DNA from: Ignavibacteria bacterium
GTDB taxonomy: Bacteria > Bacteroidota > Ignavibacteria > Ignavibacteriales > SURF-24
Assembly: GCA_025612375.1 (NCBI GenBank)
Contig: JAAXKN010000005.1
Coordinates: 62,001 to 126,000 of the forward strand
Reading direction: 5' to 3'
Length of the DNA: 64,000 nt
Positions 1 through 64,000 of the stretch are shown one piece after another. Within the stretch, counting starts at the first letter, position 1. Each line of letters begins with the position of its first letter. Under the pieces are notes generated by a model. The model had not been told where the DNA came from. It made no database searches and saw nothing but the letters and a program-made list of their open reading frames with translations. The position numbers and the translations under genes were made by a program.

Positions 1-170
1 TCGTAGTTTTTCTCCCTTACCCAGGTGCCTGTAGCCTTGAAGGTTTTTGACTTTGCCTGAATCTTGGCAAAATCGGCTTCATACTGCACGTTTGTCTGTG
101 TAAAGAGGTATATCATTACGCCCAGGAAAACTACAATAATAGCACCGCCGAACATATATTTATTTTTCAT
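1..170 (-). CDS. ccmE: Cytochrome c maturation heme chaperone CcmE (partial, cut by left edge)
   Basis: The gene begins with ATG at position 170 and runs off the left edge, so only about 56 N-terminal residues are present. The start MKNKYMFGGA is followed by one hydrophobic membrane segment (about residues 7-24), then a soluble part containing TFKATGTWV, as in the periplasmic heme-binding OB-fold of CcmE. In this family CcmE receives heme from CcmC and passes it to the cytochrome c ligation machinery. The heme-binding histidine region lies outside the window. It starts 2 bases after the stop of the small CcmD-like gene and is last in a leftward ccmA-B-C-D-E order, which supports the call strongly. 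Confidence 0.85.
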   Translation of the reverse strand, partial: MKNKYMFGGAIIVVFLGVMIYLFTQTNVQYEADFAKIQAKSKTFKATGTWVREKNY

Positions 171-172
171 AT

Positions 173-325
173 TTAAGCCTTACTCCCTTTAATTTCCTTT
201 TCAATCTGCTTAATTCGCTTATCCATGCTGGACAAAAATAAAAAGATTCCGACCCAAATGACAAGGACAATAAACAGTACTATGTAGATGGAGTTTGTTT
301 CCAGGAATTTATATAGACTTTCCAA
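173..325 (-). CDS. ccmD: CcmD-like small membrane protein, TTG start
   Basis: A 50-residue reading frame sits between ccmC and ccmE. It opens with TTG at 325, preceded six bases upstream by a GAGGT ribosome binding site. The product starts (M)ESLYKFLETN, has a single membrane helix (about residues 12-31), then a charged coiled tail rich in Lys and Glu (DKRIKQIEKEIKG). Size, one-helix topology, basic tail and position all match CcmD, which holds CcmC and CcmE with the CcmAB transporter. Its start lies about 8 bases after the ccmC stop and its stop 2 bases before the ccmE start, so the genes are probably translated as a unit. CcmD sequences are poorly conserved, so context carries much of the call. 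Confidence 0.8.
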   Translation of the reverse strand: MESLYKFLETNSIYIVLFIVLVIWVGIFLFLSSMDKRIKQIEKEIKGSKA

Positions 326-333
326 AATTTACC

Positions 334-1032
334 TCAAAGTATGTTTTTAGTTAGTTTATCTTTATAGATAATTGATTTGTAGTTAAGCGTCCACATCCAG
401 AAGAACAGTATCGTAAAGGCAACAAGCGAAGTAAAGAAAACTATCATCATATTGCCGTTCATTTTGAAATTGACTACCGGACCGGCATTAGTGTCGTTGG
501 CGCTGCCCGGATGAAGGCCGGTCATGATCCTGGGCATTATAAAGATAAAAAACGGAACCGTAACAAAAGCAATAATTGAATACACGGCTGAAAGCGCTGC
601 TCTTTTCTCCTCCACCTCAATTGCACTTCTGAGGGCAAAGAAGGCACCATAAATTAAAAGCAGCATAAATATGCTCGTTTCTCTCGGATCCCAGTTCCAG
701 TAGCTGCCCCAGTTGAACTTGGCCCATATGGAGCCTGTAACTGTAGCCAGAATGCAGAACATAATTCCTATCTGCGCTGCGGCAATGGCTTTTGCATCGT
801 CATCGAGGTCCTTGTTTTTCAGGTATTTTATGGAGTAAACTGTAGAGACCAGGAATGCGACCACCGTAAGCCAGGCCGTTGGGACGTGAAAGAATATAAT
901 TTTGGCCTTTTCTTCCAGACCCGGAATAATCGGGAACTGGTACCAGGCAGCAGGATTCTCAACAATTGGAAAGGAAATTCCCGCGATTATAACAAAAAGC
1001 ATCAACAGAAAAAGGACGGTTTTCCAAATCAT
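334..1032 (-). CDS. ccmC: Heme exporter/handling protein CcmC
   Basis: This 232-residue inner-membrane protein has six predicted helices and the tryptophan-rich motif WGSYWNWDPRE at about residues 108-118. That is the heme-binding WWD signature of the CcmC/CcsA heme-handling family. Conserved histidines stand in FFHVP (residue 49) and in MTGLHPG near the last helix, as expected for axial heme ligands. CcmC loads heme covalently onto CcmE. The length is normal for CcmC and shorter than the related CcmF. It lies 31 bases after the ccmB stop and just before ccmD, in one transcription unit. Confidence 0.95.
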   Translation of the reverse strand: MIWKTVLFLLMLFVIIAGISFPIVENPAAWYQFPIIPGLEEKAKIIFFHVPTAWLTVVAFLVSTVYSIKYLKNKDLDDDAKAIAAAQIGIMFCILATVTGSIWAKFNWGSYWNWDPRETSIFMLLLIYGAFFALRSAIEVEEKRAALSAVYSIIAFVTVPFFIFIMPRIMTGLHPGSANDTNAGPVVNFKMNGNMMIVFFTSLVAFTILFFWMWTLNYKSIIYKDKLTKNIL

Positions 1033-1063
1033 ATTTAATTCCGATATTTTGTCTTTAAATATA

Positions 1064-1723
1064 CTAATCTTTCCAAATAAAATCGAACAGCAGGTAAGAG
1101 GCTGTCAGTATTACCACATCATAACAGACAAGAACGGTTAACTCTACCATTGATTCCCCAATTACCGTGCCATCAATTGCAAACTTGGTCAGCTCCAGCA
1201 AAATTAAAATAAGGGGTAATAATATAGGAAATGAAAGAACCGGGTATAAAGTTCCTTTGGAGCCGGTCTTTGCAATAATTGCCGCAATAATTGTTGAGGC
1301 GGCTGCAATGCCGATGTTCCCAAGGACAAATGCCAGCAAGAACAGGGCAAAGTTCCTTATAATAAAGGAATCAAAAAGCGCGGAATATAACAAGGCTATT
1401 ACTAAATTCATTGCAAAGACAAGAATTAAATTGAAAAGCAGCTTGCCTGAGAATATGGTGTTAGGAGAGGCTATGAGGTGAAGGGTCAGGACTGTGCCCC
1501 TTTCCTCTTCTGAAACAAAGGCGCGCGACAGGCCCGACATGGCCGAAAAGAAGATTACGACCCAGAAAAGCCCCCCTGTTAAGGTCTCCGAGATCTTTTC
1601 ACTCCCGATTGAGAACAGTATTACGCTAATTGTAACCAGTATGAACATGACGAGGGCATTTATGGCATAACGGGTCCTGAGTTCAGAATGCAGGTCTTTC
1701 TTAAAAAGAGCAAATGATTTCAT
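1064..1723 (-). CDS. ccmB: Heme exporter membrane subunit CcmB
   Basis: A 219-residue membrane protein with about six helices, beginning MKSFALFKKDLHSELRTRY. The open frame continues upstream to 1903, but that extension is basic, unlike CcmB, and lies inside ccmA. The ATG at 1723, 13 bases after the ccmA stop, is therefore the better start. CcmB is the permease partner of the CcmA ATPase in the CcmABCD complex that releases holo-CcmE. The EEERGT segment after the second helix is typical of the family. Position between ccmA and ccmC supports the name. Confidence 0.93.
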   Translation of the reverse strand: MKSFALFKKDLHSELRTRYAINALVMFILVTISVILFSIGSEKISETLTGGLFWVVIFFSAMSGLSRAFVSEEERGTVLTLHLIASPNTIFSGKLLFNLILVFAMNLVIALLYSALFDSFIIRNFALFLLAFVLGNIGIAAASTIIAAIIAKTGSKGTLYPVLSFPILLPLILILLELTKFAIDGTVIGESMVELTVLVCYDVVILTASYLLFDFIWKD

Positions 1724-1736
1724 TTGTATGTAAATT

Positions 1737-2378
1737 TTATTTTGAATTGTTTTTATAGTTTTCAAGCTGAAGAACGCTTTTGCAGAGCGCAAGGTCGCTT
1801 TCCTCATTTGATGCAATAAGCACCACGGCAGACGCGCTTTCAGCCTCAATAAGCTTATAAACCGTATCCTTGCCCGCAGAATCCAGGTTTGAGGTCGGTT
1901 CATCGAGCACCAGGAGCTTCGGGCTGTGCATGAGGGCGAAGATATATTTAAGGCGCTGCTTCATGCCGGAGGAATAAGCCTTAACCTCGTCGAGCCTACG
2001 GTCGTAAAGGAGGAAAGCGTTAAAAAGGTAGTCAATTCTCTCTTTATTATACTCAACGCCGCGTATATTGGCAAAATGGCGCAGGTTTTCCTCGGCGCTG
2101 AACTCGTCGTAGAGTACAAGGTAAGGGGCTACAAAACCTATATAATCGTGAAGTTTTTCAACCGGTATCTTACTGCCCCCATTAAGGTGTGAAATTGTCC
2201 CTTTGGATGGTCCCAGTATGCCTGTTATAATTTTAACCAGTGTAGATTTTCCGCTGCCGTTATGGCCGGCAATACCGAATGTGCCCTGGTTTTCGAATGA
2301 AAAATTAACGTCCTTAAAAATTAACCTTCTTCCGAATGTTTTGCCCACAGCCTCGGCTGTCAGTTGGTAATCACTCAT
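1737..2378 (-). CDS. ccmA: Heme exporter ATP-binding subunit CcmA
   Basis: A 213-residue ABC ATPase. Walker A is GHNGSGKST at residues 38-46, the signature is SSGMKQR at 136-142 and Walker B is LLVLDE at 155-160, followed by the D-loop SNLD. CcmA supplies ATP hydrolysis for the CcmAB step in which heme-loaded CcmE is released. Assignment as CcmA rather than another small ABC ATPase rests on its short length and its neighbours CcmB and CcmC. Its ATG overlaps the stop codon of the upstream metalloprotease gene by 8 bases (2371-2378), so the two are probably co-transcribed. Confidence 0.92.
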   Translation of the reverse strand: MSDYQLTAEAVGKTFGRRLIFKDVNFSFENQGTFGIAGHNGSGKSTLVKIITGILGPSKGTISHLNGGSKIPVEKLHDYIGFVAPYLVLYDEFSAEENLRHFANIRGVEYNKERIDYLFNAFLLYDRRLDEVKAYSSGMKQRLKYIFALMHSPKLLVLDEPTSNLDSAGKDTVYKLIEAESASAVVLIASNEESDLALCKSVLQLENYKNNSK

Positions 2379-4137
2379 TTTGAATTACTATTTTCCCTTT
2401 CTTCAGGTTTCCCTCTGAATCAGTAACAAAAAAATAAACTCCCGAAGGCAGGCGCCTTTCTTTGGAATCTTTGCCATCCCACTGCAGTGTATAAGAGTCG
2501 TACATAGGGATAATATTCTTATTGCCCGAAAATACTAAATCCATGCTTGAAGTAAAAATGATAAGAGAGGCCGAGTTCAGTTTATTTGGGGTTACCGGGA
2601 GGTAAACATACTGGTTTTTGCTGTAATTAAAAGGATTTGGGAAAGCAAAATCCAGTTCCGCGACTGAAAATGTACCGCCGCCGGCCGGGTTATTGTTGAA
2701 AATATCGCTTTCGAGGAAAATGTCTGGATTTTCGGCGCTGAGATTGAAATAGTAGTTATTTGCCACCTTATTTGCGCCCGGAGCCGCGTAATTGTAGAAG
2801 GTCAGCCTTGCATTTTCCGTTATGTCGGGCGCGCCGGAGGTATTATCCTGGTTTGTAAGAGCGCTTTGAATATCCCCGTTGGTCAGAATTATTACCGTGG
2901 TGTCAATTGTCTGTCCATTATCGGCAAGAAAGCGGACGAAGTTATTGGAAACCGGATCTGTAAAAAGGTCCACCATCTGCTCGCTTCCCGTAAGTGTAAG
3001 TGAGTAGTTGGGTTTGAGTACGGGATAATTTGCAGATTCTTTGAAGTACTTATCGGGCTTAGCCCTGTAGCCCGTAAAAAATGTCCAGCTGCCGAAAGTA
3101 TTCAGCGCCTGCTTTAAGGATGAGCGGTGGCTGGCCAGGGCGGTATTCATAGCCTTAAGGCTCGCTTCGTGGTTAAAGTTTTCCCATTCCTCCCTAATAA
3201 TATCCTTTCCAAAACCGTAATGCTGGAAGAGCATCCAGAGAACTGTTGTATATGTCTGGTTGCCGGTATACAGATAAAAAGGCTTATCGGGCTGGTTGAA
3301 GTAGGTTCTGAGGTACTGGTAGTAGTCCTCCACATCATCAAAGACCAGTTCTTCCATTGCGGAGGATGTGCCCTCGTAGAAATAGATATCCTTGTCCTGC
3401 ATGAGGGCGTTATAATTTCCCAGCTGTATTGCATGGTTGAGCTCATGTGCAGCCGTAACATAAAGTCCTTTCACTCCTGAGGAATAGTAATGTTCGCTCC
3501 GGTTGAAATCGTTGTCAATTACCATGTAGCTTGTAACCGTCATTCCCCTGGAATCCAGGGCCTCACCGGTCTGTGTGTAGCCGTAATCGGGAATATCCAT
3601 AATATAAACGTCATATAGGTTATCGCCCCCGGCCCCGTTATCCGAAGGAGGAGGAAGGAAGCCCAGGTAATTCACCTCATAATTATATGCCGAATCCATG
3701 GCAAAGGCCACCCGGCTGATGTTTTGCATGACTGAAAGCGATGAATCGTAGGCTGGAATGCTGTCGCCTGTGGTGTTAAAATGGATCCTGAAAAATCCCG
3801 ACGGCGATACAATGCTCCTCTGGAGCACGGGGCGGTCCTCAAGAAGTTTTTTAAGTACAATTTTCTGTCCTGAAGAAAAGCTATTGAGGTTATTGCGCAC
3901 CGCGGCCATAAGTGAAAACCCGCATTTACCCGGAACTTCACCTTTCTGCGTCATTGTCTGGCCCGGTCTACCCGCCGGAGGAATCATGTTCTGCATCCCC
4001 CTCAGGCCCAGATAAGCATTGTAAAGAGAATCCAGATTAGGCTTTACGCTGTTCTCCTGCGCCATCAAAGGCTGGATGCAGCATGTAAAAAGAAGCAGGC
4101 ATGCCGCTATCAGGGCAGTTCTTTTATTGTCACGCAT
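2371..4137 (-). CDS. Secreted zinc metalloprotease-like protein with type IX-like sorting domain
   Basis: A 588-residue exported protein. The N-terminus carries a signal peptide (cleavage probably after MAQ, residue 27). A zinc-protease motif HELNH lies at 231-235, with a glutamate at 255 in YFYEGTSSAMEE that could be the third zinc ligand, giving a gluzincin-like arrangement. The last ~95 residues start with AFPNPFN and end in a beta-rich module (PSGVYFFV, GKIVIQNE) resembling the C-terminal sorting domain of type IX secretion substrates. It resembles the MXAN_6640-type putative metalloproteases, but the substrate is unknown. It overlaps the upstream FG-GAP gene by 28 bases and the downstream ccmA by 8. 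Confidence 0.75.
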   Translation of the reverse strand: MRDNKRTALIAACLLLFTCCIQPLMAQENSVKPNLDSLYNAYLGLRGMQNMIPPAGRPGQTMTQKGEVPGKCGFSLMAAVRNNLNSFSSGQKIVLKKLLEDRPVLQRSIVSPSGFFRIHFNTTGDSIPAYDSSLSVMQNISRVAFAMDSAYNYEVNYLGFLPPPSDNGAGGDNLYDVYIMDIPDYGYTQTGEALDSRGMTVTSYMVIDNDFNRSEHYYSSGVKGLYVTAAHELNHAIQLGNYNALMQDKDIYFYEGTSSAMEELVFDDVEDYYQYLRTYFNQPDKPFYLYTGNQTYTTVLWMLFQHYGFGKDIIREEWENFNHEASLKAMNTALASHRSSLKQALNTFGSWTFFTGYRAKPDKYFKESANYPVLKPNYSLTLTGSEQMVDLFTDPVSNNFVRFLADNGQTIDTTVIILTNGDIQSALTNQDNTSGAPDITENARLTFYNYAAPGANKVANNYYFNLSAENPDIFLESDIFNNNPAGGGTFSVAELDFAFPNPFNYSKNQYVYLPVTPNKLNSASLIIFTSSMDLVFSGNKNIIPMYDSYTLQWDGKDSKERRLPSGVYFFVTDSEGNLKKGKIVIQNE

Positions 4138-6272
4138 TTTTCACTCTTATCCGCATAAACGAAGTGGTACTTCCTGAAGTTCATGTTTTTCACAAAATAG
4201 CTTTCAACATCCCCGGCCTCAATAAGCCTGGTTGTAAGAAGGATTCCGGACTTATTTAATACATCCAGTTTTTCTAAAGTTCTGTCGGCATCATTATAGA
4301 CCAGAAGTTTTTTCAGGCCGTTGAACCGGACTTCCCCGAGAGAGAGCATATTGCTGTTTCTGATCTTAAAGGCTGAAAAACTCCCCTTAAGCTTAAACTT
4401 TACGTTCTTATTTATGTTTGAAATAAAAGCATAATAATTATTACTATCAAATATAAAATTTGCCGAGCTGCCCTCATCCTGGTTGAGTATATCGCCCGTA
4501 ATCCAGGCAGGCACCTTTGACTTCAGGGTAAACTCATTCAGGTATTTCTGCTGCTTCAGCTCCCTGTCGAGGATTAGCTTCTTAAAATAAAAGCAGCCTT
4601 TCCCCTCTTTCCAGTAGAAGATGGAAAAAGGGCTGTACTGGTCTATTTTAGCGTCAGCCGTTCCGGTTTCCAGTGTCTTTGAGATAAGAGATGCATATTT
4701 ATAGTTAACGTAGTCAAACACCTCAAGCCTGAGGTTTCCGTTACTGATAAGCGCGGCGAAAAGCTTCGTTCTGTCTGCCCCCTGGCCGTCAATTGCCTTA
4801 AGGTCAAAGATGGGGCCGGCAGCGTAAAAGTTATTTTTTGAAATGCGGTTATACTTAAAGTTTACGGTAACAGCCTGAATGAGGCGCTTACCCCTTGTGT
4901 AGCAGTAAAATGTCTTCTCATAAGTTTTCTTATCGTATATCTCCAGATTTGTACACGCCTCCACAAGATCGACAGAATAATAATGCGAAGGGATGCCGCT
5001 CTTGTCCCTTAGCATTATGTTTAGTGCCGGGCGGAAGCGGTCAACGGCGCAGAGGTCGATGATGTCATTGTTCCCGGCGTCAAAATAAGAAATATCCGAA
5101 GGGGAGGCTCCAAGCGACAGGCTTACGTTATCCTTAATTACGCTTAAGCTGCTGATAAGGTACAATTTGCCACCGGAGTCCAGGGACAACAGCCCTGTAA
5201 GAAACTTACTGTAATATGGTGCTATATGGGATATCCCTTGCCGGGCGAGGTAATTTATCTCCCTGAAGAAAGAACCGTTTTCCCTGGAAAAGGCCGCAGA
5301 TACCACTGAACGGCTCCTGTCCAGGTAGGCGATGTCGTTAAGTCCGTCGCGGTTGAAGTCGGAGATTACAACCTCATCGGGCCTGAAATCTGTTGCTATG
5401 GTCTGTGTCTTGTTAAATGAGGAGACATAATCGCCATAAAGAATATAAATCCCGTTTCCCTGCACAGCAATAATATCCTGCAGCCCGTCCAGGTTGAAGT
5501 CGTAGGCAAGCAAAGAAGTGATCTTTCCGCGCCCTTTCATTTCACGGGCTTCATAGAACTCACCCCTGGAATTGTTATAAAGGAATTTCAGCGAGTTGGT
5601 TACAAGCTCTACAGCTATTATGTCCGGGTATGAGTCGTGATTTAAGTCGGTCCAGACGGCATGCGAATAGATCTTTCCATTCAGAATCTTTTTTTCCCTG
5701 AGGCGCCCCTGATTCCTGTAGATAATTGAAAGCCCGTTAAAGGCCTCGCCGTATAAAAGGATCTCCTCATGCCCGTCGGAATTTATGTCCATAAGGCTCA
5801 TGCCACCTGGATAAGAATCGAGCCTCAGTTCAGAGAGGATATTCGGGCTGCCGGAATTGGAGAAATTAAGAAGGCCCGCAATTCTGTTTTTCCTGGAAAT
5901 AAAGGCGCAGAGTGTGCCTGGCAGGTTTTTGTCAATCGGTTCAATAAAAGATATTTCATTTTTCAGGCGGCTCGTTTTGCCCGGCTTAAATGAGCCTTCG
6001 GCCTGGCCTGCGAAGGTAAAAATTTCTTTTTTAAGGGGATCGAACATGGCAAGGTCGGTGTAAGCATCGCCATTAAAGCTAAGTGAGGCAAAGCTGTGGA
6101 AGCCTTCGCGGACAGGAAAGCTCTGATACCTGCAGAAGCCATTTACCGGGATCTGGGCATTTACCGGAACAAGGAAATATCCTGCAAGTAAAAGGCTAAT
6201 TGCTGTTAAGGTTACGCGTCTTAAGTCTATTTTCCCTTCTGTGTAAAGCTTCATTGTAGCGGCGTATTTCAT
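4110..6272 (-). CDS. Exported FG-GAP/VCBS repeat beta-propeller protein
   Basis: A 720-residue protein with a long N-terminal signal segment (hydrophobic stretch ending near VPVNAQ, residue 40). Repeats of the type D-x-N-x-D-G, such as DINSDGHEEILL, DLNHDSYPDI, DFNLDGLQDI and DFNRDGLNDI, recur about every 45-60 residues. They are the calcium-binding loops of FG-GAP/VCBS beta-propeller blades. It has no obvious sorting domain at the C-terminus. Two starts are possible, ATG at 6272 (chosen) or ATG at 6254. Both overlap the 3' end of the thioesterase gene, and the gene's own end overlaps the metalloprotease. Function is unknown; a surface or periplasmic binding role is an inference. Confidence 0.75.
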   Translation of the reverse strand: MKYAATMKLYTEGKIDLRRVTLTAISLLLAGYFLVPVNAQIPVNGFCRYQSFPVREGFHSFASLSFNGDAYTDLAMFDPLKKEIFTFAGQAEGSFKPGKTSRLKNEISFIEPIDKNLPGTLCAFISRKNRIAGLLNFSNSGSPNILSELRLDSYPGGMSLMDINSDGHEEILLYGEAFNGLSIIYRNQGRLREKKILNGKIYSHAVWTDLNHDSYPDIIAVELVTNSLKFLYNNSRGEFYEAREMKGRGKITSLLAYDFNLDGLQDIIAVQGNGIYILYGDYVSSFNKTQTIATDFRPDEVVISDFNRDGLNDIAYLDRSRSVVSAAFSRENGSFFREINYLARQGISHIAPYYSKFLTGLLSLDSGGKLYLISSLSVIKDNVSLSLGASPSDISYFDAGNNDIIDLCAVDRFRPALNIMLRDKSGIPSHYYSVDLVEACTNLEIYDKKTYEKTFYCYTRGKRLIQAVTVNFKYNRISKNNFYAAGPIFDLKAIDGQGADRTKLFAALISNGNLRLEVFDYVNYKYASLISKTLETGTADAKIDQYSPFSIFYWKEGKGCFYFKKLILDRELKQQKYLNEFTLKSKVPAWITGDILNQDEGSSANFIFDSNNYYAFISNINKNVKFKLKGSFSAFKIRNSNMLSLGEVRFNGLKKLLVYNDADRTLEKLDVLNKSGILLTTRLIEAGDVESYFVKNMNFRKYHFVYADKSEKCVTIKELP

Positions 6273-6678
6273 CTTCAGTTTCCGGAATAACCTTAACGGC
6301 CTTTACGGGTCTTACCTCCTCGTCGACAGAAACAAAAGTCAGGTATGCGGAATTTGCGTGCACCCTGGTTCCTTTTCTGAAGCTTTCGGCAAAAACCTCA
6401 ACCTGGATTTCGAGTGAAGTATTAAAAACCCTGTTGACGCAGGCAGTTAAAGTTACGGCATCACCAAGTTTTATAGGGTGGTGAAAATCTATTCTGTCAA
6501 CCGAGGCGGTAACGCATACCCTGTTGGTATGTTTTGCAGCAGACATAGCCGCACAGATATCTATCCAGTGCATAAGCTGCCCGCCCAGAAGATTGCCTAA
6601 CTGATTTGTATGATTAGGCAGGACCAGTTCGGTCATTGTTATTACAGAGTCAGAAGCCCTCTTTCCCTCAGTTCCCAT
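6196..6678 (-). CDS. Hotdog-fold acyl-CoA thioesterase (YciA/BFIT-like)
   Basis: About 160 residues forming one hotdog domain. The N-terminal motif NHTNQLGNLLGGQLMHWID resembles the helix and catalytic-site segment of hexameric acyl-CoA hydrolases of the YciA/cytosolic ACOT type, with VDRIDFHHPIKLGDAV following. The family hydrolyses acyl-CoA thioesters to free acid and CoA; the chain-length preference cannot be read. The start is uncertain. ATG at 6678 gives the usual family N-terminus. A TTG at 6693 overlapping the bamD stop would add five residues. The 3' end overlaps the FG-GAP gene by about 60-77 bases. Confidence 0.85.
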   Translation of the reverse strand: MGTEGKRASDSVITMTELVLPNHTNQLGNLLGGQLMHWIDICAAMSAAKHTNRVCVTASVDRIDFHHPIKLGDAVTLTACVNRVFNTSLEIQVEVFAESFRKGTRVHANSAYLTFVSVDEEVRPVKAVKVIPETEDEIRRYNEALHRRENRLKTRNLNSN

Positions 6679-6689
6679 TATTTTTAAGC

Positions 6690-7436
6690 TCAACCGTTTT
6701 TGTTTAAAGTTTCCTGAAGTTTCTTAACTGCCGTTACGTTTCCGTCTGAAGGATACCTCTGTAAGAAAGAGGCAATTTCCTTGAGCGCAGTCTTGTTTTC
6801 CTTGATCTGGACGAGTGTCCTGATCTTGTTATACTGTGCCGACGGGGCGTACTTGGAATCGTGATATGTATCGGTAACTATATTATAATAATAAATAGCC
6901 GCTTCGTAATATTCCATCTTTTCGTAGATTTCAGCCGTATGGAATTCCTTTTCAGCGAGTTTGTCATTCAGCTCTTTAATTTTCTTTTCAGCCTCAGGCA
7001 CCCTGGGGTCCGTGGGGAAGAAATCAATAAACGCCTGAAATTCCTCAACGCTTTTGTTTGTATAGCGCTGGTCGAGCTGAAAATCGGGAGAGAGCTTATA
7101 ATAAGATTCTGCGAGCTGGAACTGGGCCTGCGGAACAAGTTTGCTTGCCGGGATGTCTTTAATAAGGCGGCTGTATTCGTAAGCCGCAAGAATATATTCA
7201 CCTCTTTTGAAATGGCTTTCAGCTAGGTAGTACTGTGCCTGGTCTGTAACGGCGCTTCCGGGAAACTGCAGGAGGATGGCCTGGAACTCATTTATAGATT
7301 CCACATAATCGCCGTCGTTAAACAGTTTCATTGCATAGTTCAGATGTTCATCTGCGTTCATGTTTGTTGTGTTTACGGTACTTGCGCAGCCCCATAAAGC
7401 AACAGATAAAATAACCAAAGCCAAAAGTTTTTTCAT
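6690..7436 (-). CDS. bamD: Outer membrane protein assembly factor BamD
   Basis: A 248-residue lipoprotein with a short signal ending in the lipobox LWGC (Cys at residue 17). It is followed by tandem TPR-like helical repeats; segments of the form YYLAESHFKRGEY, AQFQLAESYYKL and AIYYYNIVTDTY recur about every 35-45 residues. This architecture and length match BamD, the essential lipoprotein that works with BamA in inserting beta-barrel proteins into the outer membrane. The ordering of repeats (residues 28-240) agrees with the five-TPR BamD fold. It precedes the thioesterase gene with a 3-4 base overlap or a short gap, depending on that gene's start. Confidence 0.88.
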   Translation of the reverse strand: MKKLLALVILSVALWGCASTVNTTNMNADEHLNYAMKLFNDGDYVESINEFQAILLQFPGSAVTDQAQYYLAESHFKRGEYILAAYEYSRLIKDIPASKLVPQAQFQLAESYYKLSPDFQLDQRYTNKSVEEFQAFIDFFPTDPRVPEAEKKIKELNDKLAEKEFHTAEIYEKMEYYEAAIYYYNIVTDTYHDSKYAPSAQYNKIRTLVQIKENKTALKEIASFLQRYPSDGNVTAVKKLQETLNKNG

Positions 7437-7606
7437 ATATCCAAAGTGTTGATTAGGTAATAAATAATTAACAAAATTAAAGAAAAATGCGCCATCTTCA
7501 AAGGCAAAAGTTTTTCATAGCCGAAGCCGCACAGATTATAAACCGCAGGGCACAATTAAGTTCCTGTCAAAGAATTTTTCCTCTCCTTAAAAAGAACACA
7601 GGCAAT

Positions 7607-8293
7607 CTACTTACTCCTTACGGTAAAGAACAGGTAGACCGCAACGGCGGCGGTTCCAAGGGCCACAACGGGCTCCCAAAGCGTCGAGAACAAGGGCTCG
7701 GATGGGATATTTCCCTGCGTAAAAGGGATTGAAGGGTTTTCCAGCTGGCGGATCTCATCAAAAAGAACTGTGTCCTTTACCGCAAAAGTGAAATTGTCAG
7801 TCTTTCTTACCATTCCCTCTGAAGAGAGGACGTAGCTGCCGCCAAAGGTAAAAGTTCTTTCTGCCCTGTAGCTCCCGAAGAGCCCTTGACGGAAGAGGTC
7901 TGAATAACTTACCTTTGCCCGGTCTATGGTTATGTTCAAAGAAGAGGCCAGGCTGTCGCCTGAAAGCAGGACATCTTTTCCTTCCTGCTTAAAATCCTGA
8001 ATTATTCTATTTCTGAAAACCGAATAGCCTTCGGGAATGTCGAGCCTCAGATGAAGCTTCGTGCTTTCACCGGGCAATGCTTTTATAACCTTTACAACAG
8101 AAGAATCTGCAAGTCTGTAGAAAACGTCGAGATTACTTTGGCTCTGCGAAAAGGCCTCATGGGGCATAAGCAGGCAAAAATACAGGCTTAGGGCTATAAA
8201 AGCCTTAAGCCCCTTCAATGAAAAAGTCCAAAAGAAGTTAGAATTTCCTGTTTGTACTTTCGTTCTCCTTTTATAAAAATTCATTTTACTCAC
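7607..8293 (-). CDS. Exported membrane-anchored protein of unknown function
   Basis: A 228-residue protein that I do not recognise. A basic N-terminus is followed by a hydrophobic signal (about residues 28-49, ending near EAFSQ), a soluble beta-rich domain of about 150 residues, and one C-terminal membrane helix (WEPVVALGTAAVAVYLFF) with a short basic tail. This gives a single-pass protein with its body outside the cytoplasm, or a signal-anchored one. No enzyme motif is visible. It lies 35 bases downstream of the glutamate dehydrogenase start-distal end and 170 bases upstream of bamD. An internal ATG at 8284 is an alternative start. Confidence 0.65.
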   Translation of the reverse strand: MSKMNFYKRRTKVQTGNSNFFWTFSLKGLKAFIALSLYFCLLMPHEAFSQSQSNLDVFYRLADSSVVKVIKALPGESTKLHLRLDIPEGYSVFRNRIIQDFKQEGKDVLLSGDSLASSLNITIDRAKVSYSDLFRQGLFGSYRAERTFTFGGSYVLSSEGMVRKTDNFTFAVKDTVLFDEIRQLENPSIPFTQGNIPSEPLFSTLWEPVVALGTAAVAVYLFFTVRSK

Positions 8294-8328
8294 TTTTTAA
8301 TGAAAAAGTCTTTCTGCCGGAATTATTA

Positions 8329-9609
8329 TCAGCCATAGATACCGCGAATTTTCAGTGTATTGGCTACTTTATTAATTGCGAGCACATAGGCGCCCAGTCT
8401 TAAGGACACTTTATAAGTTTCGGCATGATGATAAACGTTGTCAAAAGCCTCATGCATCATTCTTTCAAGGCGCCTGTTTACGCGGTTAAGCGACCAGAAA
8501 TAGCCGGTGCGGTCCTGCACCCATTCAAAATAGGATACAGTAACCCCGCCCGCATTGGCAAGGATATCGGGAATAACGAGAATGCCCTTATCCTCCAGAA
8601 TCGGGTCGGCTGCAGCGGTAGTGGGCCCGTTTGCGCCTTCGGTAATAATTTTACAGCGGAGCTTAGGCGCATTATACTTTGTAATCTGGTCCTCCTTTGC
8701 CGCCGGCACTAGCACGTCGCAGGGAAGTTCCAGAAGCTCCTCATTTGTTATTTCTTCGGCCTCCGGGAAGCCCGAAAGCGCCTTATTCCTAGAAAAATAC
8801 TCCATTACCTGAGGGATGCTGATCCCTTTATTATTATAGATAGCGCCGCTTATGTCGCCGAGGCCAACGATCTTAATACCCTTTTCGTGCAGGAGCTGTG
8901 CCGAGACGCTTCCGACGTTGCCGAAGCCCTGAACCACGGCCGTTGCACTTTCGGGGTTAATGCCCATTTTCTTCAGGGCCGCAATGGAGACCATGGTGAC
9001 GCCTCTTCCTGTAGCCTCCCTTCTGCCTAGAGAGCCGCCTAAAATGAGCGGTTTACCCGTAACCACGGCCCTGGTAGTGGTTTTGGTATGCATGCTGTAT
9101 GTATCCATAACCCAGGCCATAACCTGCTCATTAGTATTCATATCGGGAGCAGGTATATCTTTTTCAGGGCCGAAAATGTCCAGCAGGTTTGAAGTAAACC
9201 TGCGGGTTAATTTTTCAAGCTCATTCATGCTAAGCTTCGAAGGGTCGCACCTGATGCCTCCCTTGGCGCCTCCGAAAGGGATATTGACCACGGCGCATTT
9301 CCAGGTCATCCAGGCCGCCAGGGCCTTCATTTCATCCAGATTGACGTCGGGAGCAAAGCGCAGGCCGCCTTTTGAAGGGCCGAGAATATCGTTATGGATC
9401 ACGCGGTAGCCTTCGAAGACCTGGATATTGCCGTTATCCATTATTATAGGGATTGAGGTAATTACCTGCTTAACAGGAGACTTTAAGTATTGATAAGCAC
9501 CATTTTCAAGGCCGAGGATTTGAGCTGCTTTCTCAAAGCGGGCCATCATAGATTCAAACGGATTCATTTTATCGGTAATAGGAGCGGGTTCTTTATAAGT
9601 ATGTTCCAT
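8329..9609 (-). CDS. gdhA: Glutamate dehydrogenase (Glu/Leu/Phe/Val dehydrogenase family)
   Basis: A 426-residue dehydrogenase of the hexameric small-GDH type. The substrate domain has GGLRFAPDV and the active-site lysine motif PFGGAKGGIRCDP (about residues 115-127). The Rossmann domain has GFGNVGSVSAQLL (about 230-242). The length and the sequence GGAKGG fit NAD(P)-dependent glutamate dehydrogenase, interconverting glutamate and 2-oxoglutarate plus ammonia. Cofactor preference cannot be fixed by eye. The ATG at 9609 has AAGGAG eight bases upstream, and a good promoter candidate lies 36-64 bases further upstream. It appears to be transcribed alone or with the following unknown gene. Confidence 0.93.
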   Translation of the reverse strand: MEHTYKEPAPITDKMNPFESMMARFEKAAQILGLENGAYQYLKSPVKQVITSIPIIMDNGNIQVFEGYRVIHNDILGPSKGGLRFAPDVNLDEMKALAAWMTWKCAVVNIPFGGAKGGIRCDPSKLSMNELEKLTRRFTSNLLDIFGPEKDIPAPDMNTNEQVMAWVMDTYSMHTKTTTRAVVTGKPLILGGSLGRREATGRGVTMVSIAALKKMGINPESATAVVQGFGNVGSVSAQLLHEKGIKIVGLGDISGAIYNNKGISIPQVMEYFSRNKALSGFPEAEEITNEELLELPCDVLVPAAKEDQITKYNAPKLRCKIITEGANGPTTAAADPILEDKGILVIPDILANAGGVTVSYFEWVQDRTGYFWSLNRVNRRLERMMHEAFDNVYHHAETYKVSLRLGAYVLAINKVANTLKIRGIYG

Positions 9610-9644
9610 CTTATGTACTCCTTATTAAACTTCTCTATAATATA

Positions 9645-9673
9645 AAAATATTCCGGGAAGTTAGCTGTAACAA
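9645..9673 (-). promoter_or_regulatory. Candidate promoter of gdhA
   Basis: Read on the minus strand there is TTGTTA, a 17-base spacer and TATTTT, ending about 36 bases before the gdhA start. This is a moderate match to a housekeeping sigma-70 promoter. Confidence 0.4.
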
Positions 9674-9712
9674 TATCAAAAAAAGGATAAAATTCCAAAC
9701 GATTTCAGGAAG

Positions 9713-10020
9713 ACGTTCGATGTTCAACGTTCAACGTTTTATGACTAACCCCGACCTTCAGGTCGCGGGGTACCCGGGAATTCCCTTCCCTCCTTCGGGG
9801 CTTCAGCCCCAGATTTTCCGGGGGAGTGATAGATTTTACCAGAGAAAAGCCGGACCACCTACACCAAGAAGCTCCGAAGGGGCGTTCTGTCTATAGCAAG
9901 GAGCGCCCACCCAACCCCATGAAGCCCTGAGGGGGCGCGATGTATGGATCGGGACCGGGCATGCCGCTATTCATGGCCCTGAAATTTTGGCGACCCCCTC
10001 ATTGGCGGGCGAAATATTCA
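9713..10020. repeat. Cluster of GC-rich REP-like hairpins in a long intergenic region
   Basis: The 588-base gap between gdhA and the toxin gene holds no convincing gene. It begins with a short iterated motif (GTTCAACGTTCAACG, 9723-9737). Several palindromes follow: ACCCCGACC/GGTCGCGGGGT at 9748-9771, GGGGCT/AGCCCC at 9797-9810, and a larger one pairing GGGCG (9880-9884) with CGCCC (9904-9908) around a CTATAG-containing loop. Such GC-rich pieces, against an AT-rich background, look like decayed REP elements of the kind mobilised by RAYT transposases. I infer this from structure, not from a database match. Confidence 0.55.
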
Positions 10021-10034
10021 AACCGCTAAATATT

Positions 10035-10057
10035 AATTTGGGTCTGTATCCCAAATT
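10035..10057. repeat. Short inverted repeat upstream of toxin gene
   Basis: AATTTGGG (10035-10042) and CCCAAATT (10050-10057) form a perfect 8-bp inverted repeat with a 7-base loop, just outside the larger palindrome in the toxin promoter region. It could be an operator or a hairpin; nothing decides between them. Confidence 0.4.
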
Positions 10058-10066
10058 CCTTATTTT

Positions 10067-10159
10067 ATGCCTCACTATGTGGAATGCATATAACTCCGGG
10101 AGCATTTCACTTCATAGTGACATATGAGGCATTTTTAAATCCATTTCTCACTTTATGGT
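10067..10159 (+). promoter_or_regulatory. Palindromic operator-like region of the MqsR-like toxin operon
   Basis: ATGCCTCACTATG (10067-10079) is answered by CATAGTGA (10113-10120) plus ATGAGGCAT (10124-10132). The two arms are complementary apart from a short insertion in the right arm. A third related half-site, TCTCACTTTATGG, lies at 10147-10159. The region is AT-rich and directly upstream of the toxin start at 10198. Autoregulation by the HTH-containing antitoxin would be expected for an MqsRA-type operon; that it binds here is inference. Confidence 0.5.
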
Positions 10160-10197
10160 TGATTTTAGATTGTATTTTAATTATTTTAGAGTTATAG

Positions 10198-10551
10198 ATG
10201 ACAAGTAAAGATGAGGTAGAATCATTTCTTAATGATTTGCGTGCTAAATTATCGGTTTACAAGATTTTCTATTATAACAGAGAAAAGAATAAACAGGCTT
10301 TATTAGACCTGGAAATTACTCCTTTGCAAAGGGATGAGTTTATCAGGAACCTGAAAGCAGAGGATTACTTTGGCGGTCCCAAGCCGGATACAAATGACGT
10401 CACCCTGCCGGATTACTGGGAGTTTGGAATTACAGTAAAAGCACGTGAAGTATACATAAAAATTTCCATTGGCAAAGCAGCAAGGCCAGTAATTTGCATG
10501 TCATTTCATTTAGCAGAAAGAAAGATAACGTACCCATATAAAAATGCATAA
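10198..10551 (+). CDS. MqsR-like toxin (RelE superfamily mRNA interferase)
   Basis: A 117-residue small protein encoded directly before a Zn-finger/HTH antitoxin. Its layout resembles MqsR-family toxins: an N-terminal helix, ALLDLEITPLQRDEFIRNL (about 36-54), then a beta-rich C-terminal half with YWEFGITVKAREVYIKISI (about 75-93) and a closing strand. Known MqsR cleaves mRNA at GCU sites; activity here is not shown. The toxin precedes its antitoxin, as in E. coli mqsRA, with the stop six bases from the antitoxin's ribosome binding region. It is one of few plus-strand genes and lies in the accessory island. Confidence 0.65.
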   Translation: MTSKDEVESFLNDLRAKLSVYKIFYYNREKNKQALLDLEITPLQRDEFIRNLKAEDYFGGPKPDTNDVTLPDYWEFGITVKAREVYIKISIGKAARPVICMSFHLAERKITYPYKNA

Positions 10552-10561
10552 GAGGGATAAT

Positions 10562-11569
10562 ATGGACAGGATAGTTCAATGCGGCTTATGTGACGGGCAG
10601 GCAGAGTTGGTTACAGAGAAAAGGGAAAGAGAGTTCAGGAAAGAAAAATTTGCAATTTCGGAACATTATTATAAGTGTACAGCCTGCGGTGAGGACTTTA
10701 CAACCACAGAACTCGACGAGATTGATACTCTCCAGGTATACAATCAATACAGGGAAAAGTACAAAATTCTCTTCCCCGTTCAGATCAAATCCTTAAGAGA
10801 AAAGTTTGGGCTCTCGGCCCCAAAGATGTCGGAAATATTAGGTTTCGGCATTAACATATACAAGAATTATGAAAAAGGTGAAGTTCCCAATCAAAGCAAC
10901 GCCACACTGCTGAAACTTATTCAGTCGCCAGCAGAGTTCAAAAAGCTTCTTGAAATGAAAAGAGAGCTGTTTGACAGCCACGAATACGCCAGGGTGATTT
11001 CTTACATAAACTCCCTTATTGAAAACGAGCCTGAATGTCCGGCTGAAATCAGCGTCTTATGGAATGAAGCAGAAATTCCGAATGAGTATACGGGATATAC
11101 AATTCCCTCCTTTGAAAAGTTTGCAAACATGGTGCTTTACTTTTTAAGCATTGCACAATTCAAGGTCAGGCTGAATAAATTATTATTTTACGCCGACTTC
11201 CTTAATTTCAAGTACAGCGGGTATTCAATATCGGGTTTAAGATATCAGGCCATACAGATGGGACCCGTAGTTTACAGGTACGGTTCAAATTTCGATCTTC
11301 TGCAGGAGAACGGGTACCTGGAAGCCGGGTCGGTTTTAATTAAAGATGAGTATCACGAAAAATTTGCCGGGGCAAAGGATTTTGATGAAAGTGTTTTCAC
11401 AAAAGAGGAGCTTGCAATTTTAGGCGGGGTATATGAAAAGTTCAAAGGATTTTCCACAGAAGAGTTAAAAGAGATGAGTCACAAAGAGACCGGCTGGATA
11501 AATGAAAACCAGAAGAAGGGTTTTATCAGCTATCAGAAGTACGGGTTTGATTTGAATGTAAATTTATAA
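10562..11569 (+). CDS. Large antitoxin: MqsA-type Zn finger, HTH and Panacea/SocA-like domain
   Basis: About 335 residues from the ATG at 10562, chosen because AGAGGG stands five bases before it. An in-frame ATG at 10544 would overlap the toxin gene but lacks such a site. Cysteines 7, 10, 39 and 42 (CGLC, CTAC) form a zinc-binding N-terminus as in MqsA/YgiT. An XRE-type HTH follows (about 62-105, FGLSAPKMSEILGFG ... YEKGEVPNQSNATL). The C-terminal part (about 175-320, KLLFYADFLNFKYSG ... MGPVVYRYG) matches the Panacea/SocA-like (DUF4065) domain found in many unrelated antitoxins. Presumed role: neutralise the upstream toxin and repress the operon. Confidence 0.75.
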   Translation: MDRIVQCGLCDGQAELVTEKREREFRKEKFAISEHYYKCTACGEDFTTTELDEIDTLQVYNQYREKYKILFPVQIKSLREKFGLSAPKMSEILGFGINIYKNYEKGEVPNQSNATLLKLIQSPAEFKKLLEMKRELFDSHEYARVISYINSLIENEPECPAEISVLWNEAEIPNEYTGYTIPSFEKFANMVLYFLSIAQFKVRLNKLLFYADFLNFKYSGYSISGLRYQAIQMGPVVYRYGSNFDLLQENGYLEAGSVLIKDEYHEKFAGAKDFDESVFTKEELAILGGVYEKFKGFSTEELKEMSHKETGWINENQKKGFISYQKYGFDLNVNL

Positions 11570-11574
11570 CGGGG

Positions 11575-11626
11575 ACAGGTTATTACATTCAACTATCAAT
11601 GCAGAATGATCTGTTTCCCCCTCCAG
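11575..11626 (-). pseudogene. Relic of an endonuclease/exonuclease/phosphatase gene 3' end
   Basis: These 52 bases match 12631-12682, the 3' end of the broken exonuclease-family gene 1 kb away, at 44 of 52 positions. The minus strand still reads LEGETDHSALIVECNNL, so most differences are synonymous or mild. No further similarity is seen on either side. It is best read as the surviving tail of a second, paralogous copy. The rest of the 11570-11846 gap holds nothing I recognise. Confidence 0.6.
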
Positions 11627-11846
11627 TTCAATTAAGAAATTCCCTCAGGACCTGTATTAATTTTTTCATTTTCTCCCGTTTCACTGCTGCGATGGTAGCT
11701 TTCATTGTTGTAACATTTCATACTACTCTGGTACTCAAAAAGAATAGAATGAAACAAAATTTATATAGGTGTTAGGATTACCTGCTCTGCTGCTGATGTT
11801 TGCGCCCACACCATCATCAACAGTGAACGAACTTATCTCGAAGACT

Positions 11847-12479
11847 TCAATTGTCTGTTTCTCTTTCCTTATCCAGGTAGATTAAGCTATGGGTCAATGG
11901 GGTTTCATCAAAGGTATAAGACAGGCTTAAATTTAGGAATCCCTTGTTTTTATCTTTAAGGTATCCTTTGAGTAAAGGGAAACTGCCGTCACAAAGAATT
12001 TTGATGTTATTATTTGAATAGGCTAATCCCAATATAACTTCCGAGTACACTTTTGAAGGACTTTGAAACAGATAATAGTCAGTATTAAAGCCGAACCTTA
12101 ATCTAAGATTATTTTTATACAGATATGGTTCAAACTTTATATTAGGCATTTCCTGAAGCAACGCTAATGCTAAGTAAAAAGGAGCATTTATTGGAGAACG
12201 TTTTGGAGCTTCCAGGTTTACAATTTTTACAATTGGCCAAATCAAAGAATTTGCCGAAACAAAATACTTCCTTTCATTTTCAGGATCCCGGATTACTGAA
12301 ATAGAAAGATTTGGCAAATATATTTCCATATATGGTGATTCATGAGCATCAGAAAGGCCAAATGTCATTCTATAATTATTTTGTCTGTTAAATGATGAAC
12401 CAAACATCAGGGTCATACCGTCTTGTGCAGTTAAATTAGATACAAGAAAAAGGGCAAACAAAATAATGAGTTTTTTCAT
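11847..12479 (-). CDS. Exported protein of unknown function, outer-membrane-like
   Basis: A 210-residue protein with a clear signal peptide (MKKLIILFALFLVSNLTAQ, cleavage after Ala-Gln about residue 19). The mature part is rich in aromatic and alternating strands (NNLRLRFGFNTDYYLF, GFLNLSLSYTF), suggesting a small beta-barrel or beta-sandwich. I do not recognise the family. It stands alone between the antitoxin gene and the exonuclease pseudogene. Confidence 0.6.
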   Translation of the reverse strand: MKKLIILFALFLVSNLTAQDGMTLMFGSSFNRQNNYRMTFGLSDAHESPYMEIYLPNLSISVIRDPENERKYFVSANSLIWPIVKIVNLEAPKRSPINAPFYLALALLQEMPNIKFEPYLYKNNLRLRFGFNTDYYLFQSPSKVYSEVILGLAYSNNNIKILCDGSFPLLKGYLKDKNKGFLNLSLSYTFDETPLTHSLIYLDKERETDN

Positions 12480-12598
12480 TTTTAGTTGAATCAGGATTTT
12501 TTGTTTATGTATTTGGTAAAAGAATAATGAAGCAAATGGGCTACATATTTTTCATTAACTTATTTCATGTTATAATCTCACAGGGTTATAATTCCAGT

Positions 12599-13335
12599 TT
12601 ATAACCTTATAAGGTTATAATTTATTTCGAACAGATTATTACATTCAGTTATTAATGCGGAATGGTCCGTTTCCCCTTCCAGTCTTGGAGCATGGTCATT
12701 TCCTACATATGAAATGTTTTTATCAAATTCTTTCGTACTGAACACATGATCTATGCGGAAGCCGTTTCCCGCAGGACTGTACCAGCTAAACTCTTTCCTA
12801 TCCACATTCCGTTTTCGCCAGGAATCAATCAGGCCGGAACCTTCCAGACTAGCAAAGGAAACAGCGCAATAAAATGTTATGCCGGGTTCATCTATGTAAT
12901 GCCTGCCTGTATTGAAGTCGCCAATAATCAATCATCTGCTTCCCAAGGCCGGAATAATATTATTTACGATAAAATCGAAAAGAAGCTTCTTTCCTTTTTT
13001 TTGAGCAAAGTAAACACCCATTAAAGAAAACTGCTCAAATCTTATCAGAACTGCTCTTCGGTGCATTCAACAGGCAGATCAATCAAAGGTACAGATTCGA
13101 AATGCAACCTTGAGGCTATAAATACTGTGTTCGTCCTGCGGCTTTCCGGTACGGTGGTTTGCCACCGGTAGCCTTCGTCAAGCAGTTTATTTTTTATAGT
13201 ATCAGAATTCTGGTTATGTCTGAACTCAGTAAGGACAATAACATCAACATTGTATCCTATAATTCTTTTTAGGATTTGGGGAATTCGTTTGCCGCCACCA
13301 TGCCTGATATTCAGTTCAAACAGTTTAATACTCAT
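12599..13335 (-). pseudogene. Broken endonuclease/exonuclease/phosphatase family gene
   Basis: The 5' part (13335-13045) encodes MSIKLFELNIRHGGGKRIP ... VIVLTEFRHN, the start of an EEP-fold nuclease with the N-terminal Asn and the catalytic Glu in TEF. It stops at TGA after CTEEQF. In another frame the sequence continues as IRFEQFSLMGVYFAQKKGKK ... IIPALGSR, then an in-frame TGA at 12932-12934, then LIIGDFNTGRHYID ... GNGFRIDHVF ... ETDHSAL, carrying the GDFN and DH motifs. One frameshift near 13045 and one nonsense codon thus split a gene of about 245 codons. It is almost certainly inactive. Confidence 0.8.
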
Positions 13336-13499
13336 TCGTCTTTACCAATCAAATAATTTAACTCCCGATTTATTATATGTAAAAAGAACTAAAGAAAATA
13401 TAATTTCTGCGACAAACACAGAACTGATACTCCTCATAATTTATTAAGTCAATCAGAAAAAAAATAAGACTTCGCCAAAAGAATTTTCGCAAAATCCTT

Positions 13500-16400
13500 T
13501 CAGCTATAATCCGCACTTTCTAAGACTTTACGTACACTGAATTGAAGTTCCGGAATTTGTAACAATTTATCAAAGATATCCATTGCTTTTTCACAATAGG
13601 ACTCCTTGGAATAAAGCAGCAATTTATTATATGCTCCTATTAATATTTGTACAGGTTCATCAGAAATGGAACTTTCCTGAAGATCAAAATTACTCGTTTC
13701 TAATAAATTTTCTAAAACATCCAGACATTTTTTAGGTTCATATCCAACACATTGCAATAAATACTCAAATATTCGATTATCTGTTCTATTACCTTTTCCC
13801 GACTTATTTTTTGAATAGAGTAATATGTAATTATATAGCTTATTAAAATCCTCAGGTTTAAATTCTCTAAAAGCATATGTATATTCATTTTGTATTATGT
13901 GGGATTCGGATAATAACAATTTCTTGAATATAGTTTCTGCTTTCTTTAATGCAGTGTCATTTTGATGTGGAATATTATAAATTGCCTGTTTTAATAAACC
14001 CGCTTGAAAATCAATCGAGTCATTATACAATTCTTCCAGTAATTTTTTAGCACCCCTAACGTTTTTGATATATAAATACATTACGATTTGGCCAACATAA
14101 TTTTGTCTTTCTCTCACCCTATCACTTCCTTTAATCCTAACAATAGCTCTAAGGTGGTTTTTCAAATAGTTGAATTTCTCATTTATATAGTAGCCTAACA
14201 AATAAACTGAATTTATTAATATATCGTCATTTAAGTCGTTTGAACACCTTTTGTAAATTTCATAAATTTTTTCTGGATCTAGATTTACCAAATGATGTAG
14301 ATTAGCTATTGCTGCACATTTCACAGAAATATTGTTACAATTTGCTATTTTACTCAATGTTCCCAAAATCTGTTTTTTATAATATGCACAACTCTTAAGT
14401 GTAACAAGAGTAAACACAGCATAGCCTTGTAATGTGTTGATTCCTTTTTGTAAGGAGTCATTTATACTTTCTTCCGGCTCCAAATTATTATTTTCTTCAA
14501 AGTCGATGGAATAAACACATATCTTTGTAAAGAGAAATGGCTCTAAGATCTCAAATTCATCTATGTATTTGATACAATCTATAATTACCGTTCGAAGAAA
14601 CTTATCATTATTAAAATTAATTAGGTAAGTCACCAATTCTTTTATTTTTTTATAATCGTATTTACATGCTAACAATCCGCGTAAAGCCTCCGCAAAGTAT
14701 TCATTTGCAGTTGTTTCCTTCTTGAGATCAAGCAAAAATGGGAAGAATTTATCGGGGTCTTCTTTTATGCATCTACCAAACATTCTTGAATGCTCAATTA
14801 ACCCACCATATTGAAAACCTTTTTTATTTTGATAGCCTTTATCCCATCCAGTTCTATCATTATATTTTTTAAATGAATTTTCCCAGTCCACCAATTGCAT
14901 ATTAAAGTATGCCGTTTCAGGAATAGGAGGTCCCACCCACGAAATCTGAGCGGGTTTTGGTTTCATATTTTGAAATTGTCCAAATTTTCTTTCCAATTCA
15001 TAATATATTCTTCTAATGTGGGAATATTTATTTCGTTCGGATAAGGGGATGGATGAAAGTAGTGCAAATATACTGGCTCCCTTATACTTTCTTAAGTCAC
15101 CTTTATGAATTCTTAGATCCTCTGATTTTAAAATGACTAAGTTGATTTGTTCTTGTCTACTACCATCAAAATAGGCATAGGTTTGATTTAATAATTTTAA
15201 AATATTGTATTTTAATCCTGATTTTAGATCACAATGCTTAATTAAATTTTCTCTTATAAGCAGATAAAATACTTCATCCAAATAACAAACGGGATCACAA
15301 AGAAGTCCTTCAGTTAGTACATACAAAATACTTAATGCATAATCATCTTTATATTCCTCAAAGAATTTTTTAAATATTTTTGGAGTTTTTGCATTATCAA
15401 ATAGAAGTTGGGATGCAAGTTTTATCAAACCCCAGTGTGTTTTTAAGTTATCAAATTCTTCGTGAAGGAAAAATGCATTATCTATGTAATAACCTTCTAA
15501 TTCCAATAGTCTGGTCTTTTCTGAAATATCTTTTATCAATGGTAATGCAAATTCCAAAAACAAAACTGGTTCTTCCTTTGCTAATATTTCAAAGGTTTCA
15601 CCTATCTCATATCCTATAATATTTCTATCAACAGATTGTCTAAACTCAGAAGATGATATTTTTTTAGTTATAAGTTCATTGAGAATTTTTATTGCATAAG
15701 TTGGCGATATTTTAGTAATTCGAGATAACGTTTTAGATAAATGGTATTGATTTCTTGAAAAGAAGTAATCCCTTACTCTATCAAATAGTTGTAATGCTAT
15801 TGGATTATCCCATTCTTTAAGATATAGTATTGTATAATATACAATACTATTGTTTCGTTCATTATTCTCTAAGGAGAATAGAAATTTCAGGATGGGACCC
15901 GGATTGCTTTCAATCAGCCTGTATTCTATCATCCATTCACATGAGCGACTTAACAAATTATCGCAACTGTTAAGAAATTTCATGATAAATCCCTCTTTAT
16001 CGAGATAATAAAACCACTCAATAGTGCAAATGGACTCAATAAAATACTTTACATCCTTATTATTGGTTAATACTTTGTTTTTAATGATTTCCCATTCAGA
16101 TGGGAGCACATTTTCTTCCGACCCCAATAGATTAAGTATGAGTAATTTTATATGAAATCGTACTTTTGGGGAAGTAAGTAATACAATTAGGTTTTCGTTA
16201 TACGATTCTAGATTGACTCCTCTTAAATAACTTAAAACATTTTTTATTGTTGATCTAGCAAACAGGCCTTGATGCTGTTCTAAAACATATTCCGATATAT
16301 TCTTCCGCCCTTTTACAAACGCTCTTGAGAAACAATACTCAAAGAATGACTGATGAAAAAATTGCAGCTGATTTCTTTCCTCTTTCAAAATTCCTTCGCT

Positions 16401-18020
16401 TAATAAATAATTTAATGCAGAGGTAAATTCATCTTCATATATCAATTTCGGAACATTTAACTTTTGGTCTTCTGACATTTCAATAGCAATTTTCTCCAAA
16501 AGTTGAACATACTCTCCTGATTTTTCAGGAATTGAAAGAATTTTTTTTATCCAGAACTCATTGTACAAATCCTGCAAAGTATGTATTGAATCTAGATCTA
16601 TATTTTTTCCATAAATTGTACAAAATATATTTAGATTCTGGGGGTTGGCAATTAACTTTTTTAGGACTTTCGGAATTTGATCATAATTTATATCCAGCAT
16701 ATCTGTAACACTCTTGACTTCTTCATCATGCAATTCGCCTATTGAGATTCTAGATTGCTGATCTAAGTGCCTTAATAACGGATCATAAGTTAAATCATAG
16801 TCCCGACAAGAAATAATTATTCTTAGATTTTTGATATTTGATATACGGTTTATAAAATCGAAGTAAAAATTAATAGAACTTCTATCATTTGAAAGGACTA
16901 ATGATAATGAATCAATTTGATCTATTATCACAACACACATTTCTTTTTCAGTAATCGTATTAACAATTTTCATTAAATCATCACTTAGATTTAATTTCAG
17001 TTTTAATTCATTATAATTTGTAACACCTATCAGATCTATTTTAATAGCCAGTATACATTTGCCTTTTTCTTTCAATTTCTTAACAACATCTTGTAATATG
17101 ATTGTTTTTCCACAACCAGCTTTCCCTGTTAATAGTAATATCGGTTTCCTAAGTTCTTCTTTGGGTTTATCAACCCATTCAATAACTTTTAAAACTTCTT
17201 CTCTAATCTTATGCGAATCTGATAATTTCCCAAAAATATTTGTCCAATTAATCAATGAGCGGGAAATATTATCAAACTCTTTCTTAATTTCCGAAAAGTC
17301 AATGGAACTTAATAAGCAAAATCCCTCCTTCTCTAACATCTTTTTTAAATATTCTTGATCAACAATCCCCCTGCCTCCAATGTCTTTAGCAAGTTGATAT
17401 AAATAATATGCAATTCCCGATTCATTTGTAATCCTGCCTTTAAATAAATTTCCGATCAGATTTATATATTCATCTTGCTCATATCCACGCTTAAATCTTA
17501 CGAGCTTTGATAATTCGATAATTTCCTCATAATTAAGGCCTATATAATGTTTGAACTTTTCTAATTCTGCAAAATCACTTTGTGCTGAAACACGTAATTT
17601 TATTTCTTTAAGCGAGTTGCATTCACAAAGTTGAGGGAAAATAGAGCTAAATAAGGGGCAAGGGCTTTGACTTACAAAGGTAATTTTAACGCTGGGATTA
17701 TTCTTATATTGATTTTTGATTTGAGAAATCACCCCTTGATTACTCAACCGGCCTGAAGTCCATTTTGTTTCAGAAGGTGCGATATATTTAATATTATAGG
17801 AAGTTATCTCATTCTTCTTATATATTATTAGATCATCAATAAAATTACGACTAGCACTATTTTGTTTGGAATTTTCTTGATCGGCGTTGGAATAAACGAC
17901 ATTGGCTTCTGCCTGTATTTTCATCGACTGGTCAAAAAACATTTTCCCCAATTGGTATGCAATAAACCAGTATTGGTAGCTATACCCCCTACCACCGGCT
18001 ACTCCACCACGATTTGCCAT
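13500..18020 (-). CDS. Giant STAND NTPase with predicted N-terminal nuclease (probable anti-phage protein)
   Basis: About 1,506 residues from the ATG at 18020, which has GGGTGA upstream; a GTG at 18029 is the alternative. Residues 1-150 start with a GG-x-GYSYQ motif and carry IDDL (61-64) and E71 ... NIK (76-78). This resembles the PD-(D/E)xK pattern of Cap4/DUF4297-type nucleases. The NTPase core has Walker A GKAGCGKT (299-306), Walker B VVIIDQID (363-370) and ISCRDYD (403-409). More than 900 residues of helical repeat-like sequence follow, as in sensor regions of STAND/Avs proteins. The gene is visibly more AT-rich than its neighbours, indicating transfer. Phage sensing and nuclease action are inferred from architecture. 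Confidence 0.75.
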   Translation of the reverse strand: MANRGGVAGGRGYSYQYWFIAYQLGKMFFDQSMKIQAEANVVYSNADQENSKQNSASRNFIDDLIIYKKNEITSYNIKYIAPSETKWTSGRLSNQGVISQIKNQYKNNPSVKITFVSQSPCPLFSSIFPQLCECNSLKEIKLRVSAQSDFAELEKFKHYIGLNYEEIIELSKLVRFKRGYEQDEYINLIGNLFKGRITNESGIAYYLYQLAKDIGGRGIVDQEYLKKMLEKEGFCLLSSIDFSEIKKEFDNISRSLINWTNIFGKLSDSHKIREEVLKVIEWVDKPKEELRKPILLLTGKAGCGKTIILQDVVKKLKEKGKCILAIKIDLIGVTNYNELKLKLNLSDDLMKIVNTITEKEMCVVIIDQIDSLSLVLSNDRSSINFYFDFINRISNIKNLRIIISCRDYDLTYDPLLRHLDQQSRISIGELHDEEVKSVTDMLDINYDQIPKVLKKLIANPQNLNIFCTIYGKNIDLDSIHTLQDLYNEFWIKKILSIPEKSGEYVQLLEKIAIEMSEDQKLNVPKLIYEDEFTSALNYLLSEGILKEERNQLQFFHQSFFEYCFSRAFVKGRKNISEYVLEQHQGLFARSTIKNVLSYLRGVNLESYNENLIVLLTSPKVRFHIKLLILNLLGSEENVLPSEWEIIKNKVLTNNKDVKYFIESICTIEWFYYLDKEGFIMKFLNSCDNLLSRSCEWMIEYRLIESNPGPILKFLFSLENNERNNSIVYYTILYLKEWDNPIALQLFDRVRDYFFSRNQYHLSKTLSRITKISPTYAIKILNELITKKISSSEFRQSVDRNIIGYEIGETFEILAKEEPVLFLEFALPLIKDISEKTRLLELEGYYIDNAFFLHEEFDNLKTHWGLIKLASQLLFDNAKTPKIFKKFFEEYKDDYALSILYVLTEGLLCDPVCYLDEVFYLLIRENLIKHCDLKSGLKYNILKLLNQTYAYFDGSRQEQINLVILKSEDLRIHKGDLRKYKGASIFALLSSIPLSERNKYSHIRRIYYELERKFGQFQNMKPKPAQISWVGPPIPETAYFNMQLVDWENSFKKYNDRTGWDKGYQNKKGFQYGGLIEHSRMFGRCIKEDPDKFFPFLLDLKKETTANEYFAEALRGLLACKYDYKKIKELVTYLINFNNDKFLRTVIIDCIKYIDEFEILEPFLFTKICVYSIDFEENNNLEPEESINDSLQKGINTLQGYAVFTLVTLKSCAYYKKQILGTLSKIANCNNISVKCAAIANLHHLVNLDPEKIYEIYKRCSNDLNDDILINSVYLLGYYINEKFNYLKNHLRAIVRIKGSDRVRERQNYVGQIVMYLYIKNVRGAKKLLEELYNDSIDFQAGLLKQAIYNIPHQNDTALKKAETIFKKLLLSESHIIQNEYTYAFREFKPEDFNKLYNYILLYSKNKSGKGNRTDNRIFEYLLQCVGYEPKKCLDVLENLLETSNFDLQESSISDEPVQILIGAYNKLLLYSKESYCEKAMDIFDKLLQIPELQFSVRKVLESADYS

Positions 18021-18138
18021 TATTATCACCCACTTTTGAGTATTTAACGAATATAGTTAGTTGTAATTTTGAATTAGAAAGAATTTTCGATCTAAAGAAT
18101 AAAGTTACTCATTGAAATAACCTCATTAATTTCTTTAT

Positions 18139-18654
18139 TTAAAAATTGTTTATATCGTTTATCTGGCAGTAGCGCAGGCCGTCTGTTGGAAGGCCGGGCA
18201 GGTCGTTCAGTCGTCTGCGGAGCGAATTTCCCCTTTTAATGTGCTCGCGGAAAGTTTCAGGCTTATGGAATGAAAATGTATTCCTGGAGCGGGGCATAGG
18301 GTCGCGGTAATCGGTAAAGCGCGTAATGAGTCCTGTGCTTTCATACACGAACGGAAGAGGATCATTGTTCAGGAATTTGAGTTTGCTTTCGGCGTACCCG
18401 GAGGACTGGTCCTCCACGGATGTAAGGTGAAGCCCTTCCTCTTCCCTTTTAGCTTCAATTATCCCTACGGGCTTTTTATCCACAAAAAGGATATAGTCGG
18501 CCGGGCCTGCATCGGTCTGGTATTCCCTTACGGCAACGCCCATGGCGGCAGAAAGATTAATTTTCTTCTTATCTTGGATCACCCAGCCGCAGGCTATTAG
18601 CTGGCGGTCGATATTATCTCTAGCTTCCTGTTCCGGATTCTTATTCATTGCCAA
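18139..18654 (-). pseudogene. Truncated type I restriction subunit HsdR (N-terminal nuclease domain only)
   Basis: A 171-residue frame equal to the N-terminal domain of HsdR. The PD-(D/E)xK nuclease pattern is intact: D53 in GPADYILFV and E67-A-K69 in GIIEAK. Homology to HsdR runs to LPTDGLRYCQI, the point where the DEAD-like helicase part should begin. It then reads NDINNF and stops. The roughly 800 helicase residues are missing, and no hsdM or hsdS is nearby. The lost part is replaced by the giant NTPase gene, which starts 119 bases further on. It is a remnant, though a stand-alone nuclease domain cannot be excluded. Confidence 0.75.
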
Positions 18655-18718
18655 ATACTGAAATTACGGAGCATAATTTACATTTTTTATCGGTTAAAAG
18701 TAATATTTATGCTTAAAA

Positions 18719-18802
18719 GCGCTCCCGGTTACATAATTCGGGAGACTCCTTTATAATATATATGGTGACGGGGGGCGTTTTCGGAAAATTTTTGTGAAAA
18801 TA
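18719..18802. repeat. Intergenic repeat, copy 1 of 3
   Basis: A hairpin (CTCCCG 18722-18727 with CGGGAG 18739-18744 around an ACATAAT loop) is followed by the conserved core TATATATGGTGACG (18757-18770) and CGTTTTCGGAAAATTTTTG. It lies just upstream of the hsdR remnant on the minus strand, in a 241-base gap with no other feature. The same core recurs at 20.80 and 22.70 kb in the same orientation. Confidence 0.75.
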
Positions 18803-18895
18803 ATTATTTTTTTGCTGGATTGGGGAACGTTGTATGATTTTTTAGGTGGCAATTGAAGTAAAATATTTAGCGTCGGACATTAATTTTAGATGCGG

Positions 18896-19435
18896 CTATT
18901 CAAAGGGTTGATACTCCGGGGAAGCCATGTATTCTTCAATAGTATCAAAAGGCAGCTTGCTCCCTTTAGATTTTACCTCAGCAATAAATTTATTGCACTC
19001 TTTAGCATCCATTATTTTCCCGTTAATAGCCTCAGCTAAAACTGCCATAGTCGTCAGATATTTGATTCCGTTATGCTCGCAGTATTCTTTTATATCCTTT
19101 AAATTACTGCTTGCAATAATGTTTTTCTTATACCGGGCATAAGCCATACACGCAGATTCACCAGGGCCAAAACTTTTTAGCAGAAAAGCATACTCTTTGA
19201 ATATTTCAATATCTCCGGTGGGAAAAGGAATTACTGGCACCTTCGTACTCCTTACAAAGAGATCGAACATTGCAATTCGCGAGTGCCATTTGCACACTTC
19301 GTCTTTTACTACATCCAGAACGGCAAGCCTATGAGGAAAGATGCCAGCTAACTTTAATATTTTATCCCCTTTCATAAAGTGAATAATTACATCCGCATCC
19401 AGCAGTATGGTTTTTCCCGGCTGCTTTCCCGACAT
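18896..19435 (-). CDS. PIN-like domain protein, third gene of the XRE/ImmA-IrrE module
   Basis: A 179-residue protein. The N-terminus reads TILLDADVIIHF with D13 and D15; acidic residues follow at D45/E46, at E93 in GPGESACMAYA, and at D114 in SSNLKDI. This is the pattern and spacing of PIN-like nuclease folds (related to DUF3368-type proteins), although Asn111 stands where an Asp is more usual. PIN proteins are metal-dependent RNases, often toxins. Its ATG overlaps the last base of the protease gene stop (TAATG), so translation is coupled. Function as nuclease effector of the module is inferred. Confidence 0.65.
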   Translation of the reverse strand: MSGKQPGKTILLDADVIIHFMKGDKILKLAGIFPHRLAVLDVVKDEVCKWHSRIAMFDLFVRSTKVPVIPFPTGDIEIFKEYAFLLKSFGPGESACMAYARYKKNIIASSNLKDIKEYCEHNGIKYLTTMAVLAEAINGKIMDAKECNKFIAEVKSKGSKLPFDTIEEYMASPEYQPFE

Positions 19436-20163
19436 TACTCACTTTCCTCAGAATCAACATCTATTCCGATTTCCCGCATTAATGAAGCATAGTTTGATTC
19501 CGAAATAAATTCCCTTTCAAACAGGGTTCTGGCCTTTAGCCCGTAATCGCCTATTACCATGCCATCATTGCCTTCATTATACAATGCAGTATCATACCCA
19601 TAAAGCTTCGCATTATACTTTACCTTATTTTTGAATTCATGGAACTGCTCTGATGTAATAAGATTCATTTCCTTCAATTGAATTAGTAAAGCCGAGCGTG
19701 AGCATGCGAAATATTGTTCGATGTCTAATATTGTTGCAAGAGAGATGTTTTTCTTCAGTTCGGAAGCGGGAATTCGTTCGAGTATTCCCTGCTCAGGCAT
19801 TAAAGCATTGACCGCAAACCAGTCGGCTTCATACTCAATGCCCTGTTGCTTATCAAATGCACCGGCATTACATAACATAGAGCTGAAGCTTGTCTGTATA
19901 AAAAGATGGTACATCTCATGCAAAATTGTAAAGTTCTGCCGGCCTATTGAATGGGATGCATTGATCAGGATGAAATTCATTTCATCTGCTTTTAGAGCCA
20001 TTCCGGAGAAGTCGGGGTCCAGTTTTCTGAAAACTGTAATCACATTATTGTCTTTCAGCAATTTATGTGTGTCTATTGAATCACAGGATCCAAATCCTTT
20101 TAGTTCCCTGAACTCAATTGCGGCCTTCTTAATAGCCAGCTTTGACTGCATGTTTTCTCTCAA
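19435..20163 (-). CDS. ImmA/IrrE family zinc metallopeptidase
   Basis: A 242-residue protein with the zinc-protease motif HEMYH (82-86) and, 25 residues later, EYEADWFA, whose Glu (112) is the expected third ligand. This is the ImmA/IrrE (COG2856) arrangement. Known members cleave XRE-type repressors encoded beside them (ImmA cuts ImmR, IrrE cuts DdrO). The gene overlaps the 3' end of the XRE gene by 35 bases (or 23 if the ATG at 20151 is used) and the PIN gene by one base. The C-terminal ~100 residues are helical and unassigned. Repressor cleavage here is inferred from family and context. Confidence 0.85.
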   Translation of the reverse strand: MRENMQSKLAIKKAAIEFRELKGFGSCDSIDTHKLLKDNNVITVFRKLDPDFSGMALKADEMNFILINASHSIGRQNFTILHEMYHLFIQTSFSSMLCNAGAFDKQQGIEYEADWFAVNALMPEQGILERIPASELKKNISLATILDIEQYFACSRSALLIQLKEMNLITSEQFHEFKNKVKYNAKLYGYDTALYNEGNDGMVIGDYGLKARTLFEREFISESNYASLMREIGIDVDSEESE

Positions 20164-20491
20164 TATTAGTAAGCTTAATATAGTTCTTCACAATTTTTCT
20201 AAAACCCGCAATAGCCTCCAAATCCCGGCTATTCAAAGTACCGGTTCTGAAAGCAAAAGCAATATTTACATTTTTCTGAGAAGGGTTTTCTTCCAGGAGG
20301 TCTGCCAGTTCGACCCCAAAGAGGTCAGCCAAGCTTTCAAGGTGTTTGAGGGGTATATTTCTTGCCTCGGTTTCATAATAGCTGATATTTGCCCGTTGAA
20401 TTCCAAGAAAATCTGCCACCTCCTGCTGCGACAATCCCATTTTCTCGCGAAATGCCCTAAGATTTTCCCCAATAATAGTCTGTTTTTCCAT
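20129..20491 (-). CDS. XRE-family HTH regulator of the protease/PIN module
   Basis: A 120-residue protein. Residues about 8-62 form a Cro/CI-type helix-turn-helix (NLRAFREKMGLSQQEVADFLG ... ISYYETEARNIP). The C-terminal half (about 75-120) is a helical extension likely to hold the contact or cleavage site for the ImmA-type protease. AGGAGG lies just upstream of the ATG. The AT-rich promoter region contains GTTACAAA/TTTGTAAC inverted half-sites that suit an autorepressor. It is the first gene of the three-gene leftward unit. Confidence 0.88.
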   Translation of the reverse strand: MEKQTIIGENLRAFREKMGLSQQEVADFLGIQRANISYYETEARNIPLKHLESLADLFGVELADLLEENPSQKNVNIAFAFRTGTLNSRDLEAIAGFRKIVKNYIKLTNIERKHAVKAGY

Positions 20492-20528
20492 ATTACCTCC
20501 TCATAAGGGTAGGAAAAATAATTGTTTT

Positions 20529-20650
20529 GTTACAAAATAGCAACATATATTATATAATACTCAAATTTGTAACATAATCCAAGGCTAATTCGTTCATTTT
20601 TCTAATATTATTTACCATAATCCTAAAGTTATGATTATTTTCGTAACAAA
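20529..20650 (-). promoter_or_regulatory. Operator-like inverted repeats upstream of the XRE gene
   Basis: GTTACAAA (20529-20536) and TTTGTAAC (20566-20573) form a perfect 8-bp inverted repeat flanking a TATATAAT stretch that could be the -10 region. A further site, GTAACAAA, stands at 20643-20650. The repeats lie 38-160 bases before the XRE start. Binding by the XRE protein is inference. Confidence 0.5.
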
Positions 20651-20766
20651 TGTCCCAATATAGGTTTGAGTTATTAATAATAAATTATATTACAGATCGA
20701 AATTATAGTTGTATTTATTTCTATATACCATTCCGGGTATTGCGGCACATATGAATAGCCTAAAAA

Positions 20767-20850
20767 GCTCCCCCGGCAACATAATCCGGGAGATTATTTT
20801 GTTATATTTATGGTGACGCGGGTCGTTTTCGGAAATTTTTTGTGAAAATA
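20767..20850. repeat. Intergenic repeat, copy 2 of 3
   Basis: GC-rich hairpin arms around CAACATAAT (20768-20792) are followed by the shared core TTATGGTGACG (20807-20817) and TCGTTTTCGGAAATTTTTTG. The arms differ in sequence from copy 1 yet still pair. The surrounding 585-base gap (20492-21076) otherwise holds the XRE operator sites and no convincing gene. Confidence 0.75.
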
Positions 20851-21076
20851 AATAAAAAAAGGTTCGAAAAATTTTAATTGGTCCCAATGCAAAATTAAAA
20901 GGTAAGGCGCAATTGGGTAAGTCCTGGTGGGTTTCAGAATACAAAAAGCCCGGAATCAGCAAAAAGTAACTGTCTCCGGGCAATATTCTTTCTTCAGCGG
21001 AAAGAGTGGGATTTTGCGCACACTGCCCTAAGAATAGCGGCTTACAGGGAAAGCACATATTAATTCTTTATTATTT

Positions 21077-21622
21077 TTATTTAGATTCCCTTTGATTGAT
21101 AATGAAATAAGAGGGTTCTCCAACAGTAACTCCTATGATTGAGCCGGAAACTGCACCGAGCAAAGCACCTCCAATTGCCCCAAGTAAAACAGGCGGCTCC
21201 TGCACCTCTGAGGTTTTACCTATTAAAAGAGCATAAGAAGCACCCGCCAGGGCTCCGGCCAGTACTCCGTAACCGAGGCCATGTGTTAAACCTCCTGTCC
21301 TGTCCGTAACCTGTATGGAGTAAAGCTTACTGGTCTGAATGAATTTTATGTCATCTGCTTTGTCATCTGACCAGGAAGTGGCATCAATTCCTATGTTCAG
21401 GTTATGAACCCTGAAGGACTGCCCATCCAGCAATGTAATCAGGGCATATCGGCCTTGAGACTGTTCATTTATGGTATTATAGTATTCATCCTTATTCTGA
21501 TATTTCCCAATATCAGTCGTGCTCGCACATCCTGATAAAGCTATCAGCAAAAGAAAGGCGGGAAGCCAGGATACTGCCATTTTGATTGAATGGTGTAAGT
21601 TTCCAATTTCCAGTTTAATCAT
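21077..21622 (-). CDS. Lipoprotein of unknown function with glycine-zipper segment
   Basis: A 181-residue protein with a hydrophobic signal and lipobox ALSGC (Cys about residue 32). A polar domain of about 80 residues follows, then a Gly/Ala-rich stretch (LGYGVLAGALAGASYALL ... GGALLGAVSGSIIGV, about 115-165) typical of glycine-zipper membrane segments. The start at 21622 has AGAGGT eight bases upstream; an internal ATG near 21580 would give a shorter signal. It starts 5 bases after the stop of the next gene, so the two lipoproteins are probably co-transcribed. No family recognised. Confidence 0.65.
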   Translation of the reverse strand: MIKLEIGNLHHSIKMAVSWLPAFLLLIALSGCASTTDIGKYQNKDEYYNTINEQSQGRYALITLLDGQSFRVHNLNIGIDATSWSDDKADDIKFIQTSKLYSIQVTDRTGGLTHGLGYGVLAGALAGASYALLIGKTSEVQEPPVLLGAIGGALLGAVSGSIIGVTVGEPSYFIINQRESK

Positions 21623-21627
21623 TCAAT

Positions 21628-22656
21628 TTACCTCTGTTTCAGTTTTCCATGAACCATTATTGAAATGCCGCCTCTATTCCCGGCAAAGAATATATCGTTC
21701 GGGAATATTGCCATTGCCCAGATACCCATATCCGTAGGGTAGATTGTTTCTATGTCCGTACCGTTGTAGTGCATAAGACCGTTGTATCCTACTGAGAAAA
21801 AGTCCTTTGTACTTCTTCCATACATCAGTCCAGCAAATTGTGTCCCGGTGAAATCCTTCCAGAGAACCAGTTTATTATCCTGATACTTATAAATCTTTTT
21901 CCCTATTATTATAAATGCCTGACCGTCAACTTCATTGACCGTTGCTAAATCCGCCCCGCTGTATAATTCTTTTAATGACTTGCTGTCATACAAATAGATC
22001 TTGTTAGTATACCCTGTTTTCTCATAACGTGTAGCCGATAAGAAGTAATTGGAGCTTTCCTTTATTCCTCTTTTTATTCCGGTAAAGCCGACCCTTAGAT
22101 CAGGGATATCTAATACGCTCCACACATTTCCGTAATACGTAGCGATTATTCCTTTATAGGACTTGCCCTCCGTTGATTCAGCCACTCCTACAGCAAAGAT
22201 ACTGTATGGAGCATCGCCCCAGATTTGGTTAAATCCCGGTACATAGCCTGGAATATTCAGAGTTGCCGCAGCTTTCCATGAGCTCCCGTCAAACTTATAG
22301 ATCTGCTCCCCCGGAGCACCGGCTGCCCAGACGTTATTCTGAGCAAATCCGCATACACTCATTAAATTGCTCGAAACCCCAGGCCATTTCTGCTCCCACT
22401 TTGTTCCATCGAAGTGCCATATGGCATCAATAGTTGCCCCGGCGCTTCCAACAGCCCAGAGGTCATCTGGACCTGAACCCCAGAGTCCTGAGATGTAAGC
22501 GTGCCACTCGCCTTTGAGTGTATCGACGGTCCATGTGTAATCCCTCCTTCCCGGAGTGGAGTTGTCAACCTGTTCGCTTGTGACAGGATCTTTACTGCAG
22601 GAAAGATTAAAAATCAGTAGAATTAATAGTGTAATTGATCCAAGTATTTTTTTCAT
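21628..22656 (-). CDS. Lipoprotein with beta-propeller-like repeats, unknown function
   Basis: A 342-residue protein with signal peptide and lipobox NLSC (Cys at 20). The mature part has repeats such as LWGSGPDDLWAVGSAG, VCGFAQNNVWAAGAPG, IWGDAPYSIFAVG and MYGRSTKDFFSVG, each about 45-60 residues apart. These are like the WG-x-D-x-W-AVG blades seen in some secreted propeller proteins. A ligand- or polymer-binding surface role is plausible but not shown. It is the first gene of a two-lipoprotein unit; repeat copy 3 lies about 40-90 bases upstream. Confidence 0.65.
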   Translation of the reverse strand: MKKILGSITLLILLIFNLSCSKDPVTSEQVDNSTPGRRDYTWTVDTLKGEWHAYISGLWGSGPDDLWAVGSAGATIDAIWHFDGTKWEQKWPGVSSNLMSVCGFAQNNVWAAGAPGEQIYKFDGSSWKAAATLNIPGYVPGFNQIWGDAPYSIFAVGVAESTEGKSYKGIIATYYGNVWSVLDIPDLRVGFTGIKRGIKESSNYFLSATRYEKTGYTNKIYLYDSKSLKELYSGADLATVNEVDGQAFIIIGKKIYKYQDNKLVLWKDFTGTQFAGLMYGRSTKDFFSVGYNGLMHYNGTDIETIYPTDMGIWAMAIFPNDIFFAGNRGGISIMVHGKLKQR

Positions 22657-22689
22657 GCCGTTTTAAGAGAGTTTAATGTAACAGGTAAA

Positions 22690-22745
22690 CTTACATAATA
22701 TATATATGGTGACGAGAGTCGTTTTCGGAAAATTTTGTGAAAATA
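22690..22745. repeat. Intergenic repeat, copy 3 of 3
   Basis: TTACATAATATATATATGGTGACG (start 22691) and TCGTTTTCGGAAAATTTTG match the cores of copies 1 and 2, without the GC-rich hairpin arms. It lies just upstream of a leftward lipoprotein gene. Confidence 0.7.
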
Positions 22746-22780
22746 TTTTTTTTGGGGGAATTGGGGGATTTGAATATTTT

Positions 22781-22870
22781 CCACGGGTGCTGCCATGGCC
22801 GGGGGCTTTCTCACCTCCGGGCTACAAACAGAGCACTGCCTTCGGGGCTTGCTAATCTGATTACATGGGC
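22781..22870. repeat. Decayed REP-like GC-rich segment
   Basis: Between the third repeat and the response-regulator gene lies a GC-rich stretch (CCATGGCCGGGGGC, CACCTCCGGGCTAC, CTTCGGGGCTTGC) with partial palindromes, unlike the AT-rich sequence around it. It resembles the other REP-like pieces in the window but has no complete hairpin. Confidence 0.35.
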
Positions 22871-22949
22871 CTGGTCAAGTTTTCTTTGCAGTTTCCCGGA
22901 AGATATGTAAGATAGAATCGTTAATTTGATTCTGTATGTCAGATTTTTT

Positions 22950-24119
22950 TTAATTTTTAATTTTTAATTCTTTCATCCTGTCAGTCACATCCATGAGGGT
23001 TAGTACCACCCCGGTTGAAATACTTGCCTCGTTTGTAATCGGGATAAGATTGAAATCCCAGAGGTGATCTGCCTTCTCAGGGTGCGGATCCATAGGCATG
23101 CTTTTGCCGTAATAGGAATAGCCTTCACCCTTTTCAAGCGCATTCTCAAAAAGAAGCCTGTCTTCTTCCACTGGGAATATGCTGAAGAAATTCCGGCCGG
23201 CATAATCTTCTGCCTTGCCTCCAAAGGCTGCGGTAAAAGCAGAGTTTACTTCTATAATGTTAAACTGCCTGTCCATTGAGACAACAAGCATATTCATGTG
23301 ACTGGTGATGCCCTTAAGAAGCTGTATTGTTTCGCTATGCTTCCTTTCGGAATGCTTGCGCTCTGTTACATCTTCAGCAACAATAATGTAATATTTCGCT
23401 TCCCCGTTCTGGCCGCAGTATAGCGATGCCGTCAAAGACGCCCACAGGACCGAACCATCTTTCCTCAGAAATCTTTTCTCCAGCGTGCAGGACTTAATTT
23501 CTCCTGAAAGAAGTTTCTCCTTGAGTTCAAGGACCGTCTGAATATCTGCCGGATATGTCACGTCATCCATCGAAAGAAGGAGAAGCTCATAGACCGTATA
23601 ACCCATCATGCTGCAGAACTTCTGGTTCACCCTGATCCATTTGCCGTTTAAGTCCACGTGCGCAATTCCAACTGCCGCCTGTTCGAATGTAACCCTGAAG
23701 CGGTCTTCACTTTCCATCAGCTTTTCTTCACTTTTCATGCGCTCAATTGCATACCTGAGCGAGCGCACCAGAAGTACGCCGTCTATCTGAAGCTTTATAA
23801 GGTAATCCTGCGCGCCTGTCTGCATGGCCTTAAGGCCAATTTCCTCCCCCTCGTTGTATGTCATAATTATTATAGGCACACTGCCTGCCCTGGCGTGCAC
23901 TTTCCTGAGCGTGTCCAGCCCCGTGCTGTCCGGCAGTCCCAGGTCCAGCAGTATCGCGTCAAACTGGCACTTTGAGAGCCTCTCGAGGCCCGTTGAAAGC
24001 CTGAAGGCATGATCAATCTGAATTTTACTTCCGGCCACGTCGCTTATCATTTCACTGATCAGCCTGGCGTCACCGAGGTTATCCTCGATAAGAAGCACTT
24101 TTAATTTCTCAGTCTCCAT
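22950..24119 (-). CDS. Response regulator with two PAS domains (REC-PAS-PAS)
   Basis: A 389-residue protein. Residues 6-125 form a receiver domain, with VLLIEDN near the start, the phosphoacceptor Asp in LLDLGLPDS (about 59) and the lysine in DYLIKLQ. Two PAS domains follow, about 140-260 (EQAAVGIAHVDLNGKWIRVN, with PAC segment AEDVTERK) and about 270-385 (MLVVSMDRQFNIIEVN). No histidine kinase, GGDEF or DNA-binding output is present. It may relay phosphorylation from the hybrid kinase family in this genome. It is monocistronic, and its start faces the GlmU-like gene across a 286-base divergent region. Confidence 0.82.
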   Translation of the reverse strand: METEKLKVLLIEDNLGDARLISEMISDVAGSKIQIDHAFRLSTGLERLSKCQFDAILLDLGLPDSTGLDTLRKVHARAGSVPIIIMTYNEGEEIGLKAMQTGAQDYLIKLQIDGVLLVRSLRYAIERMKSEEKLMESEDRFRVTFEQAAVGIAHVDLNGKWIRVNQKFCSMMGYTVYELLLLSMDDVTYPADIQTVLELKEKLLSGEIKSCTLEKRFLRKDGSVLWASLTASLYCGQNGEAKYYIIVAEDVTERKHSERKHSETIQLLKGITSHMNMLVVSMDRQFNIIEVNSAFTAAFGGKAEDYAGRNFFSIFPVEEDRLLFENALEKGEGYSYYGKSMPMDPHPEKADHLWDFNLIPITNEASISTGVVLTLMDVTDRMKELKIKN

Positions 24120-24261
24120 TTCACCCCTATAAATAGGTAGCCGCTAAAGCGTTAGTACATTTTATCTATAAAATAATAAAACTCTTATTTTATGCAACTT
24201 TTTTCTATTCTTATGGTCATTCTGGCGGCCATGGAGCCGGTTTACCCCACAAAATTTGTCT

Positions 24262-24290
24262 TTGATTTATCCAGCATTTATTTTTATAAT
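24262..24290 (+). promoter_or_regulatory. Promoter of the GlmU-like gene
   Basis: TTGATT (24262-24267), a 17-base spacer and TATAAT (24285-24290) form a strong sigma-70-type promoter reading toward the gene at 24406, giving a leader of about 110 bases. Confidence 0.6.
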
Positions 24291-24317
24291 TGTGTCACTT
24301 GAAAAATAAGTCACAAT
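24289..24317. promoter_or_regulatory. Inverted repeat overlapping the promoter, possible operator
   Basis: ATTGTGTCACTT (24289-24300) faces AAGTCACAAT (24308-24317), a 10-bp inverted repeat with a 2-base bulge. It overlaps the -10 box and the expected transcription start, a placement typical of a repressor site. The rest of the 24120-24405 gap shows no other feature. Confidence 0.4.
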
Positions 24318-24405
24318 GAACCGGACAAATTACCGCTAAACTGCCCTTCAAACGACAATTTACAGGTAAGCGAAAATATATTTTAGTTAATAAAGTGAGG
24401 AATTA

Positions 24406-25914
24406 ATGGAATTGAAAGAAGTACCAGGAAGCGTTCAGGGAATGGTTGAGGAACTCTCATCCAGGTTCAATTACAATTATAAGGAAGTTGCCATTATCCT
24501 GGCAGCAGGCCACGGTAAAAGAATTAAATCGCATACCTCAAAAATGCTTCATGAGATCTGGGGCGTTCCGACTGTTGAAAGAGTTTACAACGCCTGCCGC
24601 AAGGCATTAAACGGACTGAATATTCTTCTAGTCGTTGGCATTAAAGCCAAAGACGTAATGCAGGTGATAGGTAAAAGGGAAAGTACACTCTTTGCTTTCC
24701 AGGAACAGCAGAACGGTACAGGACACGCTTTGCAGGTGGCCTTAGAGAAAATTGTTCCTGAAAAATACGAAGGCACCGTCTACGTTCTGCCGGGCGACAT
24801 GGGACTTATTGACGCTGAGACAATTGCAATGTTCAGGGACGAATTCCGCCACTCGGAAAGCGACATGATGGTCCTAACCGGCATCTATTCAGGCGACCCT
24901 AAACTAAACAGCTACGGCAGAATTGTCCGCGTTAAGGAAACCGATGCCGACGGCAACCATTCTGGCGATGACTGCGGAAAGGTAATTGAAATTATTGAGC
25001 ACAAGGACATACTCCACCTCGACGAGAATAAACCTTACGAGCTTTTCTATAACAACAGGAAATACTGCTATTCAAAAGAAGAGCTAATAAAAAATAACGA
25101 GTTCAATTCGGGCGTTTATGCATTCGACTATAAAAAACTCATCGGCCTGGTTTCAAAACTGAGCAGCAATAACGTCCAGAAAGAAATTTATATTACAGAC
25201 CTGATAGACCTTTTCAACAAGAGCGGCTACTCTGTTAACGCCGTAAGCCCGAAACAGCAGTACGTCCTTATGGGCTTTAACAATAAGTCGGTCCTGAGGG
25301 AAATGGAAGCCGTGGCGCGTGAAAACGCGTATGAAAAACTTAAGGACGTAATTGAGATAGCAGACCCCGAAGATTTCTTTATCGATGAAAGCGTTATTGA
25401 AGATATTCTGGAAATGGACAGCAAGGGTATTCCGCTTGATATTAAAATCGGCAAGGGGGTTTATATAGGCAAAGGCGTAAAGCTGAACTATAACCTTACG
25501 CTGAAGAAAAACGCTTTTGTCAACTGCAACGTAACTTTCGGCAAAAACGTCACCATCTGGGAAAACGTGCACATGTCGTGCTTCCCGCACCAGACATTCA
25601 TCGTTGGAGATAACGTCGAAGTCCTCTGGGGAGACATTATTAAGGGAAACATTATAATCGGCGACAACTCCGTTATAGAATCAAGCGTTAACATGACAGG
25701 CAGCGATGAAAACCCGCTGGTAATAGGGAAAAATGTTCTTATTAAAGGAACGAGCTACATATTCGGTTCAATAATTGAAGACGAGATCTTTATCGAACAC
25801 AGCGTGCTTATAAGAAAGAAAGTGGAAAGGTTATACAAGAAAGACGGCAGCCTGCAGAAGGTAAGGTTCTATCTCCCGATGCCTGAAGGAGCAGATACTA
25901 TAGAAGACCTGTAA
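24406..25914 (+). CDS. glmU: GlmU-like UDP-N-acetylglucosamine pyrophosphorylase with atypical left-handed beta-helix
   Basis: A 502-residue protein. The N-terminal 270 residues carry the nucleotidyltransferase motifs of GlmU: AIILAAGHGKRIKS with a conserved Lys shortly after, QQNGTGHALQVAL, VLPGDMGLID, SYGRIVR, NSGVYAFD and QKEIYITDLI. The C-terminal part (about 340-490) has hexapeptide repeats (IGKGVYIGKGVKL, VTFGKNVTIWENV, IIGDNSVIESSV) of a left-handed beta-helix. The usual GlmU acetyltransferase histidine/YxGD segment is not visible, so it may only make UDP-sugar from the sugar-1-phosphate. A ~25-residue N-terminal extension precedes the first motif. Ends at a bidirectional terminator. 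Confidence 0.8.
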   Translation: MELKEVPGSVQGMVEELSSRFNYNYKEVAIILAAGHGKRIKSHTSKMLHEIWGVPTVERVYNACRKALNGLNILLVVGIKAKDVMQVIGKRESTLFAFQEQQNGTGHALQVALEKIVPEKYEGTVYVLPGDMGLIDAETIAMFRDEFRHSESDMMVLTGIYSGDPKLNSYGRIVRVKETDADGNHSGDDCGKVIEIIEHKDILHLDENKPYELFYNNRKYCYSKEELIKNNEFNSGVYAFDYKKLIGLVSKLSSNNVQKEIYITDLIDLFNKSGYSVNAVSPKQQYVLMGFNNKSVLREMEAVARENAYEKLKDVIEIADPEDFFIDESVIEDILEMDSKGIPLDIKIGKGVYIGKGVKLNYNLTLKKNAFVNCNVTFGKNVTIWENVHMSCFPHQTFIVGDNVEVLWGDIIKGNIIIGDNSVIESSVNMTGSDENPLVIGKNVLIKGTSYIFGSIIEDEIFIEHSVLIRKKVERLYKKDGSLQKVRFYLPMPEGADTIEDL

Positions 25915-25940
25915 ATTTAATAACTATAGGCAGAAAATAA

Positions 25941-25976
25941 AAAAAGCAATGTAAACATCACATACATTGCTTTTTT
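25941..25976. terminator. Bidirectional terminator between glmU-like gene and rpsT
   Basis: AAAAAGCAATGT (25941-25952) pairs with ACATTGCTTTTTT (25964-25976). The stem has an A-run on one side and a T-run on the other, so it can end transcription from both convergent genes. Confidence 0.85.
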
Positions 25977-26001
25977 AATTTCTACGAATAAAAAAGAAAG
26001 C

Positions 26002-26286
26002 TTATTCTGCTTTTGTAGCAGTTGCAGCAGCAGAATTTAATGTATTTAAGTGCCTGGTTAATGCAGATTTTCTTCTGGCAGCGGTATTCTTGTGCAATCT
26101 GCCTTTGCAGACATTCTTATCAATAAGAGAAACTGCTTCTGTGTAACTTGTGCCGACTTCAGTTACATCTTCAGTGGATAAAACTTTCTTAACTAAAGTT
26201 TTAATTTTTGAAACCGCAGCTTTATTCTCAACTTTTCTTTTTTCGCTGACCTTAATTCTTTTTTTCGCTGACTTATGATGAGCCAT
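26002..26286 (-). CDS. rpsT: 30S ribosomal protein S20
   Basis: A 94-residue, very basic protein starting MAHHKSAKKRIKVSEKRK, with the later RLHKNTAARRKSALTRHLN segment diagnostic of S20. It binds 16S rRNA early in 30S assembly. It is monocistronic, with its own strong promoter (about 33-60 bases upstream) and the shared terminator downstream. Confidence 0.97.
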   Translation of the reverse strand: MAHHKSAKKRIKVSEKRKVENKAAVSKIKTLVKKVLSTEDVTEVGTSYTEAVSLIDKNVCKGRLHKNTAARRKSALTRHLNTLNSAAATATKAE

Positions 26287-26318
26287 CTCTTACCTTAATT
26301 TTTTTATTTTGAAAATTA

Positions 26319-26347
26319 AATATATACATTTACTGATTTTATGTCAA
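26319..26347 (-). promoter_or_regulatory. Promoter of rpsT
   Basis: On the minus strand, TTGACA (26347-26342), a 17-base spacer and TATATT (26324-26319) give a near-consensus sigma-70 promoter about 30 bases before the expected transcript start region of rpsT. Confidence 0.65.
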
Positions 26348-26388
26348 CTTTATACTATTTTTTTGCTGACATTTATTTTTCCTGATTT

Positions 26389-27153
26389 TCAGCCGTTTTC
26401 GGGCTTTTCCCCCTTAAATTTTTTGACCTCTTCAAGTATTCCGGGCAGTATTTCGCCTGCCTTGCCAAGGAGGACGTAGTTTGCAAGGGGTGAAAGCTCA
26501 GTTTCCTCCAGGTTTATCTCCACCAGGTACGCCCCAAACCTTCTGGCCAGCAGGGGAATTCTGGCCGCAGGGTAAACAACAGCCGAAGTCCCGACGGCAA
26601 ACATAACGTCACATTTTTCGGCGGCTTTTTCGGACATCGAAAAATCCTCCTCCGGCAGCATCTCCCCGAACCATACGATGTCGGGCCTTATGAGCCCCCC
26701 GCATTTTTCACACCTGGGCACTTTACCGCCCGAAGCAAATTCAGGCGAATTGTACGGTGTTTTGCACTCAATGCAGTAATTTCTTTCAATATTGCCGTGA
26801 AGCTCATAAACCGTGCGGCTGCCTGCGCGCCTGTGCAGGTTATCCACGTTCTGTGTTACAACGCTAAGGCTTTTGAAGTAATCCTGCATTTCTGCAATGG
26901 CCAGGTGGGCCGGATTCGGCTTTGAGTTATCTATTATATGCCTTCTGTACTGGTACCAGTCCCACACGCGGTCTGGATTTTTAAGGAACGCGTCGAAATT
27001 GGCCAGTTCCTCGGGTTTAAGTTTATTCCATATGCCATCTGTGCCGCGGAATGTTGAGATACCGCTTTCAGCAGAGATGCCGGCACCGGTAAAGAAGACC
27101 ACATTTTCGGCTTCTTTTAACACCTCAAGAAAATCCCTCCTGAAAGTTTTCAC
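26389..27153 (-). CDS. cobB: Sir2-family NAD-dependent protein deacylase (sirtuin)
   Basis: A 254-residue sirtuin. NAD-binding GAGISAESGISTFRG lies at about 23-37, the catalytic motif QNVDNLH at about 119-125 with the active His in ELHGN, and a zinc site at CIEC ... CEKC. The WYQYRR segment contains the Tyr-x-x-Arg pair that in SIRT5 and CobB binds succinyl or malonyl lysine, so desuccinylation as well as deacetylation is likely. It lies 21 bases downstream of the YhaM-like gene and probably shares its transcript. Confidence 0.9.
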   Translation of the reverse strand: MKTFRRDFLEVLKEAENVVFFTGAGISAESGISTFRGTDGIWNKLKPEELANFDAFLKNPDRVWDWYQYRRHIIDNSKPNPAHLAIAEMQDYFKSLSVVTQNVDNLHRRAGSRTVYELHGNIERNYCIECKTPYNSPEFASGGKVPRCEKCGGLIRPDIVWFGEMLPEEDFSMSEKAAEKCDVMFAVGTSAVVYPAARIPLLARRFGAYLVEINLEETELSPLANYVLLGKAGEILPGILEEVKKFKGEKPENG

Positions 27154-27174
27154 ATTGTCTCCTTACTCATTCTT

Positions 27175-28233
27175 TTAGTCCAGTACTGTTTCATTTGATA
27201 TATTTTCCAGATCCTGAAGTCCTGAGGTTTCAGGATCTTCTTTTGCAAGCTCTTCTTTTTCGCCATCTTCTTTTTCAAAGTTCTCGGGTATATAGAGCGA
27301 AGAGGCTATAAGGGGCAGATATTTTGTCCATCTGTTTATCCCGTTGGCGTCTGCCATAATGGCAGATTTATAAGCGTTTGTCTTTGCACTCAGCTCGTCG
27401 GCCTGGTAAAGGATAATGGATTCCAGAGTCTTGGGAGTAACAGGCGAAGCAAATTCGAGTTTCCCCTGATGACTTAATATAAGGTGGATGAGCTGGCTTT
27501 TCAAGTTCTCGGGGAAATTCTCCACGAGGCAGGATTTTTCTGAAACCGCCATAGCCGCAATTACAATGTGCCCTAAAAGCTTTCCCTTTTCGGAATAGTC
27601 GAACCCCTGCTCAAAGGTAAGCTCCTCAATTTTCCCGAAATCGTGCAGAATAGCGCCGCAGACAAGCAGGTCGCGGTTTGCCTCGGGATGAATGTCGCAC
27701 ATGAGGTCACAGATCCGCACTATTTCAAGCGTGTGCTCCAAAAGTCCGTGAAGATAGGAATGGTGCCACGATTTTCCTGCCGGCACCCTGATAAACTTTT
27801 CATATGCATCTTCAGAAAGTACAATACGCATGAGGTCCCTCAGGCAGGGGGTATTAAGCTTTTCTATCCTTGCCTGAAGCTCACTTTCCATGGTTGAGAT
27901 TTCCCTTTTGGACTTTGGAAGGAAATCCTCGGTTGAAACGCCGTCCTGCGGAAGAGCGGCCCTGATCTTCGCTACATTAATGTTAAACTGCCCTTTATAT
28001 TCCTCAACAGTTCCTGCAATTTTCACCAGGCAGCCAGGCGCCAGATAACGAAGGTGCTCTTCATAGTTTCTCCACATAAAAGCCGCAAAAGAAGCAGACT
28101 GGTCGCCCACCTCAAGCAGAAGGAACTGTTTCTGCCCGTTGGCACTTGTTTTAAGCTCGCATCTTTTCAGCAGCAAAAAGTGAAGAACGCTGTCTCCTTT
28201 GACTAGTTTCGATAAGGCTTTCTGGTTCAGCAT
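27175..28233 (-). CDS. YhaM-like 3'-5' exoribonuclease (OB fold plus HD domain)
   Basis: A 352-residue protein. The first ~95 residues form an OB-fold nucleic-acid-binding domain (LLEVGDQSASFAAFMW). Residues about 155-310 form an HD phosphohydrolase domain with HSYLHGLLEHTLEIV and GAILHDFGKIEEL carrying the metal-binding His-Asp pair. The same order is found in Bacillus YhaM, a Mn-dependent 3'-5' exoribonuclease. A Glu-rich tail of about 40 residues follows. Activity is inferred from the family. Confidence 0.85.
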   Translation of the reverse strand: MLNQKALSKLVKGDSVLHFLLLKRCELKTSANGQKQFLLLEVGDQSASFAAFMWRNYEEHLRYLAPGCLVKIAGTVEEYKGQFNINVAKIRAALPQDGVSTEDFLPKSKREISTMESELQARIEKLNTPCLRDLMRIVLSEDAYEKFIRVPAGKSWHHSYLHGLLEHTLEIVRICDLMCDIHPEANRDLLVCGAILHDFGKIEELTFEQGFDYSEKGKLLGHIVIAAMAVSEKSCLVENFPENLKSQLIHLILSHQGKLEFASPVTPKTLESIILYQADELSAKTNAYKSAIMADANGINRWTKYLPLIASSLYIPENFEKEDGEKEELAKEDPETSGLQDLENISNETVLD

Positions 28234-28441
28234 AATGTTTGGAAGACTTTCTTTGGAAATTAATACGAATTATTATTTCTGCATAAGATAATAAATTTTT
28301 GATAATAGTTCCGAAAAAATGCCCTTTAAAAATACATTTCTTTCCGCCTTTCGGGATTCCGCGGGGCCACTGTGCTAATTTTGTGCTTTCATTTCACCGG
28401 AAGAAATGTAAGTTGTAAAATAATATGGAGTTCAAGATCCC

Positions 28442-29914
28442 ATGAAAGTCCTTCTTGTTTATCCGCAGTATCCGGAAACCTTCTGGAGTTTTAAGTACGC
28501 ACTTAAGTTTATCAGGAAAAAAGCCCCCTTTCCCCCTTTGGGCCTGCTGACCGTGGCCTCAATGCTCCCGAAGGAATGGGATCTGAAACTTACAGACATG
28601 AACATTGAAACGCTTGAAGACGCTGACATACTTTGGGCCGACTACGTTTTCTTAAGCGCCATGTCTATTCAGACCGCATCGGCAAAATCGGTAATTGAAA
28701 GGTGCCATAGCTTCAATAAACCCGTTGTTGCAGGAGGCCCTCTTTTTACCAGCAGCTGCGAGTCGTTTCCCCAGGTCGATCACTTTGTCTTAAATGAGGC
28801 GGAAATTACCGTCCCCATGTTCTTAAGCGACCTGGAAAAAGGGCAGCTGAAAAAGTTTTACACCACTCAGGAGTGGGCAGACATAACAGCAACTCCTCTT
28901 CCGATGTGGAGGCTTGCCAGGATGAACAAGTATTCATCCATGAATATCCAGTACTCCAGGGGATGCCCCTTTGACTGCGAGTTCTGCGACATTACGGTCC
29001 TTTACGGCAGGCGCCCCAGGACCAAGACAAAAGAACAGGTTATTGCAGAGCTTGATAATTTGTACGAAATGGGCTGGAGGGGGCCGGTGTTTTTTGTGGA
29101 TGACAACTTTATAGGGAACAAACAGAAGCTGAAAAGAGAAATACTTCCTGCCATCCAGGACTGGCTTGAAAGCCACGGCCATCCGTTCTGGTTTACAACA
29201 GAGGCGTCAATAAACCTTGCCGATGATGACGAGCTCTTAAAGCTGATGGCCGCAGCCGACTTTGAAGCGGTCTTTATCGGGATTGAAACCCCGAATGAGG
29301 AAAGCCTTCTTGAGGCAAAAAAAAGTCAGAACAGAAACCGCGACCTCATTTCTAACATAAAGAAAATTCAGAACTCGGGCCTCGAGGTCCAGGGCGGGTT
29401 TATCGTGGGATTCGACCACGATCCCCCCGCAATATTTGACCGCCTTACGGCTTTTATTCAGGAAAGCGGAGTTGTAACGGCAATGGTAGGCCTGCTTAAC
29501 GCGCCCAAGGGTACAAAGCTTTATAACCGCCTTTTGAAAGAAGGACGGCTTCTTGGGGCCTTTTCGGGGGACAATGCATTTTCAATAAATTTCATTCCCA
29601 GAATGAACATTGAAACTCTCATGGCGGGATACAAAAAAGTGCTTGATACTATCTATTCTCCTAAGCATTATTATGCCAGGGTTCTCAGTTTCCTGAAGGA
29701 ATTCAAGCCCCGGCAGAAGCACATTTTTCATTTCAGGTCTGCCTACTTTAATGCATTTTGGAAATCGATAATACTCATGGGTGTACTGGGCAAAGAGAGG
29801 TTTTACTTCTGGAAGCTTTTCTTCTGGTCGCTCTTCAGGCGCCCAAGGCTGTTTTCACTGGCAATTCATCTGTCCATATACGGGTTTCATTTCCGGAAGG
29901 TTTCCACGAGCTAA
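28442..29914 (+). CDS. B12-binding radical SAM protein with DUF4070-like C-terminus (HpnP-like)
   Basis: A 490-residue protein. An N-terminal cobalamin-binding Rossmann domain (MKVLLVYPQYPETFW to about 150) precedes a radical SAM core with CPFDCEFCDI at about 178-187, the Cx3Cx2C cluster motif. The C-terminal 120 residues match the DUF4070 type. The nearest well-known relatives include HpnP, the hopanoid C2-methylase, and other B12 methylases. No hopanoid genes are in view, so the substrate is open. It is alone on the plus strand between two minus-strand genes and ends at a GC-rich hairpin. Confidence 0.82.
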   Translation: MKVLLVYPQYPETFWSFKYALKFIRKKAPFPPLGLLTVASMLPKEWDLKLTDMNIETLEDADILWADYVFLSAMSIQTASAKSVIERCHSFNKPVVAGGPLFTSSCESFPQVDHFVLNEAEITVPMFLSDLEKGQLKKFYTTQEWADITATPLPMWRLARMNKYSSMNIQYSRGCPFDCEFCDITVLYGRRPRTKTKEQVIAELDNLYEMGWRGPVFFVDDNFIGNKQKLKREILPAIQDWLESHGHPFWFTTEASINLADDDELLKLMAAADFEAVFIGIETPNEESLLEAKKSQNRNRDLISNIKKIQNSGLEVQGGFIVGFDHDPPAIFDRLTAFIQESGVVTAMVGLLNAPKGTKLYNRLLKEGRLLGAFSGDNAFSINFIPRMNIETLMAGYKKVLDTIYSPKHYYARVLSFLKEFKPRQKHIFHFRSAYFNAFWKSIILMGVLGKERFYFWKLFFWSLFRRPRLFSLAIHLSIYGFHFRKVSTS

Positions 29915-29939
29915 AGCTCATGGCAATTCAGGCTGAGAA

Positions 29940-29957
29940 AGCCCTCCAAGGAGGGCT
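29940..29957 (+). terminator. Hairpin after the radical SAM gene
   Basis: AGCCCTCC (29940-29947) pairs with GGAGGGCT (29950-29957), 26 bases past the stop. There is no clear T-run, so termination is plausible rather than certain. Confidence 0.4.
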
Positions 29958-29962
29958 CAATT

Positions 29963-30010
29963 GAATAGATCACGGTTTATGGCCACGCCCCCTGAGGCTT
30001 GCGGCTATTC
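29963..30010. repeat. REP-like palindromic element
   Basis: GAATAG (29963-29968) faces CTATTC (30005-30010) around a GC-rich centre (GGCCACGCCCCCTGAGG). A similar GCCGCTATTCATGG end occurs near 9970-9983, which links it to the REP-like cluster there. Confidence 0.4.
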
Positions 30011-30023
30011 ATGGAAGAGAAAT

Positions 30024-30593
30024 TTACTCTTCAAACTCTTTGTTTTTCTTCTCCGGCTCTTCGTCTACAACTTTTATGACACTTTCGGCGGGGAGGATTG
30101 CTGTTACGGAGCGCTTGAGAAGGTCAATTGTAATTGAGAGGACTTTGCCGTTTGTGGTTTCATTAACAACACCAAGAACGCCTTCAAACGGGCCTGAAAT
30201 TATCTTTACCTTTGTGCCCGCTTCTATCTGGTCTGTAATCTGGAACTCGGATTCAGTCTCAAGCATCAGGCGCAGGTTGTCAATCTGCCAGTTAGGAATT
30301 GTTGCCGGGCGCCCGTTGAAAAACACGCAGCTTACAATGCCTCTTTGCTGAAGCGCAACAATTCTTTCTTTCTCGGTTGAATGTATAAATATGTAGCCTT
30401 TTATGAGCGGCTCTATGATCTTCTTTTTCCTGTCGCTCCACTGCTTGATTTTTACTACAGTCGGAAGGTAATATTCGATACTGACGTCGCTTAAATGCTC
30501 TGCGGCTGTAAACTCATGACGGGGTTTGGTATATAATGCAAACCAGTGTTTTGCCTGGCCGATGTTATTTTCCGGCTTGTAATTATACTCCAT
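30024..30593 (-). CDS. UpxY/NusG-like transcription antitermination factor
   Basis: A 189-residue NusG paralog. The N-terminal NGN domain reads HWFALYTKPRHEFTAAEHL ... IKGYIFIHS (about 16-100). A KOW-type segment (AGTKVKIISGPFEGVLGVV, about 143-161) follows, then an acidic/basic tail. The motif YTKPRHE is typical of the UpxY/RfaH-like specialised factors of Bacteroidota, which usually act on one polysaccharide or secondary operon. Here no such operon adjoins it, so its target is unknown. It appears monocistronic. Confidence 0.82.
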   Translation of the reverse strand: MEYNYKPENNIGQAKHWFALYTKPRHEFTAAEHLSDVSIEYYLPTVVKIKQWSDRKKKIIEPLIKGYIFIHSTEKERIVALQQRGIVSCVFFNGRPATIPNWQIDNLRLMLETESEFQITDQIEAGTKVKIISGPFEGVLGVVNETTNGKVLSITIDLLKRSVTAILPAESVIKVVDEEPEKKNKEFEE

Positions 30594-30702
30594 TAGAATG
30601 ATATCTGTTTATAATAGCTTATCCGGTAATATAAGCCCAAATACCCGAAATTTACAAGGAAAATGTGATTTTACACGAATGATTTTATATAAAAATAAAT
30701 AA

Positions 30703-32331
30703 TTAGTTTATTAGAACCGCCAGGGCATTCATAAATTCTTTCACGTCAACCGGCTTGGCCAATACAGATTCTGCACCGAGCCTGTAATACTTTTCCTTTA
30801 ATTCCGGCGTGAGCGTTCCTGCAATTACAATTACCGGGATCTTGTTGCTTTCATCCCTTTTGCGCATAGATTCAATGAGCTGAATTCCGTTCATTAAAGG
30901 CATGCTGTGATCTGTTACAACAAGAGAAGGAACCTTCTCCTGAATAATGCTTATTGCCTCATAGCCGTTTGAGGTCTGTATGATCTCAAAATCAGGGAGT
31001 GCCTTTTTAACTAATTTTACCCATAAGGAGCGCACATGAGGGTCATCCTCCACCAGGAGCACCACATTCGGGGCCTCGGGTATTATGAAATGAAACTCGC
31101 TTCCCTTGCCTGTCTCCGAATAAAACCATATGTCGCCGCCATGCTTTTCCACAATTTCCCTTACCAGTGTCAGGCCCAGCCCGCTGCCTTTTTCCCCCTT
31201 TGTTCCTTCTGAAGAGAACTTCTGGTCGAAACGGAAAATCTTGCTCTTGTTGGCCTCGGAAATCCCCACACCTTCATCTTTAACCGTGAACTCAATAAAC
31301 CCTTTCTTAAAGTGGTTTACCGTAATTTCAATCTTTTTATTTTCTTCTGTAAACTTGATAGCGTTACTTAAAAGATTTGCCACAGCCTGCGTAATCAGCT
31401 TCTCATCGGCACGTATGCTTATATCCTCAGGTACATTTATTTTTATATCTATATTCTTCCTTATGGCATTTCCGGTCAGCGAAGAAACACAGTTATAAAC
31501 AAGCGTAATTGCCTTCAGGCGCTGAGGCACAATTTTAACGCTGCCTGTCTGCAGGCGCGACCAGTCGAGGAGATAATTTACAAGCTGAAGCTGGCTTTGC
31601 GATGCCTCATAAATATAGTTCAGGTATTCGTGCTTTTCTGCCTCAGGAAGGCTGGCCTCAAAAAGAAGGATTTCGGCAAAACCGAGTATGCTTGTAAAAG
31701 GCGCCCTCAGGTCGTGGGAAATAATTGAGATAAATCTGTCTTTTGCTTCGTTAAGCTGAAGGAGCTTTTCCTGAGATTCTCTTAAATCCTCTTCAGTTTT
31801 CTTGAGTTCTGTTACATTAAAGACTATACCGTCCCAGTGTGTAATCCGGCCCTTCATATCGCGCTCAACGGCAATGTTTTCCCTGATCCAGAGAATTTCC
31901 TGATTTTTGGTAACAATCCTGTATTGCAGGTTCAGCGTTTTAAGCGAAGTGTCCTGTTCAAAGGCGGTAAGGCTTTTCCTGACTTCGAAGGCATCCCCTG
32001 CATGTACAAGCGAAAGGCCCCGCCCGGGCATATTCATCACTTCTTCGGGCGCATAGCCTGTCATTTTCTGTATGGATTCTGTGTAGAACACCTCTTCAAG
32101 CCCGTTTTCAATATTCACAGACCAGAGGAATTCATCAATATTTGAGGTTATTCTGCGGTATTTTTCAAGCTCTTTTTTAAGTTCGGCTGACTCATGGTCA
32201 GCTTCAGCTCCGGATAAGATTTTAGGGCGGCTCTTTCCTGCAGCAGTATTATTACGTGAAAGAGGCAAAAGCCCAGGGGTATTTTCTGAGGTGTTGATCT
32301 CTGTTTCAAATCCGGACTGAATTTCTGCCAT
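30703..32331 (-). CDS. Hybrid sensor histidine kinase (PAS-HisKA-HATPase-REC)
   Basis: A 542-residue soluble protein. A PAS domain (about 60-180, with IVTKNQEILWIRENI and FNVTELKK) leads to a HisKA helix with the phosphorylatable His in ISIISHDLRAPFTSILG (about 205). The HATPase follows, with the N box (NLLSNAIKFT), the G1 box (DEGVGIS) and G2 (GSGLGL). A C-terminal receiver (about 425-540) has VVTDHSMP holding the acceptor Asp. No membrane segment is seen, so it senses a cytoplasmic signal. It may phosphorylate regulators such as the REC-PAS-PAS protein, but no pairing is shown. Confidence 0.88.
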   Translation of the reverse strand: MAEIQSGFETEINTSENTPGLLPLSRNNTAAGKSRPKILSGAEADHESAELKKELEKYRRITSNIDEFLWSVNIENGLEEVFYTESIQKMTGYAPEEVMNMPGRGLSLVHAGDAFEVRKSLTAFEQDTSLKTLNLQYRIVTKNQEILWIRENIAVERDMKGRITHWDGIVFNVTELKKTEEDLRESQEKLLQLNEAKDRFISIISHDLRAPFTSILGFAEILLFEASLPEAEKHEYLNYIYEASQSQLQLVNYLLDWSRLQTGSVKIVPQRLKAITLVYNCVSSLTGNAIRKNIDIKINVPEDISIRADEKLITQAVANLLSNAIKFTEENKKIEITVNHFKKGFIEFTVKDEGVGISEANKSKIFRFDQKFSSEGTKGEKGSGLGLTLVREIVEKHGGDIWFYSETGKGSEFHFIIPEAPNVVLLVEDDPHVRSLWVKLVKKALPDFEIIQTSNGYEAISIIQEKVPSLVVTDHSMPLMNGIQLIESMRKRDESNKIPVIVIAGTLTPELKEKYYRLGAESVLAKPVDVKEFMNALAVLIN

Positions 32332-32408
32332 AAAAGCTCGATTTTGTTAATAAATTCAAAAAGCAAAATATAAAATAGATTAATTAATCGAAACTTTCTT
32401 AAGAAAGT

Positions 32409-33524
32409 TTAACTGATAAACCGCCCATATACATATTCTGCAATTGCCATTGAGGCCGTTAGGCCGGGAGATTCAATTCCCACTAAATTTACTACATGAG
32501 GCAGCCCATGGGACAATTCCTCACTGATTATGAAATCATTAAAGTCCCTGTCCATTGCCAGGCGCGGACGGATGCCCGACATATCGGGATAGAGGTCATC
32601 GTACTGAAGTAATGGGAAGTATGTTTTTATTGCATTAAAGAAGTCACCCTTGCGGCTTTCGTCCACAAAGTACTTTTCCTCTTTCACAGGCTCTTTTTCC
32701 ACGTCGGGACCGAACCTGACGCCGCCATTTAAGTCGAGCGTTACGTGAACGCCCAAACCGTGGAGCTTTGGCATCGGAACCGGGTATATAAGATGATGGA
32801 AAACTTCTTTACTTCCTCCTAAGCGGAAGTAATTCCCTTTTACCATTTTCAGCTTATACGAGGGGTCTTTGACGCCTAGAAGCTCAGCCACCTGGTCAGA
32901 ATAGAGCCCTGCCGCGTTAATTACGCCGCCTATTTCTATTTTTGTCAGTTCGCCCGTTGAGTCCTTGATCTCTGCAATGTATCCAGAAGAAGAATTCTTT
33001 GAAAATGCGGTCAGTTTTGCGTTAAATAGGAAATCCGTACCTTTTTCTTCCGCAGCACATTTAAGGCTGTCCATAAGCCCGTGTGCTGAGATAATGCCGG
33101 TTGTAGGAGAATAAAGACCTCCGGAGGAGAATACGTAAGGCTCTTCTTTTTTAATCTCCTCTTTTGTAACCGTGTGGAGGTCCCACATCCCTGCCTCGGC
33201 CGCGTTGCGCTTTACGGATTCAAGCTTCTCCATTTCTTCTTCATTAACGGCAATAATAAATTTGCCAATATTGGAATACGGCACACTCTTTCTCTGGCAC
33301 CAGTCGTAAAGGAGCTCCTTACCTCTGATGCAGAGGCGTGACTTCAGCGATCCCGGGGGATAGTAAATGCCTGCATGTATCACCTCGCTGTTCCGGCTGG
33401 AGACACCGGTGCCGATGCGCCCTTCCTTTTCAATTACAAGCACGCGGTTGTTGTTCCTTGAGAGGATTTCCGCCTGCGCAAGGCCTACAACACCTGCCCC
33501 GATGACTAAAAAATCATAATCCAT
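32409..33524 (-). CDS. lhgO: FAD-dependent oxidoreductase, L-2-hydroxyglutarate oxidase-like
   Basis: A 371-residue DAO-family flavoprotein. FAD-binding GAGVVGLAQAEIL lies at residues 8-20, followed by SSRNSEVIHAGIYYPPGSLK (about 42-61), the segment typical of L2HGDH/LhgO. The C-terminal GIESPGLTASMAIAEYV closes the FAD site. LhgO oxidises L-2-hydroxyglutarate to 2-oxoglutarate; a related hydroxyacid or glycerol-phosphate-type substrate is possible. It follows the ROK kinase gene by 35 bases and may be part of the same transcript. Confidence 0.82.
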   Translation of the reverse strand: MDYDFLVIGAGVVGLAQAEILSRNNNRVLVIEKEGRIGTGVSSRNSEVIHAGIYYPPGSLKSRLCIRGKELLYDWCQRKSVPYSNIGKFIIAVNEEEMEKLESVKRNAAEAGMWDLHTVTKEEIKKEEPYVFSSGGLYSPTTGIISAHGLMDSLKCAAEEKGTDFLFNAKLTAFSKNSSSGYIAEIKDSTGELTKIEIGGVINAAGLYSDQVAELLGVKDPSYKLKMVKGNYFRLGGSKEVFHHLIYPVPMPKLHGLGVHVTLDLNGGVRFGPDVEKEPVKEEKYFVDESRKGDFFNAIKTYFPLLQYDDLYPDMSGIRPRLAMDRDFNDFIISEELSHGLPHVVNLVGIESPGLTASMAIAEYVYGRFIS

Positions 33525-33559
33525 ATTTTTAAGGTTTTACTTAAGTTTATTTTACAAAT

Positions 33560-34405
33560 TTACCTGCTTACGGCATCATAATACAAGGCCGCAGCACCAA
33601 GCAGCGCCACCTGATCCAGCTCAGAGGGCTCAATTACAAGCTTCTTAAGTGAGTTCTGGTATGCAAACGTCCTAACTTCTTTCCACATGCTTTCCTTAAA
33701 AAGGCTGAATGCACGGCTGACTGAACCTCCAAGAATGATTATTTCCGGGTCATAAGCGTAAAGGACTACTTTTATGGCGTTACCAAGATGCTCACCTAAC
33801 CGGCAGAACATTTTAAGCGCCTCTTCGTCTCCGCCTACAGCCCTTTTATAGGCTTCCTCGCCCGTAGTATTAAACTCGTTTTTGAAAAACTGGCCGCTGC
33901 AGTAAGCTTCATATATGCTTTCTTTGTAGGGAATCATTCCGAATTCGCCGGCTCCGCAGTTTGTGCCGGAATAAAGCCTTCCGTCAGTAAATATGCCGGC
34001 GCCAAGCCCTGTACCCATTATGATGCCCACGCCGTTACGGCAGTTTTTCATTTTTCCGAAGTACTTTTCACCAGCGGCAAAGCAGTTGGCGTCGTTATTT
34101 ATGTAAACCGGCACACCGTACTTTTTCTCCAGGATTTCCTTTAACGGAACTTCCTTCCACGAGGGGATATTCTGCACATCGTATACAATCCCTTTTTCAG
34201 TGTCAACCACGCTTGGAACACCCACACCTATTCCTGAAATGTCCTTATCCATCAGCTGGTCTATAAGAGCACAGATCTCATTCAGGACCACACTTTCTTC
34301 TGAATTTTTACTGATTGGCGAAGAGACAACTTTCTTCAGGCTCTTTTCGTCAATAAGCCCTACCCTTACGTTTGTACCGCCCAGATCTATACCAAGTAGC
34401 TTCAT
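33560..34405 (-). CDS. ROK-family sugar kinase lacking the zinc-cysteine motif
   Basis: A 281-residue protein. The phosphate-binding motif GIDLGGTNVRVGLI starts at residue 5. YINNDANCFAAGE carries the catalytic Asp, and the ROK signature region GIIMGTGLGAGIF stands at about 125-137. The usual CxCGxxGCxE zinc motif is replaced by a segment reading CGAGEFGMIPYKESIYEAY, which is unusual. Glucose, fructose or an aminosugar are possible substrates. Its ATG overlaps the stop of the upstream MFS gene by one base, indicating uptake and phosphorylation of the same sugar. Confidence 0.85.
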   Translation of the reverse strand: MKLLGIDLGGTNVRVGLIDEKSLKKVVSSPISKNSEESVVLNEICALIDQLMDKDISGIGVGVPSVVDTEKGIVYDVQNIPSWKEVPLKEILEKKYGVPVYINNDANCFAAGEKYFGKMKNCRNGVGIIMGTGLGAGIFTDGRLYSGTNCGAGEFGMIPYKESIYEAYCSGQFFKNEFNTTGEEAYKRAVGGDEEALKMFCRLGEHLGNAIKVVLYAYDPEIIILGGSVSRAFSLFKESMWKEVRTFAYQNSLKKLVIEPSELDQVALLGAAALYYDAVSR

Positions 34406-35679
34406 CAGTTGTTCTCCTGGAGGCTTTCGGCTTTCTTTTTCTTCATGCTGATAGTTTCATTAGTAATGATCGGCTTGGCCCAGATGCCTATGCTGAACAG
34501 GTAGCCTAGTGTAAGATAAAGGAAGAACATTCCGAACCTGAGGCCGAACTTGTCACCCAGCCATCCTATAACAAGAGGCACAATAGCCCCGCCTATAATT
34601 GCTGTGCAGAGGATCCCTGAAAACGATCCGTGATGGCGGTCGATTGAATTCAAAGCCAGTGAAAATACAATTGACCACATTACAGAGGCTGAAAAACCTA
34701 CCATCGGAAATGCTATGAGCGCCATGGTGCTGGTTCCCCAAAATGCAACCGAGAGCCAGAAGATAGCCGATATTACAAACCCTAAGAGAACCTTCCTGCT
34801 GTCAAAGAATTTAAGGAAGAGCATACCTAAAAGGCATCCTGCCGTCAGCATGCCCCAGAACCATGCAACCGTAGAGGCGCCTGAGGTCTGCGGGTCGAGG
34901 CCGTGATAGGTGTAAAGGAACTGTGAAATCCAGTTTGCCACACCCTGCTCTGTACCTACATAGGCAAAAATTCCGATGAAATATAAAATTACGGTCTTCT
35001 CCTTAAAGAGGTTCTTGTGAGTCTCCCAGGCGCCTGCAATTTCATCTTCTTTTCTTTTAACTTCAGGGAACCTCGATGCAGCCATCAGCACTACCATTAT
35101 TGCGGCAACAAATGCAAAAACCCAGTATAGCGATATCCATGGGAGCTCCACGGGCACTACTTTTTCAAACGACGTAATTATAAAGCCTTTCTCCGCAACC
35201 GGCTGATGGATATTCCGTACGAGGTAGGAATAAATGTATGGGCTTAAGAATGATGCCAGGCCGAAGATGAGCTGCGCAAAAACCGAATTAAATGCAAAGT
35301 GCTCTTCCCCTCCGGCAACCCTTAATAGCGGATTTATTGCAACCTGGAGCATTGCCATTCCGGCCCCTATTAAAAACAGAGATACAATTGCTACGGTGTA
35401 AGAAGGAATAACTGCAAACAGGAAAGCACCGGCAAAGGCTACCAGAAAGGCTATTGCCATAACAGGCTTTTCCTTGTATTTATCCACCAGCATACCCGAA
35501 GGGATTGACATTACGCCGTATGCAATAAAAAATGAGAACGGGAATAAGGCAGCAAGCGTAAGGCTTAAATTAAAACTTTTAATTATATCGGGAATAATGG
35601 GACCTAAAATATTTGTAAGAAGTGAAATGACAAAGAATGTCAGGAATATAAGTCCTATGATGTAATAGCTTTTTTTCAT
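34405..35679 (-). CDS. MFS sugar permease, FucP-like
   Basis: A 424-residue membrane protein with 12 predicted helices. The N-terminal half has the short MFS signature GMLVDKYKEKP between helices 2 and 3. FPFSFFIAYGVMSIPSG and AINPLLRVAG resemble the FucP/GlcP sugar-proton symporter branch. Direct overlap with the ROK kinase gene suggests import of a monosaccharide followed by phosphorylation. Confidence 0.83.
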   Translation of the reverse strand: MKKSYYIIGLIFLTFFVISLLTNILGPIIPDIIKSFNLSLTLAALFPFSFFIAYGVMSIPSGMLVDKYKEKPVMAIAFLVAFAGAFLFAVIPSYTVAIVSLFLIGAGMAMLQVAINPLLRVAGGEEHFAFNSVFAQLIFGLASFLSPYIYSYLVRNIHQPVAEKGFIITSFEKVVPVELPWISLYWVFAFVAAIMVVLMAASRFPEVKRKEDEIAGAWETHKNLFKEKTVILYFIGIFAYVGTEQGVANWISQFLYTYHGLDPQTSGASTVAWFWGMLTAGCLLGMLFLKFFDSRKVLLGFVISAIFWLSVAFWGTSTMALIAFPMVGFSASVMWSIVFSLALNSIDRHHGSFSGILCTAIIGGAIVPLVIGWLGDKFGLRFGMFFLYLTLGYLFSIGIWAKPIITNETISMKKKKAESLQENN

Positions 35680-35800
35680 TGTTAACTCTCTTATTTCGTA
35701 TAAAGCGCAAATTGGGGGAACCCGGATTTAATTACTCCAATAATAAGAATAATCGGAATTAAAAAATAAAAAATTAAAAATTAAAAAATGAGCCGGAAAA

Positions 35801-35844
35801 AATAAAAAGCCCCAAAAGCAGTCATATAAACCGCCTTTGAGGCT
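35801..35844 (-). terminator. Terminator downstream of the sigma factor/membrane partner pair
   Basis: On the minus strand, the arm at 35844-35833 (AGCCTCAAAGGC) pairs with the arm at 35819-35808 (two G-U pairs), followed by TTTTTATTTTTT. It lies 58 bases past the stop of the anti-sigma-like gene. Confidence 0.65.
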
Positions 35845-35868
35845 ATTGGGTGAATTAATTTTCATTTT

Positions 35869-35901
35869 GACCGTCGGACGTCGGACCTTGGACGTTGGAC
35901 C
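35869..35901. repeat. Short iterated GGAC(G/C)TTGGAC motif
   Basis: A short degenerate tandem of GTCGGAC/GTCGGACC/TTGGACG/TTGGACC abuts the stop codon of the anti-sigma-like gene. A similar iterated motif (GTTCAACG) occurs at 9723-9737. Origin unknown. Confidence 0.35.
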
Positions 35902-36591
35902 TTATCTTCTACTCCTCATTATCCTGCGGATTGAGTCCATACGGGCACGCAGCTGGTCCATGCTCCCGTCTCCCTGGTAAATGTTAAAACCGTCGAAATT
36001 TACCGTATTGGTGCCGTTTCCATACTGGCCCGATCCATAGGGAGAGGGTTTTTCGCGCAGGCTCCTGTCTATATCGCCTCCGTTATCCTCCTGCATATTC
36101 AGATCCCTCAGCCTTCTGAGGAGCCTGTCGTTGGCCGCCATCTGATCCTGATCCTTCTGCGGCGCATTTACTTTTTCTTCTTTAGCCTTCGGGGCTGTTT
36201 TTTTCACAACCACATCGGTTGAAGAAATCTCGCCCGGGCTGATGAGCAGGTTCTGCTTTCCATCATTTTTAAGGGATTCATTCTGTGCCTGAGTGCGCAC
36301 CGAAGGGGTGGACATGAATGGGTTTTCCGCCTCCGGCCCAGGGCGCCCAATGATTAGAAAAGCAAGAACAACAGTTGCAGCTAAAGCACCCGCGGGAATA
36401 AGGACATTCCTCAAATTAAACGTAAAGAACGGCTTTTTGCGCTCCTCATGCGGGGCGCCGAGGCTGTTGAGCTTCCTCCTCAGATTCATCTCGAAATCCG
36501 GGGGAGCTGAAACATGCGGCAGTTCCTTAAGCGATTTGATTACACCCTTAAAGTTTTCGTCTTCAATATCGTATCTTTTAGTCATAGGCAT
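35902..36591 (-). CDS. Single-pass membrane protein, probable anti-sigma partner of the ECF sigma factor
   Basis: A 229-residue protein. A cytoplasmic N-terminal region of about 55 residues (with ELPHVSAPPDFEMNLRRKL) is followed by one membrane helix (LIPAGALAATVVLAFLII, about 65-82) and a long polar, low-complexity outer region ending in repeated Arg. This topology, and the start abutting the ECF sigma gene stop (one-base overlap), are typical of anti-sigma factors. The zinc anti-sigma His/Cys motif is not visible. The outer signal is unknown. Confidence 0.7.
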   Translation of the reverse strand: MPMTKRYDIEDENFKGVIKSLKELPHVSAPPDFEMNLRRKLNSLGAPHEERKKPFFTFNLRNVLIPAGALAATVVLAFLIIGRPGPEAENPFMSTPSVRTQAQNESLKNDGKQNLLISPGEISSTDVVVKKTAPKAKEEKVNAPQKDQDQMAANDRLLRRLRDLNMQEDNGGDIDRSLREKPSPYGSGQYGNGTNTVNFDGFNIYQGDGSMDQLRARMDSIRRIMRSRR

Positions 36592-37172
36592 TACTCTTTA
36601 TAAATTGGCTTTAATAATTTCTGCAGCTGTGCCCTTCCACGGTTAATGCGCGATTTTACCGTTCCGATTGACAATCCCGTAATCTCAGCAATTTCCTCAT
36701 ATGAGAGGTCCTGAACATCCCTCATAATCACGACTTCACGGTAAACTTCCTTAACCTTTGAAAGCGCCTTCTGAATTATCCTGTTTTTAATTTCACTGTC
36801 TGCCAGAACATCGGGCGTGGCTGACTTATCCATAATATCGATAGTTTCATCATCCTCGCCGCTGTGAATTGAAAAGAGGTTCTTTCTTTTCCTTCTTTTC
36901 AGCTCATTTTTGGCCAGATTAGTGGCAATTGTATAGATCCATGTTGAAAACCTGGCAAACGACTTATATGAATCCTTGTGCAGGTAGAAGCGTATCATCG
37001 TATCCTGCACCACATCTGTAGAGACGTCGCGGTCCCCTACAAATCTGTAGACGAAGTTAGTTAACGGATCTTTATATCGCTTAACCAGGAGCTCATAGGC
37101 CTCAACATTATTGTTGGCCTGGAATTCACCTATCAGCTCTTCGTCCGTTAGTTCAGATAAATTGGTTGCCAA
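36591..37172 (-). CDS. ECF-type RNA polymerase sigma factor
   Basis: A 193-residue protein. Sigma region 2 lies at about 20-90 (DVVQDTMIRFYLHKDSYK, FSTWIYTIATNLAKNELKRR) and region 4 at about 130-188 (LSYEEIAEITGLSIGTVKSRINRGR), with no region 1.1 or 3. It should direct transcription of an envelope or stress regulon under control of the co-encoded membrane protein. It is the first gene of the pair. Confidence 0.93.
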   Translation of the reverse strand: MATNLSELTDEELIGEFQANNNVEAYELLVKRYKDPLTNFVYRFVGDRDVSTDVVQDTMIRFYLHKDSYKSFARFSTWIYTIATNLAKNELKRRKRKNLFSIHSGEDDETIDIMDKSATPDVLADSEIKNRIIQKALSKVKEVYREVVIMRDVQDLSYEEIAEITGLSIGTVKSRINRGRAQLQKLLKPIYKE

Positions 37173-37308
37173 TTGATATTTATACTCTAATAATTAAAAA
37201 AATGTTTCAGACAGTGTAAGAATTTTAAGCAAATGAATTTATAAATCAAAATATTACAGCGGAGGTTTTAGTTCCCATTACAGTAAAATTACCGGTTTTC
37301 AGGCAAAA

Positions 37309-38325
37309 TCACTGAAAAATCTCCGCCAGAAGGATCGTAATGACGGTTTTGGGGTCGGCTGAAGAGGTTTTTACCGTCAGATCAGCCTTAAAAAGGGCAC
37401 GTGCAATTCTTAAGAGCCTCTGGTCCCTGTAATACATGGCTGCCTTTTTGTAGTCCTTGTAATAAAAGGGATGGGTTCCAATAATTCTTGCAGCCTCGTT
37501 ATCGGGTACATTGCTCCTTGTAAGTTCAGGCACCTGTGCAACTGCCGTAAAGTACCTGTTCAGCATGGAGATAATAAAAAGAACTTCTTTCCCCTTGTCC
37601 AGGAGGTTATATGCTGTTTCCAGAGCCTTTGTTTTATTGCCTGCACCCAGTGCATTCTGAAGGTCGAAAATTGTAAACTCTTTTAAGGCCGAAGAGATAT
37701 TAAAAATCACTTCACGCGTAATTTCCCTTCCCTCGCCAAGGTAAGCAAAGATCTTCTGGAGCTGCATTTCAATGAGGCTCCTGTTCTCCCCTATGGTATC
37801 GATAAGAAGCGCCGCGTTTTCCGGAGAGATAACCTTGCTTTTTTTGGCTGCGTATTTGACAATCCAGGAAGCCAGTTCATTCCCTTTGAGCTCGTTGGCC
37901 TCGAAAAGGTATCCTTTCTTAAGAAATGTAAAATAAGGCTCGGCCTCTACGTTTGTAATATTGCCCAGCTTTGTAAAAACTACTGTCGTAAAGGAGGGAG
38001 GATTTTCTACAAAAGCCTTCAGCTTTTTTTTATCCCCCTTTAACTCATCAAAGTCCTTTACAATCATCAGTTTTTTTTCACTTCCGAACGGGAAGGCGGA
38101 GGCTGCATCAATTACCTCCATTGCGGTTCTTTCCCTTCCGCTTATTACTTCCTTGTCAAAGTCGCTGGAAAGATAAGGCTGCAAGGCCACTTCAACGGCT
38201 CTTGCAGCGTTTTCAATGCTGTAGCTGTCTTCGCCATAGAAGAAGTAAACGGGAAGGAAAGTATCCTTCTTAAGGAACTTTCCTATTGTATATATAGACG
38301 GTACGGGAACTTTCGATTTTGCCAT
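37309..38325 (-). CDS. holA: DNA polymerase III delta subunit
   Basis: A 338-residue protein matching HolA: the N-terminal nucleotide-fold region with FFYGEDSYSIENAARAVE (about 28-45), the middle segment FLKKGYLFEANELKGNELASWI, and the C-terminal helical collar domain (FDLQNALGAGNKTKAL, RYFTAVAQVPEL). Delta opens the sliding clamp in the clamp loader. The gene starts 3 bases after the cyclophilin stop, so they are co-transcribed. Confidence 0.9.
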   Translation of the reverse strand: MAKSKVPVPSIYTIGKFLKKDTFLPVYFFYGEDSYSIENAARAVEVALQPYLSSDFDKEVISGRERTAMEVIDAASAFPFGSEKKLMIVKDFDELKGDKKKLKAFVENPPSFTTVVFTKLGNITNVEAEPYFTFLKKGYLFEANELKGNELASWIVKYAAKKSKVISPENAALLIDTIGENRSLIEMQLQKIFAYLGEGREITREVIFNISSALKEFTIFDLQNALGAGNKTKALETAYNLLDKGKEVLFIISMLNRYFTAVAQVPELTRSNVPDNEAARIIGTHPFYYKDYKKAAMYYRDQRLLRIARALFKADLTVKTSSADPKTVITILLAEIFQ

Positions 38326-38328
38326 TTA

Positions 38329-39036
38329 TCAGCGGGTTTCAAATATACTGTTTACTTTCTTAAATCTTTTTTCTACTGTAACCTTGTCCATTGCAACCGG
38401 ATTTATAGGTCTTCCGTCGTTGGGGCCCATTTGGGGCTTTATTTTCTCAGATGCAATTTTATCCACAACGTTCATCCCTTTAATGACCCTGCCGAAAATG
38501 GTATAATTTTTAGGAAGCTGCGGAGCGTCGTCTAAAATGATGAAAAACTGCGAGGAATTAGTATTCGGGCCGCGGTTAGCCATAGCCACAACGCCTCTGA
38601 CGTAGCCTTCCTTGTAGCTCAGTGTTTCCGGGTTCAGCTCGTCTTCAAAAGTTGCCCCGTAAATGCTCGATCCTCCGGCACCTGTACCTGTCGGGTCGCC
38701 TCCCTGAAGCACGTAGCCCTTTGCAATGCGGTGGAATATGACACCGTTGTAGTAGCCGGCAAGGCTGAGGCCTATAAAGTTAGCCGCGGTCTTTGGAGCC
38801 TCTTTTGTATAGAGTTCTATTTCTATGTCGCCAAATTTCGTCTTAACGGTTGCAACCGTAATCGAGTCCTGGCTTTTGCTCATGAGCTTGCCGATTGCCG
38901 CCATGTCTATATCGAAGCTCTTTTTTGATGAATCCTGAACCTGAGCTTCATTTTCTGCTTTCTTGCCAGATGAATCCGATTTCTGGCATCCAAGAAGCAG
39001 TGCCATAAAAAGAATTGAGACCAAATATCTGTACAT
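38329..39036 (-). CDS. Cyclophilin-type peptidyl-prolyl isomerase, lipoprotein
   Basis: A 235-residue protein from the ATG at 39036, which has AAGGAG eight bases upstream; the longer open frame to 39078 would spoil the signal peptide. A lipobox LLLGC (Cys about 17) is followed by a charged linker and a cyclophilin domain (about 65-225) with the active-site segment FHRIAKGYVLQGGDP and NSSQFFI. It isomerises proline bonds in folding envelope proteins, anchored in a membrane. It overlaps no gene and lies 16 bases past the uppP stop. Confidence 0.9.
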   Translation of the reverse strand: MYRYLVSILFMALLLGCQKSDSSGKKAENEAQVQDSSKKSFDIDMAAIGKLMSKSQDSITVATVKTKFGDIEIELYTKEAPKTAANFIGLSLAGYYNGVIFHRIAKGYVLQGGDPTGTGAGGSSIYGATFEDELNPETLSYKEGYVRGVVAMANRGPNTNSSQFFIILDDAPQLPKNYTIFGRVIKGMNVVDKIASEKIKPQMGPNDGRPINPVAMDKVTVEKRFKKVNSIFETR

Positions 39037-39052
39037 TCTGAATTCTCCTTTT

Positions 39053-39904
39053 TCAGGGTTTAATAATACTAAAACCAATTAAGCCTAAAATTGTAACTCC
39101 TAATATTATTCTATAGAACACAAAAATAAAAGTAGAATTTTTTCTTAAAAACTTAAGCAGAAAATCTATTGCCAGATAACCCGATATGAATGCGGCAACA
39201 GTAGCAAGGACGAGGTTTAAGGCTGCACCTTTATCCAGGTACGGGAGCGATTCCTTGAATTCCAGGAGTCCTGAGGCCAGAACGGCCGGAATAGAAAGAA
39301 GGAAAGAAAACCTTGCCGCAGTCTCGCGCGTAAAGCCGAGGAAAAGCCCGGCTGTAATTGTTGTGCCCGAGCGTGATGAACCGGGTATCAGTGCCAGGCA
39401 CTGAGCGCAGCCGGCCAGCAATGAATCGAGCCATGTAATTTCTTTAATGTCCTTTCTGAAGGTGCTTACCTTTTCTGCAATTGCAAGCAGTATGCCCAGG
39501 ATTATTAGGCTGAAAGATATAACCATCAGGTTCTTTGTAAAAGTCCCTTCAATCTGGTGCTTGAAGGCAAGGCCTATAATTACAACCGGAATTGTGCCTA
39601 TTATAATGAACCATCCCAGGCGCGAGTTCAGGCTCTGTTCGGTAAACTTCTTCCTTTGCGTCAGGTTATCCCTTAAAAATTCAGAGATGATATGAATGAT
39701 ATCATTCCTGAAATAAACCAGTACAGCCAGGAGCGTTCCAAGCTGAATGACTGCCATAAAGGCGGTCCAGCGCTCGGGAAACTGTTCAATCATCTGCCCG
39801 GCCATCAGTTTGCCTGCAAGTATGAGGTGTGCCGTGCTGCTTATAGGAAGGAATTCGGATAATCCCTGTATAATACCCAGAATTATTGCTTCAAATACGT
39901 TCAC
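39053..39904 (-). CDS. uppP: Undecaprenyl-diphosphatase UppP
   Basis: A 283-residue membrane protein with about eight helices and both family motifs: the (E/Q)-rich GLSEFLPISSTAHL at 14-27 and PGSSRSG at about 174-180. It dephosphorylates undecaprenyl pyrophosphate, recycling the lipid carrier for peptidoglycan and other polymers, and can give bacitracin resistance. It lies 13 bases downstream of the outer-membrane protein gene. Confidence 0.96.
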   Translation of the reverse strand: MNVFEAIILGIIQGLSEFLPISSTAHLILAGKLMAGQMIEQFPERWTAFMAVIQLGTLLAVLVYFRNDIIHIISEFLRDNLTQRKKFTEQSLNSRLGWFIIIGTIPVVIIGLAFKHQIEGTFTKNLMVISFSLIILGILLAIAEKVSTFRKDIKEITWLDSLLAGCAQCLALIPGSSRSGTTITAGLFLGFTRETAARFSFLLSIPAVLASGLLEFKESLPYLDKGAALNLVLATVAAFISGYLAIDFLLKFLRKNSTFIFVFYRIILGVTILGLIGFSIIKP

Positions 39905-39917
39905 TATTACTCCATTT

Positions 39918-40577
39918 TTAGAACATGTATGTAAGGCCGAGTCTTATTCCGGCTGAAATTGAGTTCATATTTACATCTTCATTAGCTATGTTATTGTAGG
40001 CCAGCCTTGTATTGCCGCTTTTAGGCGTGCCTATAAAATCCATTCTTATTAGCCCCTGGATGTTTGCATAAAGGTTGCCGCCAAGCGACGTGCTTCCGTC
40101 GGCCTTAAGGAGGAGTCCTATGCCTGAAGATGTGTAGTTCACGGCAGAAGAATAGTAGGAAAGAGTCTCATCCACCGATGCCAGCCTGTAGCCCGCGCCG
40201 CCGCCGAACTTAAACTTGTAGCCATTCCCGTTAATGACATAATATGCCATTAGTGAAGGCATATGAATGGTGTAGGAAATGTCGTATTTACCCGCCTTGA
40301 AGTTTACCGTATTGTAGGAAGACACGGCAAGCGCGTACTCAACTCCCATCTGGAAGTGCTCTGAGATCTGGCGCCCCACTTCGCCGTAGAATTCCACGTT
40401 TGTGTTTACGGAAGAACGCTGATCCTCACTTGTGGCAAAACTCGCATTAATATAATCATTAAGCGAGGGCGTTGCGCTCATGTCTATGCCCATTCCGGCG
40501 TTGATTTCGAAAAGCTGACTCTGGGCATTTGCCCTGACTGAAAACAGCAGAAGAACAAAAAATATTATCCTTTTCAT
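39918..40577 (-). CDS. Outer-membrane beta-barrel protein of unknown function
   Basis: A 219-residue protein with a signal peptide (MKRIIFFVLLLFSVRANAQ, cleavage about 19). Strands follow of alternating polar and aromatic residues, ending in GIRLGLTYMF, with the terminal Phe usual for outer-membrane barrels. It looks like an 8-10-strand porin-like or OmpX-type barrel. The start overlaps the flippase-like gene stop by 4 bases. Confidence 0.72.
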   Translation of the reverse strand: MKRIIFFVLLLFSVRANAQSQLFEINAGMGIDMSATPSLNDYINASFATSEDQRSSVNTNVEFYGEVGRQISEHFQMGVEYALAVSSYNTVNFKAGKYDISYTIHMPSLMAYYVINGNGYKFKFGGGAGYRLASVDETLSYYSSAVNYTSSGIGLLLKADGSTSLGGNLYANIQGLIRMDFIGTPKSGNTRLAYNNIANEDVNMNSISAGIRLGLTYMF

Positions 40578-41689
40578 AAGCTGTCCATGTTAGTTTCGAT
40601 AAAATCTACCAGTTTTTCCTTTTTACCGCTTTTCTTTGAATACCTGTAATTAAGAAAGAAGAAAAAGAAGAGTGCCGCAACAATAAAAACAATCGTGGAA
40701 ACGGCGTGGTTTAAGACCGCATAGGCAAGCCCCATCTCGCTCGTAAATCCGAATAAGATCACAAGGGCCGTCTGCGTAATAACGTGATATGAACCTGTAC
40801 CGCCGGGAGTAGGTATTACAACGCCAAGCGAGCTGATTGCCATAAGCACCCAGGCCGTGGTAAAGCCTACGTCCTTCATGTTCTGCATCCCGAGGCACAA
40901 AAACCCCAGATAAGCGTTGAGTGAATAGGCCAGTATAATTGATGCCGTAAGAAGAACCGTATAAATGATGTTATCAAAGCCCTTGAGGCTCGCAAAGCCT
41001 TCAATGAGCATGCTGAAAATATTAGCCAGCTTGTGGGCTGTTTTCAGTGAAATGCGGCTTACCAGCTTAAGTATTATGCTGTAAAATTTTTCCTTGAACT
41101 TTATAACCAGGAACAGGAATATAATTACCCCCGCCATAAAAACTGAAGCCAGGTAAAGACTTGATTTAAGCCATGGGAAGCTTTCATAAAGGTTGCCGTG
41201 ATAAATAAACACGCTTATCAGCAAGGCCGCAATAAATGCCACCACGTCAATTACCCTTTCAACAACCACCGTCCCGAACATCGAGGTCCCGGAAAGCTCC
41301 TCCCAGCGCCCTAAAAGCACTGCACGCGAGACTTCGCCCAGGCGGGGTATAACGCAGTTTACGCCGTAGCCCACCATGAGTGAGCCAAAAAGATTTACTA
41401 CCGAGGCCCCGGGTTTAACGGATCTCAAGATAACCTTCCAGCGCACGGCACGCAAAAAGTGGGAAAACAAAAGAGATACTATAAGTACAAGAACCCAGTG
41501 CCACTGGGTTTTGCCTATAATTCCCATGACATCACGGAAGCGGACACCATAGAAGGCTATATAAAGAAAAATCCCCGTCAGTATGAAGGAGAATATTATG
41601 CCGGCAAACCTTCTTGCCTTAGCTTTATTCCCCTTGACCGGTGTAGTCTTATCTGAGGTCAATAACTTCACTTCCTTTAGGTGTTTCAA
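40574..41689 (-). CDS. Lysylphosphatidylglycerol synthase-like/flippase integral membrane protein (UPF0104)
   Basis: A 371-residue protein with about nine helices; the segment GVNCVIPRLGEVSRAVLL (about 108-125) and the later TPGGTGSYHVI match the UPF0104/MprF-N family. Such proteins flip or transfer lipids; the substrate is unknown here. The start at 41689 overlaps lolA by 41 bases. A TTG at 41662, preceded by AAGGAAG, is an alternative that reduces the overlap. The tail is basic. Confidence 0.8.
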   Translation of the reverse strand: MKHLKEVKLLTSDKTTPVKGNKAKARRFAGIIFSFILTGIFLYIAFYGVRFRDVMGIIGKTQWHWVLVLIVSLLFSHFLRAVRWKVILRSVKPGASVVNLFGSLMVGYGVNCVIPRLGEVSRAVLLGRWEELSGTSMFGTVVVERVIDVVAFIAALLISVFIYHGNLYESFPWLKSSLYLASVFMAGVIIFLFLVIKFKEKFYSIILKLVSRISLKTAHKLANIFSMLIEGFASLKGFDNIIYTVLLTASIILAYSLNAYLGFLCLGMQNMKDVGFTTAWVLMAISSLGVVIPTPGGTGSYHVITQTALVILFGFTSEMGLAYAVLNHAVSTIVFIVAALFFFFFLNYRYSKKSGKKEKLVDFIETNMDSL

Positions 41690-42278
41690 AGGTGAACATG
41701 CCGGAATTAAGCTGCGGGTTTACCTTGATGTTGGAAAGCTCAAAAGCATATACTGCTCCCGACTTGTCCGTAACCTCGGCTTTCCTTACCATGCTGCTGT
41801 TGTCTGCCCAGATCCTGACAGATTTGAAGTTTCCTCTTCCCCCTTTGGAATTAAGGCGGATAACTTCGCACCTTGTGCCGCTTACCATTTCTGAGGGAAG
41901 TGACTCCACACTGCTGTTTGCAGGGTAGTCGAAAAGAAGCTGCCTGAGTGAAAATGACGAAGCGTCGCTGCTGTTGACGTCATTAATTATTACTTTCTTG
42001 TTCTTTTTATTGTAGCTCCAGACGGTACTGCCGTCGGATACAAATTCAAGGCCGCGGAATTCTATCCTGTACTTATTGTCTTTCTGGAAGTATAGCCTGC
42101 CCTTTGCCGAGGAAAGCTGCCTGTCCTTTGAAAGCGCGCCTGTCTGTACAAAGTCGGCCGTAAGTGTGCTGATCGATTTATACTTGTTCTGCAGGTTTTT
42201 CAATACCTGATTACTTTGTGCAAAGAGCATAAAAGGGATCAGTGAAAAAATTAAAACTGCTGAAGTTTTCTTAAACAT
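41649..42278 (-). CDS. lolA: Outer-membrane lipoprotein carrier LolA
   Basis: A 209-residue protein with a signal peptide (MFKKTSAVLIFSLIPFMLFA, about 20) and an unclosed-barrel periplasmic carrier pattern. The LolA features are TLTADFVQTG near 40, KGRLYFQKDNKYRIEF at about 65-80 and GSTVWSYNKKNKKVII near 85-100. It ferries lipoproteins from LolCDE to the outer membrane, consistent with the many lipoproteins in the window. It follows ftsK by 40 bases. Confidence 0.88.
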   Translation of the reverse strand: MFKKTSAVLIFSLIPFMLFAQSNQVLKNLQNKYKSISTLTADFVQTGALSKDRQLSSAKGRLYFQKDNKYRIEFRGLEFVSDGSTVWSYNKKNKKVIINDVNSSDASSFSLRQLLFDYPANSSVESLPSEMVSGTRCEVIRLNSKGGRGNFKSVRIWADNSSMVRKAEVTDKSGAVYAFELSNIKVNPQLNSGMFTFETPKGSEVIDLR

Positions 42279-42318
42279 TTTTCTGACTCTGAAATTTCTG
42301 CTTTAATATATTATTGTT

Positions 42319-44802
42319 TTATAAAGCTCTTAATATTGTTTCAAGCTGTTCTTCATCTTCAATTAAGACCGCCCTTACCTTGCTTCCGTCTGCGCCTCCA
42401 ACAATGCCTGCTTCTTCAAGCTGGTCTACAATTCTGGCCGCACGGGAGTATCCTAGTTTAAGCCTTCTCTGAAGAAGAGAAACCGAGCCCTGCTGATGCC
42501 TTACAATTACACGGGCGGCATCTTCGAACATCGGGTCTTTATCGGCAAGAAATTCCCCCTGCGCTTCTTTTTTCTTCTCGTATAAAGAAGGAAGGAAGTA
42601 GCGTTTTGAGAACCCTTCCTGCGAATAAATGTAATTTGTAATTTTCTCCACTTCGTCGGTGGAGATAAAAGCATTCTGGATTCTGATCGGCTTCGGGGTT
42701 CCGCTCGGCAGGAAGAGCATATCGCCGCGTCCTAAGAGCTGCTCGGCGCCGTTCATGTCCAGAATTGTACGTGAATCTATTTTTGTGGCTACCTGGTAGG
42801 CCACGCGGGCCGAGAAGTTAGCCTTAATAACACCCGTAATAACGTTAACCGAAGGCCTCTGTGTTGCAAGCACCAGATGAATGCCTACGGCTCTTGCCAG
42901 CTGTGCCAGGCGCGCAATAGGCTCTTCAACCTCTTTGCCCGCCGTAATCATAAGATCTGCAAGCTCATCAATAATCACTACTATATAGGGAAGCTTGTAG
43001 TGCTGCATGTCCTCGGTATCCTTGGGCTTGCGCTTTGGATCTGATACCTTCAGGTTATAGTCCACAATGTTCCTTACACCCGCCTTAGCAAGCTTATTAT
43101 AGCGCTTTTCCATCTCATATTCAACAGATTTCAGGGCAAGCAGGGCGTTCTGCGGACTTGTTATTATCTCTTCTTCCAGGTCGGGAGAAACGGCAAGAAA
43201 ATGCTTATTTAATTTCCCGTAGAAGGAAAGCTCAATTTTCTTCGGGTCCACAATTACAAACTTTACATCCGAGGGATCTTTTGCGTACAGAAGGCTTGTA
43301 ATTATCATGTTTATACCGACGCTTTTGCCCGATCCGGTGGAGCCTGCAATAAGCATGTGCGGCATCTTGGCAAGATCAGTAATATAGACCTCGCCGGCAA
43401 TGGTTTTTCCAAGTGCAAGCGGAAGTTCAGCCTTAACATCGTTTATCTTTGCTATTGCGGAGCGGGCATTTACTAGTGCCGCCTCGGCATTCGGTATTTC
43501 AACGCCTATTGCGCTTTTGCCCGGAATAGGGGCAATAATTCTAATTCCGCGTGCTGCAAGTGCAAGGGCTATGTCGTTTTCAAGGCTTACAATACGGCTG
43601 ATCTTAACTCCCGGCGAAGGGACAATCTCATACAAAGTAACAACAGGTCCCGGGGTAACGGTTATGTCTTCAATTTTTATGTCGAAAAGGGCCAGTTTTT
43701 CTTTCAGGAGCTCGGCATTTCTTTTCAGTTCTTCTTCAGCCACCTTGTAGCTTTCTTCAGGAGCCTGATCCAGAAGCGCCAGGGATGGCTTTTTATATGG
43801 AATTGTTTCTTCCCACTGGTTCGGAAGCTTTGCTTCCTCATCCTTGTCAATTACGTCTTCAGGAATGTCGGTAAATTTCTTTTTTTCTTCCTTTTTCCCC
43901 GTTTCCTTTACAGGAACTTCCCCGTCTAAGAGCACCTGGGGCACATGGTCTTCCACGGCTTCCAGCTCGGGCTCATTTGAACGGACAATTTTAATTGTGG
44001 TTTCTTCTTCCTCTTCTCCTGCGGCCAGCATAGGATCTTCAGAAACGTCCTCAATGTCCAGCTTCTGAGGCTTCTGTTTCTTAGGCTTTTCCGCCTTGAG
44101 GTTTTTAATTTTCTCCAGGTTCCCGGCAGTCTTCGATTCCTTTTTCTCCTGCAGGTTTTCCTTTGCTTTTTCAAGCATCGCCTCTGAATGCTCAAAAAGG
44201 CTCCTGAAGAACTGAAGGATGGGGCCCAGTTTTACGTCAAAGGCAATTATAAGTGTAACGAGCATTAAGGTGGAGATAAGTATAAGGCTTCCCAGGCCTC
44301 CAAGCATTTTGCCTAAAGAGATACCGAGGAATCCACCGGCGTTGCCCGAGAGCTCATTGACGTCGCGGAAAAGGTTAAGCTTAAAGCGCAGTACGCCGAA
44401 AAACGAGGAAATGAGTGCCCCCGAGGCCAGAAGGAAATTTGAGAGATTTAAGGCCAGGCGGTAGTTTCTGCTTACGGCAATTGAATAGCCCCAGATAAAA
44501 AGGATCACGGGGAAAACGACGGAACTAAAGCCGAAAATTGAGTTAACGAGAAACGAGGCTACATAAGCCCCGGCAAGCCCCACCAGGTTGTGTGTAGACT
44601 GGCTTCTTTCTGCCGAGACATCTGAGAGGCTGTTTGTAAGGAAAGCCTCGTCCGCGGCCGAATAAGAAATAATACTCAGCAGTATAAGCAGGGAAAAAAC
44701 CACAAGAAAAATACCGAGTATCTTCTGTTTTTTTTCCATGGAGATTTTAAAATAGTTTTCTCCCTTTGCAGGTGAGCTGCCGGTCTTTTTCTTTACTGCC
44801 AT
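42319..44802 (-). CDS. ftsK: DNA translocase FtsK/SpoIIIE
   Basis: An 827-residue protein. N-terminal membrane segments (about 20-195, four or five helices) lead to a charged linker rich in Glu/Lys (about 200-340). The translocase motor follows (about 345-760), with Walker A AGSTGSGKSVG and Walker B VVIIDELADLM. NGAEQLLGRGDMLFLPSG and a gamma winged-helix end (SVSLLQRRLKLGYSRAARI) complete it. It pumps chromosome dimers clear of the septum and activates Xer recombination. The linker is short compared with E. coli FtsK. Confidence 0.96.
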   Translation of the reverse strand: MAVKKKTGSSPAKGENYFKISMEKKQKILGIFLVVFSLLILLSIISYSAADEAFLTNSLSDVSAERSQSTHNLVGLAGAYVASFLVNSIFGFSSVVFPVILFIWGYSIAVSRNYRLALNLSNFLLASGALISSFFGVLRFKLNLFRDVNELSGNAGGFLGISLGKMLGGLGSLILISTLMLVTLIIAFDVKLGPILQFFRSLFEHSEAMLEKAKENLQEKKESKTAGNLEKIKNLKAEKPKKQKPQKLDIEDVSEDPMLAAGEEEEETTIKIVRSNEPELEAVEDHVPQVLLDGEVPVKETGKKEEKKKFTDIPEDVIDKDEEAKLPNQWEETIPYKKPSLALLDQAPEESYKVAEEELKRNAELLKEKLALFDIKIEDITVTPGPVVTLYEIVPSPGVKISRIVSLENDIALALAARGIRIIAPIPGKSAIGVEIPNAEAALVNARSAIAKINDVKAELPLALGKTIAGEVYITDLAKMPHMLIAGSTGSGKSVGINMIITSLLYAKDPSDVKFVIVDPKKIELSFYGKLNKHFLAVSPDLEEEIITSPQNALLALKSVEYEMEKRYNKLAKAGVRNIVDYNLKVSDPKRKPKDTEDMQHYKLPYIVVIIDELADLMITAGKEVEEPIARLAQLARAVGIHLVLATQRPSVNVITGVIKANFSARVAYQVATKIDSRTILDMNGAEQLLGRGDMLFLPSGTPKPIRIQNAFISTDEVEKITNYIYSQEGFSKRYFLPSLYEKKKEAQGEFLADKDPMFEDAARVIVRHQQGSVSLLQRRLKLGYSRAARIVDQLEEAGIVGGADGSKVRAVLIEDEEQLETILRAL

Positions 44803-44818
44803 TATTCTAAATACTCAA

Positions 44819-45568
44819 TTAGCCCTGAAATTCGTTAGTACGGGGCTTATTCAGGATTTTTACCATTCCGCCCGTAAAATAAGGTATGACTTCCATACCG
44901 CCTGCCTTGGCGCAGAATGCAATATCCTGTTCAAACCCGTTTTCAATGAGCAACTTCCCGTGTTCGCATTCGGCAAGTATTTTATGAATGCTTTTTCCAT
45001 AGGATTTGCTTAAGACCACGCTGGCCCTGGAGGAATCCGTAAGTTCCACGTCTTCTTTGAGTTTCTGAATTTCCGTTACCAGCTTCCCGGCACATATGGT
45101 GTCATCAATGCAGAAACTCCCATTGCGCCCTGAGCAGACGATTTCAACATCCTTACCGAGCTCAAAAAGGTGCTGAGCAATGCTTTGTATGTTCTGAAAG
45201 GAACAGATATAGAGATTTTCCGAAAACTTTGCCCTGACAATAGCTTTCGAACCGTTTGTAGTAAAAAGAATTATAGATTTACCGGCTACAACCTCGTGCG
45301 TGTATTCAAAAGGAGAATTTCCGAGCTGAAAACCTTCGATCTTTTTTGTGTTCCGCTCACCGCCCAGAAGCGTCTGTCCTCCGAAAGCATTCCCTGAGAC
45401 TTTCATCGCAAACTCAATTGAATTTACGGGAATAACTTCTCTTGCTCCGTTAAAAAGAGCAGTAACAATTGTTGTAGTGGCTCTAAGGACATCAATAACA
45501 ACTGAAGTTTTACCTGAAAAGTAAAGCTCGTCGGTTTGTGAGGGTGAAAAATGTACGTTTAGTTTCAT
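44819..45568 (-). CDS. comB: 2-phosphosulfolactate phosphatase ComB-like
   Basis: A 249-residue protein with the ComB pattern: VVIDVLRATTTIVTALFNGA (about 23-42), GGERNTKKIEGFQLGNSP (about 73-90), TTNGSKA (about 103-109) and the end FCAKAGGMEVIPYF. ComB removes phosphate from 2-phospho-3-sulfolactate in coenzyme M synthesis, but the family is common in bacteria without that pathway, where its job is unclear. It starts 16 bases past the ftsK start-distal region and seems to be co-transcribed with ftsK. Confidence 0.85.
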   Translation of the reverse strand: MKLNVHFSPSQTDELYFSGKTSVVIDVLRATTTIVTALFNGAREVIPVNSIEFAMKVSGNAFGGQTLLGGERNTKKIEGFQLGNSPFEYTHEVVAGKSIILFTTNGSKAIVRAKFSENLYICSFQNIQSIAQHLFELGKDVEIVCSGRNGSFCIDDTICAGKLVTEIQKLKEDVELTDSSRASVVLSKSYGKSIHKILAECEHGKLLIENGFEQDIAFCAKAGGMEVIPYFTGGMVKILNKPRTNEFQG

Positions 45569-45674
45569 AGTCTTTAAGTTTAATGTTCAATTCCGGTACT
45601 TTGTAATCAAATCTTAGCGTTAATTTCGGAAATATTCACTGATTATAGACAGGCATCACCGCTAAAGATAACCG

Positions 45675-45699
45675 GGCATACGCCTCAGAGGCGCATGCC
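45675..45699 (-). terminator. Hairpin after gcvT
   Basis: GGCAT-A-CGCCTC and GAGGCG-C-ATGCC form an almost perfect hairpin, 19 bases past the gcvT stop on the minus strand. It lacks a T-run, so it may be a REP-like stem or a weak terminator. Confidence 0.4.
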
Positions 45700-45717
45700 A
45701 CAAAATACAAATTAATT

Positions 45718-46803
45718 TTATTTTTTTACAAAAGGAAGTTTTACGAGCTGTGCCGGGATCTCTTTTCCCCTGATGAGGAAATTAACCTGGGCATCTTCCT
45801 TTACGTATTCCGCGTCAACATAACCCATGGCAATAGGCTTTTCCAGCACAGGGCTTACGGTTCCGCTTGTTACGCAGCCGACTTTCTTTCCGTCAACTGT
45901 AAGCTCATAGCCCTGGCGCGGGAAAGCTTTTTCATCTGAAACCATTGCAACGAGCTTTCTTTTAAGTCCTTCAGCTTTAACTTTTAAGAGAACGTCCTTT
46001 GCAATAAAGTCACTGGGCTTGTTAAGTTTTGTAATCCAGCCAAGTCCTGCTTCAAGAGGGTTTGTAGTCTGGTCTATGTCGTGCCCGTAGAGGCAGAAGC
46101 CCATTTCAAGGCGCAGTGAATCTCTTGCACCCAGGCCCACGGGCTGAATGTCAAATTCCTTACCGGCTTCAAAAAGCTTATTCCACACGTTTTCGGCAAC
46201 TTTAGTATCGCCCTTGAAATAGAGTTCATATCCCAGTTCTCCTGTGTAGCCAGTGCGTGAGACTATCATGTCTACGCCTGCAACTTTAGCCTTGAAGAAG
46301 TGGTAGTACTCCAGATCGATCTTTTTGTCGCAGAGTTTCTGCACTGTTTCCAGCGATTTAGGGCCCTGGACGGCAAGAAGAGAATATTCATCGCTTTCGT
46401 CGAGGATTTCGACGCCGAAGGTGTTGTTTTCCTTCATCCAGTTGTAATCCTTATCCTTGTTGGATGCGTTTACAACGAGCATGAATTCCTCATCGGAAAC
46501 TTTGTAGACCAGGAGGTCATCTACGATGCCGCCATTGGCGTAGCACATAGCTGAATACTGAACCCTGCCCGGTGTAAGCTTTGAGGCGTCGTTAACAGTA
46601 ATATACTGCACGAAATCCAGCGCCTTTTGGCCCTTAATAAAAACTTCGCCCATGTGAGAAACGTCAAAAACACCCACCGAATTTCTTACCGCCTTATGTT
46701 CGGCGATAATGGAGCTGTACTGCACAGGCATCATATAGCCTGCGAAGTCGATTAGTTTGGCGCCCAGATTTTCGTGAACCTGGAATAATGTGGTCTTTTT
46801 CAT
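45718..46803 (-). CDS. gcvT: Glycine cleavage system T protein (aminomethyltransferase)
   Basis: A 361-residue protein from the ATG at 46803, which follows GAAGGA and the transaldolase stop by 11 bases; the longer frame to 46836 would overlap that gene and adds an unusual leader. GVFDVSHMGEV, VQYSAMCYANGGIVDDLLVY and the folate-site segment GLGARDSLRLEMGFCLYGHD are all typical of GcvT. It transfers the C1 unit from lipoyl-H protein to tetrahydrofolate. The other gcv genes are not adjacent. Confidence 0.95.
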   Translation of the reverse strand: MKKTTLFQVHENLGAKLIDFAGYMMPVQYSSIIAEHKAVRNSVGVFDVSHMGEVFIKGQKALDFVQYITVNDASKLTPGRVQYSAMCYANGGIVDDLLVYKVSDEEFMLVVNASNKDKDYNWMKENNTFGVEILDESDEYSLLAVQGPKSLETVQKLCDKKIDLEYYHFFKAKVAGVDMIVSRTGYTGELGYELYFKGDTKVAENVWNKLFEAGKEFDIQPVGLGARDSLRLEMGFCLYGHDIDQTTNPLEAGLGWITKLNKPSDFIAKDVLLKVKAEGLKRKLVAMVSDEKAFPRQGYELTVDGKKVGCVTSGTVSPVLEKPIAMGYVDAEYVKEDAQVNFLIRGKEIPAQLVKLPFVKK

Positions 46804-46814
46804 ATTTCCTTCAA

Positions 46815-47459
46815 TTATTGGTTCAATTTTTTCCAATCTTTTAAGAAATTCTCCAGGCCGGAGTCGGTCAGGGGATGCTTAAATAACTTGTCTATTACGT
46901 TAAAGGGCATGGTTGCAACGTCGGCGCCGATGAGCGCTGCATCAACAAGGTGCAGGGGGTGGCGTATGGAGGCAACCAGAACCTCGGTCTTAAAGCCGTA
47001 GTTGCGGTAGATCTGGACTATCTGGCTAATGAGTTCCATTCCGTCGTGGCTAATATCGTCCAGGCGGCCTACGAAGGGGCTGATGTAAGTTGCCCCGGCC
47101 TTTGCTGCCAGGAGTGCCTGTGAAGGTGAAAAGCAGAGTGTAACGTTTGTATTTATGCCTTCCTGGCTTAAGGTTTTAACGGCTTTAAGGCCTTCTTTAA
47201 TTAAAGGGACCTTAACAACGATATTTTTATGTATCTGTGAAAGCTCGCGGCCTTCTTTTACAATTCCGTCGTAATCGGTAGAAATGACCTCGGCGCTTAC
47301 CGGGCCGTCTACGATCTTAAGGATTTCATCCAGGAGTTGGCGGAAGTTTTTGCCTTCCTTAGCAACCAGGGAGGGGTTAGTAGTAACGCCGTCAAGAATA
47401 CCCAGGGCCGCAGCCTCTTTAATTTCTGAAATACTGGCGGTATCTATGAAAAATTTCAT
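46815..47459 (-). CDS. Transaldolase / fructose-6-phosphate aldolase type
   Basis: A 214-residue TalB-short (FSA) protein. MKFFIDTA starts the first strand, [10 protein letters not shown] gives the substrate loop, the Schiff-base lysine is in [12 protein letters not shown] (about 86) and SPFVGRLDD follows. The short class comprises transaldolase and fructose-6-phosphate aldolase; which activity cannot be read here. It is the first gene of the gcvT transcript; its 5' side is REP-containing intergenic DNA. Confidence 0.9.
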
Positions 47460-47702
47460 TAGCAGCTCCTCATTTTATAATCATCATGCATATGTCAGGT
47501 GTAAGTCAAATCAAATTGATAACTTATTACCCATAAACGAATTACTAAGGCACAAAGTTACGAAATTCACCGACAAAGTACAAAGCAGTAATGGGGTAAA
47601 GAAGCGATTTGCAGGTTCATTAATTTGGATGGAATTTCAGCCTTTTCCTGATAAAGGGTTCAAAGAGAGCAAATACAATGTATTTCGATTTTGCCAAGAA
47701 AA
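47460..47702. other. Intergenic region before the REP element, no gene seen
   Basis: This 243-base stretch between the transaldolase start and the left REP-like arm shows no convincing coding sequence, hairpin or RNA gene. It includes a CCGACAAAGTACAAAG-type motif of no known meaning and should contain the transaldolase promoter. Confidence 0.3.
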
Positions 47703-47828
47703 ATTGTAAGTCCTTCGAAGAAGGACGTAACCTTAGTAGCCCAGGGTTACAAATCCCCTTTAGGGGATGCCGTAACCCTGGGGAAATGAATCCCCCACCC
47801 CATCCAAGCTCCGGTCAGGAGCGACACA
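47703..47828. repeat. REP-like element, left inverted copy
   Basis: A 126-base element whose reverse complement is nearly identical to 48501-48626. It contains a hairpin GTCCTTC/GAAGGAC and a nested double stem: CCCAGGGTTAC with GTAACCCTGGG (11 bp) enclosing ATCCCC/GGGGAT. It stands just before the transposase stop. Confidence 0.85.
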
Positions 47829-47846
47829 TCTCATGAAGATGATGGG

Positions 47847-48344
47847 TCATTGGTGATAACGATTCATGAGAGATGACATTTCATCCTCAGAAATCCAGGT
47901 AAAGAGGCGTTTTTCATCATAATCCACACCAAAGTCCATGAGGATCTTTGTGTATTCTTCCCTGAAGGACCTGTGCCTGTGGAATTCCTCCTGGCTGAGA
48001 ATATATTTAATTACCTCTTTAGACTGGCTCTTGGAGTATGAGAATGCCCCGTAGCCCGTCTGCCAGGAGAAGAGACTATAATGAAAGGTTTTCTTTATGT
48101 ATCCTGATGAGCATGCCTTTATGTCCCTTACCAGTCCAGAAATAGAGGTATCCGGATATATAGATATGAATATATGCATGTGATCTGGCATTGCCTTTAT
48201 GGCCATCAGCTTAGCGCCCTTATTCTTTACGATCCCTGTAATGTATTTCTCCAGGTGATCAGAAAAAGAAGGGCTTATCCTAAAATTTCTTAATTTGACT
48301 GCAAATACCAGATGGATGTAGATCTGGCTAAATGTTTGCGTCAT
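47847..48344 (-). mobile_element. IS200-like / REP-associated tyrosine transposase (RAYT)
   Basis: A 165-residue Y1 transposase. FSQIYIHLVFAVKLR starts the fold, the HUH metal motif is in AMPDHMHIFISI (His-x-His, about 55-57), and the candidate nucleophile tyrosine lies in KEVIKYILSQEEFH (about 115-125). The gene sits between two 126-base inverted copies of a REP-like element, the arrangement in which RAYT proteins mobilise REPs as single-stranded intermediates. All motifs are present and the frame is intact, so it may be active. Confidence 0.85.
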
Positions 48345-48500
48345 AGCTGCTCCTATTTATGCGGTTTGGAAAGGGATTATGTGGCTTTGGATATGAAACA
48401 ATTTAATCCGGCTGTAATTGCAACTGTGTGAAACGGGGCACAATTATATGTCCCGATCCTGGGTTTGTGTTTTGCCGGATCATGTTTTGATCATGGTTTA

Positions 48501-48626
48501 TGTGTCGCTCCTGATCGGAGCTTGGATGGGGTGGGGGATTCATTTCCCCAGGGTTACGGCATCCCCTAAAGGGGATTTGTAACCCTGGGCTACTAAGGTT
48601 ACGTCCTTCTTCGAAGGACTTACAAT
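48501..48626. repeat. REP-like element, right inverted copy
   Basis: The right partner of 47703-47828, on the opposite strand, with the same nested stems CCCAGGGTTAC ... GTAACCCTGGG and GTCCTTC/GAAGGAC. It also forms the left third of a 348-base direct repeat shared with 51488-51835. Confidence 0.85.
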
Positions 48627-48674
48627 GTGCGTTGTTATAAATGATCACATTTTTTTGATTGAGCATAAATAAGA

Positions 48675-48697
48675 AAGCCGAAGCTGAGCTTCGGCTT
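48675..48697 (-). terminator. Duplicated rng terminator
   Basis: AAGCCGAAGCT and AGCTTCGGCTT form a perfect stem, with T-rich sequence on the minus-strand 3' side. It is a copy of the terminator at 51662-51684, now behind only an rng fragment. Confidence 0.7.
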
Positions 48698-48731
48698 GTT
48701 TGACTGAAATTTAACCGTACTAAAACTTTAT

Positions 48732-48848
48732 TTAACCAATAAATTCCGCCGTTATGTCCTTGCCTGTTTTGGCTGAAAGGAAACGGAATGTTGCAGGATT
48801 GAAATTTTCATCCTCAACAAGTTTGATCTTTACAAAATACTTGAACTG
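48732..48848 (-). pseudogene. Duplicated 3' fragment of rng
   Basis: The last 38 codons and stop of RNase G, identical to the intact gene (51719-51835) but for two substitutions. It has no start and ends abruptly at 48848. It marks the edge of the direct repeat. Confidence 0.9.
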
Positions 48849-48971
48849 TAGTAAGAGCAAGCTGGAGCCAGGAGAATGAATTTCACAAAATCTTTAGATA
48901 ACATAATAAATATTTATCATTTTTCATGGCCTTAACAAGACACTACAGCTCAGTCATGAATACCTTTTTTG

Positions 48972-49613
48972 CTATTGCAAGTTCTTCAAAGCCTCAATGA
49001 CTTTGCTTCCGAAGTAGTTGGGTCTTGGATTCCGGTTTGGTTTTCTGAGCTTCCCTTCAGAATCATAGGGTCCTGAAGAGTAAAGTGTACCTAAAATATC
49101 GGGGGCCATATCAATCGGGAAGCCTGATTTCTTCCAGCAGCTCTGAAATATTCTTAAGTAAGCGGCTGCATAAAGTATGTTCATGGAATCATTACTTAGT
49201 TTACTGATTATCTCTTCAGGACTTTTACTTAAACTGAGTACCCCCTTGTACTTATCGCCCGGGTAGAATTCATTCTGAGAATTACTCAACTGAAACTCTA
49301 TCCAGTATGCCGTCTTCATCTTCACCTGGCAGAACCCGAGGGAACTGTTAAGTCCCGAGCGTGCAATGATTTCATCCAAAGCCTCGTCTTCCCAGTTATA
49401 GTTGAGAGTCCTTTCCGTGTAAATGATGACCTTGAGGTAAAGGGGGCTAATGTCAAAGAGCTTTGAAGCCCTCAGGATTTCTTTTTCGTGTTCTTTTATC
49501 TTTCTCAATGTAACGCTGTTATCCTCGGAGTGCAGCAGACTGCTTAAGAGTAAAAGGACCGGGATTAATGGTAATACCCGGTTCTTTAGAAAAAATATGA
49601 TCAACATTCTCAT
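48972..49613 (-). CDS. Secreted lysozyme-like / lytic transglycosylase-like protein
   Basis: A 213-residue exported protein with a hydrophobic signal (about residues 6-29). The body has a lysozyme-like pattern: FDISPLYLKVIIYTER with a candidate catalytic Glu (67), then GLNSSLGFCQVK (88-98), like the G-(L/x)-MQV segment of SLT enzymes, and a later NILYAAAYLR helix. Cutting peptidoglycan is the expected role but is not proven. It overlaps the upstream FG-GAP gene by 4 bases, so they form a two-gene unit enclosed by the 348-base direct repeats. Confidence 0.65.
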   Translation of the reverse strand: MRMLIIFFLKNRVLPLIPVLLLLSSLLHSEDNSVTLRKIKEHEKEILRASKLFDISPLYLKVIIYTERTLNYNWEDEALDEIIARSGLNSSLGFCQVKMKTAYWIEFQLSNSQNEFYPGDKYKGVLSLSKSPEEIISKLSNDSMNILYAAAYLRIFQSCWKKSGFPIDMAPDILGTLYSSGPYDSEGKLRKPNRNPRPNYFGSKVIEALKNLQ

Positions 49614-51178
49614 TTAAGGAGGGTCATTTTGATTGATTTCTCAAAGGAATTGTTTTCTGAAATGACGTGAATTCTGCAGACGTATATTCCGCTTGGAAGA
49701 CTGGCGGCATTGATATTTGTTTTATGAATTCCCGCAGGCTTTTCACCGCTGAAAACATGCATTACCTCTTTTCCCAGCATATCGTAGACTTTAAGCTCCA
49801 CATGGCCGGAATAAGGCATATTATAGCTTATTGTAGTAGATGGATTAAACGGATTGGGATAGTTCTGAAGAAGGCTGAATTCCTCAGGGCTGAAGTTTTT
49901 TTCTTCTACGGCATCTGTGAGCTTTTTATATGAATAGAGTATTGCTCTTCCGGAACATTTATAGTCGTTATAATCAGGCCATAGGGGTTCATGAATCAAC
50001 ACCTCGGCACATCCATCCCCGTTTATATCTCCAACAATTGACATATTATATGAATAATAGAACCACTTATTAGTTCCTTCCAAGCTAAAGGATTCCATGG
50101 TATCAATGACACTTCCGCCATAATACCCGAAAGCCTTTCCAACCATTACGCCGGCCTTGTTTATATACTCTCCATTTCCAATTATAAAATCATAGTAACC
50201 GTCACCATTAATGTCCCCACCAGAGGCAACATCATCATTATTTTCCGTATGTGAAAAGGATACCACACTGTCTGGGCTAAAATAAACGTGATTATATGCA
50301 AAATCAGTAATAATAAAATCATTCCGCCCATCCTTATTCAAGTCACCTGCGTTTCTGATTGCACGGGTGAAACCGGATATTCCAAGGGGGTCAGTGAGTA
50401 TTTTACCGGGCTTATCACTGAGTGTGTGGCCTCCAAAGTAGAGAAAAGCCATTCCTGAAGATCCTGTGCTAAATGAACCGCTTACAAGGAAATCCTGATA
50501 CTTGTCGTTGTTTACGTCGCCTACACCAATAATCTCTTTCCCGAATAAATAGCCCCTATGCTTTAATGAATCAACGGGAAGGTCAATCTGAAGAGCGGGA
50601 GTTGCAGAGAGGGTCCTTCCTCCCAAGAATACAAAAATCCGTCCTGTTCCATTATCCCAGTCGTCTACCGAACATATAATGTAGTCACCGTATCCATCGC
50701 CGTTTACGTCACCAATGTTCCTGCCCATTGTGTAAGGATGTTTGAAGTAATTCGGGAATTTATAGGAGAACTTAGGAATAGTATCGGAATCTTTACCTCC
50801 ATAATATATCCTGAATATGTTTGGTAGATTTGGATAACCGGGATTAACCGTATCTTTTTCTCTTGTCATAATGTCACTAAATCCATCCCCATTTACGTCA
50901 CCAATCGGGGCGATGTCTTCACAATAGAACACTTGGGCAGGCTTCAAGTCCTTCAGGTTCTTAGAGCCGTAGTAAAGTTCAGTGTGCTTTACATATTGCA
51001 CGATAAAGTCAGACAGCCCGTCGCCATTTACGTCCCCCACACCGGAACTTTTCCAAAGGCCGTCAGCAAATGAAGTCCCATGGAATGAAGTAACATAGTG
51101 AAGGCTGTCCTGAGAGAATACCACTGTAGAGATGAGCTGAAAAAGAATAGCAATAAGTACGAAAGTAGTTTTTTTCAT
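49610..51178 (-). CDS. Secreted FG-GAP repeat protein with type IX-like sorting domain
   Basis: A 522-residue protein with a signal peptide (about 22). Residues 40-420 hold repeated GDVNGDG / GDINGDG calcium-binding loops (at least seven), about 45-60 residues apart, forming an integrin-like beta-propeller. The C-terminal ~85 residues begin SLLQNYPNPFNPSTTISY and contain LKVYDMLGKEV and LPSGIYVCRI, the classic type A sorting domain of type IX secretion substrates. It is probably exported to the cell surface. Translationally coupled to the lysozyme-like gene. Confidence 0.85.
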   Translation of the reverse strand: MKKTTFVLIAILFQLISTVVFSQDSLHYVTSFHGTSFADGLWKSSGVGDVNGDGLSDFIVQYVKHTELYYGSKNLKDLKPAQVFYCEDIAPIGDVNGDGFSDIMTREKDTVNPGYPNLPNIFRIYYGGKDSDTIPKFSYKFPNYFKHPYTMGRNIGDVNGDGYGDYIICSVDDWDNGTGRIFVFLGGRTLSATPALQIDLPVDSLKHRGYLFGKEIIGVGDVNNDKYQDFLVSGSFSTGSSGMAFLYFGGHTLSDKPGKILTDPLGISGFTRAIRNAGDLNKDGRNDFIITDFAYNHVYFSPDSVVSFSHTENNDDVASGGDINGDGYYDFIIGNGEYINKAGVMVGKAFGYYGGSVIDTMESFSLEGTNKWFYYSYNMSIVGDINGDGCAEVLIHEPLWPDYNDYKCSGRAILYSYKKLTDAVEEKNFSPEEFSLLQNYPNPFNPSTTISYNMPYSGHVELKVYDMLGKEVMHVFSGEKPAGIHKTNINAASLPSGIYVCRIHVISENNSFEKSIKMTLLK

Positions 51179-51329
51179 AAATCACCCAACTAAGAAATAT
51201 GTTAGTTCCAAATTACGAAAATTTAATTAATATCACCGGCATGGAATTGACCATACCGGCATAGTAACATAATTAAAAAATCCCCCAAGCCCCGGGCAGG
51301 GGCGTCACATAAAAATCCGTCCCAATCAA

Positions 51330-51475
51330 ATGTTTTTGAATGTGGATGAATTATATCCGGAGGATATGAATTTAATTTATCCGCCGCATGTGAATTTAAT
51401 CCGGCGAATGCATTCATTTTTATTCGGGAAATGTGGATCAATTAGATCCGGTGATGATCTTTATCTTTTGAACCG
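51330..51475. repeat. Degenerate tandem-like ATGTGGAT...ATCCGG motif
   Basis: Within the gap after the FG-GAP gene, several related units occur (ATGTGGATGAATTATATCCGG, ATGAATTTAATTTATCCG, TGTGAATTTAATCCGG, ATGTGGATCAATTAGATCCGG), some locally palindromic. A weak relative (AACAATTTAATCCGG) lies near 48400. The rest of 51179-51487 holds no gene. Confidence 0.4.
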
Positions 51476-51487
51476 GGAACAATCTTA

Positions 51488-51835
51488 TGTGTCGTCCCTG
51501 CCGGCGCTCTGTGGTGTGTGGGGGATTCATTTCCCCAGGGTTACGGCATCCCCTAAAGTGGATTTGTAACCCGGGGCTAATAAGGTTGCGTACTTCTTCG
51601 AAGGACTTACAATGTGCGTTGTTATAAATGATCACATTTTTTTGATTGAGCATAAATAAGAAAGCCGAAGCTGAGCTTCGGCTTGTTTGACTGAAATTTA
51701 ACCGTACTAAAACTTTATTTAACCAATAAATTCCGCCGTTATGTCCTTGCCTGTTTTGGCTGAAAGGAAACGGAATGTTGCAGGATTGAAATTTTCATCC
51801 TCAACAAGTTTTATCTTTACAAAATATTTGAACTG
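51488..51835. repeat. 348-base direct repeat, copy 2 (at intact rng)
   Basis: Includes a third REP-like element (51488-51613) carrying substitutions that break its stems, the rng terminator and the last 117 bases of rng. Same length and order as 48501-48848. Confidence 0.9.
51662..51684 (-). terminator. rng terminator
   Basis: AAGCCGAAGCT (51662-51672) pairs with AGCTTCGGCTT (51674-51684), followed on the minus strand by TTTCTTATTTATG. It lies 34 bases past the rng stop. Confidence 0.75.
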
Positions 51836-53305
51836 AAGTTTTGTAAGCCTCTTTACCCTGCCCTCCCTTAACTTGATGCCAAGCGAAGGATGAACGTTGA
51901 GTACGAGGAACTTCTCGGGCGACTGGCTCTTAAAACGCTTCAGCCACGTCTCAATTTCATGCAGAAGATTTGATTTCTTGGTCAGAAGCCCCGATCCGTT
52001 GCAGAACGGGCAGACCTCGTTCATTGTATGGAGAATATTCTCCCTTATTCTCTGACGCGTGATCTGTATGAGCCCGAAATCTGTCATCGGCAGAACAGAA
52101 ACCTTTGCCCTGTCCTTGCGGAATTCCTTCTTCAGCTCGTCATAGATCTTCTTCCTGTTCTTCTCGTCTTCCAGGTCAATAAAGTCGCAGACTATCAGTC
52201 CGCCTATATCCCTTAGTCTCAGCTGGCGTGCAACCTCTCGCGCGGCTTCAAGATCGGTCTTAAGTGAATTAAGCTCCTGCTCCTTTTTAGCCGCATAGCG
52301 CCCGCTGTTGACGTCAACTACAACCATAGCTTCTGTATGGTCTATTATCAGGTAGCCTCCCGAGGGAAGAGGGACTTTCCTTCCCATGAGGGTTTTAATT
52401 GCTTCATCGATCTTAAAGGCTTCAAATATCGACTGGTTTTCCCTGAAAAGCTCAATTTTATCCATCAGCGCGGGCTGAACCAGGTGCACATAGCTCTTAA
52501 TCTGTTTGTAGAGCTTGCGCGAATCGATAAATACCTTTGAAATGTCCGGCGTAAAAAGGTCCCTTATTACGCTTGAAGTAGTGCTTAAGTCCTGATATAA
52601 AAGTGCCGGCGGGGTATCCGTCTTTGCGGCTGCCGAAATTTCCTCCCATGTCTTTACGAGGTATTTCAGGTCATCCGAAAGGGATTCTTCCGACTGTTCT
52701 TTAGCTGCGGTACGTATTATAAGTCCGCAGTTTTCGGGCAGTATGCCCTTTGCAATGCTTTTTAGACGCCTGCGTTCCCTGAACTCGGCTATTTTCTTGG
52801 ATATACCAATTTTGCTGTCGAAAGGAAGCAGTACGCAGAACCTGCCCGGCAGCGATATTGAAGAAGTGACCCTTACGCCCTTATTGCCGACAGGTTCCTT
52901 AGTGATCTGGACTAATATTTCCTGTCCTTTATGCAGTTTGGGAATAAAAGGCTCTCTTCTTACCTCTGCGTCAACCTGCTGCTGTGTATTTCTGGCAGGA
53001 GCGTTATGTTCTGCCACATCGTCGGCCACGTCTTCCAGCTCTGAATCGTCATCCAGAACGCTCTGGAGGCCTTCGAGGCGGTCACCTATATCGGAAAAAT
53101 GCAGAAATGCATCGTGCTTCATCCCGATGTCGATGAAGGCGGCTTTAATGCCGGGCAATATCCGTGCAACTTTGCCAAGGTAGATATCCCCGACCATTCT
53201 TCTTTTTTCCGGATGGTCGACAAAAAAATCTACCAGATTGCCATCCTCGGTGATAGCTACACGGTTCTGTGACGAGGATGAGTTAATAATTATTTCTTTT
53301 ACCAT
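51719..53305 (-). CDS. rng: Ribonuclease E/G family endoribonuclease
   Basis: A 528-residue RNase G. An S1-like RNA-binding part lies at about 37-130 (GDIYLGKVARILPGIKAAFID). The catalytic core has the metal-binding Asp residues in VVDVNSGRY and IVCDFIDL, and the zinc-link CPFCNGSG (about 438-445). RNase G cuts single-stranded RNA and matures the 16S 5' end. It is a little longer than E. coli RNase G, with an acidic insertion near residue 95 (DDDSELEDVADDVAEH). It follows dusB by 17 bases. Its 3' end is duplicated 3 kb away. Confidence 0.95.
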   Translation of the reverse strand: MVKEIIINSSSSQNRVAITEDGNLVDFFVDHPEKRRMVGDIYLGKVARILPGIKAAFIDIGMKHDAFLHFSDIGDRLEGLQSVLDDDSELEDVADDVAEHNAPARNTQQQVDAEVRREPFIPKLHKGQEILVQITKEPVGNKGVRVTSSISLPGRFCVLLPFDSKIGISKKIAEFRERRRLKSIAKGILPENCGLIIRTAAKEQSEESLSDDLKYLVKTWEEISAAAKTDTPPALLYQDLSTTSSVIRDLFTPDISKVFIDSRKLYKQIKSYVHLVQPALMDKIELFRENQSIFEAFKIDEAIKTLMGRKVPLPSGGYLIIDHTEAMVVVDVNSGRYAAKKEQELNSLKTDLEAAREVARQLRLRDIGGLIVCDFIDLEDEKNRKKIYDELKKEFRKDRAKVSVLPMTDFGLIQITRQRIRENILHTMNEVCPFCNGSGLLTKKSNLLHEIETWLKRFKSQSPEKFLVLNVHPSLGIKLREGRVKRLTKLQFKYFVKIKLVEDENFNPATFRFLSAKTGKDITAEFIG

Positions 53306-53322
53306 GTAAATCTCTAATGGAA

Positions 53323-54396
53323 CTATTGTTTTGCAACTTCCTGTGTTTGTTTTTCATTCATCCAGAAGAGAACGCGGTCTTTAAAACTTAGTTCTATTTT
53401 TCTTAAATCCTCTTCGGGATAAACATTTTTCTTAATCTTATCAGCATGTTCGCTGATATATTCTTCAACTAAGGAGGCTTCATCCAGGGAAAAGATCTTT
53501 TCAATGAAACTGCTTATTCCGTTGAAAGACCTGAAATACCAGATAAGATGCTTTCTGGCCTTTTTAACACCCTGAAACGGGCCTGAATCCTTAATGAGTA
53601 ATGAAAGATGCCTTTGCGCAGCTTTGGCAACTTCATCTGCTGTGGGCTTTCCGGGATCCTTTCCCGTTGCCGAAGCAGCATTAAGCCTGCTGAAAATAAA
53701 AGGATTTCCGAGCGCTCCGCGGGCAATAAAGACCGAATCGCATCCGGTTTCATTCATCATCTTCAGGCAGTCTTCCGGTTCAAAGAGTGAACCGTTTCCC
53801 ACGACAGGAATTGAAACATTTTCCTTAACCTTTCTTATCCAGTTCCAGTCTGCCTCATCTTTATAGGAATCGGAACGGAATCTGCCATGGACTGTAATCA
53901 TTGAGGCCCCGTTATCCTCTATGATCCTGGCATTTTGAAGCAAGGTCACGTGCTGCCTGTCGCGTCCGGCACGTATTTTAACTGAAACGGGGATATTTCC
54001 TGCGGCCTTAACCATTGACTTAACTAGTCTTTCCAGAAGGTCGGGTTTGTCTAGAATGCTGGCGCCCAGTCCGATCCGGCAGACATTTGGAACAGAACAT
54101 CCACAGTTCAGGTCGATCAGGTCAGGCTTGAAAGATTTTATGTCATGAATTGCTTTTTCTATGTACTCCGGGTCACTGCCCAGAAGCTGGACACCGATTG
54201 GCTTTTCACTCTGGCTGAAGGCGAGAACCTTAAGTGTGGCAAAGGCATTCTCTACAACGCCTTTAGCGCTGACCATCTGTGTAAAAGTAAGGCCTGCGCC
54301 ATATTCGCGGCATATCTGCCTGAAGGGCGCGTCGGTCACTTCTGCCATTGGCGCCAGAATAGCCTTTTTCCCTATATCCAAATTCCCAATCTTCAT
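53323..54396 (-). CDS. dusB: tRNA-dihydrouridine synthase
   Basis: A 357-residue TIM-barrel flavoenzyme with APMAEVTDAPFR, QLLGSDP, DLNCGCSVPNV (catalytic Cys about 103), SVKIRAGRD and GNGSLFEPED. It reduces uridines in tRNA D-loops using FMN and NADPH. The start at 54396 is after a 147-base gap from pnp. It is co-directional with rng downstream. Confidence 0.93.
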   Translation of the reverse strand: MKIGNLDIGKKAILAPMAEVTDAPFRQICREYGAGLTFTQMVSAKGVVENAFATLKVLAFSQSEKPIGVQLLGSDPEYIEKAIHDIKSFKPDLIDLNCGCSVPNVCRIGLGASILDKPDLLERLVKSMVKAAGNIPVSVKIRAGRDRQHVTLLQNARIIEDNGASMITVHGRFRSDSYKDEADWNWIRKVKENVSIPVVGNGSLFEPEDCLKMMNETGCDSVFIARGALGNPFIFSRLNAASATGKDPGKPTADEVAKAAQRHLSLLIKDSGPFQGVKKARKHLIWYFRSFNGISSFIEKIFSLDEASLVEEYISEHADKIKKNVYPEEDLRKIELSFKDRVLFWMNEKQTQEVAKQ

Positions 54397-54500
54397 TACT
54401 TCATCGTTTCATAGCCTGGTTAGCCTCTCTTTATATGCAGCAAATCGGCCTTTTCAAAGGCTTCAATAGCCGCACAAGGGAGCGGCTTAAAAAATTACAA

Positions 54501-54534
54501 AGAAAGACGCTGAAAAAAAAATCAGCGCCTTTCT
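54501..54534 (-). terminator. pnp terminator
   Basis: AGAAAGACGCTGA (54501-54513) pairs with TCAGCGCCTTTCT (54522-54534) around an A/T loop, with a T-rich tail on the minus strand, 10 bases past the pnp stop. Confidence 0.7.
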
Positions 54535-54543
54535 CAAAGAATA

Positions 54544-56640
54544 TTACTTAGTTTCAGCCGGTTTATCGTTCAGTAAAGCTTTGCGGCTTAAGCTGAACTT
54601 GCCGTTTTCGATCTTAACCAGCTTAACTTTTACAGCATCCCCTTCTTTAAGAACGTCAGTTACCTTATCGATCTTTCTGTTCTCAATCTGTGAGATGTGG
54701 AGAAGGCCTTCCTTACCGGGCAGGATCTCGACGAAAGCACCAAAATCCATGATCTTGATTACCTTGCCGTCGTAGATTTCGCCAACTTCAGGCGTAGCAG
54801 TCAGAAGCTTTATGTGCTCTTTGCACTTTTTAGCCGACTCGCTGTTAGCCGAAGCAATGTTAACGGTACCGTCTTCTTCAATGTTGATATCAACTCCATA
54901 CTGCTTCTGCAGACCCTGTACGGTTTTTCCCCCGGGGCCGATGAGAAGACCAATCTGATCTGTCTGTATCTTTATTGTAATCAGACTTGGAGCATAAGGA
55001 CTGATTGCTTCCTTAGGCTTTGAGATTGCTTCATTCATGATGCCGAGAATGTGGAAACGTCCGTCTTTTGCCTGCTTGAGTGCTGTTTCCATGATCTCGA
55101 AAGAGATACCCTGTATCTTGATATCCATCTGAATTGCGGTAATGCCTTCTGTGGAACCGGCAACCTTGAAGTCCATGTCTCCCAGGTGATCCTCATTGCC
55201 GAGGATATCTGTAAGAACGGCAAATCTGTCGCCTTCCTTTACAAGTCCCATTGCAATACCGGCAATCGGTTTTGCAACCGGAACACCGCCATCCATGAGT
55301 GCCAGGCTGCCGGCACAAACGGTTGCCATTGAGGAGGAACCGTTGGATTCAAGTATATCCGAGTTAAGACGGATAGTATAAGGGAACGTGGTTTCTGAAG
55401 GAATAACCTTCTTCAGGGCTCTTTCAGCCAGGTGGCCGTGACCGACTTCCCTTCTTCCCACGCCTGACATTCTGCCGACTTCGCCGACAGAGAACGGGGG
55501 GAAGTTATAATGAAGGAGGAATTTCTTTGTATATTCTTCCTGGAGGCCGTCTATGGTCTGTTCATCATTTTTTGTTCCGAGAGTAAGAGTTGTTAAGCTC
55601 TGTGTTTCACCGCGTGTAAAGAGAGCCGATCCGTGTGTTCTTGGCAGTACGCCAAGTTCTACGGTAATCGGTCTGACCTGAGTGGTGTTTCTGCCGTCTA
55701 AGCGGAGGCCTTCTTCAAGTATTCTCTTGCGCATGAGCTCTTTTTCGATGTCGTGGAGGATCTCACGGATCGCTTTTTCACCTTCGGGATATTTTTCCTT
55801 CAGGGCTTCAACCACTTCATTGTTAAGGGCTTTGTTTTGTTCCGAGCGTTCTTCTTTTTTAAGGACACTGGCAACGATAGATGCGTACCTGTTATAAGCC
55901 AGGTCATTTACGTCCTTAAGCAGATTCTCGTCAACAACTTTGTCTTCCGGAATTTTCTTTGCCTTTCCGGCTTCCTCGCGGAGCTCATTCTGCATTTTAA
56001 CGAGGTTCTTAATGTGTTCGTGAGCAAAGCGCAAAGCTTCCAGGAGCTCAGCTTCATTGATCTCGTTAGATTCGCCTTCAACCATCATGATCGAGTCGGC
56101 CGTACCGGCTACGATGATTTCAAGTTCACTCTGTGCTGTCTGCTGGAGTGTAGGGTTGATTATGAGTTCGCCATTAATTCTTCCTACTCTTACCTCGCCA
56201 ACGGGCTCGAGGAAAGGGATATCGGAGACTGTGAGAGCTGCCGAGGCAGCAACTGCGGCCAGGACGTCGGGATCGTTTTCGCCGTCGAATGAGTAAACGA
56301 AAGCCACGACCTGTGTTTCGTTCTTATAGCTTTTAGCAAACAACGGGCGGATAGGCCTGTCTATTAAACGGGCGCTTAAGATCTCTTTTTCTGAAGGCTT
56401 GCCTTCTCTTTTAAAGAATCCGCCTGGAATTTTGCCGGCAGCAAAGGATTTTTCTCTGTACTCCACTGAAAGAGGGAAAAAATCCTGATCCTCTTTAGCT
56501 TCTTCTGCGGCAACTGCTGTTACAAGCACCATGGTATCCCCCATACGGGCCATAATGGCTCCGTTAGCCTGCTTGGCATATCTGCCGGTCTCTAAAGAAA
56601 GAACTTTTCCGCCAATTTCAACTTCTTTTTTGTAAATCAT
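54544..56640 (-). CDS. pnp: Polyribonucleotide nucleotidyltransferase (PNPase)
   Basis: A 698-residue enzyme with two RNase PH-like halves (the second, about 305-520, carrying FPPFSVGEVGRMSGVGRREVGHG), a KH domain (about 545-600, IGLLIGPGGKTVQGLQ) and a C-terminal S1 domain (about 612-685). PNPase degrades RNA 3' to 5' using phosphate. The gene starts 8 bases after rpsO, the usual rpsO-pnp pairing, and ends in a strong terminator. Confidence 0.97.
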   Translation of the reverse strand: MIYKKEVEIGGKVLSLETGRYAKQANGAIMARMGDTMVLVTAVAAEEAKEDQDFFPLSVEYREKSFAAGKIPGGFFKREGKPSEKEILSARLIDRPIRPLFAKSYKNETQVVAFVYSFDGENDPDVLAAVAASAALTVSDIPFLEPVGEVRVGRINGELIINPTLQQTAQSELEIIVAGTADSIMMVEGESNEINEAELLEALRFAHEHIKNLVKMQNELREEAGKAKKIPEDKVVDENLLKDVNDLAYNRYASIVASVLKKEERSEQNKALNNEVVEALKEKYPEGEKAIREILHDIEKELMRKRILEEGLRLDGRNTTQVRPITVELGVLPRTHGSALFTRGETQSLTTLTLGTKNDEQTIDGLQEEYTKKFLLHYNFPPFSVGEVGRMSGVGRREVGHGHLAERALKKVIPSETTFPYTIRLNSDILESNGSSSMATVCAGSLALMDGGVPVAKPIAGIAMGLVKEGDRFAVLTDILGNEDHLGDMDFKVAGSTEGITAIQMDIKIQGISFEIMETALKQAKDGRFHILGIMNEAISKPKEAISPYAPSLITIKIQTDQIGLLIGPGGKTVQGLQKQYGVDINIEEDGTVNIASANSESAKKCKEHIKLLTATPEVGEIYDGKVIKIMDFGAFVEILPGKEGLLHISQIENRKIDKVTDVLKEGDAVKVKLVKIENGKFSLSRKALLNDKPAETK

Positions 56641-56648
56641 TCAAAACC

Positions 56649-56918
56649 TTACTTTCTGATATTTAATTCTTTGATTATAGTTCTGTACCTATTGATGTCT
56701 TTAGCGGCAAGATAGTCCAGTAATCTGCGTCTTTTGCCGACGAGCATCATCAGGCCGCGTCTTGAGTGATGATCTTTTTTGTGCTCACTGAAGTGGCCTG
56801 TCAAATCATTGATCCTTTTTGTCAGGATCGCAATCTGGACTTCGGCTGTACCGCTGTCTTTTTCATTTTTACCATATTTCTTGATAAGTTCAAGTTTTTC
56901 TGCGTTTGTAATTGCCAT
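56649..56918 (-). CDS. rpsO: 30S ribosomal protein S15
   Basis: An 89-residue protein with [17 protein letters not shown] and the rRNA-binding [24 protein letters not shown], the family signature. It binds the central domain of 16S rRNA and feeds back on its own mRNA in other bacteria. It is directly before pnp. Confidence 0.98.
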
Positions 56919-56945
56919 TACATTTCTCCATTATGTTGTACGATG

Positions 56946-56969
56946 TAACCCCAGAGGTGACCGGGGTTA
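56946..56969 (-). other. Hairpin in the rpsO leader, overlapping the ribF stop
   Basis: AACCCC and GGGGTT form a 6-7-bp GC-rich stem just before rpsO, overlapping the ribF stop codon. It could act in S15 autoregulation or processing of the transcript; no T-run follows, so it is not an obvious terminator. Confidence 0.4.
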
Positions 56970-57902
56970 ATTATTTAAGTTATTTATAAAATTCAAAGCC
57001 GTTTTTTTATCCTCCTCAATCTGCCTTATGAGCTCTTCCCTGGATGAAAATTTCTTCTCCGGGCGCAGCTTCTGCAGCACACTTACCTCTACACTTTCAC
57101 CGTAGATATCCTCACTCATGTTAAAGATATTAATTTCAGTAATAAGTTCAGGGGTATCGCCAAAGGTGGGACGCATTCCGATGTTCATAACGCCGTGTTT
57201 AGGACTGCCTGAGACAACTATTTCAACCACATAAACTCCTCTTGCGGGAAGGAGCTTTTCTTTACCAGCAGAAGCTATATTTGCCGTGGGGAAGCCTAAT
57301 GTCCGCCCTCTCATTGCACCTTTAACAACCGTTCCTTTGAAGGAATAGTTTCTTCCCAGATACTTATTGGCCTTTTCAATATTACCGTCTAAAATGGCCT
57401 GCCTTACCTTTGTACTGCTTACCGTGTCGCCGTCAATTGTAACGGCGTGAACTATGGTAACGTCAAAAGAATACCTGAGGCCTATTTCCCTGAGCTTGTT
57501 CTCATCGCCATCCCTGTTACGGCCAAGCCTGTGATCGTAACCTATAACGAGTTCATTAAGGCCAATTTTACTGATATATCTTTCAAAAAATTCATCTGAA
57601 GTCAGTTTTGAGAGTTCCGGGGTAAAATTTATTACCAGAACGTTTTCAATTCCTGCTTCTTCAAAAAGCTTTAGCTTCTCATCCAGAGTTGTCAGGAGCT
57701 TCAGATCAAAATCCCTGGAAACAACGCTCCTTGGGTGCGGTTCAAAGGTAACCAGAAAATTTCTGCCGCCTAGTTTTGAGGCGCTCATAAGAGCACGATT
57801 TACAATTTCCTTATGGCCCAGATGAAAGCCGTCAAAGGTCCCAATTGTAACTACCGTATTTTTGTCTTCAGTAACCTGACTTATATCCGTGAATACATTC
57901 AT
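56967..57902 (-). CDS. ribF: Bifunctional riboflavin kinase / FAD synthetase
   Basis: A 311-residue protein from the ATG at 57902, which begins the family-typical first strand; the open frame continues to 57953 but that leader is not family-like. The N-terminal FAD synthetase half has VVTIGTFDGFHLGHKEIV and LVIGYDHRLGRNRDGD. The C-terminal kinase half has GRTLGFPTANI and GVYVVEI. It phosphorylates riboflavin and adenylates FMN to FAD. Confidence 0.95.
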   Translation of the reverse strand: MNVFTDISQVTEDKNTVVTIGTFDGFHLGHKEIVNRALMSASKLGGRNFLVTFEPHPRSVVSRDFDLKLLTTLDEKLKLFEEAGIENVLVINFTPELSKLTSDEFFERYISKIGLNELVIGYDHRLGRNRDGDENKLREIGLRYSFDVTIVHAVTIDGDTVSSTKVRQAILDGNIEKANKYLGRNYSFKGTVVKGAMRGRTLGFPTANIASAGKEKLLPARGVYVVEIVVSGSPKHGVMNIGMRPTFGDTPELITEINIFNMSEDIYGESVEVSVLQKLRPEKKFSSREELIRQIEEDKKTALNFINNLNN

Positions 57903-57979
57903 TAAACAGAGATCTAAACAAAAGTAAATAAATATACGTTTTTTCCGGCACAAAATAAACCAAAGATGCTTCCCCCGGC

Positions 57980-58735
57980 TTAAGCCTGAAGGTCCTTACC
58001 CTCTGCGCCCTCTTCCAGAGCCTCCCTGTTGTGCCAGAGGGAGACAAATTCATCTATTGTAAAAGCATCCTGAACGTCAAATTCCCCGATTTTTGTCCTC
58101 CTGAGCGCGCTTAAGTAGCCTCCGCAGCCCAGTTTCTGTCCAAAATCGTGGGCAATAACCCTAATATAAGTTCCTTTTGAACACGTAATTTCAAAGTGCA
58201 CTTCGGGCATGTCTATTTTTGTGATATTAAAGCCCGAAATTGTCACCTGCCTCGGCTCCCTTTTGAGCTCAACGCCCTTGCGGGCATACTTGTAGAGCGA
58301 TTTGCCCTTAAATTTTACGGCTGAATACATAGGAGGAGTCTGAAAGATTTCGCCCAGGAAAGAATCTCTCGCAAGAAGTATATCCTCTTCTGAGATCCCT
58401 TCGGTCCCTTTTTCCTCGACAAAATCGGTCTCGGAATCCATGGAAAGAGTAGTCTTACCTAAAGTTATTACTCCGGTATAGGTTTTACAGCAGTCCTGGA
58501 AAAGGCTGATCTCCTTGGTTTTTTTACCCGTACAGATAATCAAGAGCCCCGTAGCCCTCGGATCCAGTGTTCCTGCATGCCCGGCTTTTTTAACGCCCGT
58601 AGCCTTGCGGATCTTATAGATCATGTTAAAAGAGGACTTATAGAGCGGCTTATCAATAAGAATTACTTCGCCTTTATCAAAATCCGCGCACTTAAGATTA
58701 ATCGTCTGCCTGGTTATTACTGCCGTTTTTGTCAT
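57980..58735 (-). CDS. truB: tRNA pseudouridine-55 synthase TruB
   Basis: A 251-residue enzyme with KPLYKSSFNMIYKIRKATG, the catalytic GHAGTLDPRATGLL (Asp about 58) and the later CSKGTYIRVIAHDFG. It makes the conserved pseudouridine of the tRNA T-loop. Its start overlaps the rbfA 3' end by 38 bases and its end lies 77 bases before ribF, as in the standard cluster. Confidence 0.95.
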   Translation of the reverse strand: MTKTAVITRQTINLKCADFDKGEVILIDKPLYKSSFNMIYKIRKATGVKKAGHAGTLDPRATGLLIICTGKKTKEISLFQDCCKTYTGVITLGKTTLSMDSETDFVEEKGTEGISEEDILLARDSFLGEIFQTPPMYSAVKFKGKSLYKYARKGVELKREPRQVTISGFNITKIDMPEVHFEITCSKGTYIRVIAHDFGQKLGCGGYLSALRRTKIGEFDVQDAFTIDEFVSLWHNREALEEGAEGKDLQA

Positions 58736-59072
58736 CTTCTTTATGGATTTTCTTAAACAGGTCCTCTATTCTTTCCACATAATCGGTCGTATCATCAATA
58801 TAGAAGTCCAGTTCCGGTATAAATTTCACTTTAATTTTATGAGCGAGCTCACTTCTAATGGTCCCTTTTTTTTCGTTTATCCTGTTTAAGACCGTCTGGC
58901 GGTTTTCCTTCTCGAAAACCGAGATGTATATCTTTGCAATCTTAAGGTCGGGACTCATCCTGACGTTTGTCACTGTAACCAATCCAAAGGAAGGGTCCTT
59001 CAGCTTGTAAAGGAAAATCCAGCTTACTTCTTCTTTAATCAGCTGCGATAGTTTGTCTTTCCGGTACGCCAT
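58698..59072 (-). CDS. rbfA: 30S ribosome-binding factor RbfA
   Basis: A 124-residue KH-fold protein with LSQLIKEEVSWIFLYKLKDPSFGLVTV and the C-terminal ELDFYIDDTTDYVERIEDL, as in RbfA. It helps process and mature the 30S subunit, mainly in the cold. It lies downstream of infB and upstream of truB. Confidence 0.93.
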   Translation of the reverse strand: MAYRKDKLSQLIKEEVSWIFLYKLKDPSFGLVTVTNVRMSPDLKIAKIYISVFEKENRQTVLNRINEKKGTIRSELAHKIKVKFIPELDFYIDDTTDYVERIEDLFKKIHKEDDKNGSNNQADD

Positions 59073-59106
59073 TTTATTTCACTTTCTCTCTTGGGCCTAA
59101 AATGTT

Positions 59107-59175
59107 AAATGCTGAAGGCCCGATGCCGGGAAGGAATTAAACCTTACTCTTTTGGCATCCCGGCGTTCAGCATTT
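59107..59175 (-). other. Large two-step hairpin between infB and rbfA
   Basis: AAATGCTGAA (59107-59116) pairs with TTCAGCATTT (59166-59175), enclosing GCCGGGA (59125-59131) with TCCCGGC (59158-59164). This makes a long RNA stem in the infB-rbfA spacer. It is not followed by a T-run. A processing site or attenuator are possible roles. Confidence 0.55.
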
Positions 59176-59179
59176 TCAC

Positions 59180-62100
59180 CTAAGCTAATTTCTTCTTTGT
59201 TTCAACAATTTTATAAGCTTCTATTATATCGCCCACCTTAAGGTCGTTAAAGTTGTTGATGTTCAGACCGCATTCATAGCCGGCATCAACTTCCTTGACG
59301 TCATCCTTAAAGCGTCTTAAGCTTGCAAGCTCGCCGTCGTGGACAACGATACCCTGGCGGATAATGCGGATCTTGTTCGTACGCATTACCTTGCCTTCCT
59401 GCACGTAGCAGCCTGCAACCGTACCGACTTTCGGCACCTTGAAGGTATCTCTTACTTCGATTGTGGCAACCACCTCCTCGGAAATTACCGGGGAGAGGAG
59501 GCCTTCCAAAGCAGATTTAACCTCGTTTATTGCGTCATAGATAACATTATAAAGACGGATGTCAACTTTCTCATTTTCAGCCAGCTTACGGGCATTCAGG
59601 TTAGGCCTTACATGGAAACCGATAATAATGGCGCCTGAGGCTGCTGCCAGAAGAACGTCACCTTCGGAGATTCCGCCAACACCCTTATGTATTACGCGTA
59701 CTAAAACCTCTTCGTTTGAGAGCTTCATGAGTGAATCTGAAAGTGCTTCAACAGATCCGTCCACGTCGCCTTTTACGATAAGAGGAAGTTCCTTTACGCC
59801 GCCAATTGAGATCTGGCGTGCAATTTCATCGAGTGTAATATGATGAATCTGGCGCTGATCCTGCTCACGCTTTAACTGCTGGCGTTTCAGGCTGATCTCT
59901 CTTGCATCACGCTCAGAGTTAACAACCACAAAAGTATCGCCTGCCTGAGGGGCACCTTCAAATCCAAGTACAAGAACCGGAGCCGAAGGAGGCGCAACAT
60001 CAATTTTCCTGTTTCTTTCGTCAAACATTGCACGCACACGCCCGTAGTAAACACCTGCTACAAACGGGTCGCCGACTCTTAGGGTACCCTTCTGGACAAG
60101 GATAGTACCCGTAATTCCACGGCCTTTATCCAGCTGAGACTCAATTACTGTACCGCGGGCCTGACGGTCGGGGTTTGCCTTAAGCTCCAGGACCTCGGCC
60201 TCCAGGAGGATCTTCTCCAAAAGCTCCTCAATATTGAGGTTGGCCTTGGCTGAAATTTCCACGCACTGATAGCGTCCGCCCCAGTCCTCAACAAGTATGT
60301 TCCTGTCGGCCAGCTGCTGGCGTATTTTATCCGGGTTAGCTCCCGGCTTATCAATCTTGTTAATTGCAATAATAATCGGCACACCGGCAGCCTGGGCATG
60401 GTTAATAGCTTCAACTGTCTGCGGCATCACGGCATCGTCAGCTGCAACAATAAGGACAACTATGTCAGTTACCTTGGCGCCGCGGGCTCTCATGGCTGTG
60501 AAGGCCTCATGACCCGGGGTATCCAGGAATGTGATGAGCTTGCCGCTGGCAACTTCAACCTGGTAGGCACCTATGTGCTGAGTAATACCGCCGGACTCGC
60601 CTGCAACCACGTTCGATGAACGGATGCGGTCGAGAAGAGATGTTTTACCATGATCGACATGACCCATGATTGTAACAACCGGGGGACGGCCTTTCAGCGC
60701 TTCAGGAACATCCTGAATATCTTCCAGCTCCTCGGAAGTGTACTCTTCCTCAAATTCCACCTCAAAGCCGAATTCATCTGCAACCAGCGTGATAGTTTCA
60801 ACATCCAGACGCTGGTTAATGGAAACCATTATGCCCAAGCCTATACACTTTGCAATTACGTCGCTGACTGAAACCTGCATGAGGTTTGCCAGTTCGTTAA
60901 CTGCAATAAATTCTGTTACTTTAATTTTTGTAGATTCTGAAAGCTCGCGCTCTTCCTGGAGCCTTTCCTGCTCTTCGAGCTTTTCTTTCTTCTTTTTCTT
61001 TCTGACGCTTGCACGTCCTGCAACCGAAGAGTCGTCGAAGCTTAAAAGCGTTCTTTTTATTGCAGCATCAACGTCTTTTTTATCTACTTCAACGCGTTTG
61101 AATTTCTTCTTCTTATTATTAGGATTATTTGCAGCAGAAGCATCCTCGGGCTGACCCTCTTTGCCTTTTTTCTTGGCCTTTGGTTTTTTCTTTTTCTTCT
61201 TGGCAGCCTGTTCCTGCGATTCCTGCTTGTAGGCATCTTTTGCTGAGGGAGCCGTGCCTCCGGCCTGCGGGCCTTTTACTGGCGGCTGAGCTCCTGCAGG
61301 TCTTTCCCTTCTATCAGGTCTTTCCCTTCTTTCGGGCCTTTCTTCCTCTTTTTTGCCTGTTTTTGCTCTTTCCTGAGCCGCCCTTTCCTGGGCTGCTTTC
61401 TGCCTTGCCTGACGTTCCCTCTTTTCGCGGTCAAGATCGATCTTTCCTACAATTGTAAGTCCCTTGTTCCTGGCAAGGTCACGCTCGGCCTGGGTCTTAA
61501 ATACTTTTACATCCTGGGGTACTTTTACCTCCTGCGGCTGCTCGGCTGCCTTTTCAACAGGGGCCTTCTCAGTCTGGGGCTTTTCCTGGACCGGAGTTTC
61601 AGCCTGAGGCTTCTCGGCAGCAGGAATTTTTTCAATAACGGGTGCTTTTTCAGCAGGAGCTTCAGCTTGAGGAGCTGTTTCAGCCTTTGGAGCAGCCGTT
61701 GGCTCAGCTTTTGGAGCCGGAGCTTCAATTTCGGGTTTTGCTTCAGCCTGCGGCTCTTTTTGGGGGACTTCCGTTTCCTTTACTTCAGGAATTTCCGCCT
61801 GAGGTGGAGCAGGTGCTGCTTCTTCCATGGGAGATTCTTGAACCGGGACAGGTTCTTCACTAACCGGAGCAGGTGCCTCTTCTTCTTCAGCAGGAGCTTC
61901 AACAGCGGTCTCCTCGGGCAGCTCTTCAATCAGAGACATATCCTCCGGAGGAGCAGCTTCAGCCTGAAGTTCTTCTTTTGGAGGAGCTTCTTCAGACTTT
62001 TCAGCCCTTTTCTTGTTGAATTCGGAGATTTTCCTGTAATGCTTCTCGGCCTTCTCGATATCTTTCTTGTAATGATTTGCAATATCGGCCATCATTTCGT

Positions 62101-62248
62101 CAGTAAGAGGCGACATGTGGCTTTTTACCTCATAGCCCCTCTTCTGCAGAAATTCAACGAGCATATCAGCAGATAGATTATACTCCGCTGCAAATTTATA
62201 AATTCTTAGTTTTTTAGATTTTACGTCTTCGGTCATATATTTGGACAC
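59180..62248 (-). CDS. infB: Translation initiation factor IF-2
   Basis: A 1,022-residue IF-2. A small N-terminal IF2_N-like part (about 10-60) is followed by a long low-complexity region of Ala, Pro, Glu and Lys repeats (about 70-400), a second IF2_N part (near 440), then the G domain with [25 protein letters not shown] and NKIDKPGA, and the two beta-barrel/C-terminal domains that bind fMet-tRNA. The long N-terminal low-complexity part is much larger than in most bacteria but usual for Bacteroidota-group IF-2. The product delivers initiator tRNA to the ribosome. Confidence 0.97.
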
Positions 62249-62261
62249 CTGTTATTAAGTT

Positions 62262-63509
62262 CTATTCTTCCTCTTCAAACTGGCCCTTGATTATATTAAT
62301 AATCTCGGCAATCTTTTCATCGCTGAATTCTTCAATTTCCTTCAGCTTTTCAGGGCCTGCCGTCAGCACTTCAAGTGCCGTATCATAGCGGTGGTTGATG
62401 AGTGTTTCGTATACGTCAGCCCCAAGTTCCTCTTTTATATCGATCAGTTCGATATCTTCTTCATATTCCTCATAGGGTTTTTCCTCCCTGAGGACTTCAA
62501 TATCATAACCCGTAAGCTTCATAGCAAGGCGGATATTAACGCCGTTACGGCCTACAATCATTGAAACCTGATCGCTGTCGGCAACAACTGTTGCCTTCTT
62601 TGCCTTTGTATCCACGTCGATGGATTTCAGTTTGGCAGGCGAAAGGGCTCTTTGTATATAGATATCCGGATCGTCTGAATAGTTGATCACGTCTATGTTT
62701 TCATTGCTGAGCTCGCGGACGATAGCATGAATTCTAACGCCTTTCATACCCACGCATGCGCCAACGGCATCAATCCTTGTATCCTGGCTTTCAACGGCAA
62801 CCTTGGCTCTTTCGCCGGGTTCGCGGGCGATGCCTTTAATATCTATAACACCGTCATATATTTCGGGAATCTCAATTTCAAATAAGCGTCTTAAGAAAAC
62901 GTTATCGGCACGGGAAATAATAACCTGGGGGCCGTTGGGGGTTTTCCTGACCTCCTTGACGATTGCGCGGATGGTCTCCCCTTTTCTGTATTTTTCTCTA
63001 GGCAGCTGTTCGAGCCTTGGCAGAAGGAGTTCATTTTTGTTATGATTTACGAGGATGTCATTTTTCCTGACCTGGTAGATGTCGCCAACGACAATTTCGC
63101 CAACCATATCGTTATATTCATTAAATACGATATCTTTCTCGAGTTCGCGTATCTTCTGGTTAAGGCTCTGCCTTGCCAGGTTTATAAGACGGCGGCCGAA
63201 GGTGTGGAGTTCCAGTCTTTCCGGATATGGCTCGCCAACTTCCAGCTCATCGTCATTTCCTTTGGCTTCAACCTCGTCAATAGAGATTTCGAGACCCGGA
63301 TCGTGAACCTCGTCAACAATCAGGCGTTCGAGGAATATCTCTATATCGCCTTTATCCATGTTAACGACAACACTGAAATTAGCATCATTTCCGTATTTCT
63401 TCTTCACCATAATGCCGAAAATCTCCTCGATTATACCGGCAAGCACATCCTTGTCAATGCTCTTTTCCCTTACCATCTGTGAAAAAGATTCAACTATTTC
63501 AGTATTCAT
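62262..63509 (-). CDS. nusA: Transcription termination/antitermination factor NusA
   Basis: A 415-residue NusA. The N-terminal RNA-polymerase-binding domain (1-130) precedes an S1 domain (about 133-200), then KH1 (RIDAVGACVGMKGVRIHAIV, about 245-264) and KH2 (MIVGRNGVNIRLAMKLTGYDI). The acidic helix-hairpin-helix tail ends EFSDEKIAEIINIIKGQ. It modulates pausing and antitermination, including in rRNA operons. It sits between rimP and infB, 13 bases from infB. Confidence 0.97.
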   Translation of the reverse strand: MNTEIVESFSQMVREKSIDKDVLAGIIEEIFGIMVKKKYGNDANFSVVVNMDKGDIEIFLERLIVDEVHDPGLEISIDEVEAKGNDDELEVGEPYPERLELHTFGRRLINLARQSLNQKIRELEKDIVFNEYNDMVGEIVVGDIYQVRKNDILVNHNKNELLLPRLEQLPREKYRKGETIRAIVKEVRKTPNGPQVIISRADNVFLRRLFEIEIPEIYDGVIDIKGIAREPGERAKVAVESQDTRIDAVGACVGMKGVRIHAIVRELSNENIDVINYSDDPDIYIQRALSPAKLKSIDVDTKAKKATVVADSDQVSMIVGRNGVNIRLAMKLTGYDIEVLREEKPYEEYEEDIELIDIKEELGADVYETLINHRYDTALEVLTAGPEKLKEIEEFSDEKIAEIINIIKGQFEEEE

Positions 63510-63527
63510 ACTGTTTTTCCTCCGTAA

Positions 63528-64000
63528 TCAAAAGCTGATTAAAACTTTAGCTGTTTTAATTGTATTAAAATTTACAGGAACTTCCTCGTTATTTACTTTG
63601 AATGTCAACGTGTCACCATCTATCTTTACCAGTTTTCCGGTTATTTTTCTTACTTCCAAAGCCTGCGGGGCCTCAGAGGAGCCGGATTCTGTTTCTTCTT
63701 TTCCGGTGCCGTCCTTTTTAACCGGCATGTTGTATGAGACCTCAAACTTTCTTTCCAGATGCTTATAGAACTGCTCAAGAAACTTTAGCGGCCTGTCCAC
63801 CCCGGGCGAAGAAACATCCAAACGGTACTTTGAAGTAATCAGGTCTGCAGAATCCAGGATAGATGCCATTTCGCGGCTCATTTCGGCACAATCGTCAACA
63901 GACACACCGTTGCGGCTGTCAACAAATACCTCAACGATGCGATTGCGGTTATCTCCTTTAAGTGACACATCAATAAGCAGAAGCCCGAGCTTTTCAGCCG
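63528..64000 (-). CDS. rimP: Ribosome maturation factor RimP (5' end cut by window edge)
   Basis: The reading frame is open to the right edge (AEKLGLLLIDVSLKGDNRN at the edge), so the true start is beyond 64000. Residues present include VFVDSRNGVSVDDCAEMSR and YRLDVSSPGVDRPL, the RimP signature, followed by a C-terminal SH3-like part with a low-complexity Gly/Ser/Glu insert (GTGKEETESGSSEA). RimP assists 30S assembly. It is upstream of nusA in the classic order. Confidence 0.93.
   Translation of the reverse strand, partial: AEKLGLLLIDVSLKGDNRNRIVEVFVDSRNGVSVDDCAEMSREMASILDSADLITSKYRLDVSSPGVDRPLKFLEQFYKHLERKFEVSYNMPVKKDGTGKEETESGSSEAPQALEVRKITGKLVKIDGDTLTFKVNNEEVPVNFNTIKTAKVLISF

Follow-up and report, generated by a model that had tools for sequence, protein, structure and literature searches.

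The analysed window, a stretch of 64,000 nucleotides from a contig of an Ignavibacteria bacterium, contains on its minus strand a single unbroken open reading frame (ORF) that spans 13500-18029 when counted from a GTG. The ATG at 18020 is the likelier start and gives a protein of 1,506 residues, in agreement with a preliminary description of this DNA, which named no strand. Homologues cover residues ~217-1504 at 26-29% identity, so the frame is truly coding and did not arise by chance. The gene lies in a patch of 30% GC in a window that is mostly ~44% GC, and no second copy was found in its own genome. The gene, its parts and its surroundings are as follows.

13500-18020, minus strand: gene for an Avs-like STAND protein of 1,506 aa (nuclease, NTPase, solenoid sensor), from the intact ORF and its homologues.
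18021-18034, minus strand: GGGTGATA stretch that resembles a ribosome-binding site and precedes the ATG (18020), read directly from the sequence.
17286-18020, minus strand: residues 1-245, predicted Cap4-type PD-(D/E)xK nuclease domain with putative site D63, N76, K78, from profile matches to 9n00 and AbpA (8zue), an AlphaFold2 model and Foldseek.
16221-17210, minus strand: residues ~271-600, STAND NTPase (K305, D367-D370, R406) and winged-helix part (H556), from Pfam, PADLOC, hhalign and conservation.
13503-16220, minus strand: residues ~601-1506, HEAT-like alpha-solenoid, the presumed sensor, from AlphaFold2, matches to HEAT solenoids, family conservation and the match to 9n00.
18139-18654, minus strand: truncated N-terminus of a type I restriction HsdR, 171 aa, flanking the gene, as judged against a 936-aa open frame in another genome (G003).
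13341-18610, no strand: exchanged slot of about 5.3 kb, lacking in a genome of the same genus (G001), from comparison with that genome.

Pfam placed AAA (2.3e-7) and nSTAND3 (8.7e-7) in residues 296-425 of the protein. The Walker A and Walker B motifs that the preliminary description had called clear are present as GKAGCGKT (K305) and VIIDQID (D367/D370), together with a winged-helix FFHQ motif (H556). Across 87 aligned sequences, these motifs and R406 show 94-100% conservation; taken singly, K305, D367, D370, R406, H556 and R589 reach 99-100% in the aligned family. When all PADLOC models were searched by hmmscan, the best match was PDC-M54A (E 2.1e-23), Avs2 and AAA-type models matched weakly, and the models for Avs1, Avs3, Avs4 and Avs5 gave no match. 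PDC-M54A, which is a phage defence candidate only, covers the NTPase and the winged helix and ends at residue ~620; the match is partial, taking in model positions 196-672 of 1,621-1,657 and leaving the sensor unmatched. By hhalign, the family profile aligned with that of Avs2 (PADLOC PDLC02164) over columns 274-657 at 98.8% (E 4.5e-17). On this profile comparison, the NTPase and winged-helix part is homologous to Avs2.

Pfam found no match in residues 1-225, and its Cap4 model, PF14130, did not match the protein at E 0.1; the same model matched two of 14 aligned relatives, weakly. In the alignment with relatives, G6, G12, K78 and W87 are invariant and D62 nearly so, and D63 is invariant among the closest three. 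The IDDL and the NIK (residues 76-78) picked out beforehand lie inside this aligned nuclease motif. A profile of the N-terminal region, from which close 9n00 relatives had been left out, matched two solved chains, 9n00 (1.9e-7) and AbpA (8zue, 7.6e-6); a further match, to a designed helical protein, was rejected as noise. We then modelled residues 1-245 with AlphaFold2 from 13 sequences, rows from plasmid records being left out of the alignments for this and the other fold model. The model (pLDDT 84.8, pTM 0.82) runs helix, strand, weak helix, two strands, two helices, strand, as in PD-(D/E)xK nucleases. In Foldseek, its top solved match was Avs3 (4.3e-6), followed by LmuA, HerA-DUF4297, AbpA (a chain labelled Hachiman of E. 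coli) and Cap4, with moderate TM-scores of 0.49-0.58. The preliminary description had proposed a PD-(D/E)xK or Cap4-like N-terminus and had named the fold of the first ~150 residues as its test; the model shows a nuclease fold there. A Cap4-type nuclease fold is thus well supported as a prediction for this domain.

The region of more than 900 residues that had been described as helical repeats was recovered as such in an AlphaFold2 model of residues 535-1506 (72 sequences; mean pLDDT 87.1, pTM 0.72), which is nearly all helix in paired repeats. Foldseek matched this model to importins, transportins, CAND1 and similar HEAT solenoids, at TM-scores of 0.16-0.29 and rmsd of 17-53 A. Kinship with importins or CAND1 was rejected on these low scores and high deviations, which point to a generic solenoid likeness; the matches identify the model as a HEAT-like solenoid and say nothing on its ligand. 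No model of Pfam, NCBIfam or PADLOC matched residues 620-1506. Against the Avs2 sensor, whose profile was built from five sequences only, hhalign gave a probability of 1.1% over 19 columns. Avs3 and Avs4 were absent from the 50 best Foldseek matches of the sensor, and the sensor profile did not match the PDB chains of Avs3 and Avs4 at E<1. The sensor is, by contrast, conserved across the family alignment, and a profile built without the 9n00 group matched 9n00 at 3.7e-24. The earlier impression that the sensor resembles no nameable family therefore holds for these databases and for the Avs2 sensor, with the qualification that the sensor belongs to a broad family of which one distant member has a solved structure. 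The accompanying suggestion of a possibly new trigger is reasonable.

That member, an 'AAA family ATPase' of 1,523 aa (PDB 9n00, 9n01 and 9yix), is homologous to our protein in nuclease, NTPase (1.8e-21) and sensor, and by these profile matches the protein belongs to a homology group in which a structure already exists. The two are distant, at only ~22% identity, a value measured via L022, a close relative of 9n00. We found no paper in the literature naming PDB 9N00, 9N01 or 9YIX. Avs3 (SeAvs3, 8dgc) has the same succession of Cap4-type nuclease, STAND NTPase and long repeat sensor, but it is ~2,000 residues long, against 1,506 here, and it appears neither among the 50 best fold matches of our sensor nor among the matches of the sensor profile. 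Avs2 shares the NTPase and winged helix and differs in its sensor, which is not detectably related, while the Avs2 members that we fetched have an N-terminus of another type (FEE...QLA...WQAK). Judged by sensor sequence, the protein does not belong to Avs2, and the trigger of Avs2 cannot be carried over to it because its sensor has no detectable homology to that of Avs2.

The tripartite Avs/AVAST layout of N-terminal effector, STAND NTPase and C-terminal repeat sensor is thus found in one protein, and the Avs-type architecture proposed at the outset is borne out. Although rare, the protein is recognisably related to the Avs anti-phage proteins and adds a member to a known class. We consider it probable, with good though not full confidence, that the gene by itself encodes an Avs-like STAND immune protein, in which the solenoid senses phage, the NTPase oligomerises and the Cap4 domains cut DNA. 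Avs proteins in general respond to a phage protein (terminase, portal or another) and bring about abortive infection. As summarised in PMC11291478, SeAvs3 forms tetramers once it has bound the viral protein, and its nuclease domains, which face inward, cut DNA as a dimer. In our protein, the solenoid would bind some conserved component of the phage, most likely proteinaceous; the NTPase would then take up ATP and oligomerise; and adjacent Cap4 domains would pair into an active DNA endonuclease, with oligomerisation and pairing modelled on SeAvs3. The nucleases of Avs1-4 cleave phage and host genomes (PMC12931631). Here, too, phage and host DNA might both be cut, and the infected cell would die ahead of phage release.

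The same layout and output might serve a sensor whose cue is not a phage protein but, for example, DNA ends, a nucleotide signal, plasmid transfer or gene-transfer agents, and the only generic likeness of the solenoid to karyopherins and CAND1 leaves room for such a cue. HEAT solenoids typically bind proteins, which speaks against it. Other Cap4-bearing systems do respond to DNA states or nucleotides, AbpAB being triggered by phage Gp32 on single-stranded DNA and Cap4 by cyclic nucleotides (PMC10732053); the Avs proteins studied are nevertheless activated by phage proteins (PMC12931631), and we regard a cue of another kind as unlikely.

We next compared the predicted catalytic site with those of known nucleases. 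The metal site is formed by D50, E67 and K69 in Cap4 and by D45, Q58 and K60 in AbpA (PMC10732053), and the equivalents in our protein are D63, N76 and K78. The Cap4, AbpA, DUF4297 and LmuA nucleases, which sit in CBASS, AbpAB, HerA-DUF4297 and Lamassu, respectively, share the fold and the D...K spacing with the N-terminal domain, but have Glu or Gln where our protein has Asn (Glu in Cap4, Gln in AbpA). This is the position at which Ala abolishes defence in AbpA (Q58A; K60A likewise; PMC10732053), so the same receptor might carry an N-terminal domain that no longer cuts and acts in DNA binding or oligomerisation, or the gene might be decaying, as could also be read from the HsdR and endonuclease/exonuclease/phosphatase-type neighbours, both of which are broken. 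We hold this to be distinctly improbable. The N-x-K, unusual as it is, also occurs in L026, the relative closest to it in the N-terminal part (32-34% identity), and was thus inherited and is no fresh lesion; D63 and K78 are retained, with D63 and N76 spaced as D45 and Q58 of AbpA; and the frame of 1,506 codons is intact. Nuclease activity of the domain is likely, if not assured given N76.

The gene lies in a slot whose flanks are collinear with those of the same-genus genome G001. The exchange is bounded at one end by the endonuclease/exonuclease/phosphatase-type gene and at the other by a dispersed repeat, and G001 holds ~1.9 kb in place of the 5.3 kb that contains our gene and the greater part of the HsdR fragment. 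The G001 slot has a TIR/SEFIR gene whose product is 477 aa long (TIR_2, 9.2e-16; L122 12877-14310), suggesting that this is an exchangeable defence slot. PIN-like and ImmA/IrrE-type genes lie to one side of the locus, and an antitoxin gene of Panacea/MqsA type lies to the other. The nearest neighbours of 66 relatives include a Hachiman helicase, TIR, a 4TM effector, an integrase and conjugation genes. No partner recurred in more than three of the 118 neighbours of these relatives, suggesting that the protein is likely a stand-alone, single-gene system.

To place the protein in its family, 86 full or nearly full relatives were aligned besides it, most of them from Bacteroidota and the others from Campylobacterota, Chloroflexota, Pseudomonadota and further phyla. 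The family scan was seeded by conserved motifs, and its counts hold for this sample only. A scan of genome contigs with a four-member alignment returned 80 loci, and one with the single protein returned none; phage records contained no relative, and IMG/VR contained one. The distribution is patchy: of 396 genomes from the phylum, 13 are positive. At the N-terminus, ~46-48 relatives, the majority, carry an Mrr-like domain, 12 carry a second restriction-endonuclease-like type, 12 besides our protein are Cap4-like (a duplicate record accounts for one), and in several the region is small or absent. Effector labels require 11 changes on a tree of NTPase and sensor, against a minimum of 4, and 8 on a more careful tree running from the NTPase to the early sensor, against a minimum of 3, indicating that effectors have been exchanged. 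Relatives keep the NTPase and sensor and swap the effector, as expected of an effector-sensor receptor.

On the tree from the NTPase to the early sensor, the core of our protein groups apart from the other Cap4 proteins. It lies on a long branch at the base of a clade (91/98) that is drawn mostly from Bacteroidota and is mainly of Mrr type. We also considered whether the Cap4 effector was acquired only once; with a long basal branch, a late swap looks the same as an ancestral effector that was retained. STAND NTPases also serve in regulation, MalT being an example (PMC10427625), but a housekeeping or regulatory role in place of immunity is very improbable here, given that Cap4-type nucleases are known from defence (Cap4, Avs3, AbpA, Lamassu, DUF4297), that in the relatives this position is taken by nucleases of the Mrr-like or Cap4-like kind, and that the gene is patchily distributed and shares its slot with a TIR/SEFIR gene.

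Taken together, these findings favour an anti-phage receptor of the Avs class. We also regard it as possible, though short of probable, that its NTPase and solenoid represent a separate, unnamed Avs type, centred on Bacteroidota and fitted with interchangeable nuclease effectors, whose phage trigger would be neither terminase nor portal nor the Avs5 activator; our protein would then be an early-branching member whose Cap4 effector has the rare N-x-K site. In bacteria, STAND immune proteins that sense through long solenoids correspond to the NLR immune receptors. The N-x-K site offers a direct test of the variation tolerated in the Cap4 catalytic motif. The sensor of this broad family has no model in Pfam, NCBIfam or PADLOC, and a family spread through Bacteroidota would escape current defence annotation or be labelled only 'AAA family ATPase'. 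With a constant sensor and a changing effector, the family would allow a clearly delimited test of whether a given type of sensor corresponds to one phage trigger.

In genome G001, which belongs to the same genus, the slot of the window's Avs-like gene is occupied by a gene for a TIR/SEFIR protein; at one site in one genus, two different immune-type genes, the Avs-like gene and the TIR/SEFIR gene, are thus exchanged. The features at this slot, near it and in a related locus of genome G373 (L026) are as follows.

L122 12877-14310 (genome G001), TIR/SEFIR protein gene, 477 aa
Window 10544-11569, MqsA/HTH part and Panacea (SocA-like) domain in one 341-aa protein
Window 12599-13335, endonuclease/exonuclease/phosphatase-type gene, split into two frames
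Window 18712-18806, 20760-20854 and 22700-22748, dispersed repeat, three copies
L026 8473-9009 (genome G373), separate 178-aa copy of the N-x-K Cap4-like domain, with an early end

One copy of the dispersed repeat, which has a core of ~45 nt around ATGGTGACG..GTCGTTTTCGGAAAATTTTTGTGAAAA, marks an edge of the exchanged slot. The three window copies lie at intervals of about 2 kb and adjoin small toxin-antitoxin-like gene sets; the repeat has 38 matches in the genome of the window, against 27 in that of the same genus. The repeat is a candidate mobile element end or recombination site. The split endonuclease/exonuclease/phosphatase-type gene differs from its G001 counterpart, where one frame runs on further, to 241 aa. 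The MqsA/HTH-Panacea protein is an antitoxin-like fusion; a 117-aa protein without a family adjoins it.

The stand-alone Cap4-like copy lies immediately behind two genes that we call AbiE-like from reading their sequences, and is a candidate remnant or split form.

A plasmid search matched proteins of Nostoc, Tolypothrix and Microchaete with an NTPase related to that of the Avs-like protein. The annotations of these cyanobacterial proteins name SEFIR, caspase or pentapeptide repeats, and suggest that effector exchange is still wider.
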